A stretch of 28,535 nucleotides of DNA from a virus, in IMG/VR virus record IMGVR_UViG_3300043446_000750, positions 1 to 28,535 of that record. The stretch is one strand, 5' to 3'. Positions 1 through 28,535 of this stretch are shown here, piece by piece (position 1 is the stretch's first letter; each line of letters opens with the position of its first letter). The notes below the pieces were generated by a model, which made no database searches, was not told the origin of the DNA, and worked only from the letters and a program-made list of their open reading frames with translations. Position numbers and translations under genes: made by a program.

Positions 1-255
1 AACAGCTTCGGTCGCAAGATGGATCCTAGCGCTGTCGAGTATATCCGCAAGAACCAGTCGGTCGATGTCAATCCTTTCTGGTTCCATGAACACTTCTCTG
101 GTCGCGCTAAGACCTTTCTGGAGCAGGCTTTCGCTGCGCTCAAGTCAGCTGGCTGGTATGACGAATCGGATGCGCAGACTGACTATTTCAATACTGCTTA
201 CTATGTCGATATCAACATCGGCAAATGGAACAAGCCGTACAAGGTTGAGGGTTGA
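1..255 (+). CDS. Hypothetical protein, 5' end outside window
   Basis: The reading frame is open from the first base, so the gene probably starts upstream; the first in-window ATG is at 19. The visible 84 residues are mixed polar and aromatic, with no membrane segment or motif I recognise. The middle (AKTFLEQAFAALKSAGWYDE) looks like an amphipathic helix. The stop is followed 5 bases later by the next start, so it belongs to the same tightly packed transcription unit. Function is unknown. The ATG at 19 could be the true start, but no Shine-Dalgarno sequence can be judged because its upstream region is cut. Confidence 0.6.
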   Translation, partial: NSFGRKMDPSAVEYIRKNQSVDVNPFWFHEHFSGRAKTFLEQAFAALKSAGWYDESDAQTDYFNTAYYVDINIGKWNKPYKVEG

Positions 256-259
256 TCAT

Positions 260-355
260 ATGGAAAAGTTTCGCAATGCGATTGAGTCCTCGATTATTCC
301 TTTCTCACTAGGGTTGAGTCTTGGTATGTTTTTGTGGGCAATGCGGTCCATCTAA
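260..355 (+). CDS. Membrane mini-protein, 31 aa
   Basis: An ATG at 260 opens a 31-residue frame, preceded by GGTTGAGGG, a usable ribosome site. After a short polar start (MEKFRNAIESS) comes one hydrophobic stretch, about residues 12-27 (IIPFSLGLSLGMFLWA), long enough to span or insert in a membrane. It fills exactly the space between the upstream stop and the strong Shine-Dalgarno of the next gene. A longer frame from 65 is a shadow of the upstream gene. No family is recognised; a small inner-membrane peptide is the simplest reading. Confidence 0.5.
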   Translation: MEKFRNAIESSIIPFSLGLSLGMFLWAMRSI

Positions 356-360
356 GGAGA
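354..360 (+). promoter_or_regulatory. Strong Shine-Dalgarno AAGGAGA
   Basis: A near-perfect ribosome binding site (AAGGAGA) lies 5 bases before the ATG at 366. It fixes that start rather than the earlier in-frame ATG at 321. Confidence 0.75.
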
Positions 361-365
361 TAACC

Positions 366-506
366 ATGGGTAAGATGAGTGAACTGGCTGCTGATATCGA
401 TGAACTGCGGTCGCAGGGATTCGATGATGTACAGATTGCGCGAATGCTGGACATTCCGCTGAGTATGATTCCTGAGCAGGAAGATTTGGATGAGGTGTAT
501 TGCTGA
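366..506 (+). CDS. Small conserved phage protein with HTH-like segment
   Basis: This is a 46-residue acidic protein starting at 366 behind AAGGAGA. Residues about 16-31 (SQGFDDVQIARMLDIP) have the pattern of a helix-turn-helix: a first helix, a turn and a recognition-like helix 'QIARMLDIPLSMI'. This arrangement is common in small proteins that bind DNA or sigma-like partners. It is too short to prove DNA binding. Its stop codon overlaps the next ATG (TGATG), so the two are probably translationally coupled. Similar short proteins occur in many phages, to my memory without known function. Confidence 0.6.
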   Translation: MGKMSELAADIDELRSQGFDDVQIARMLDIPLSMIPEQEDLDEVYC

Positions 507-703
507 TGGTTGATAATAGTAAACTCCTTGAAGAAGCCGCAAACTTGGTAGCTGTCGCGGACATGGTTCTTGCCAATTCTGCTAGAAACGGTGAGTTTGT
601 CAGCAGCGACTACTATGAACTGGCTGCGAAGCTAGAACATGCTAGGAACATCTTTCTTGTTCTTGGTGATCGCGATTATAAGTTGAAGAGGAACATGGCA
701 TGA
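506..703 (+). CDS. Small hypothetical helical protein, 65 aa
   Basis: The start is the ATG at 506, which overlaps the previous stop; TGAGGTG at 491-497 can serve as ribosome site. A TTG two codons earlier is a less likely start. The protein is predicted all-helical by eye: residues 6-26 (KLLEEAANLVAVADMVLANS) and 36-55 (YYELAAKLEHARNIFLVLGD) form two amphipathic helices, followed by a basic tail. No catalytic motif is visible. It overlaps the next ATG by 4 bases (ATGA). Function is unknown. Confidence 0.6.
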   Translation: MVDNSKLLEEAANLVAVADMVLANSARNGEFVSSDYYELAAKLEHARNIFLVLGDRDYKLKRNMA

Positions 704-918
704 CCATCTACCACAAGAGCAGTCTGACGCCAAAGACCCGAGTCGCATTCAATCCCAAGAACAGAAGTCATATGGTTGACTTTGCTAAATTTATCAAGTA
801 TAATAGTTGGAAAGATGGATGTTCTTACTTTCTGGAAGATCCCTATGTGGACATTCCGACTATGATCCGTGCTAAGATTGCCGACAATGCCATCGCTCAA
901 TACATGGAGAAATGCTAA
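700..918 (+). CDS. Conserved phage hypothetical protein, 72 aa
   Basis: A 72-residue protein coupled to its upstream neighbour by an ATGA overlap. The block 'AFNPKNRSHMVDFAKFIKYN' followed by 'WKDGC' and 'EDPYVDIPTMI' resembles a short family I associate with many phages, always of unknown role. It has no signal peptide, membrane segment or metal motif. The stop TAA overlaps the next ATG by one base. Confidence 0.65.
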   Translation: MTIYHKSSLTPKTRVAFNPKNRSHMVDFAKFIKYNSWKDGCSYFLEDPYVDIPTMIRAKIADNAIAQYMEKC

Positions 919-1049
919 TGGAAAAGATTATTCTTATTGCCTGTTTGATTCTTTCGGCCAGCGCTACACTTATGTCATTGTATTACCTACGTCGCGCTCG
1001 TGAGCATTGCCAGAACATCATTGATATTGTGAGTCAGAAGAATTCGTGA
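918..1049 (+). CDS. Small single-pass membrane protein, 43 aa
   Basis: An ATG at 918 directly follows the previous stop (TAATG). Residues 4-20 (IILIACLILSASATLMS) form a clear N-terminal membrane anchor, followed by a positively charged YYLRRAR stretch and a short cytoplasmic tail. By the positive-inside rule the C-terminus would face the cytoplasm. The gene overlaps the next ATG by one base. It has the look of a phage inner-membrane mini-protein; function is unknown. Confidence 0.6.
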   Translation: MEKIILIACLILSASATLMSLYYLRRAREHCQNIIDIVSQKNS

Positions 1050-1369
1050 TGCTAGTCTACTGCGCAACCAAGTTCAAGCCCAAGAGAAAGCCAAAGCCGA
1101 AGGGCGTTATCGCGACTAAGTATAAGCCTAGCGCAAAGATTGCTGGCACACTTGCGCTTCCTAAGTTGAGTTATGGTGCGCGTGTAGGCGCTGATACTGC
1201 GCGTGGAATCAAGTCACTGGTGACTGATTGCTCTTATACTGAGAAGCGTGAGAGCCTGAAGTATACAGGCACACTGGTCAAGGGCATTGCTACAATGCAC
1301 AAGTCCAACGCCGTTCCAGTTATTGACGAAGAACAGATGAAAGATATCAGCAGAATGAGGAGAGGTTGA
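1049..1369 (+). CDS. Conserved basic phage protein, 106 aa
   Basis: The start is taken as the ATG at 1049 overlapping the upstream stop (TGATG); the GTG at 1046 is a poorer choice. The N-terminal third is very basic (KFKPKRKPKPKG, then KYKPSAK). The C-terminal part carries 'TGTLVKGIATMHKSNAVPVI' and ends with 'ISRMRR'. I recall this C-terminal signature in many phage proteins of unknown function. The basic N-terminus suggests nucleic-acid or membrane-surface contact, which is inference. It is followed 2 bases later by the first copy of a duplicated membrane gene. Confidence 0.65.
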   Translation: MLVYCATKFKPKRKPKPKGVIATKYKPSAKIAGTLALPKLSYGARVGADTARGIKSLVTDCSYTEKRESLKYTGTLVKGIATMHKSNAVPVIDEEQMKDISRMRRG

Positions 1370-1371
1370 TC

Positions 1372-1500
1372 ATGAGTTTTCTTGACAAGATTTCGAGTTA
1401 CTTTATTATTACGCACCACAAGCAAACAGCAGGCGCTAAAGTTGTCCTGATGTTCTATTACTTGTCAGCTGCATTCTGTACTATTGGCGCGTTTATCGCG
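1372..1500 (+). repeat. Direct repeat A (duplicated gene)
   Basis: 129 bases matching 1859-1987 with 6 mismatches, in the same orientation, 487 bases apart. Confidence 0.9.
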
Positions 1501-1518
1501 ATGTTACTGCTTTGGTAA
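1372..1518 (+). CDS. Membrane mini-protein, duplicate copy A, 48 aa
   Basis: The ATG at 1372 follows a GAGGAGAGG ribosome site. The protein has a short soluble start (MSFLDKISSYFIITHHKQTA) and then a hydrophobic stretch, residues about 24-47, ending in LLLW. It is nearly identical to the gene at 1859-2011. Over the first 129 bases the copies differ at 6 positions and only one residue changes (Ala20 to Thr). The copies diverge only at the last few codons. The conserved coding sequence and mostly synonymous changes say both copies are real, selected genes. Function is unknown; a host-membrane-acting protein is plausible. Confidence 0.65.
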   Translation: MSFLDKISSYFIITHHKQTAGAKVVLMFYYLSAAFCTIGAFIAMLLLW

Positions 1519-1525
1519 ACTGACC

Positions 1526-1843
1526 ATGTATACTCCTGACAACTGGGTTGTAGTCAAATTTCCTGAATGCTACAAAGTTCTTGCTGGATGGAGTGGTGGA
1601 TATCTTGACGGCGCTGCATGGCGAATGAATAGTGGCATCACTGACTGCTATATGGAAGTCGGCGGAGACTACTATTACTTCAATGGCTATTCTGGTTCAA
1701 CCTATCGGTGTCACAAGAATAGTTATGGACTGCGAATCAACAATATACATATCTTCAATCAGTTCAAGGAAAAACTGGGCGAAGATTTTTGCGTACTAAT
1801 GCCAGAGGATACAAACTGGCTTGAGATGAATTGGAAAATTTGA
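1526..1843 (+). CDS. Conserved phage hypothetical protein, 105 aa
   Basis: The start is the ATG at 1526 (MYTPDNWVVVKF), 7 bases after the copy A stop. The upstream in-frame ATG at 1484 would overlap copy A deeply and breaks the family-like beginning. The middle contains 'LAGWSGGYLDGAAWRMNSGI' and a tyrosine-rich stretch (GGDYYYFNGYSGSTYRCHK). I associate this compact globular family with phages; no function is known to me. It sits between two copies of a duplicated membrane gene, so it may have been carried in, or trapped, by that duplication. Confidence 0.65.
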   Translation: MYTPDNWVVVKFPECYKVLAGWSGGYLDGAAWRMNSGITDCYMEVGGDYYYFNGYSGSTYRCHKNSYGLRINNIHIFNQFKEKLGEDFCVLMPEDTNWLEMNWKI

Positions 1844-1858
1844 ATAAGGATGATGTTT

Positions 1859-1987
1859 ATGAGTTTTCTTGACAAGATTTCGAGTTATTTTATTATTACG
1901 CACCACAAGCAAACAACAGGCGCTAAAGTTGTCCTGATGTTCTATTACTTGTCGGCTGCATTCTGTACGATTGGTGCATTTATCGCG
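1859..1987 (+). repeat. Direct repeat B (duplicated gene)
   Basis: Partner of 1372-1500. Five of the six differences are synonymous, so the copies are recent or under protein-level selection. Confidence 0.9.
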
Positions 1988-2011
1988 ACACTACTACTTT
2001 TGCTGAACTAA
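1859..2011 (+). CDS. Membrane mini-protein, duplicate copy B, 50 aa
   Basis: Second copy of the gene at 1372-1518, starting at the ATG at 1859 behind AAGGATG. It differs by one residue in the first 43 and ends in ATLLLLLN instead of AMLLLW. It has the same single hydrophobic segment after a soluble HHK-containing start. The repeat is confined to the coding region: sequences upstream of the two ATGs do not match. The next gene starts 1 base after its stop. Confidence 0.65.
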   Translation: MSFLDKISSYFIITHHKQTTGAKVVLMFYYLSAAFCTIGAFIATLLLLLN

Positions 2012-2012
2012 C

Positions 2013-2588
2013 ATGAATAAAGAACTTGACAAACAACTGTGTGAATCGTATCCCGAGATCTTTCGTGATCGCCATGGAGACATGCGCAGCACTGCCATGT
2101 GCTGGGGATTCGATTGCGGCGATGGTTGGTACAACATTCTTGATAAGATGTGTGCGATTATGCAAAATCACATCAATAATACTCGTGCTCAAAGAGTAAG
2201 AGTATTGCGCTACAATCGTGCTTTGCGTCGTGCATTGAATGGCGATCTTCGTCCTCTGCAGATGCACTTTACATATCGCGAAAATGCCACAGAACCCAGT
2301 GAGTATGGCATAAAAGAGGCTGCAAAGATTCTTGAGGATATTGAACCAGAATATAAAACAGTGCCCGAAGCATGTCCCCAAGTTATTGCTACTCAGGTTA
2401 AGGAAAAGTTTGGAACGCTGCGTTTCTACTATTGGGGTGGGGATGAATATTGCTCTGGTGTAGAAAGCATGGCAGAATCGATGAGTGCTGTGACTTGCGA
2501 AGTCTGTGGCTCTCCTGGCAAACTGCGCCACGATGGCTGGATTCGTGCTCTTTGCGATGAGCATGCAGCAGAATATGGAGTGGAGTAA
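2013..2588 (+). CDS. Conserved phage protein with C-terminal zinc-ribbon-like motif
   Basis: A 191-residue protein. The C-terminal half carries 'VKEKFGTLRFYYWGGDEY', then 'CEVCGSPGKLRHDGWI' and 'LCDEH'. The two CxxC-type cysteines plus the later Cys and His (about residues 162, 165, 180, 183) can form a small zinc site. I recall this C-terminal block in many phage proteins of unknown function. The N-terminal part (SYPEIFRDRH, then CWGFDCGDGWYNILDKMC) is also cysteine-rich. It may bind nucleic acid or a partner through zinc, but that is inference. A long antisense frame over this gene is a shadow. Confidence 0.75.
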   Translation: MNKELDKQLCESYPEIFRDRHGDMRSTAMCWGFDCGDGWYNILDKMCAIMQNHINNTRAQRVRVLRYNRALRRALNGDLRPLQMHFTYRENATEPSEYGIKEAAKILEDIEPEYKTVPEACPQVIATQVKEKFGTLRFYYWGGDEYCSGVESMAESMSAVTCEVCGSPGKLRHDGWIRALCDEHAAEYGVE

Positions 2589-2593
2589 CTGAA

Positions 2594-2938
2594 ATGAGCG
2601 AAGTAGCAAAATGCGAACACTGGTGGGAACACTATCCACTCCATAAGTGGTGGTGCAATGATCTCTGTCCTCTATTCCCTCGATATCACTATCGTAAGGG
2701 CGATGAATATAATTTAAACAGTTGGAGTGTTCATTGGCTGATCTTCAATGTTTGGGATTTGGATCATGTCTCGTTTGGTGTAGATGCTAGAATTGCATTT
2801 GATGAAGTGTATGTTGGAGCAATCTTGCCTTATCTAAGAATCACAGTTGGCATTCGGCATACTTACTATTCATGGACATGGAAGTTGATGCAATTCTTCC
2901 AGCGAAAGCCAGCAATCAAGGAACCGAACTATGAGTGA
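2594..2938 (+). CDS. Conserved aromatic phage protein, 114 aa
   Basis: The ATG at 2594 is 5 bases after the previous stop. The protein is unusually rich in Trp, Tyr and His: 'HKWWCNDLCPLFPRYHYRKG' then 'NSWSVHWLIFNVWDLDHVSFG' (split here). The later strands 'ILPYLRITVGIRHTYYSW' look beta-rich. I recall similar proteins in many phages without known function. The two cysteines in CNDLC could bind metal. It overlaps the following gene by 8 bases. Confidence 0.65.
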   Translation: MSEVAKCEHWWEHYPLHKWWCNDLCPLFPRYHYRKGDEYNLNSWSVHWLIFNVWDLDHVSFGVDARIAFDEVYVGAILPYLRITVGIRHTYYSWTWKLMQFFQRKPAIKEPNYE

Positions 2939-3251
2939 CAAAAAACTTACCAGCGATGAACTTGAAGATTTAGTTTACGAGCGCACTCGCCATTTTGTTT
3001 ATGGTTCTGTGGCTGACTGCATCCTTGAACTGCGCCGCCTGCACGCTGAGAACGAGGCGCTGCGGTCGGAGATCAAGCGGCTGCAAAAAGAGTGGAGCGA
3101 CACGATTGATTTGAGTATTACACACTTGGGACAAGTGTATGGATTGATTTCTCAAGGAAAAAGTGACGAAGCAGCGGAGTATTGTCGTGGCGCTGCTGAA
3201 ATGTGGACTCAGGATATTGCCGCCATCGACGCCGAAAGGAGTAAGAAATGA
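2931..3251 (+). CDS. Coiled-coil phage protein, 106 aa
   Basis: The ATG at 2931 lies inside the end of the previous gene. Residues about 29-52 (LELRRLHAENEALRSEIKRL) form a clear heptad coiled coil, followed by a second helix 'SITHLGQVYGLISQGKSDEA'. The DNA for the coiled coil, about 3020-3090, is visibly richer in GC than its surroundings, suggesting a module acquired from another source. It overlaps the next start by 4 bases. Function is unknown; oligomerisation through the coiled coil is likely. Confidence 0.6.
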   Translation: MSDKKLTSDELEDLVYERTRHFVYGSVADCILELRRLHAENEALRSEIKRLQKEWSDTIDLSITHLGQVYGLISQGKSDEAAEYCRGAAEMWTQDIAAIDAERSKK

Positions 3252-3481
3252 CCCGCGACGACGTTACCCGCATGGCGCGGGAGGCTGGATGGAGCGATGA
3301 TTTGCTCAACGTGTCGTTTACTGCACCTTTGCTTGAACGCTTCGCTGCCCTTGTCGCCGCAGCCGAGCGCGAGGCGTGTGCGAAGGTGTGTGAGTCCTTG
3401 TTTGATATGGATGATGACTCATGCAATGAAGCCGAACAATGCGCCGCCGCTATCCGCGCAAGGAACGCAAATGGATCGTGA
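3248..3481 (+). CDS. Conserved phage protein, MTRDD...CAAAIRA family, 77 aa
   Basis: A short protein with a pattern I recognise from many phages: 'MTRDDVTRMAREAGW' at the start, 'LERFAALVAAAEREACAKVC' in the middle and 'CAAAIRARN' at the end. Function is unknown. By hand count the gene is about 57 percent GC (3241-3480), against about 33 percent in the first 60 bases around 3721-3780, so it is probably a recent import from a GC-richer phage. It overlaps the previous gene by 4 bases and the next by 11. Confidence 0.7.
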   Translation: MTRDDVTRMAREAGWSDDLLNVSFTAPLLERFAALVAAAEREACAKVCESLFDMDDDSCNEAEQCAAAIRARNANGS

Positions 3482-3731
3482 AGTCTGCGGTAAGTGCGAT
3501 GCACCCAAAGCATTGTGTGAGTGTGAAAGTATCCGCATCTGCGCGGCTGCCTACGATGTCGTTCTTGATGTGCTGCAAAAGCACCATGACAAACTTTGGG
3601 ACATGACAAAACGAAACATGGAATCTGAGTACATTGGAATGGGTATCATGGACGATATTCGATTGCGTCAGATGGATGAAATCAAAGAAGCGATTCGTTG
3701 GTGGAAAGAACGAAAGGAGATGCTGAAATGA
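3471..3731 (+). CDS. Hypothetical protein with Cys-rich N-terminus, 86 aa
   Basis: The start is the ATG at 3471. An earlier in-frame start at 3297 lies wholly inside the previous gene and gives a low-quality translation. The N-terminus 'CGKCDAPKALCEC' holds four cysteines in a CxxC...CxC layout, a likely small metal-binding knuckle. The rest is helical (AAAYDVVLDVLQKHHDKLWD, then 'EIKEAIRWWKERKEM'). It overlaps the next gene by 4 bases. Function is unknown. Confidence 0.6.
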   Translation: MDREVCGKCDAPKALCECESIRICAAAYDVVLDVLQKHHDKLWDMTKRNMESEYIGMGIMDDIRLRQMDEIKEAIRWWKERKEMLK

Positions 3732-4075
3732 AAAAGTTTGATCAATTTGATTTTGAACAGCAGATCATGGAATGCTGGAACGTGACTAGTGATGTCAAGG
3801 TTGTTACAGAGTATCTGCTTGATGCGCCACTAGATGCTAATCGTGAAGATAAGGCTGCGAACATGCTAATCGGCATTGAGGCTTTGTACAACGCAAAGTT
3901 TGAAAAGTTGTTTCAAATATTTGAAGAGTTCAACGCTGAACGCTATAAGCTGATGAAAGCAAATACAAACCAAACAAATGAGAAATACAGCGACTACGGA
4001 TCGCAGCCGCTAGAACTGAAGAAGGTTCCGGACACTTTAGAACTGAAGAAGGTTCAGGACAATCTGGAGTGGTAA
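3728..4075 (+). CDS. Conserved T4-like phage protein with tandem C-terminal repeat
   Basis: The start is the ATG at 3728 in an ATGA overlap; the upstream ATG at 3698 lies inside the previous gene. The N-terminal block 'KKFDQFDFEQQIMECWNVTS' followed by a helix about an 'LLDAP' segment looks like a family I recall from T4-like phages, of unknown role. The C-terminus carries two copies of a nine-residue unit, LELKKVPDT and LELKKVQDN, encoded by a 27-base tandem repeat. That repeat probably varies in number between relatives. It is followed one base later by the next ATG. Confidence 0.65.
   Translation: MKKFDQFDFEQQIMECWNVTSDVKVVTEYLLDAPLDANREDKAANMLIGIEALYNAKFEKLFQIFEEFNAERYKLMKANTNQTNEKYSDYGSQPLELKKVPDTLELKKVQDNLEW
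4011..4061 (+). repeat. In-frame tandem repeat, 27-base period
   Basis: Positions 4011-4034 and 4038-4061 match at 23 of 24 bases, one period being 27 bases (nine codons). They encode the LELKKV repeats at the end of the gene at 3728. Confidence 0.85.
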
Positions 4076-4076
4076 G

Positions 4077-4523
4077 ATGATGCATATCAACAACAAGCCA
4101 CATTACTTCGGTAATGATGGAATAAACAAAGTCTGTAAAGCATACAATGCTAAGTACATGGGTTCTTGGTGTACAAAGAGTCCAGCTGGATATTGGCATG
4201 AAAGTCCTGTCGATGTGTTCTATGTTGCGAATCCAGACCGCAGCAAAGGTCACTCGAACTATTTCGGCATGTTTGTGAATGAGCGTGGCAATGTGATGAT
4301 CTGTAATGCTGAAAGCGCATTCAGTGAGCCGATCACTGGTGTTCTTTGCGATGATGGCGAGGTTCTTGTTTCACGCTATCGCCATGACTTTGTGACGAAG
4401 GGCGAAATATCGGTCGATGGTGGTCGCGATTACACAAAGACTTCTGGTAATGTGACATATATAAACGTGACTGTCGTTGACGGCGAATTCCAATTTGATG
4501 AGGTGAAAGAAAATGCCAGCTAA
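4077..4523 (+). CDS. Conserved phage protein, PHYFG...ESPVDVFYV family, 148 aa
   Basis: A globular 148-residue protein starting at tandem ATGs (4077/4080). Distinct blocks are 'NKPHYFGNDGINKVCKAYNA', 'GYWHESPVDVFYV', 'GHSNYFGMFV', 'SRYRHDF' and 'VDGGRDYT'. I recall this pattern from conserved T4-like phage proteins of unknown function. There is no membrane segment, and the beta-strand alternation in the second half suggests a compact beta fold. It overlaps the next small gene by 11 bases. Confidence 0.65.
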   Translation: MMHINNKPHYFGNDGINKVCKAYNAKYMGSWCTKSPAGYWHESPVDVFYVANPDRSKGHSNYFGMFVNERGNVMICNAESAFSEPITGVLCDDGEVLVSRYRHDFVTKGEISVDGGRDYTKTSGNVTYINVTVVDGEFQFDEVKENAS

Positions 4524-4602
4524 AGTAGGAACAAAGGCCTTTGGTAAGGGTCGAGCAAAGTTAGGCTCTAAGAAGCGCAAGGCACGTCGCAAGAAGAGTT
4601 AG
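4513..4602 (+). CDS. Highly basic mini-protein, 29 aa
   Basis: The ATG at 4513 sits behind GGTGAAAGAAA and opens a 29-residue frame ending in TAG at 4600-4602. It has 9 Lys and 4 Arg and no acidic residue (for example LGSKKRKARRKKS), so about 45 percent of the protein is basic. It exactly fills the gap to the next ATG at 4605. Such a peptide would bind nucleic acid or ribosomes. Function is unknown, and its small size makes the call moderate. Confidence 0.5.
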   Translation: MPAKVGTKAFGKGRAKLGSKKRKARRKKS

Positions 4603-4604
4603 AA

Positions 4605-5090
4605 ATGAAAGTATCGATTGGGAAGTACCCGAAGAACGGTAGTAATCAAAAAATCTCAGTGAAGATTGATCCATGGGACACTTGGTCTATGGATCACACA
4701 CTTGCGCTCATCGTCTATCCAATGCTCAAGCAGTTGAAGAAAACTCAACACGGTGCACCTTGCACTGATGATGAAGATGTGCCTGAGAAATTACGTTCTA
4801 CTAATTCCAAGTCAAAGAAAAATGAGTGGGATACTGATTCCAACCACTTCAAGCGTTGGAACTGGATCATGGATGAGATGATTTGGGTGTTTGGTGAACT
4901 TGTAAAGGGCAAGGAACCAAATTTCTGGATCAAGAAGCCAAAGTACAAGACAGTCAAGGATGAAAATAAACATTGGGCTGAGATAGTCAATCCTGGCAAG
5001 CATGATGATGTGAAGGCAAAGGCATATTACGATCGCCAGAAGAATGCCTTCCGTTTGTTCGGCAAATACTACCAGAATCTCTGGGACTAG
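4605..5090 (+). CDS. Conserved phage protein, WDTWSMDHTLA family, 161 aa
   Basis: Starts 2 bases after the basic mini-protein. Blocks that look like a family widespread in phages are 'DPWDTWSMDHTLALIVYPML', 'DDEDVPEKLRS', 'NEWDTDSNHFKRWNWIMDEM' and the C-terminal 'AFRLFGKYYQNLWD'. I know of no assigned function. It is soluble, rich in Trp and Asp/Glu, and without a P-loop or metal motif. It ends one base before the oxygenase gene that opens the modification block. Confidence 0.75.
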   Translation: MKVSIGKYPKNGSNQKISVKIDPWDTWSMDHTLALIVYPMLKQLKKTQHGAPCTDDEDVPEKLRSTNSKSKKNEWDTDSNHFKRWNWIMDEMIWVFGELVKGKEPNFWIKKPKYKTVKDENKHWAEIVNPGKHDDVKAKAYYDRQKNAFRLFGKYYQNLWD

Positions 5091-5091
5091 T

Positions 5092-5844
5092 ATGCTGAAT
5101 CGGCTAGATCATGATTCACTGAGAAATAAATTTTTATCTGCTGAACCATTTCATCATGTAGTCATAGACAACTTCTTCACACAAGAGGTTGCCTCTGCTA
5201 TTGCAAACTCTTTCTACGATCACAATGATTCAGCATGGACTGTATCGTATGACAATTTCGTGGAAAAGAAAAAGGCATGCTCTCACTGGGACAAGTTCCC
5301 TGCGCCGATCTATTCGGCGATGTTCTATCTTTGCAGCCAGCAATTCTCACACATTCTCAGTAGAATCACTAGCAATGATCTTATAGTTGCAGACTATGGT
5401 TTACATGGCGGTGGGATGCATTCGCATTCTCGCGCAGGCAAGCTAAACATCCACAAAGACTATTCGATTCATCCCAAGTTGTCTTTGATGCGCAACTATA
5501 ATCTGATTGTCTATATGACACCGAACTGGAACCCATCATGGGGTGGTGGTCTGGAATTCTGGAGCAACGATTCAGAAAACAATCAGCCACTAGAATGTGT
5601 CACAACAATTCAAAACCTGTTCAACAGGGCTGTGATCTTTGACACGACACAAAATTCTTGGCATGGGCTGCCAGAAGAGTTGACATGCCCAGAGAACGTG
5701 TCGAGAAACAGTCTCGCAACTTACTATCTAAGTGAGATTACAAGTAAAGCTGAGCCAAGAAAACGCGCTCTTTACGCGCCTTATGGCGATCAAAAGAGCA
5801 ATCCTGAAGTGCTAGAATTTTGTAAAAAGCGGAGTGGCTTATGA
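5092..5844 (+). CDS. 2-oxoglutarate/Fe(II)-dependent oxygenase
   Basis: A 250-residue protein of the prolyl-hydroxylase-like 2OG-Fe(II) family, which hydroxylates substrates using iron, O2 and 2-oxoglutarate. The expected ligands are visible: H121-x-D123 in 'GKLNIHKDYS' and the distal H191 in 'SWHGLPE'. An arginine (R205, in SRNSLATYYL) can hold 2-oxoglutarate. The spacing of about 70 residues between HxD and the distal His is normal. The start is the ATG at 5092 just after the previous stop; an upstream ATG at 5044 lies inside that gene. Its 3' end overlaps a glycosyltransferase by 4 bases, so it probably acts in the same modification pathway. The substrate (sugar, protein or base) cannot be told. 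Confidence 0.85.
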   Translation: MLNRLDHDSLRNKFLSAEPFHHVVIDNFFTQEVASAIANSFYDHNDSAWTVSYDNFVEKKKACSHWDKFPAPIYSAMFYLCSQQFSHILSRITSNDLIVADYGLHGGGMHSHSRAGKLNIHKDYSIHPKLSLMRNYNLIVYMTPNWNPSWGGGLEFWSNDSENNQPLECVTTIQNLFNRAVIFDTTQNSWHGLPEELTCPENVSRNSLATYYLSEITSKAEPRKRALYAPYGDQKSNPEVLEFCKKRSGL

Positions 5845-6599
5845 AAGTTTCTATTATAACTGCGACGATTGGTAAGCCCACGCTTGCTGATTGTATCAAG
5901 TCTGTTCGTGCGCAGACATATAAGAACATCGAACACATTGTAGTGATGGATGGGCATGAGCGAACAGGTGCAACATACAGTGTTTTACATGATCTAGAGT
6001 TCCCTCAAGGCGAAAGTCGTGGATCAATTGACAATGAATTTGTATGCGCACTGCCTTATGCCACTGGCATCAATCGCTACAACGGTCATCGTATCTATGG
6101 CGCATTCAATTTTCTGGTGAACGGCGACTTTGTTATGTGGCTCGATGATGACAATATTCTAGAGCCTAATCATGTTGAAAGTCTTGTGAATCTTGTTCAG
6201 TCAAAGAATCTCGACTGGGCATACTCTTTCAGAAAGATTGTTGACGAGAATAATAATTTCATTTGCAATGATGACTGTGAAAGTCTTGGCAAGTGGAAGT
6301 CTGTTCTTGATGATAATTTTGTTGATGTAAACTGTTTCTTTGTCAAAAGAAAGTTGGCTGTCGCTTCTTCAATGGTCTGGAATCGTCAGGCAAGAGAACC
6401 AGGAGTAATGGAAGTTGACCGCGCTTTGAGTCTAATGCTTATGGATCAGCGAAATAATTTGAAGTTTGACACGACCGCTGATTATACTGTAAGATACAGA
6501 GTAGGCAGCACAGGTATTTCAGTACAAGCAGGATTCTTTCTAGAAGGCAACAAAAGAATGCTAGAAAAGCACAACGGAGAACTTCCTTGGAAAAAGTAA
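5841..6599 (+). CDS. Family 2 (GT-A) glycosyltransferase
   Basis: 252 residues with the classic GT2 start 'MKVSIITATIGKPTLADCIK' and 'SVRAQTYKNIEHIVVMDG', the nucleotide-sugar binding half of a GT-A fold. The metal-binding DxD is at D102-D104 in 'MWLDDDNILEP'. The acceptor side follows ('VMEVDRALSLMLM'). It transfers a sugar from a nucleotide donor; donor and acceptor are unknown. It has no membrane segment, so it is cytoplasmic. It is coupled to the oxygenase upstream by ATGA and to the HAD-like gene by a 13-base overlap. Confidence 0.85.
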   Translation: MKVSIITATIGKPTLADCIKSVRAQTYKNIEHIVVMDGHERTGATYSVLHDLEFPQGESRGSIDNEFVCALPYATGINRYNGHRIYGAFNFLVNGDFVMWLDDDNILEPNHVESLVNLVQSKNLDWAYSFRKIVDENNNFICNDDCESLGKWKSVLDDNFVDVNCFFVKRKLAVASSMVWNRQAREPGVMEVDRALSLMLMDQRNNLKFDTTADYTVRYRVGSTGISVQAGFFLEGNKRMLEKHNGELPWKK

Positions 6600-7972
6600 A
6601 CAGCTATGACGTATTTGATACGTTGATTGCTCGTAGATACGTTGACAACGATCCTCTACTTTTACAGATCGAGGCTCACACCAAGATTCGCGGGTTCGCT
6701 CAAGAGAGAAAGAACTCGGATGATGGCACCAGATCTTTGCTCGGCATCTATCAAGATCTAGTACGAAAGGGAGTTATTCAAGAACATCAACTGATGGAAC
6801 TCTATAAGTTTGAGGTTGATCTAGAGAAGCGCCATTCATATGGTATTGCTGAGAACATCAATAAAGTCAAACATGGCGATCTTTTGATTTCTGACATGTA
6901 CTTTTCTGGTGCTGATATTCTTGAACTTGTTCGAGCAGCTGGCTGTGACAAGCAAGTGACCATCTATCAGTCGAATGCAGACAAGAGAACAGGTGTGCTT
7001 TGGGATCGATTGAAAGATAAGAATCTGATCAATCTGCATCTTGGCGATAACATGACATCTGATGTCAATAATGCACTCGCAAGAAATATCAAAGCAAGGC
7101 ACTATCCAAATGCTGTCGAGTCTACTGGTGCAGAAACGCATTTAGCGCGAAAAGACATGCGCAATCTGTCATTGCTTCTACGCGAAGTGCGCTTGAAGTG
7201 CGCTCAAATGACAAGATTTTTTGAACTTTCTAATCAGTTGAACCTGCCATGGATGATTCTTTGCTGTGAGATTCTAAACAGAAAATATAGCGGCAAGAAT
7301 ATTGTCTTTTTGGGCAGAGATTGCCAGCTTCTGTACAAAGTCTACAACGCATTCTATCGCACTGCCTACTATCTGCCATTCTCACGAAAAGTTGCGTATG
7401 CGCAGCCAGAAGAATCTGTTGGCTATCTGAAGTCTCATTTGCCACCAAACTATGTGTTGGTTGATATCTCAAGCACAGGCGCAACGTGGGAAAAGATTTG
7501 CGCATTGCATCCATTTGATATTGAAGTTCTGATCTATTCAGATGTTTTCAAATATACCAGCGAGAAGCCAGTTCTGCCGCAGACCTTTTCTTATGTGTTC
7601 AAGAACAGCACTATGGGCGCGACAAACAAAATGGTTGAAATATTCAACTGCGCGAATCATGGTGTTCTAAGCAAACTTCATGAAACTGCTGGTCTCTACA
7701 CAGCAGAGTTTGGCATAAATGAAATGGACAGCGAAGATGTGAAATTGATTCATGAGCCAATTGACATCGCGGTAGAAACAGCGTATAATTACAAGCAGAA
7801 TCTACACGAAGAACTATCACAGATCAGTGACGTTGATTTGCAAATTGTTGCGTCAAGTTTGGTGCTAGCTTTGTGCAATCTAAACATCAATCTCACAGAG
7901 TACGATATACGTCAAGAACAATATATGAAAGAGGTTCTCAATGCAAAGAATAGTCAATCCATTCGTCTATGA
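6587..7972 (+). CDS. HAD-like hydrolase of the glycan-locus type (COG5610-like), TTG start
   Basis: 461 residues in two halves. The N-terminal half is a HAD domain: motif I 'SYDVFDTLIARR' (D8), motif II near S102 (LLISDMYF), and motif IV 'LHLGDNMTSDV' (D154, D159). The residue two after the nucleophile is Phe10, not Asp, as in haloacid dehalogenases and unlike typical phosphatases. The C-terminal half has 'IVFLGRDCQLLYKVYNAFY' and 'VLVDISSTGAT' (about 290-300), matching the second half of COG5610-type proteins from glycosylation loci. The latter also resembles a phosphoribosyl-binding loop. The start must be the TTG at 6587, since no ATG precedes the HAD motif; GGAG at 6576-6579 supports it. 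Its role in sugar modification is inferred from context. Confidence 0.75.
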   Translation: MEKVNSYDVFDTLIARRYVDNDPLLLQIEAHTKIRGFAQERKNSDDGTRSLLGIYQDLVRKGVIQEHQLMELYKFEVDLEKRHSYGIAENINKVKHGDLLISDMYFSGADILELVRAAGCDKQVTIYQSNADKRTGVLWDRLKDKNLINLHLGDNMTSDVNNALARNIKARHYPNAVESTGAETHLARKDMRNLSLLLREVRLKCAQMTRFFELSNQLNLPWMILCCEILNRKYSGKNIVFLGRDCQLLYKVYNAFYRTAYYLPFSRKVAYAQPEESVGYLKSHLPPNYVLVDISSTGATWEKICALHPFDIEVLIYSDVFKYTSEKPVLPQTFSYVFKNSTMGATNKMVEIFNCANHGVLSKLHETAGLYTAEFGINEMDSEDVKLIHEPIDIAVETAYNYKQNLHEELSQISDVDLQIVASSLVLALCNLNINLTEYDIRQEQYMKEVLNAKNSQSIRL

Positions 7973-8657
7973 CCATATAAGGCAAGAAAGAATGCCTAAT
8001 CCAACCATCCCAGCATGGTTGGATGCAACTTATAGTCAGAACTATGAAGACATCGTTTTGTGTCAGATGTTCACAGCGTACATGAACCGAAACAATCTGA
8101 GTTCAACGTCAGTGTCTTATCTTGAGATTGGCGGTAATCATCCAGTCTGCACCAGTGCATCCTTTCTTCTACACAAGACGTTTGGCATCAACGGCATGAT
8201 CGTTGAGCCAGATCCTAAACTGGCTACGACTCTACGCAAGCACAGACCAAATGATGTGATCATCGAGGCTGCTGTTACAGATTCTGATGATCACGAGATT
8301 GAGTTTTTTGTTAGCACTGAGAACGAACTTTCGACTTTGAGCCAAGAGTTCGTAGCAAAGAATAATCTATCAGTGCAGTCGATCAAAGTGAAAACAGTTC
8401 GAATCAATACTTTGCTTGAATACTTCTCTAAGGTCAGTTCACTGATGCTAAGTATTGATGTTGAAGGATTAGACTTGCGCGTCCTGCGAGACATTGATTT
8501 TGATAAGTATCGCCCACATTTCATCACGATTGAACCAAGTGAACATATCGTACCTGGCACAACAAATGAGATCATCTCTTTTCTGAGAGACAAAGAGTAC
8601 CGTCTTGTTGCGCAGAACTATGTGAATCTAATATTTGAAGACAAGAGAAAGCCATAA
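7941..8657 (+). CDS. FkbM-family SAM methyltransferase
   Basis: 238 residues. Features of FkbM O-methyltransferases are present: 'YSQNYEDIVLCQMF' near 31-44, the SAM-binding glycine loop 'YLEIGGNHP' (60-68), the acidic 'IVEPDPKL' after the second strand, and 'LSIDVEGLDLRVLRDID' (170-186). Such enzymes usually methylate sugar hydroxyls. It overlaps the HAD gene by 32 bases and the next glycosyltransferase by 1 (TAATG), so it is part of the same coupled block. It probably caps or decorates the glycan made by the neighbouring transferases. The acceptor is unknown. Confidence 0.85.
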   Translation: MQRIVNPFVYDHIRQERMPNPTIPAWLDATYSQNYEDIVLCQMFTAYMNRNNLSSTSVSYLEIGGNHPVCTSASFLLHKTFGINGMIVEPDPKLATTLRKHRPNDVIIEAAVTDSDDHEIEFFVSTENELSTLSQEFVAKNNLSVQSIKVKTVRINTLLEYFSKVSSLMLSIDVEGLDLRVLRDIDFDKYRPHFITIEPSEHIVPGTTNEIISFLRDKEYRLVAQNYVNLIFEDKRKP

Positions 8658-9406
8658 TGAAAGCATGTATTTTTTCGTACTATATGCGCAACATCAACAA
8701 GAGAACAGTTGATTTGCAGAAAGCTGTAGTAAGCAAGTTCAATAAATCTAAGCTACCACACTTCTCAATCATGGGTGATGTGCCTCATGGTGCGTTTATA
8801 GATTTGATGTGGCAGTCGCAGGGTGTTCAAACTAAGACAGCACCAGGTTATACAATCGAAGATCAAATGAGAGAGACTGCCAAGCGACTAGGAGCATCAC
8901 TCGGTCAGTACGATGTTCTTCTGTTTCTTGATATCGATTGTGTTCCTGTCAGCATAGACGCAATTGACTATTACATCCAAAAGGCATCAGAAGGCATTCT
9001 GATTGGCAACGCACAGCGCTCTGGTCATCTTCAAAATAATAATCATGTGTTTGCTGCACCATCAGCAGCGGCTATTTCAAAAGAAACATTTTTGAAAATT
9101 GGTTCTCCAGCAGCTGGTGAAACGCCGCGCAGTGATGTTCTTGAAGAGTACACTTTTGAGGCTGAGAGTGCTGGCGTCAAGGTTGACTTTACGCTGCCAG
9201 TGCGCTATGATAGAGAGGTATACCGCTATGACTGGGAACAAGATAAGCGCCCTTATTGGACGCTTGAAAATGGACTGCCTAATTTTGGTCTTGGTACTAC
9301 ATACGGCAATGAAGAACTTGGCGATCTTTTCTGGCACAACTTCCAGATTAGAATCCCAGGTAATGAACAAAAGTTTTGGGAAAAATGTGAGGAACTATTG
9401 AAATGA
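8657..9406 (+). CDS. GT-A-like glycosyltransferase
   Basis: 249 residues. The DxD metal site is clear: 'YDVLLFLDIDCVPVS', D92 and D94, after a beta-strand, as in GT-A enzymes. The later block 'EEYTFEAESAGVKVDF' and 'WHNFQIRIPG' would form the acceptor side. The N-terminus 'KACIFSYYMRN' is less typical than GT2, so this is a divergent transferase. It is last in the modification block and overlaps the next small gene by 4 bases. Donor and acceptor are unknown. Confidence 0.7.
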   Translation: MKACIFSYYMRNINKRTVDLQKAVVSKFNKSKLPHFSIMGDVPHGAFIDLMWQSQGVQTKTAPGYTIEDQMRETAKRLGASLGQYDVLLFLDIDCVPVSIDAIDYYIQKASEGILIGNAQRSGHLQNNNHVFAAPSAAAISKETFLKIGSPAAGETPRSDVLEEYTFEAESAGVKVDFTLPVRYDREVYRYDWEQDKRPYWTLENGLPNFGLGTTYGNEELGDLFWHNFQIRIPGNEQKFWEKCEELLK

Positions 9407-9594
9407 CGCATAAGAGTGACTTTTACAGCGCAAAGCTGCCTCGATATCTGAAGAAGATGATTGCTTTGGGCGAAGCAGCTGGAAGCTATGATAGAGTTCA
9501 GGCTAGAGAGCATCGAAAGGGTTTTATTGATGCCCATGCAACGCACCTAGCGTATAAGCTGAAGCGTGTAGAGAAAGACACGACGCCTGAATAA
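9403..9594 (+). CDS. Small conserved phage protein, 63 aa
   Basis: An ATGA-coupled small protein with 'LPRYLKKMIALGEAAGSYDR' and 'REHRKGFIDAHATHLAYK'. It is basic and helical. I recall similar short proteins in phages without function. It separates the modification block from the replication block. Confidence 0.6.
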   Translation: MTHKSDFYSAKLPRYLKKMIALGEAAGSYDRVQAREHRKGFIDAHATHLAYKLKRVEKDTTPE

Positions 9595-9598
9595 TTTT

Positions 9599-9880
9599 AT
9601 GAATTCTTTGAGCGAACTCAGAAATTTTCTTGAGTCGAGAAAAATTTGCGTCAAAAGTAACAATGGCTGGCAGCTAATCGTTGGTCAAGACAAGTACGGA
9701 ATATCACACGATGTTCTATACTGCAACAACGAGCCAGTGCAGAAGAAAGAAATTCTAAAACGCGCACAGCAATCTATAGAAGAGGATAAGCAAAATGTCA
9801 AATGTCAAGGCAGTGAAACTCGCAGGGTCTGGCGAGGAATTGGTGGTAGAAATCGTTTCAGAGACAGCAGCGACGATTGA
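9599..9880 (+). CDS. Hypothetical protein with long 3' overlap
   Basis: The ATG at 9599 is 4 bases after the previous stop. The protein is 93 residues. The first 65 or so (SLSELRNFLESRKICVKSNN and on to 'EILKRAQQSIEED') read like a normal compact protein. The last 28 residues are read through the start of the next gene in another frame and look unstructured and Arg-rich (ETRRVWRGIGGRNRFRDSS). The 86-base overlap is far longer than elsewhere in the window. A lost stop or a single-base indel near 9785-9795 is possible: in another frame a TAA lies at 9787-9789. Function is unknown. Confidence 0.5.
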   Translation: MNSLSELRNFLESRKICVKSNNGWQLIVGQDKYGISHDVLYCNNEPVQKKEILKRAQQSIEEDKQNVKCQGSETRRVWRGIGGRNRFRDSSDD

Positions 9881-10094
9881 ATTCAAGAATCCAGTTGCTT
9901 GTGTGATGCAGCGTGGTGAGCAGGGACCAATGCTTGGCTTCATGCCCTGGATGCAGGCTGCTAACGGTCCTTTCATGATCAATCGCGATAAAATTCTACT
10001 CATCGCTGAGGTTGCAGATGAAGTCGAAATAGGTTATAATAGGATCTTCGGTGCAGGAATCGTTGTGCCACCGAAGCAACTAATTATGGGGTGA
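9795..10094 (+). CDS. Sm-like (LSM-fold) conserved phage protein, 99 aa
   Basis: The pattern 'VKAVKLAGSGEELVVEIV', then 'TIEFKNPVACVMQ' and late 'YNRIFGAGIVVPPK' matches small T4-like phage proteins that I associate with an Sm-like beta-barrel. The 'L-x-x-G-E-E-L' start is the usual first strands of that fold. Such proteins may bind RNA or form rings, but this copy has no proof of either. It lies directly before the DNA polymerase. A promoter-like sequence lies inside its 3' part (10012-10040). Confidence in the gene is high, in the fold moderate. Confidence 0.7.
   Translation: MSNVKAVKLAGSGEELVVEIVSETAATIEFKNPVACVMQRGEQGPMLGFMPWMQAANGPFMINRDKILLIAEVADEVEIGYNRIFGAGIVVPPKQLIMG
10012..10040 (+). 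promoter_or_regulatory. Possible promoter before DNA polymerase
   Basis: TATAAT at 10035-10040 follows TTGCAG at 10012-10017 with a 17-base spacer, 58 bases before the polymerase start. The -10 context TATAATAGGATCTTC resembles that before uvsX (TATAATAGATACTTC). It lies inside a coding region, so it is weak evidence. Confidence 0.3.
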
Positions 10095-10097
10095 TCC

Positions 10098-12638
10098 TTG
10101 AGTGACTTCTACACTAACGTCAGCGTCTCGGGTAAGTTTATTCTTTTCCGAGGCGTTGAGAACGGTAAGCGTGTACGTCGGAAGATTGAATATCATCCGA
10201 CGTTTTTTCTTTCTTCACAAGAGAAAAGTGAATACAAAACTCTTTCAGGCGAGTATGTAAAGCCAATAAAGCCAGGAACAATCTCAGACTGCCGAGAATT
10301 TCTGGAAAGGTATGAGGATGTCGATAATTTTCCTATTTATGGCAACAATCGTTATGATTACGCTTTTATTGCCGATGATTATCCTGATGATATACTGTGG
10401 GATCTTGATAAGATTACTATCGCTAATATCGACATTGAGGTTGGATCTGAAAACGGATTCCCAGAACCAAAAGATGCCAATGAAGAAATCACTGCGATTA
10501 CTATCAAACTCAAAGACAATTATTTTGTTTTTGGTTGCGGTGCTTATACTAAGCATCGTGATGATGTTCACTATGCCCACTGCCGAGACGAATCAGACCT
10601 TATTCGAAGATTTCTCGACTTCTGGTCAAGATTTCATCCAGACGTAGTGACTGGTTGGAATATCAAGACGTTTGATATTCCATATATCGTCAATCGCGTG
10701 ACTAAACTCTTTGGCGACGATGAAGCAAAGAAGCTGTCGCCATGGAACAAGATCTCTGAGCGCGAAGCATATATCCAGAATCAAAAGCAGGTTGTATACG
10801 GTATCTCTGGTGTAGCGATTCTAGACTACATCGAACTCTATAAGAAGTTCACTTATTCGCAGCAAGAGTCCTATCGTCTTGATCATATCGCTAATGTTGA
10901 AATTGGCGAAAAGAAGCTGGACTATTCTGAATACGAGAATCTTCACCAGCTGTATAAGCACGACTATCAAAAGTTCATTGAGTATAACGTCAAAGACGTT
11001 GAACTTGTGCAGAAACTCGAAGACAAGATGAAGCTGATTGAACTAGCACTCACTCTTGCGTATGACAATAAAGTAAACTATGAAGATGTGTTTACTCAGG
11101 TGCGCATGTGGGACGCTATCGTTTACAATTATCTGATGAAGAAGAACATCGTAATTCCACAGATGAAGATGGGTTCTAAGAATTCGCAATATGAAGGTGC
11201 GTATGTCAAAGACCCTATTCTTGGCATGCATCAGTGGGTCGCTTCATTTGACTTGAACAGTCTGTATCCACACTTGATCATGCAGTATAATCTGTCGATG
11301 GAGACGATCATCGACTCGAAGAAATACAGCGATGATATGCGTAACTTCATTTCGGCAGGCAATATCGGTGTCGATGCGCTTCTGAATCAAAGTGTTGATA
11401 CAGAAATTCTCAAACAACTGAATGTGACTTTGACTCCAAACGGTCAACTGTTTCGAATCAATCAGCAAGGTGTGATGCCTGAGATCATGGACAGCATGTA
11501 CAAAGATCGTACACGCTACAAGAAGCTGGCGATTGAAGCGAAGAAAAAGATTGAGACTGTCGGTGATGATAAGAATCAAATCCAGTATCTTGAGAATCAA
11601 ATCGCACGATACAACAATCTTCAGCTAGCTAAGAAAGTCACACTGAACTCAGCTTACGGTGCGATGGGCAATCAATACTTTCGCTTCTACGATATCAGAA
11701 TTGCGGAAGCTATCACTACTGCTGGTCAGTTGTCGATTCGTTGGATCGAAAAGAAGATCAATGAATATATGAACAATCTGTTGAAGACTACTGATGTAGA
11801 CTATGTAATCGCCTCAGATACAGATTCGATTTATTTGAACATGGGTCCTCTTGTCACGAAACTCTATCCCAATACTGCTGACACAAAGCAAGTCATCAAG
11901 TTTATGAATAAGGTCTGTGACGATAAGATTCAGCCATTCATCGATAAGTCATATGAAGAACTGAAGAATTACATGAATGCGTTTCAGCAGCGCATGGAGA
12001 TGAAGCGCGAGTCTCTCGCAGATAAAGCTATCTGGGTCGCTAAGAAGAACTACATCCTGAACGTCCATGATAGCGAAGGCGTTGCTTATGCGAAGCCAAA
12101 GCTGAAGATGATGGGCATCTCTGCAATTCGTTCTTCAACGCCTTCATCTTGCCGAGCGAAGATCAAAGAGGCAATCAATTTGATCATGACTACTGATGAA
12201 GATCATGTGATCAAATTCATTGAAAAATTCAGAAAAGAATTCAAGACTTTGCCTATTGAAGAGATTGCTTTCCCTCGATCAGTCAATGGTCTTTCAGACT
12301 ATTCTGATGGTGCAAACATCTTCAAGAAAGGCACACCGATCCATGTGAAGGGCGCTCTAGTCTACAATAATTGTTTGCGCACACTGAAGTTGACGAAGAG
12401 ATACCAAGAGATTCGTGACGGCGATAAGATCAAGTTCTTTTACTTGAAGCAGCCAAACATTTTTAATAATAATACTCTTGCCTTTACGTCTGGGCTGCCA
12501 AAGCAACTGAACGCTGAAATTTACATCGACTATGACTTGCAATTTGACAAGTCTTTTGTTGAACCGCTTACTATAATTCTAAACGCAATACAATGGAAGT
12601 CTGAGCATGTTAGCACAATTGATAGCATTTTCGACTGA
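10098..12638 (+). CDS. 43: Family B DNA polymerase (T4 gp43-like)
   Basis: The replicative polymerase, 846 residues against 898 in T4, with both activities intact. The 3'-5' exonuclease shows D112/E114 in 'IANIDIEVGSENG', D193 in 'GWNIKTFDIPY' and D300 in 'YNVKDVEL'. The polymerase shows motif A D385 in 'SFDLNSLYPHLI', motif B 'KKVTLNSAYGAMGN' (512-524) and motif C 'ASDTDSIYL' (D574, D576). The start is TTG at 10098: its product begins MSDFYTNVSV, in line with the T4 start MKEFYISIE, and GGGGTG lies just upstream. The gene is uninterrupted, with no intein. It is followed by a 39-base gap holding a promoter for uvsX. Confidence 0.95.
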   Translation: MSDFYTNVSVSGKFILFRGVENGKRVRRKIEYHPTFFLSSQEKSEYKTLSGEYVKPIKPGTISDCREFLERYEDVDNFPIYGNNRYDYAFIADDYPDDILWDLDKITIANIDIEVGSENGFPEPKDANEEITAITIKLKDNYFVFGCGAYTKHRDDVHYAHCRDESDLIRRFLDFWSRFHPDVVTGWNIKTFDIPYIVNRVTKLFGDDEAKKLSPWNKISEREAYIQNQKQVVYGISGVAILDYIELYKKFTYSQQESYRLDHIANVEIGEKKLDYSEYENLHQLYKHDYQKFIEYNVKDVELVQKLEDKMKLIELALTLAYDNKVNYEDVFTQVRMWDAIVYNYLMKKNIVIPQMKMGSKNSQYEGAYVKDPILGMHQWVASFDLNSLYPHLIMQYNLSMETIIDSKKYSDDMRNFISAGNIGVDALLNQSVDTEILKQLNVTLTPNGQLFRINQQGVMPEIMDSMYKDRTRYKKLAIEAKKKIETVGDDKNQIQYLENQIARYNNLQLAKKVTLNSAYGAMGNQYFRFYDIRIAEAITTAGQLSIRWIEKKINEYMNNLLKTTDVDYVIASDTDSIYLNMGPLVTKLYPNTADTKQVIKFMNKVCDDKIQPFIDKSYEELKNYMNAFQQRMEMKRESLADKAIWVAKKNYILNVHDSEGVAYAKPKLKMMGISAIRSSTPSSCRAKIKEAINLIMTTDEDHVIKFIEKFRKEFKTLPIEEIAFPRSVNGLSDYSDGANIFKKGTPIHVKGALVYNNCLRTLKLTKRYQEIRDGDKIKFFYLKQPNIFNNNTLAFTSGLPKQLNAEIYIDYDLQFDKSFVEPLTIILNAIQWKSEHVSTIDSIFD

Positions 12639-12642
12639 GTTG

Positions 12643-12651
12643 TGCTATAAT
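12643..12651 (+). promoter_or_regulatory. Extended -10 promoter for uvsX
   Basis: TGCTATAAT is a perfect extended -10 element (TGnTATAAT) in the 39-base gap before uvsX, 27 bases before the ATG counting from the first T of TATAAT. A TTGATA at 12619-12624 is too far (21 bases) for a good -35, so the site would lean on the extended -10. Confidence 0.55.
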
Positions 12652-12664
12652 AGATACTTCCAAA

Positions 12665-12671
12665 AAGGAGA
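12665..12671 (+). promoter_or_regulatory. Strong Shine-Dalgarno of uvsX (AAGGAGA)
   Basis: AAGGAGA lies 6 bases before the ATG at 12678, one of the best ribosome sites in the window, as expected for a highly made recombinase. Confidence 0.75.
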
Positions 12672-12677
12672 TCACAC

Positions 12678-13739
12678 ATGAGTCTGTTAGATAAAATCAA
12701 GAAGAATTCCACAATCAAAGAGTCTTCAGTGCTGTCAAAGTCAAAGTTCTTTGCTGCAAAAGATATGATTCAAACTTCTATTCCAGTTTTGAACGTCGCA
12801 CTGTCAGGTAGTCTTGACGGTGGCTTTACGCCTGGTCTCACGATGTGGGCTGGTCCATCAAAGCACTTCAAGACTGCTTTCAGTCTGATTCAAGTGAAGG
12901 CATATCAAGACAAGTATAAGGAAGGTATTGTTCTTTTCTATGACTCAGAGTTTGGTACTCCTCAATCATACTTTACGTCGTTTGGTATTGATAAAGAGCG
13001 TGTAGTCCACACTCCAATCACTGATGTCGAGCAGTTGAAGTTTGACATCATGAATCAGCTTTCGGGCATCGAGCGCGGTGATCGCATTATGATTGTTGTC
13101 GATTCTATCGGCAATCTTGCTTCTAAGAAAGAAGTCGAAGATGCTCTTGAGCAAAAGTCTGTCGGTGACATGACTCGCGCAAAGCAGATCAAGTCGCTGT
13201 TCCGCATGGTCACACCGCATCTGACTCTGAAAGATATTCCGATGGTTGTTGTGAATCATACTTATATGGAAATCGGTATGTTCCCGAAGGCAATCGTCGG
13301 TGGTGGCACTGGTTCGTATTACTCGGCTGATAACATCTTCATTCTCGGTCGCCAGCAAGAGAAAGAAGGCACTGAGATCGTTGGCTATAATTTCATCATC
13401 AACGTCGAGAAGTCACGTTATGTCCGTGAGAAGGCAAAGATTCCTGTCACTGTGACATATGAAGGTGGCGTCAGCAAGTGGTCTGGTCTGCTTGAAATCG
13501 CTCTAGAGTCTGGTCACGTTGTAAAGCCAAGCAACGGCTGGTACTCTCGTGTCAACACTGAAACGGGTGAAGTTGAAGATAAGAAGTGGCGTATCAAGGA
13601 CACTGACTCTGCCGCGTTCTGGACTTCAATTCTTGCAGACAAGACATTCAACGAATGGATCATGAACAACTATCAGTTCAGTTCTAACATCATGGGCACA
13701 GAATCAGAAATTGAGTTGGTAGACGATGAAGATCTCTAA
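12678..13739 (+). CDS. uvsX: UvsX/RecA-like recombinase
   Basis: 353 residues, about the length of T4 UvsX. It forms filaments on single-stranded DNA and drives strand exchange in recombination-dependent replication. The Walker A is 'WAGPSKHFKTAFS' (G59-T66), the T4-like form GPSKxFK rather than the bacterial GPESSGKT. The Walker B is 'RIMIVVDSIGNL' (D142). 'GGGTGSYYSADNIFILGR' fits the DNA-binding loop 2 region, and the acidic tail 'EIELVDDEDL' is typical. It has its own promoter-like site and strong ribosome site, and overlaps the next gene by 14 bases. Confidence 0.95.
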   Translation: MSLLDKIKKNSTIKESSVLSKSKFFAAKDMIQTSIPVLNVALSGSLDGGFTPGLTMWAGPSKHFKTAFSLIQVKAYQDKYKEGIVLFYDSEFGTPQSYFTSFGIDKERVVHTPITDVEQLKFDIMNQLSGIERGDRIMIVVDSIGNLASKKEVEDALEQKSVGDMTRAKQIKSLFRMVTPHLTLKDIPMVVVNHTYMEIGMFPKAIVGGGTGSYYSADNIFILGRQQEKEGTEIVGYNFIINVEKSRYVREKAKIPVTVTYEGGVSKWSGLLEIALESGHVVKPSNGWYSRVNTETGEVEDKKWRIKDTDSAAFWTSILADKTFNEWIMNNYQFSSNIMGTESEIELVDDEDL

Positions 13740-14199
13740 TATATTTGCAAATCTGATCGCCAAGTATGAATTTTGGCGCGCAAAGAGTATCAAACTTGAC
13801 AAGGACTATCAGATCTTTTATGATGGTTCTGATCCAGAGGCGATAGCATTTAAGATGCTCAAGAAGTATCCTGATGTGATAGTGTCGTTCTCTAACATCA
13901 AGTTGAATGATGATAGTATGATGCAGTTTGACTTTACTGTGATTGCTAATCCAAATCTTTGTAATGTCGAGTCAACGAAGTTCAAACAATTTACTTCTGA
14001 CATCTTTCGTAATATACTCGTTGAGTCGATCAAGAATTCTAGGGATCAAAATGAAAACGGAACATTTAATTTTGTCGAATCTGCTGAAGAACGAACCGTT
14101 CATGAGGAAGTCACTGCCGTTTCTCAAGAGCGAGTATCTGAGCGAAAGCCACGAAAAAAAGCTGTTCGAGGAAATAAAGCAATTCGTTCTAAAGTATAA
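13726..14199 (+). CDS. Hypothetical protein between uvsX and gp41, long overlap
   Basis: 157 residues from the ATG at 13726 inside the end of uvsX. The first 105 residues look like a real compact protein: 'LIAKYEFWRAKSIKLDKDYQ' and 'IVSFSNIKLNDDSMMQFDFT'. A gene in this place is usual in relatives with a uvsX-gp41 order, as I recall. The last 50 residues (ESAEERTVHEEV ... 'SERKPRKKAVRGNKAIRSK') are read through the first 149 bases of the helicase gene in another frame and are very charged. Either the two proteins truly share DNA, or a one-base change near 14040 removed the normal stop (TAG at 14040-14042 in another frame). Function is unknown. Confidence 0.6.
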   Translation: MKISNIFANLIAKYEFWRAKSIKLDKDYQIFYDGSDPEAIAFKMLKKYPDVIVSFSNIKLNDDSMMQFDFTVIANPNLCNVESTKFKQFTSDIFRNILVESIKNSRDQNENGTFNFVESAEERTVHEEVTAVSQERVSERKPRKKAVRGNKAIRSKV

Positions 14200-15427
14200 C
14201 TCGCTACCTCCTGTTGCTGCTATCGAGATCAGTCTCAAAGAGTCTACAAAGATCAGTGAGACTGAACTCGCAAGAGCGCTTGGTGTTCTTGATGAAATCT
14301 CCAAAGACAAGACTGAGCAGAAACTAGAGTGGGTTCTAGATACGACTGAAAAATTCTGTCAAGAAAGGGCAATCTACAATGCAATCATGGACTCAATTCA
14401 GATCATCGACGGGAAGGACGCTAACCGAGGCAAAGGTAGTATCCCTGCTATTCTTTCAGATGCTTTGGGAGTCAGCTTTGATCCTCATGTTGGTCACGAC
14501 TACATTGATAGTTTTGCTGATCGATATGATTTTTATCACCGCATTGAAAAGCGTATCCCGTTCGATCTCGAATACTTCAACAAGATTACAAAGGGCGGTC
14601 TTCCGCAGAAAACTCTGAACATTGCTCTTGCAGGCACTGGCGTTGGCAAGAGTTTGTTCATGTGTCACGTTGCAGCAAGTTGCCTGATCCAGAACTACAA
14701 TGTCCTGTATATCACTCTTGAGATGAGTGAAGAAAAGATTGCCGAACGTATCGATGCCAATCTCATGAACGTCACGATGGATGACCTCATGAACATGCCA
14801 AAAGAGATGTATGAGAAGCGCATGGGCAAATTCAAAGATAAGGTCAAGGGCAAGCTGATCATCAAAGAGTATCCTACTGCCTCAGCGAACCCTGCGCATT
14901 TTCGTGCGCTGATCAATGAATTGTCTCTCAAAAAGAACTTCAAGCCTGATATTATTTTCATCGATTATCTAAATATCTGTGCATCTGCGCGTATCAAAGC
15001 TGGCGCGAATGTCAATAGTTATACCTATATCAAGGCAATCGCTGAAGAGTTGAGAGGGCTTGCAGTTGAAAATAATGTTCCCATTGTCTCGGCGACGCAG
15101 ACGACTCGTTCGGGTTTTTCGAACAGTGATCCAGGCTTGGAGGATACCTCTGAGTCTTTTGGTCTACCTGCTACTGCTGATTTTATGTTCGCACTTGTGA
15201 GCAATGAGGAACTTCAGAATCTTGGGCAGATGCTTGTAAAGCAGTTGAAGAATCGCTACAACGATCCCAATCTTTACAAGAGATTCACCATCGGTGTTGA
15301 TAGATCAAAGATGAAGCTGTATGATCTTGAAGAGAAAGCGCAGAACAACATCGCTCAAGAAACTGAGTCTAAGCCTGTCTTTGATCGTGGTAGAAGCACC
15401 GACAAGTTCAAGGGACTGAAGGTGTGA
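14051..15427 (+). CDS. 41: Replicative DNA helicase (T4 gp41-like, DnaB superfamily)
   Basis: 458 residues against 475 in T4; the hexameric 5'-3' helicase of the replisome. The Walker A is 'IALAGTGVGKSLFMC' (A194-S201). After it come 'NVLYITLEMSEEKIAERIDA' and the Walker B 'DIIFIDYLNIC', then 'NNVPIVSATQT' (motif H3). 'YIKAIAEELRGLAVE' and 'ESFGLPATADFM' match T4 almost word for word. The start at 14051 is set by agreement of 'EHLILSNLL...FLKSEYL' with the T4 N-terminus. The final codons overlap a GTG start (GTGTGA), so the next gene is coupled. Confidence 0.95.
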   Translation: MKTEHLILSNLLKNEPFMRKSLPFLKSEYLSESHEKKLFEEIKQFVLKYNSLPPVAAIEISLKESTKISETELARALGVLDEISKDKTEQKLEWVLDTTEKFCQERAIYNAIMDSIQIIDGKDANRGKGSIPAILSDALGVSFDPHVGHDYIDSFADRYDFYHRIEKRIPFDLEYFNKITKGGLPQKTLNIALAGTGVGKSLFMCHVAASCLIQNYNVLYITLEMSEEKIAERIDANLMNVTMDDLMNMPKEMYEKRMGKFKDKVKGKLIIKEYPTASANPAHFRALINELSLKKNFKPDIIFIDYLNICASARIKAGANVNSYTYIKAIAEELRGLAVENNVPIVSATQTTRSGFSNSDPGLEDTSESFGLPATADFMFALVSNEELQNLGQMLVKQLKNRYNDPNLYKRFTIGVDRSKMKLYDLEEKAQNNIAQETESKPVFDRGRSTDKFKGLKV

Positions 15428-16065
15428 AGTTCTCGCTCATTGAAAAGAAGCTACATGCTCTTGTAGAAAACTGGACTGGAGAACTGTATCTTCCCACAAT
15501 CATTCGGCAGCTGAATGCTACGTTTGATAGATCGATCCTCTACTTTTCATCCAATCGATACAGCGGTGAATACTTCAAAGACCACTCAGTCATTGTGTCT
15601 GGTCAGTATTGCCCTCGCATTCGTGGATATGTTCCAGAAAACATCATCATCTCACTGAGCGTTCCAAAGACGCCAAAGAAGATTCACCTCACAAAGAAAG
15701 GTGCGAAGAACCTTGAACTGAGGCTTCTGAGGACAATACTGCATGAGTATCGTCATCGGTTTCAGCAGCGCAAACAAAAGACTATTGATGTCAAAAAGTA
15801 TACGCCTGCAAAGAATCTTGTTGGTGATATGAAGCGCATGGCATATTATGGAATGCCTGATGAAGTTGACGCCCATGCCTATGAGACTATGATAGAATCA
15901 TCGTGTGGACTACTAGACATAAATAGACTTCGAGTAGCACATAAGATTGGCTGGAGAGAATCAGAAGCTATCTTTATGTACCGCAAATACTTTCGCAAAG
16001 CAGATCCAAAAGTGTGGAAGAAATTTCTGAAGAAGGTCTATAAACATGGCACTCTTGACAAATGA
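15424..16065 (+). CDS. Predicted HExxH zinc metallopeptidase-like protein, GTG start
   Basis: 213 residues starting at GTG 15424, overlapping the helicase stop. 'LRTILHEYRHRFQQRK' holds a full zincin site, H107-E108-x-x-H111, on a predicted helix. A third ligand is likely in 'YGMPDEVDAHAYET' (E147, D149 or H151), about 40 residues later, a layout seen in several small peptidases. The C-terminus is basic (KVWKKFLKKVYKHG). It has no signal peptide, so it would act inside the cell. It is coupled to the replication helicase, so it may process a phage or host protein early in infection. Similar phage proteins exist to my memory; activity is unproven. Confidence 0.65.
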   Translation: MKFSLIEKKLHALVENWTGELYLPTIIRQLNATFDRSILYFSSNRYSGEYFKDHSVIVSGQYCPRIRGYVPENIIISLSVPKTPKKIHLTKKGAKNLELRLLRTILHEYRHRFQQRKQKTIDVKKYTPAKNLVGDMKRMAYYGMPDEVDAHAYETMIESSCGLLDINRLRVAHKIGWRESEAIFMYRKYFRKADPKVWKKFLKKVYKHGTLDK

Positions 16066-17182
16066 ATCACAATTCAAAACTTTTCTGAAGAAAATCGGTA
16101 TAAACTCATATAGGATTGCAGGTAATAGCATCGTCTTAGCCTCTCCTCAATCTTCAAGAAGTGGAAGAAAAAGCGAACTCAATTCAGTACAAGCCTTTTT
16201 CAAGGGTTCAAAGTTTGTCGATGATGGTCGCTCTGGATATGTTGAAACCAAAATCAACAACAAAGCAATCAAGATCTTTTCTAAGCCTGAAAAGAGTGCA
16301 AGTGGAATTATTCTAAAGCCTAGTCTCTTTGATGGAATAACCGACGTTGATATTCCACTGTCAAAATATGCAGAAAAAGTGAGAGAGGGTATTGAGAGCA
16401 ATAAAAAACTAGACGGACAACAAAAGCAGTTACTACTCGCTCTTCTAAAGTACCATACTACTTTTTCACCGTCTGATCTGACTATGCTGAAAAAGACGTT
16501 TGCAAGTTTGAGTGAAGTTCTGCCACTCAACACAATCAACAACGACTTTGGCGAAGTTCTAGGACCATTAGCGGTTCTCAAGAAGAAGTTTTTACCTATA
16601 ACATCAGCGTCATGTTCAGTCTTTATCCCTTCAAGAAGCAATGAACCACTTCTGGATTACAAAATTTACGATAAGACAAAGAAGACCGAATACAAAATTT
16701 CAGCTAAGTCTGGCGATTCTACAAATACGCTGAAGCCAGGTGATGTTTTGATGCTCATCGATGAAAGTGATAAGATGAGAAAGAAGCATCAGAGTACAGA
16801 TCAATATAAAGTTCTGAAGCTATTGAAAGAGAATTCTTGGAAAGAAGGTCCAATCTTAGCGCTAGACTATCTGAAAAGTAAAAGACTCAAAGAAGCAGCA
16901 TGGCTCAAAAATACTAAGTATACTGAGCCTACGCGCCAGCAAGCAGAAAATTCTTTGGTTGAAATATCTAGAAACTCATTAGATTTCACAAGCATATACA
17001 CAGATGCAACAAATGCCAAAGTTTATTATGTCAAATTCCAGATAGGTAAAAATGGAGTTCCAGAATGGGAAATTCTTGCTAATGAAGAGGATCGCCCTAA
17101 GGTAAAAAAGAGAATTGAATTTAGATCTAAAAATTATGTTGGAAGACCAAACGGAGATAAGTTAGGATTCCAACCAAAGTAA
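16046..17182 (+). CDS. Unknown phage protein, 378 aa, possible nuclease-like core
   Basis: A 378-residue soluble protein overlapping the zincin gene by 20 bases. The N-terminal region looks like 'TNESQFKTFLKKIGINSYRI'. The centre has 'SLFDGITDVDIPLSKYAEKV' and 'SNKKLDGQQKQLLLALLKYH'. A segment near 215-236, 'DYKIYDKTKKTEYKISAKSG' followed by 'STNTLKPGDVL', recalls the metal-binding core of some restriction-type nucleases (D...x-K followed by N-x-x-K-P). No family is firmly recognised, and the nuclease idea is weak inference. It lies between replication genes and the late region. Confidence 0.6.
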   Translation: MALLTNESQFKTFLKKIGINSYRIAGNSIVLASPQSSRSGRKSELNSVQAFFKGSKFVDDGRSGYVETKINNKAIKIFSKPEKSASGIILKPSLFDGITDVDIPLSKYAEKVREGIESNKKLDGQQKQLLLALLKYHTTFSPSDLTMLKKTFASLSEVLPLNTINNDFGEVLGPLAVLKKKFLPITSASCSVFIPSRSNEPLLDYKIYDKTKKTEYKISAKSGDSTNTLKPGDVLMLIDESDKMRKKHQSTDQYKVLKLLKENSWKEGPILALDYLKSKRLKEAAWLKNTKYTEPTRQQAENSLVEISRNSLDFTSIYTDATNAKVYYVKFQIGKNGVPEWEILANEEDRPKVKKRIEFRSKNYVGRPNGDKLGFQPK

Positions 17183-17194
17183 TGGAGTTTAGTT

Positions 17195-17980
17195 ATGCAT
17201 TTTCTAGTAGTTGGTCGTGGATGGACAGGTAAGAAAGTATTCAATGAACTCATTCGTCGCAATCATATCGTGACACTATGTTCGCATACAGATGCAATTG
17301 ATCTACTTGCAATAAATGAGTTTGACTGGGTTGTGAATTGTGCTGGTAAGACTGGATCACCCAATGTCGATGCCTGCGAGTTGAACAAGCAGGAAACGAT
17401 TGAAGCGAATGCAATATTTCCTGCATTGCTAGCTGATGCTGTCAAGGGAGCACCAGGCTATATGACACGCCTTGCCCACTTCTCTAGTGGCTGCATCTAC
17501 ACAGGAAATATTGATGCTATTGATGCTGCTCCAAACTTCTTTGGCAGCACCTACTCGATTTCCAAAGGCGTTTCTGACGTTTATCTTGGCGACAAGGCTC
17601 AGGTTTACCGCATTCGTATGCCGTTTACTGGTGTCAATGAGCCGAAAAACTATCTCACGAAAGTCTACAACTACGCTAAGAATGGCAAGCTGATCGAAGC
17701 TGGTCTAAATTCATTGACTGATCTAGATGAAGCTGTTTCTGTCGCATGTTCTCTGATGGAAAATCATGAACCTAACGGCTACTACAATCTTGTGAACCAG
17801 GGTTCTATAAACATGCATGAACTTGCTGCGCTCATGGGTATCATACCGAAATGGTTCACGCAAGAAGAATTCAGAGCAGCTACAGTCGCAGCACGGTCTA
17901 CTTGCACGATTCCAGCTTTTGCTGGTATGTCGAATCTACAAGATGCACTAAAACAGGCACTTTCTACCATCAAATTCTAA
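17195..17980 (+). CDS. NAD(P)-dependent epimerase/reductase, RmlD-like (extended SDR)
   Basis: 261 residues of the extended short-chain dehydrogenase group. The nucleotide-binding loop is 'LVVGRGWTGKKVFNEL' (G7-G12). The active site is S97/S98 in 'HFSSGCIYTG' with Y120-x-x-x-K124 in 'STYSISKGVSD'. The order and the 'VVNCAGKTGSPNVDACE' block are like dTDP-4-dehydrorhamnose reductase (RmlD). It probably makes or changes a nucleotide sugar, perhaps feeding the glycosyltransferases at 5841 and 8657, although it is 8 kb away. It is shorter than full RmlD (about 290-300), so the substrate may differ. Confidence 0.8.
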   Translation: MHFLVVGRGWTGKKVFNELIRRNHIVTLCSHTDAIDLLAINEFDWVVNCAGKTGSPNVDACELNKQETIEANAIFPALLADAVKGAPGYMTRLAHFSSGCIYTGNIDAIDAAPNFFGSTYSISKGVSDVYLGDKAQVYRIRMPFTGVNEPKNYLTKVYNYAKNGKLIEAGLNSLTDLDEAVSVACSLMENHEPNGYYNLVNQGSINMHELAALMGIIPKWFTQEEFRAATVAARSTCTIPAFAGMSNLQDALKQALSTIKF

Positions 17981-17984
17981 ATTG

Positions 17985-17993
17985 ACTAAATAA
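17985..17993 (+). promoter_or_regulatory. T4-late-promoter-like element
   Basis: ACTAAATAA in the 43-base gap before the structural-type gene at 18024 matches the T4 late promoter TATAAATA at 6 of 8 positions. It lies 39 bases before the ATG, in the largest gap of the window and at the change from metabolic to virion-type genes. Similar strings occur inside genes, so the evidence is moderate. Confidence 0.45.
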
Positions 17994-18005
17994 GAATGTA
18001 ATATC

Positions 18006-18016
18006 CCACAGTGTGG
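18006..18016. promoter_or_regulatory. Palindrome CCACAGTGTGG
   Basis: A perfect five-base inverted repeat around a central G lies between the late-promoter-like element and the start at 18024. The loop is too small for a terminator hairpin; it could be an operator or chance. Confidence 0.3.
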
Positions 18017-18023
18017 AGCAACT

Positions 18024-19163
18024 ATGTTCTCATTTACTCAGTTTCTGACTGAAGCGACTAAGCTGACAGGTGGAATCCAGCACCTCGAACATCCTGCTGA
18101 TAGAACTTTTGATAGTCCAGAAGCAGCGCAGCACGCCATCAGCACTCTCAGAGGCGTTGTTTCAGGCTCTACGCCAATCACTCGTAAGATTGATGACAAG
18201 ATGTCCTTCCAGGCTATTCGCACTAAGGAAGGCAAAGTCGGCGTAAAGTATAAGGGATCAGGCTCTACTTACAATTTTTCTCGATCTGACGTAGAAAAAC
18301 AACACGGTCACAAGCCATATCTGGCTGGACCATTGAATACGCTACTCCAGCACGTTGGTAAAGTCCTACCAGCTAAACACGGAGAATACCAGGGCGGGTT
18401 TATGTCTACGCCTGAGACTCGTAGAGAAGAAGGTGGGCACATCAGCCACACGCCTAATACTGTAGAGTACCATACTCCAGTCAATTCAGCTGAAGGGCAG
18501 AAGCTGAAAAAGTCTAAGGTCAGTCTTGCTATTCATACAAAGCTAGAAGGTCCTGAAAGAACAGCGCATCCTATCACAAGCATGGCAGGATTTAGTTCTC
18601 ATCCTGATGTCCACCAGGTCCAGCACGTTGTTTCTGGTAAAGAGCGCGAGATTCACCCAGACGATAAAAAAGAGATCAATAAACACATCTCTGCTGCTAC
18701 AAGTCTGATGAGAGACCACACTCATGAGCATCTATCTGGTCATGAACAGCACCTTCGCACTTACATCAACTCTACAGTTCGAAGCGGTGAGACTCCAAGC
18801 ACAGCTGGATATAGGGCGCATCTAGAAGCAGCGCACAACAAGAAGATTGAAGCCGTGAAAATGGATGCAACGAAAGCAGCAAAGACTGCTGAAAAGAATG
18901 CTATGCTAGCCCATGTTGATAAGAACAAGAAAGCGTTTGACAGGACTTTTCAGATCCATCACCATGTCCAGCAGGCTACTAATAGACTAGCAGATGCACT
19001 AGATCGTTCTAGCGCAAGCGGTGGTGGATTTCAGACTCGCATCGGCGGTCAGGCCTCTGGCGGTGAAGGTTATGTCGGTGGCGGTCTAAAGATTGTCAAT
19101 CGTCAAGAATTTTCAAAAGCCAATTTAGCTAAGAATGTTGGAATGAGAGCCAAGAATGAGTAA
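18024..19163 (+). CDS. Nucleotidyltransferase/ligase-fold phage protein with capsid-targeting-like leader
   Basis: 379 residues. The first ten, MFSFTQFLTE followed by Ala, resemble the capsid-targeting leader of T4 internal proteins. The body shows ligase-superfamily landmarks in order: 'ITRKIDDKMSFQAI' (K55 in a KxDG-like motif with Gly changed to Asp58), 'VGVKYKG' (72-78), 'YQGGFMST', and late 'GGEGYVGGGLKIVNR' (E348, K356), like motifs IV and V. I believe this matches the DUF6267 family of T4-like phages. Whether it still transfers nucleotides is unknown. The region 170-310 is His- and Lys-rich. It overlaps the next gene by 8 bases. Confidence 0.65.
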   Translation: MFSFTQFLTEATKLTGGIQHLEHPADRTFDSPEAAQHAISTLRGVVSGSTPITRKIDDKMSFQAIRTKEGKVGVKYKGSGSTYNFSRSDVEKQHGHKPYLAGPLNTLLQHVGKVLPAKHGEYQGGFMSTPETRREEGGHISHTPNTVEYHTPVNSAEGQKLKKSKVSLAIHTKLEGPERTAHPITSMAGFSSHPDVHQVQHVVSGKEREIHPDDKKEINKHISAATSLMRDHTHEHLSGHEQHLRTYINSTVRSGETPSTAGYRAHLEAAHNKKIEAVKMDATKAAKTAEKNAMLAHVDKNKKAFDRTFQIHHHVQQATNRLADALDRSSASGGGFQTRIGGQASGGEGYVGGGLKIVNRQEFSKANLAKNVGMRAKNE

Positions 19164-21702
19164 CGCAACATTTACATTTGGCCGTTTCAATCCACCAACA
19201 GAAGCTGGACATGGCAAGCTAGTTGCTGCTGTTCAGCAACACGCGAAAGAAACTGGTGGTCAGCACTACGTCTTTCCGACGCGCTCACAGGATAAGAAAA
19301 AGAATCCTATGTCGCATGAAGATAAAGTCAGTGCGATGAGAAGACTGTTTCCTAAGGCGAATGTTGTCTCGCATGAAGGCGTGAAAACTGTTGTAGATGC
19401 AATGAAGCACCTTGAGAAACAAGGCCATACTCATGTGACAATGGTAGTTGGATCTGATCGTGTCGAAGGTTTTCATAAGTTGCTCAACGACTATCGTGCA
19501 AAAGAATATCCTAAGATCAAGAAAGTGAGCGTTGTTTCAGCTGGTCAGCGTGATCCAGATGCTGAAGGCGCAGAGGGAATGTCAGCATCTAAACTACGTG
19601 GATTAGTTGCTTCAGGTAATAAAAAAGAATTCGTTTCTCACTACAGCAACCCAAAGTTGGGCGCTGAAATTCATGATAAAGTAAAAGCAGGTATGCAGAT
19701 GAAAGAATCAGTAGATAAGCCAATCGGAATCTTTTTGCTTGGTGGTCCAGGCAGCGGCAAAGACTATGTTCTAAACAACATCTTCTCGCGCTTTGATCTG
19801 ACTGAAGTTCAAGCGGATCAGATTCTGCACAACGCTTCTAGCATCGTAGAAAGCAATCAGAACATCGTGATCAACGGTGCGATGGATTCTGATAAGATCG
19901 AAATGATCAAGACGATTCTAGAGAACTACGAATTCGACTATGTGCATGTCTCAGTAACAAACAAGGTCAGTCGCACTCGCAACTCTATGAGAGATAATCC
20001 TCTTGTAGAAAGCAAGCGCATTGAAAAGTTTCTCAAGGCTGAAAAGCTAGCCGAGAACTATGACTGCTTTCATTTCAACAACTCAATCAATCTGATTGAA
20101 TCAAATCAGATGGAGCAAATTATGTTTGCTGGTCAGATTGAGCATCTTCTAGAAAGACTTGTTGCGCTAGGTCTGCCTATTGTAGAAAAAGTTGCTCGTG
20201 ATAAAGAAAGCGGTCTGCCAAAAAAGTATGTTGCAGGACTGTCTAAAGCTACTGCAAAGGCTCGTGCTGCACATTGGTCAAAGACATCCAAGATGTCAGA
20301 TCGTGATCCGAAGGCATATGAGCCTGCTCCTGGTGATGCGACTGCAAAGACAAAAGAAAGCAAATACACAAAGAAATACCACGCTATGTATGGTGAAGCA
20401 GCTAATCCAGCACAACAAGCTGCGATTGCTATTGCCATGAAGAAAGCTGGTAAGAAGCCAAAGAACGAAGAAGTCGAGCAGGTTGATGAGATGGATTCAG
20501 AAGGGTATAGAGGTCATCGTGGCGATGAAGATCCAGGTAAAGGTCCAGCAAAATATGTGAAGCCAGAACCAGCTAAGAAAACTAATAAAGATGCTCTAAA
20601 ACTTCTCAATAAAAGTTTTGCTAAAAAGAAGACTAATGAAGAAGTTGAACTTGAAGAAGGTGCAGCAGACACTTCATTGGCTGGAAAAGCCAAGAAGTCT
20701 GGCATCTCCGTCGGCACTCTACGCAAGGTCTACAAGCGCGGTGTTGCTGCTTGGAACTCTGGTCACCGTCCGGGAACTACACCACAGCAATGGGGTCATG
20801 CTCGTGTGAACTCATATATCACACACGGCAAGACTTATCACACAGCTGATAAGGATCTTCACGAAGAACTTGATAATGAGTTTGAAGAGTTTATTGTAGA
20901 AAAGAAAGACGATTGCGGCTGTGATTCTGGATGCGATTGCAATTCAGCACCAGCAATGAAGTCGTTCACATCTTTTGTAGAAGATTCTGTTGACGTAACA
21001 CCTGATCTAAAGACGACAAAGAAAAAAGGAAAGCCTAATCCTCCGACAGATTATCGTTCAACACTAGCTGGCATGCCTGTCGTGACAGCAAAGATGAATG
21101 AGTCTGCTACGCTTGAAGAAGCTGTTCAGTATCATCTAGACAACAATATCTCTATCACAGAGAATGTGTTTCGTCCAGGTTCTGATATGTTCTTTCAGCT
21201 AATCGGCGAAGCAAAGCGCCTGTACGCTGAAGGCACATATACACCAAAAGATGAATGGGAAAAAGATCTTCTCGAATCAGATGTCGGCGAAATGGCAATG
21301 TACGAAGGCAAGCTAGTCGTTCTTGATTATCCAGTCGAAGAAGGTCTAGAAGAAGCCTGCTGGTCTGGATACACTCAGAAGGGGCTGAAGAAGAGAGGCA
21401 ACAAGATGGTGCCTAATTGCGTTCCTGTGAACGAAGACTCTGACCCAACTGACGGTCACGGAATCGGCAAGCCATGGCGCACTGGCGGTGGTGGTGCTGT
21501 TTACGTTCGCACTGGCAACGGTGGAGTCAAGAAGGTCAACTTCAGTCAATCAGGCATGACGAAGAAGTTCATGGATCCAGGCGCGACTCGCTCATTCATG
21601 GCTCGTCATCACTGTCTGACAAACAAAGACAAGACTAGCGCATCGTATTGGGCATGCCGTTATCCACGATTCTTCAGCAATTCAGGCAAGACTTGGTGGT
21701 AA
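19156..21702 (+). CDS. Mosaic polyprotein: nucleotidylyltransferase + P-loop kinase + phage modules
   Basis: 848 residues made of separate blocks. Residues 4-180 are a nucleotidylyltransferase ('TFTFGRFNPPTEAGHGKL', late 'GMSASKLRGL'). Residues 188-335 are a P-loop kinase-like domain ('GIFLLGGPGSGKDYVLNN', Walker A G196-K202). Residues 343-415 hold 'SGLPKKYVAGLSKATAKARA' to 'KKYHAMYGE' (like DUF5872). Residues 513-572 hold 'KSGISVGTLRKVYKRGVAAW', 'HRPGTTPQQWGHARVNSY' (like DUF5824). A CxC...CxC cluster is at 587-595. Residues 770-848 hold 'GKPWRTGGGG' and 'ATRSFMARHHC' ending 'KTWW', a C-terminal module shared among T4-like phages. Linkers NEEVEQVDE (437-445) and NEEVELEE (494-501) separate modules. 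Its neighbours suggest a virion or head-core protein. Confidence 0.75.
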   Translation: MSNATFTFGRFNPPTEAGHGKLVAAVQQHAKETGGQHYVFPTRSQDKKKNPMSHEDKVSAMRRLFPKANVVSHEGVKTVVDAMKHLEKQGHTHVTMVVGSDRVEGFHKLLNDYRAKEYPKIKKVSVVSAGQRDPDAEGAEGMSASKLRGLVASGNKKEFVSHYSNPKLGAEIHDKVKAGMQMKESVDKPIGIFLLGGPGSGKDYVLNNIFSRFDLTEVQADQILHNASSIVESNQNIVINGAMDSDKIEMIKTILENYEFDYVHVSVTNKVSRTRNSMRDNPLVESKRIEKFLKAEKLAENYDCFHFNNSINLIESNQMEQIMFAGQIEHLLERLVALGLPIVEKVARDKESGLPKKYVAGLSKATAKARAAHWSKTSKMSDRDPKAYEPAPGDATAKTKESKYTKKYHAMYGEAANPAQQAAIAIAMKKAGKKPKNEEVEQVDEMDSEGYRGHRGDEDPGKGPAKYVKPEPAKKTNKDALKLLNKSFAKKKTNEEVELEEGAADTSLAGKAKKSGISVGTLRKVYKRGVAAWNSGHRPGTTPQQWGHARVNSYITHGKTYHTADKDLHEELDNEFEEFIVEKKDDCGCDSGCDCNSAPAMKSFTSFVEDSVDVTPDLKTTKKKGKPNPPTDYRSTLAGMPVVTAKMNESATLEEAVQYHLDNNISITENVFRPGSDMFFQLIGEAKRLYAEGTYTPKDEWEKDLLESDVGEMAMYEGKLVVLDYPVEEGLEEACWSGYTQKGLKKRGNKMVPNCVPVNEDSDPTDGHGIGKPWRTGGGGAVYVRTGNGGVKKVNFSQSGMTKKFMDPGATRSFMARHHCLTNKDKTSASYWACRYPRFFSNSGKTWW
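20467..20490 (+). repeat. Linker repeat L1 (EEVEQVDE), perfect match to 23346-23369
   Basis: GAAGAAGTCGAGCAGGTTGATGAG, 24 bases, is identical to 23346-23369 in the next polyprotein gene, 2.9 kb away. It encodes the acidic linker that joins two modules. Confidence 0.9.
20638..20659 (+). repeat. Linker repeat L2 (EEVELEE)
   Basis: A variant of the same linker (GAAGAAGTTGAACTTGAAGAAG) marking the junction before the DUF5824-like module. Confidence 0.7.
20956..20985 (+). other. Internal capsid-targeting-like peptide (MKSFTSFVED)
   Basis: Residues 601-610 of the 848-residue polyprotein repeat the leader pattern M-x-x-F-x-x-F-(V/L)-x-(E/D) that starts several neighbouring proteins. It looks like a fused former N-terminus; no good ribosome site precedes it. 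Confidence 0.45.
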
Positions 21703-21707
21703 CAGAT

Positions 21708-22013
21708 ATGGACGATTTTCCTTTTGAATTGAACACTGAGGAAAAGAAGCCATATACTGACAAGAAACTAAATAATGGTGCGTTCATAAGAACATTTGAT
21801 TGCAATGTTTTGAGCGAAGAACTTGTTTGGCATCGTGATAAAAGCAATAGAGTGATTGAGATTCTGGAAGGCGAAGGTTGGGAAATTCAATTTGACAACG
21901 GTCTTCCAGAGAAACTCATAGTCGGCAAGACATATATTATTCCAGGGTATACATACCATAGAATAAAGCGCGGAACAACGAATCTAAAGATTAGAGTAGA
22001 AGAAACACTATGA
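21708..22013 (+). CDS. Cupin-like conserved phage protein, 101 aa
   Basis: The start is the ATG at 21708, 5 bases after the previous stop; an ATG at 21648 lies inside that gene. The sequence has a small beta-barrel pattern: 'ELVWHRDKSNRVIEILEGEG', 'IQFDNGLPEKLIVGKTYIIP' and 'YTYHRIKRGTTNLKIRV'. This is a single-domain cupin layout with a conserved WHRD...E and a later YHRI. I recall very similar proteins in T4-like phages of cyanobacteria. H42 and H85 could bind a metal; function is unknown. It overlaps the Dps gene by 4 bases. Confidence 0.7.
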   Translation: MDDFPFELNTEEKKPYTDKKLNNGAFIRTFDCNVLSEELVWHRDKSNRVIEILEGEGWEIQFDNGLPEKLIVGKTYIIPGYTYHRIKRGTTNLKIRVEETL

Positions 22014-22504
22014 CTGACATTCAAAATTACGTTCAAGAGGCTACTGAAGCAGCAACTGCTGATGCGCCAGATAATCTGATTTCGCAATTGAAGCTAGTAA
22101 TGGCTGATAACTTTGTTTTCTACTTCAAAGCGCATTCGTTTCATTGGAACGTCGTAGGATCAAACTTTCCGCAGTATCATGAGTTTCTAGAAGGCATCTA
22201 TACGAATGCATTTACAGCAATCGATAGAATCGCAGAAGAGATTCGCGCTCTTGGTGAGTATGCACCAATGTCGTTGAACAGCATGTTGAGCATCAGTTCT
22301 ATCAGCGAAAATAATTCAGTTCTCAGTGCTGAACAAATGCTTCGCGAACTAAGCAACGACAATCAGAAGATTTTAGGTCTGCTTCTAGCCACTCAAAGAA
22401 TGGCAGATGCAGCAAATCAAGTTGGTCTAGCAAATTATCTACAAGACCTATTCGATCAACACAAGAAACTAGCCTGGATGCTAGCAGCTACTCTAAAGGT
22501 ATAA
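22010..22504 (+). CDS. dps: Dps-family ferritin (DNA-protecting ferroxidase)
   Basis: 164 residues, normal for Dps, which oxidises and stores iron in a 12-subunit shell and protects DNA. All five ferroxidase ligands are present with exactly the E. coli Dps spacing: H45, H57, E61, D72, E76 ('FHWNVVG', 'YHEFLEGIYTNAFTAIDRIA'). The end 'YLQDLFDQHKKLAWMLAATL' is also classic. The N-terminus MTDIQNYVQE followed by Ala is ten residues ending in Glu, like the capsid-targeting leaders in neighbouring genes. It is coupled to the cupin gene and followed 4 bases later by a mosaic polyprotein. Phage-coded Dps is known but uncommon; here it sits among probable head proteins rather than metabolic ones. Confidence 0.9.
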   Translation: MTDIQNYVQEATEAATADAPDNLISQLKLVMADNFVFYFKAHSFHWNVVGSNFPQYHEFLEGIYTNAFTAIDRIAEEIRALGEYAPMSLNSMLSISSISENNSVLSAEQMLRELSNDNQKILGLLLATQRMADAANQVGLANYLQDLFDQHKKLAWMLAATLKV

Positions 22505-22508
22505 GAAC

Positions 22509-24218
22509 ATGGCAGAAGTTCCAAAATTACTCCATAAAATGTCTGTGACTTCACAGAAAGCCTGGTACAAGAAGAATAATATGCCGCTGCCTCCTCACCT
22601 GACAGGTGATGGAACAATGTCAGCTACACAGGCAAAGAAGGCTCAGGCACCTAGCGCCCGTGTTCAGACTATGCAGGCTGCAAGTGCCAAGGCTTATGGC
22701 GCAACTAGAGGAACTGCGATGGGTTCTGAAGATGGCAAGGGTGTTGCATTGCGCGACACTGTGAAGCCATTGTCGCCAGAACAGCACAGCAAGGTTTCTG
22801 CTGCTAAGAGAGTTGTAGAAAAGCCAAAGCCTGTTGCCGCAAAGCCAGCTGCTCCAGCAGCACCAAAGAAGCCACTTTCTGCTTCTGAGAGAATTGCTGC
22901 GATTGCAAGAGCATCTAGAAAGATCAAGTCTGGTGAGAAGTATGCAGTCCCAACTATTGATCCAAACGAAGGCGATCACGAAGACCTAAGAGATTTGCAT
23001 CACAGCCTGCATATCGGCAGTGATCAGTACAATGAAGAAGTCGCTAAGAAAGTTGTCGTGAAGACGAATGCTCCTATCGGCTATAAAATAGTAGACATAG
23101 GCCCTGGCGGCAAAGAACATAATGTCAAAACCAATAAGGCTTGGGATGACAAAAAGGGTAAAAAAGAAGTAACAGAGGAATCTGCCACAATGAAGCAATA
23201 TATCGAAGAAAAACTAACAAAGTCTGACCCTGCTTCAAAGTGGATCAGCGACTTTGTTCACTCAGACAATCCAAAGTTTGCTGGCAAGAGCAAGGCTGAG
23301 CGCATCAAGATGGCTCTAGGTGCCAAGTATGCTGCACAGCGTAATGAAGAAGTCGAGCAGGTTGATGAGGCTAAAGGTTATTATGTTATGCATAGTAAAG
23401 GGCAATCATTAGGTTATTATAAAAATAAACAAGAAGCCGAAAAACATGCTGAGAGACATAATATGCGTGGCGGTTCTATCGCTAAAGTTGTGGCTGACAC
23501 TAAAGAAGAAGTCGAGCAAGTTGAAGAAGCAACTGGCAAGGGCGATCATCGTCCAGGTTGGATGCTTCGTGCTGATCCAAAGCTAGCTGCTAAGTTCAAA
23601 GAAAAAGAAGATCAACACAAGAAAATGAATTCTCTCATGAAGAAGTATGGTGGCAAGACAGGCGATGAAATCAAGGCTATGAAGAAAGAAGAAGTCGAAC
23701 TAAACGAAAAAGATGATCGTGAGTACGGCTACGAAGGTGATATGGCAATGTCGCAGCTAAAGAGCATCATTGCTAATTCACAAAGACTTCATGAAATGCT
23801 AAAGCCAAATACTGATCTACCTGAATGGGTACAGTCAAAGATCACTCTTGCTGAAGACTATATCACGACAGCAGCAAACTACTGCGCAAGTGATCTTGAG
23901 GAAGAAGTTCAGATTGACGAAGCCTCATATTCTGCTAAGGCTGCTAGAGCAGGCAAAGACATCGGCAAGCCTGGCAAGAACTTTGCCAAGATTGCTGCTT
24001 CAGCTGGCAAGCGCTACGGCTCTAAAGAAGCAGGCAAGCGTGTCGCTGGTGCTATTCTAGCCAAGCTGCGCAAAGAAGCCCTAGATCCAGTCGGCAAAGA
24101 AGATGCTGATGTGAACAACGACGGCAAGGCCGACAAGACAGATGTTTATCTAGCAAAGCGTCGCAAGGCTGTTGGAAACGCAATCAGCAAAACAGCTTCT
24201 GGAAAAATGGATAAGTAA
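22509..24218 (+). CDS. Mosaic polyprotein of short modules with acidic linkers and EF-hand-like loop
   Basis: 569 residues, Lys-, Ala- and Glu-rich. The N-terminal 150 residues are low-complexity (VAAKPAAPAAPKKPLSASER). Modules then follow: 'WISDFVHSDNPKFAGKSKAE' (245-264), 'GYYVMHSKGQSLGYYKNKQE' (290-309), 'HRPGWMLRADPKLAAKF' (347-363), 'YEGDMAMSQLKSIIANSQRL' (408-427), and 'AARAGKDIGKPGKNFAKIAA' (478-497). The C-terminus holds a perfect EF-hand loop D534-x-N-x-D-G-x-x-D-x-x-D545. Modules are separated by EEVEQVDEA, EEVEQVEEA, EEVELNE and EEVQIDEA. Several modules occur in T4-like phage head-core or virion proteins to my memory. I infer a scaffold or internal head polyprotein cut by the prohead protease. 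Confidence 0.7.
   Translation: MAEVPKLLHKMSVTSQKAWYKKNNMPLPPHLTGDGTMSATQAKKAQAPSARVQTMQAASAKAYGATRGTAMGSEDGKGVALRDTVKPLSPEQHSKVSAAKRVVEKPKPVAAKPAAPAAPKKPLSASERIAAIARASRKIKSGEKYAVPTIDPNEGDHEDLRDLHHSLHIGSDQYNEEVAKKVVVKTNAPIGYKIVDIGPGGKEHNVKTNKAWDDKKGKKEVTEESATMKQYIEEKLTKSDPASKWISDFVHSDNPKFAGKSKAERIKMALGAKYAAQRNEEVEQVDEAKGYYVMHSKGQSLGYYKNKQEAEKHAERHNMRGGSIAKVVADTKEEVEQVEEATGKGDHRPGWMLRADPKLAAKFKEKEDQHKKMNSLMKKYGGKTGDEIKAMKKEEVELNEKDDREYGYEGDMAMSQLKSIIANSQRLHEMLKPNTDLPEWVQSKITLAEDYITTAANYCASDLEEEVQIDEASYSAKAARAGKDIGKPGKNFAKIAASAGKRYGSKEAGKRVAGAILAKLRKEALDPVGKEDADVNNDGKADKTDVYLAKRRKAVGNAISKTASGKMDK
23346..23369 (+). repeat. Linker repeat L3 (EEVEQVDE), perfect match to 20467-20490
   Basis: The identical 24-base partner of L1. 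It forms the left edge of a low-GC cassette. Confidence 0.9.
23370..23504 (+). other. Low-GC module cassette between linkers
   Basis: Encodes 'AKGYYVMHSKGQSLGYYKNK' to 'GGSIAKVVADTK'. Bases 23371-23450 are about 29 percent GC by hand count, against about 57 percent at 23281-23340, and codons favour T/A endings. It is bounded on both sides by linker repeats. Confidence 0.65.
23505..23528 (+). repeat. Linker repeat L4 (EEVEQVEE)
   Basis: 21 of 24 bases match L3. It forms the right edge of the low-GC cassette. Confidence 0.85.
23688..23708 (+). repeat. Linker repeat L5 (EEVELNE)
   Basis: The first 13 bases (GAAGAAGTCGAAC) match the other linkers closely; it separates two modules of the 569-residue protein. 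Confidence 0.65.
23901..23921 (+). repeat. Linker repeat L6 (EEVQIDE)
   Basis: A variant linker encoding EEVQIDE followed by Ala, the closest of all to a T4 prohead protease site (I-x-E before Ala). Confidence 0.65.
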
Positions 24219-24219
24219 G

Positions 24220-24540
24220 ATGTCTACCGTAAAAGAAGACACATATAATAAAGTCGGTCATCCAGTTGGGATCGATGTAGATCCTGAAAAGAGTGGACCG
24301 CCTAAGAGTGCTTATACTGCAAAGAAGAAGCCAGCGCAATACAAGCCTTCTGTAAAGGAGGCTGCTGACCCAGGCAAGAATAAAGTTGTAAATAAGAAAG
24401 TAACTACGACGCCTAAAGAAGAAAAGAAAAAGTCAAAGCAAGCAAACATGGCGCAGAAAGTTCTTGATATTGTCAAGGGCAAAAAGCATAAGATTGACGT
24501 AGAACCAACAGTGAGTCCAGAACATGTTAAAGTTCAATGA
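24220..24540 (+). CDS. Lysine-rich disordered phage protein, 106 aa
   Basis: The start is the ATG at 24220, one base after the previous stop; an ATG at 24172 lies inside the polyprotein. The sequence is low-complexity and basic (SAYTAKKKPAQYKPSVKEAA, NKKVTTTPKEEKKKSKQ), with a late helix 'MAQKVLDIVKGKKHKI'. It looks unstructured and nucleic-acid- or head-core-associated. It overlaps the next gene by 17 bases. Function is unknown. Confidence 0.6.
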   Translation: MSTVKEDTYNKVGHPVGIDVDPEKSGPPKSAYTAKKKPAQYKPSVKEAADPGKNKVVNKKVTTTPKEEKKKSKQANMAQKVLDIVKGKKHKIDVEPTVSPEHVKVQ

Positions 24541-24982
24541 ATATCTAGAAGAACAGCACGATGAGATGATGGAAGTAGATTCTAAGCATCTGCAAGAGAA
24601 TCTCGACAAGATCAACGCTCATCTAGATCTGATCACAGAAAAGCCATATCAAAATGCGCCTATCTTTTTAGCGCAGTTGCGTGGTGTTTTTGAACTCTAT
24701 GGAATCGTTCTGCCAGCTTCTGCTACGGTGAACTTCCTGAATCTAGATGCTGAGTTGGTGTATCTGCTTTCTAATTCAGATCATTATCTGTACATCATTT
24801 ACAATACACGAGATGATGGATATGTAGACGGATATGCGCAGATTGTTGATGACGCAGAGTTGCAGGATCTGATCGCAATGGATCCAGCTGATCTGCTTCA
24901 GAGTCAGCCTCTGCCGCAGAAGCCATTTGTTCCACCAGCCCGTAAAGACGACGACAGCGGAAACACATCTGAATACGCATAA
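24524..24982 (+). CDS. Conserved phage protein with capsid-targeting-like leader, 152 aa
   Basis: It begins MLKFNEYLEE, ten residues fitting the leader pattern of the neighbouring genes. The body has 'LDKINAHLDLITEKPYQNAP' and 'LSNSDHYLYIIYNTRDDGYV', then a Pro-rich acidic tail (QPLPQKPFVPPARKDDDSG). I recall similar proteins in T4-like phages without known function. It is followed 2 bases later by another conserved gene. An internal head protein or core component is plausible from the leader and position. Confidence 0.65.
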   Translation: MLKFNEYLEEQHDEMMEVDSKHLQENLDKINAHLDLITEKPYQNAPIFLAQLRGVFELYGIVLPASATVNFLNLDAELVYLLSNSDHYLYIIYNTRDDGYVDGYAQIVDDAELQDLIAMDPADLLQSQPLPQKPFVPPARKDDDSGNTSEYA

Positions 24983-24984
24983 TT

Positions 24985-25371
24985 ATGTTTGATGATCTAA
25001 CTGAGCAGAATATATTACTGTATGCAGCAAAGTGTTATGAAAAACCTAACTGCATTATCAGTGAGTTTGATGAAGATTTCAAACGTATTCGATATATCAA
25101 AAGGCTTATACATAGGTATAGATTGACAGGAAAGGTCAAAGAAAGACTCATACTCAATCATCTGGTCATTGCTCAGAACGTATTTGGCATTGAGTCTACG
25201 ACCAGAATGTTGTTTTTCAGACTAGACGTTGAAGACTATTCAGCGCTGAAAACTTTTCTGATCTATACTTCAGCGATGCCAACGATTGTAAGGGGAATTA
25301 GAGGTAAAGATATTTGGTCAAATTCGATACCGATAGACGAATATCTTGTTAGTATTCTAAGAAAGGTGTAG
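24985..25371 (+). CDS. Conserved T4-like phage protein, 128 aa
   Basis: A helical 128-residue protein with 'FDDLTEQNILLYAAKCYEKP', 'KRIRYIKRLIHRYRLTGKVK' and 'ERLILNHLVIAQNVFGIEST'. The pattern is one I recall from T4-like phages of aquatic bacteria, in late-gene regions, without function. It is basic in the centre, with no membrane segment or catalytic motif. The next ATG follows one base after the stop. Confidence 0.7.
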   Translation: MFDDLTEQNILLYAAKCYEKPNCIISEFDEDFKRIRYIKRLIHRYRLTGKVKERLILNHLVIAQNVFGIESTTRMLFFRLDVEDYSALKTFLIYTSAMPTIVRGIRGKDIWSNSIPIDEYLVSILRKV

Positions 25372-25372
25372 C

Positions 25373-25546
25373 ATGAAAACATTCAAGCAAATCCGCGAAG
25401 ATGCTGCTCCAGTAAATGTTGCTGGAGTTCCTGGTCCTGTGACTTCAATGCAGGGTTCTCCTACAATGGCTGGTATAGATAAGATTCTAATGGGTGGTAC
25501 TAAAGCGCTGCGTCGCAAGCCACTGGCGAAATTTCGTAAAAAGTAG
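25373..25546 (+). CDS. Basic small protein with capsid-targeting-like leader, 57 aa
   Basis: The ATG at 25373 lies behind GAAAGGTG and opens a 57-residue frame. It starts MKTFKQIRED followed by Ala, then has a Gly/Pro/Val segment (NVAGVPGPVTSMQG) and a strongly basic tail (ALRRKPLAKFRKK). The leader pattern is closest of all to the T4 internal-protein leader as I recall it. A basic DNA-bound internal head peptide is a fair guess. It precedes the lysis genes and ends 10 bases before the holin-like start. Confidence 0.6.
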   Translation: MKTFKQIREDAAPVNVAGVPGPVTSMQGSPTMAGIDKILMGGTKALRRKPLAKFRKK

Positions 25547-25556
25547 GAGTAACACG

Positions 25557-25976
25557 ATGGATTTATTACAAACAGCCGACCAGGCTCTAAAGAGTTGGAT
25601 TCTCAAGATCACAGTAGGAACACTTGCAGCTATTGTTCTAGTAGTTGTTGCTGTTCTTATGATCGGCGTCTTTCTACCAAATGATCAGGTCGATAACAAG
25701 GACATCTTTGCAATCATTGGACCAGCGTTCAATACTGTAATCGGTGCATTTGTCGGTCTACTGGGTGGCATGCAGCTAGCAAAACTAGGTGAAGACAAGG
25801 GTGAAAAGAAAGAAGAACCACCTGTTCCACCAGTAGCAGAACCAGTGAAAGCTGAAGAAGACGATGGCATCGACCATTCGCAGCCTATTCCTGAAGAAGA
25901 GCATGTAGATGACAATCGTTGGTCAGATGATCACCACGAAGAGCATCTAGCTGATCATGTCAACAAGCATTCGTGA
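25557..25976 (+). CDS. Two-pass membrane protein, candidate holin
   Basis: The start is the ATG at 25557 after GGAG (25546-25549). The 139 residues have two clear membrane segments, about 14-40 (ILKITVGTLAAIVLVVVAVL) and about 50-75 (FAIIGPAFNTVIGAFVGLLG). A long acidic tail follows (EEPPVPPVAEPVKAEEDDG and many His/Glu). A membrane protein directly before an endolysin is the usual place for a holin, which opens the inner membrane at lysis. T4-like phages normally use a different holin (gp t), so it may instead be a structural or unknown membrane protein. Confidence 0.55.
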   Translation: MDLLQTADQALKSWILKITVGTLAAIVLVVVAVLMIGVFLPNDQVDNKDIFAIIGPAFNTVIGAFVGLLGGMQLAKLGEDKGEKKEEPPVPPVAEPVKAEEDDGIDHSQPIPEEEHVDDNRWSDDHHEEHLADHVNKHS

Positions 25977-25984
25977 GGTGAATT

Positions 25985-26599
25985 ATGAGTCTCAAAAATC
26001 TACAAACTAAAATCGGACTAACACCTGACGGTGTGTTCGGTGCTGGAACTCTGACAGCTGCGATGAAGTATTACGGTCTGACACCAGTTCGCGCTGCGCA
26101 TTTCTTTGCACAGACTGGTCATGAGTCAGGCGACTTCAAAGCATTTGCTGAGAATCTAAACTATTCAGCAAAGGGGCTTCGCGGTGTGTTCGGCAAGTAT
26201 TTCCCAACTGATGTAATTGCTGCACAGTATGAGCGTCAGCCAGAGAAGATTGCTAATCGTGTCTATGCAAATCGCATGGGCAACGGCGACGAATCATCTG
26301 GCGATGGCTGGAAGTATCGTGGTCGTGGCGCGCTTCAGCTAACTGGCAAGTCAAACTATCAGGCATTTGCCACAGCTTGCAATCGCCCAGATATCATGAC
26401 GAATCCAGATCTAGTTGCTGGTGAGTTGGCGTTTGAATCAGCCACGTTCTTCTTTGAAAAGAACAAGCTATGGGCTGTCTGTGATCAAGGCATCAATGAT
26501 GCAGCCATTCTTTCTTTGACAAAGAAGATCAACGGTGGAACACTTGGACTAGATGACCGCAAAGCAAAGACGTTGAAGTATTACTCTTGGGTTAAGTAA
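25985..26599 (+). CDS. Endolysin, glycoside hydrolase family 19
   Basis: 204 residues. The start resembles a small peptidoglycan-binding unit ('LQTKIGLTPDGVFGAGTLTA'). The catalytic body follows: 'HFFAQTGHESGDFKAFAENL' with E47 as likely acid and E56 as second acid. 'YANRMGNGDESSGDGWKYRG' and 'RGALQLTGKSNYQAF' are hallmark GH19 lysozyme blocks. It cuts the cell-wall glycan at lysis. It lacks a signal peptide, so it needs the candidate holin encoded just upstream (8-base gap). Confidence 0.92.
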   Translation: MSLKNLQTKIGLTPDGVFGAGTLTAAMKYYGLTPVRAAHFFAQTGHESGDFKAFAENLNYSAKGLRGVFGKYFPTDVIAAQYERQPEKIANRVYANRMGNGDESSGDGWKYRGRGALQLTGKSNYQAFATACNRPDIMTNPDLVAGELAFESATFFFEKNKLWAVCDQGINDAAILSLTKKINGGTLGLDDRKAKTLKYYSWVK

Positions 26600-26604
26600 A
26601 TGGC

Positions 26605-27780
26605 ATGAAAAATCTTGAGGAGAAAAAACTTCTTGTCAAGATGTCAAGAATGTTGGGTGAACCAGTTGACCCAGCGCTTTTAGAGTCAATTGAAAGAGAA
26701 GAGAAGTTGGCAGCAGCTTTCTTTGGTGCACCGAAAGTTGCACCAAAGCTGCCACCTATTCCTATTTTCAAGGAAGATCTTCCACAGCCTCTAAAGATAG
26801 AACAACAGCCAGTCGTTGTTGAAGTTGCTATTCCGTCAAAAGAAGAGCAAGTCAAAGAAATCGAAAACACGATCACTGTTCCTGCACCAACAAAGTCTAC
26901 TCCGTATAGAGACAAAGAGATCGAGGGCATCCGCAAGCAAATTGCTGAGATGATGCAAAAGATCTCTACGATGTCGTGGGGTGGCGGTGGTACAGGCATT
27001 GTTCGAATCGGTGATGCTGATGACTTTGATCGCGCATCATATGGCGAAAACAAGTACATGTCATTTTCAAATGGCTGGTTTCGTCTTGTTGATGCTGTTG
27101 GTGGTGGTTCACAGGGACCACAAGGACCTCCTGGAACTCTGCCGAACTGGATCCTAAGAACTGCGAACTATACAGCAGCCAACAATAATCGTATCATCGC
27201 TGATACTTCTAACGGCTCATTTACAGTAACACTTCCAGCTTCTCCGAATACTGGTGATTATATTATTATCACTGACGGATATGACTGGAGAGCAAACAAT
27301 CTAAGCATCTCGCGCAACGGATCTACTATTGAAGGTATTTCCGATGATATGTACATCGATGTCAAGGGCATCACAGTAGAGTTTATCTACAATGGCAATC
27401 CTACTGTAAATACATGGCAAGTCACAGCAACTACTGGTCCTCAGGGTGTACAAGGTCCACAGGGTGTGCAGGGTGTTATCGGTCCACAAGGACCAGCTGG
27501 AATCGCTGAAGTTCCTACTGTTGTTGTAAACACTTCTGCGTACACACTTACGGCAAATGATCACTATGTCGGTGTCAATTACGCAGGCAGTACAACGATC
27601 ACTGTTCCTGTCACTGCAAACACAGGTAGAATGATCATCGTAAAAGACGAATCTGGAAACTGCTCAAACAATCCAATCATCATTAGCGGCAACATTGATA
27701 ACGATGCTAATGGTGTCAACCTACAAATAAATAATGGTGCAATTCAAATGTTGTATCGTGGCGGCTGGAGAATCGTATAA
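26605..27780 (+). CDS. Collagen-like fibre protein with two tandem beta domains
   Basis: 391 residues. The N-terminal part (1-125) is helical and Pro/Glu-rich (PKVAPKLPPIPIFKEDLPQP, then 'IEGIRKQIAEMMQKI'), probably the attachment part. Then come a short collagen-like stretch (GSQGPQGPPG, about 168-177), a beta domain about 180-275, a longer collagen-like stretch 278-299 (GPQGVQGPQGVQ...GPQGPAG), and a second beta domain to the end. The two beta domains share a start (TANYTAANNN; TSAYTLTAND) and a WQV/WRI end, so they look duplicated. Gly-x-y repeats form trimeric stalks in phage fibres. It is likely a receptor-binding or surface fibre. Confidence 0.8.
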   Translation: MKNLEEKKLLVKMSRMLGEPVDPALLESIEREEKLAAAFFGAPKVAPKLPPIPIFKEDLPQPLKIEQQPVVVEVAIPSKEEQVKEIENTITVPAPTKSTPYRDKEIEGIRKQIAEMMQKISTMSWGGGGTGIVRIGDADDFDRASYGENKYMSFSNGWFRLVDAVGGGSQGPQGPPGTLPNWILRTANYTAANNNRIIADTSNGSFTVTLPASPNTGDYIIITDGYDWRANNLSISRNGSTIEGISDDMYIDVKGITVEFIYNGNPTVNTWQVTATTGPQGVQGPQGVQGVIGPQGPAGIAEVPTVVVNTSAYTLTANDHYVGVNYAGSTTITVPVTANTGRMIIVKDESGNCSNNPIIISGNIDNDANGVNLQINNGAIQMLYRGGWRIV

Positions 27781-28535
27781 TGACATATCTGTTCAATGCA
27801 AATACAAACGTGATCAATGAAGTCGAGATCAAGAACGACGCCAATACAGCATTGCGTGTGAATGTCCAAAATAACAATAATTTTATTTCGACTACTAATC
27901 CTCTGCCTGTCACTGCGATAACCAACGTCTATAATCCTGCTGGCAATCTAGATGTTACTAAAGATGGATTTGGTCGCGGTAGAGTCTCTGAGCCAGCAAC
28001 GCTGTTTGATACTTCTTTTAGATATGGCGATGATTATAGAAACTGGGATTCAGTCACTACTGGTGCTGGATCAAACACATTTATTGCATCACAAGCATGT
28101 ATTTCAATGAATGTCAGTAATGCTTCTGGCGATAAAGTAGTTCGTGAGACTAAGAAGATTTTCAAGTATCAACCAGGCAAAAGTCTGTTGACACTCAGTT
28201 CTTTTGTAATGTCGCCTGCTAAAGCTAATCTTCGTCAACGAATTGGCTATTTTGGCGCTAATAACGGATATTTTCTAGAGCAAAGCAATAATACAGTTTA
28301 TATCGTAGAAAGATCTTCTGTCTCTGGAGCAGTAGTCGATACACCCGTCGCACAAGATAACTGGAATGTCGATGTGCTGAAAGGCGCAGGCTCATCTGGC
28401 GTCACACTCAACGTCGCAAACTCGCAGATATTCTGGACTGATATGGAATGGCTAGGCGTTGGCTCAGTGAGAACAGGTTTTGTCGTCGATGGGCAGTTTA
28501 TTGTCTCACATGTGTTTCATCATGCTAACAAACTA
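27780..28535 (+). CDS. Phage fibre/structural protein, 3' end outside window
   Basis: The ATG at 27780 overlaps the previous stop by one base. The frame stays open to the last base (252 codons seen), so the gene continues beyond the window. Blocks 'VSEPATLFDTSFRYGDDYRN', 'GDKVVRETKKIFKYQPGKSL', 'RQRIGYFGANNGYFLEQ' and 'IFWTDMEWLGVGSVRTGFVV' match, as I recall, a structural protein widely shared by T4-like phages of aquatic bacteria. It is often placed among tail fibre or baseplate genes. It is likely assembled with the collagen-like protein upstream. Confidence 0.8.
   Translation, partial: MTYLFNANTNVINEVEIKNDANTALRVNVQNNNNFISTTNPLPVTAITNVYNPAGNLDVTKDGFGRGRVSEPATLFDTSFRYGDDYRNWDSVTTGAGSNTFIASQACISMNVSNASGDKVVRETKKIFKYQPGKSLLTLSSFVMSPAKANLRQRIGYFGANNGYFLEQSNNTVYIVERSSVSGAVVDTPVAQDNWNVDVLKGAGSSGVTLNVANSQIFWTDMEWLGVGSVRTGFVVDGQFIVSHVFHHANKL

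Follow-up and report, generated by a model that had tools for sequence, protein, structure and literature searches.

Why would a phage join unrelated protein modules with copies of one short acidic linker, and what becomes of the resulting chains? Two genes in IMG/VR virus record IMGVR_UViG_3300043446_000750 raise this question. We analyzed the whole 28,535-base record, which we call the window. A first-pass annotation of its sequence had proposed that the linkers serve both as recombination joints and as sites for a protease like T4 gp21. The window has genes for a B-family polymerase, a UvsX-like recombinase, and a DnaB-like helicase. From approximately position 18024 these give way to genes of mostly unknown function, and an endolysin-like gene and a gene for a virion structural protein follow. 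A near-identity DNA search against named phages returned no match for the window. As a 28.5-kb fragment it contains neither gp21 nor gp23, both of which were seen only in related long contigs. The genes that concern us are listed here, with a slash marking the predicted processing site and CTS denoting a capsid-targeting leader.

18024 to 19163, plus strand: DUF6267 protein (PF19782, E = 2e-42) with a CTS-like start matching the CTS pattern, MFSFTQFLTE/ATK (residues 1 to 10 at 18024 to 18053).
19156 to 21702, plus strand: polyprotein 1, with an NMNAT-like cytidylyltransferase, a P-loop kinase-like domain, a DUF5824 module, and further modules (phrog_3041/395, PF01467, PF19141).
22010 to 22504, plus strand: Dps/ferritin-like protein (PF00210, E = 9e-21) with a CTS-like start matching the CTS pattern, MTDIQNYVQE/ATE.
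22509 to 24218, plus strand: polyprotein 2, with a conserved N-terminal block and several modules.
24524 to 24982, plus strand: unknown protein with a CTS-like start matching the CTS pattern, MLKFNEYLEE/Q.
25373 to 25546, plus strand: small gene with a CTS-like start, MKTFKQIRE/DAAP, in which E is residue 9, so that it falls outside the strict pattern.

Both genes named in the first-pass annotation (19156 to 21702 and 22509 to 24218) are long ORFs. Polyprotein 1 begins with the NMNAT-like cytidylyltransferase (phrog_3041, phrog_395, and PF01467). This is followed by the P-loop kinase-like stretch, which is weakly matched in NCBIfam as well, and the DUF5824 module comes after the second linker. 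The first 8 bases of this gene (19156 to 19163) are also the last 8 of the CTS-bearing DUF6267 gene, and the two are probably fused in some phages because phrog_455 spans parts of both. In L154 (4900 to 5677), the P-loop kinase-like domain stands alone as a gene that has its own leader, MKSFYSFLEE/GVNDPAIFKAVFMAGGPGSG.

Polyprotein 2 matched only families of unknown function and, in its last module, a weak dockerin-like calcium-binding stretch (24069 to 24165; PF00404, E = 0.0015). That module is shared with ORF92 of phage S-SCSM1. The N-terminal block of polyprotein 2 (MAEVPKLLHKMSVTSQKAWYKKNNM, 22509 to 22590) is not CTS-like and has relatives in many linker proteins; a related block (MPVKVPPLLHKMSLSAQKAWYKKNNM) opens a family of 17 others. 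The polyprotein 2 block may represent another type of targeting signal. Searches of PDB sequences with both polyproteins returned no matches.

All six linker copies reported at first were found, and all end in [LIV]xE. Four weaker joints that had been overlooked keep the same core. The linkers and joints are as follows.

20467 to 20490, plus strand: linker 1, EEVEQVDE/M, with the same DNA as the linker at 23346.
20638 to 20658, plus strand: linker 2, EEVELEE/G, preceding the DUF5824 module.
21100 to 21120, plus strand: degenerate joint, ESATLEE/AVQYH, whose counterpart in relative L119 is EEVSLEE/AVQYH.
21337 to 21354, plus strand: joint EEGLEE/ACW, at the start of a small module.
21415 to 21435, plus strand: joint NCVPVNE/DSD, at the end of the small module begun at 21337 (PNCVPVNE is among the boundary sequences).
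23193 to 23210, plus strand: joint KQYIEE/KLT.
23346 to 23369, plus strand: linker 3, EEVEQVDE/A.
23505 to 23528, plus strand: linker 4, EEVEQVEE/A.
23688 to 23708, plus strand: linker 5, EEVELNE/K.
23901 to 23921, plus strand: linker 6, EEVQIDE/A.

The module that begins KLT is a gene of its own in relatives, behind MKxFNxxRE leaders. Allowing up to 3 mismatches, we counted three occurrences of a 17-base linker core, whereas shuffled sequence would be expected to give 0.07. In 815,035 residues from the ORFs of related contigs, the linker pattern matched 327 times, compared with 13 times in shuffled and 91 times in reversed proteins. When cellular genomes were scanned, the linker turned up in a single metagenome-assembled contig.

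The first-pass annotation held that phages swap modules at the linkers, a proposal with which a fixed module order in relatives would be at odds. We cut 137 non-redundant linker proteins into 498 segments. The largest module family (55 members, although single-linkage clustering may have merged some segments) had 19 left and 17 right neighbors. The second largest, with 25 members, had 17 different left and 12 different right neighbors. Of the ends of DNA matches between linker genes, 18.2% coincided with linkers in both genes, compared with 0.8% for random positions; we give no P value because the matches are not independent. Sixty-nine matches both start and stop at linkers in both genes, such as that between L130 and L246 (95% identity over 238 bases). 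Therefore, module order is not fixed. Modules have been swapped between and within phages, and the junctions lie at linkers.

A recombination hot spot had been suggested from the identity of linkers at the DNA level. The linkers at 20467 and 23346, in different genes, are indeed identical at 24 of 24 bases, which local codon usage would give in approximately 1% of pairs with the same amino acids. A codon test on contigs fetched by the exact 24-mer is biased, and it was redone on contigs fetched by module protein and with a synonymous scan. The scan accepted all spellings of EEVEQ[V/I/M]DE and covered at least 140 linkers in at least 114 contigs. The estimate for Val GTC dropped from 69% to 31% in the redone tests, and CAG and GAG were still high. 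Among the linkers listed, Gln was CAG in 71% (background, 32%), the third Glu was GAG in 48% (22%), and the first two Glu were GAA in 94 to 96% (78%). Linker codon identity among the matches listed was 0.76 within contigs and 0.64 between them, with 0.59 expected. In contigs fetched by module protein, linkers scored 0.70 between contigs, compared with 0.67 at homologous module positions and 0.58 at random ones. Linker DNA is more alike than protein sequence or codon usage requires, and the similarity is moderate.

This similarity peaks within single genomes, a pattern that duplication or gene conversion would explain as well as a recombination joint would. There is close to an even chance that linker DNA is alike through duplication and shared descent with the modules. 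Recombination could then occur anywhere, with in-frame joints at linkers being the ones selected, and no hot spot would be needed; such an origin is compatible with cutting. Within-genome duplication is expected to give what we see, with codon identity far higher within contigs (0.76 to 0.82) than between them (0.64 to 0.70), and the junction data cannot place the strand exchange. However, at synonymous sites, linkers beside different modules in different contigs agree no less (0.70) than homologous modules do (0.67), which suggests linker spread or constraint. The first-pass reading is supported in part. Module junctions do lie at linkers and their DNA is similar, but shared descent of linkers together with selection for in-frame joints at a protease site would give the same pattern, so that a hot spot that starts recombination is only one possible reading. 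What these sequences support is a pattern in which linkers act as recombination joints.

The linker ends had also been likened to gp21 sites. T4 gp21 cleaves after L/I-X-E (PMC9026906), and T4 Alt is cut at ITE and LTE (PMC5694885). To profile the boundaries, we set module starts by homology and took out those that follow the linker pattern. At the 639 internal boundaries without the pattern, P1 was Glu in 55% and P3 was L, I, or V in 47%. The figures were 51% and 53% at the 74 boundaries where a module opens a gene. As background, [LIVMF]xE lies within one residue of 3.7% of random sites. The fixed part of the joint is [L/I/V]-x-E, and the EEVEQ prefix is dispensable. The likeness to gp21 sites therefore holds, in that the core is conserved and matches the gp21 motif. 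This motif is present at the predicted processing sites of all six linkers, although window-type joints, unlike those of T4 internal head proteins, commonly have Val at P3 and are broader at P1'. P1' was Ala or Ser in the T4 sequences compared and is looser in the linkers, of which approximately one-third have A or G there and many others have L, I, V, or K. [LIV]-x-E is present inside modules too.

In the T4 CTS, residues 4 and 7 matter for targeting and residues 8 and 10 for processing (PMC9026906). IPII and IPIII both begin with MKTYQEFIAE/A. We searched with a strict CTS pattern that has the T4 spacing (^M..[FYWIL]..[FY][LIVF].E). Among 407 genes of named phages it found IPII, IPIII, and five others, against 0.15 expected from random internal windows. 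In IMG/VR loci, 142 of 2588 genes matched, many of them mutual homologues, with 3.3 expected. Three genes in the window matched (18024, 22010, and 24524), with 0.07 expected. From its CTS-like start, the Dps/ferritin-like protein encoded at 22010 to 22504 is predicted to be packed in the head of the window phage. The starts of 19156 and 22509 do not match the pattern, and we therefore do not file the polyproteins as T4-type internal head proteins, only as working like them.

The same modules also exist as genes of their own, headed by a short leader that has [L/I/V]-x-E at its end. One module follows a leader in MIGFKEFITE/RGEDSKGH and a linker in EEVEDITE/RGEDSKGH. A second follows leaders in MKTFKELSE/KINLKKAEMGDV and MKTYKQLQE/RINMAKAKMGDV and a linker in EEVEQVNE/KINLVTAKMGDV; the gene with the LQE form lies close upstream of gp21. 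Leader and linker joints are interchangeable at the exact residue. The linkers have the cut motif but not the aromatic targeting residues, which is what one would predict for a joint that serves for cutting and not for targeting. These sequence patterns strongly suggest that the linkers are cut by the prohead protease.

It is unlikely that the linkers are instead flexible acidic spacers in polyproteins that stay whole, with LxE kept for another role such as scaffold binding. The linkers are acidic and the intervening modules mostly basic, as would suit spacers. Disorder would also fit a predicted structure of two modules and their linker, which had low confidence overall (mean pLDDT, 57; the fold was not used) and its lowest confidence around the linker. 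However, a mere spacer would not retain L, I, or V at P3 and Glu at P1 while its prefix was lost, nor would it be interchangeable, to the exact residue, with the end of a CTS.

Relatives of the linker proteins are common in T4-like contigs. Of 20 long contigs reached via linkers or modules, a gp21-type protease is encoded in 11 and gp23 in 12. Two of these contigs have a module or linker gene a short way upstream of gp21, which is the position of gp67 and gp68 in T4. In the gp23 relatives compared, an L-x-E falls in or close to the region that aligns with T4 LTE/A, and the residue after it varies. Scaffold proteins of relatives have many L-x-E-type sites, one of them EEVLDE/K.

Virion detection refers to relatives, in whole virions of S-SCSM1 and S-CREM2. 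In S-SCSM1, the polymerase, uvsX, and primase are followed by ORFs 89 to 93, 95, and 97, labelled as virion proteins (PMC9602691), and this block has the same position as the window cluster. ORF91 is an NMNAT with the leader MKSFLQFLKE/A, and ORF89 and ORF92 carry the linkers KEEVENVDE/R and KEEVELDE/R. Strict leaders in the S-CREM2 virion proteome (PMC10665884) are found on the SAM hydrolase gp6, gp13, the kinase gp14, and the NMNAT-like gp154; gp160 carries the linker EETEISE/G. Proteins with a strict leader or a linker were detected in virions in five of eight cases in S-CREM2 (Fisher P = 0.014) and three of three in S-SCSM1 (P = 0.003), in a test that left out approximately 12 kb of S-CREM2 and 5 kb of S-SCSM1. 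Over both cyanophages, published mass spectrometry thus detected 8 of 11 CTS or linker proteins, which are few. Two of the three undetected are probably chance linker matches, and the other is a 55-residue protein. That relatives of these proteins are packaged in virions is well supported.

Both groups of authors mention that virion mass spectrometry may include contaminants or carry-over (PMC10665884, PMC9602691), and the window cluster adjoins replication genes. The proteins might then be structural or tail proteins, or early proteins that are never packaged. We consider this quite improbable, because CTS-type starts, which include those of T4 IPII and IPIII, predict virion detection in S-CREM2 (four of five) and because of the module gene close upstream of gp21 in two contigs. 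A self-cleaving polyvalent protein was ruled out, as no peptidase family was found in 19156 or 22509 with Pfam, PHROGs, or NCBIfam.

The two linker proteins are probably internal-head cargo polyproteins that are cut by a gp21-type prohead protease, with linkers that double as recombination joints. The cargo that this locus encodes would be packed into the head and probably injected along with the DNA. A T4-type CTS, ten residues ending in [L/I/V]-x-E, would bring the products of some cargo genes into the prohead core. The two linker proteins would each be a series of small cargo modules, most of them basic. As the head matures, the prohead protease, putatively of the gp21 type, would cut them into separate mature modules, and the same protease would remove the CTS from single-gene cargo. 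Recombination at linkers, perhaps with exchange inside the linker itself, would add, remove, or swap modules in frame. We propose this in-frame exchange because the joints share near-identical DNA and reading phase. More tentatively, and at somewhat less than even chance, marine T4-like phages may share an exchangeable cargo system of internal-head polyproteins whose joints are both protease cut sites and DNA-conserved recombination joints, so that new modules can be added in frame and the head protease releases them automatically.

Several known systems resemble this one. The leaders are like those of T4 IPI, IPII, IPIII, and Alt in being short, with aromatics at residues 4 and 7 and [LIV]xE ending at residue 10. 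T4 internal head proteins also share the L/I-X-E cut motif, basic and variable cargo, and relatives in the virion. However, T4 has one protein per gene, whereas the window modules stand in series via repeated linkers. In the T4 core proteins gp22, gp67, and gp68, gp21 cuts a single chain at several positions, but the T4 core is mostly degraded to peptides that leave the head, whereas the pieces here would be conserved modules. Polyvalent proteins (Iyer and others 2017, PMC5512222) and P1 DarA/DdrB likewise have several unrelated domains, some enzymatic, in one chain with predicted host entry. In the available parts of that account, polyvalent proteins use embedded peptidase domains, unlike the two window polyproteins, and no linker repeat is mentioned. 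NMNAT-like virion proteins of cyanophages S-SCSM1, S-CREM2, S-CBWM1, and S-SZBM1 belong to the same cytidylyltransferase family as the start of polyprotein 1. The accessible portions of those reports describe them as single proteins and propose no targeting or processing mechanism. A literature search, with most subscription journals outside its reach, found no earlier account of such cargo polyproteins.

T4-like phages abound in the sea, and many of the proteins in their heads lack an explanation. The rules for leaders and linkers amount to a simple, testable sequence predictor of which proteins are packed in the head and how they are released. They offer a possible reason why cyanophage virions contain enzymes such as an NMNAT-like protein, a SAM hydrolase, and a kinase. 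If one joint is both cut site and exchange point, this would explain quick variation of cargo in these phages. The puzzling S-CREM2 virion enzymes with T4-type leaders lie in the S-CREM2 loci L207 (3837 to 13331) and L206 (12609 to 13469). In the same phage, the Cas9-like gp12 has RFASFMAE/AAV near its annotated start, and gp15 has NPLFE/K.
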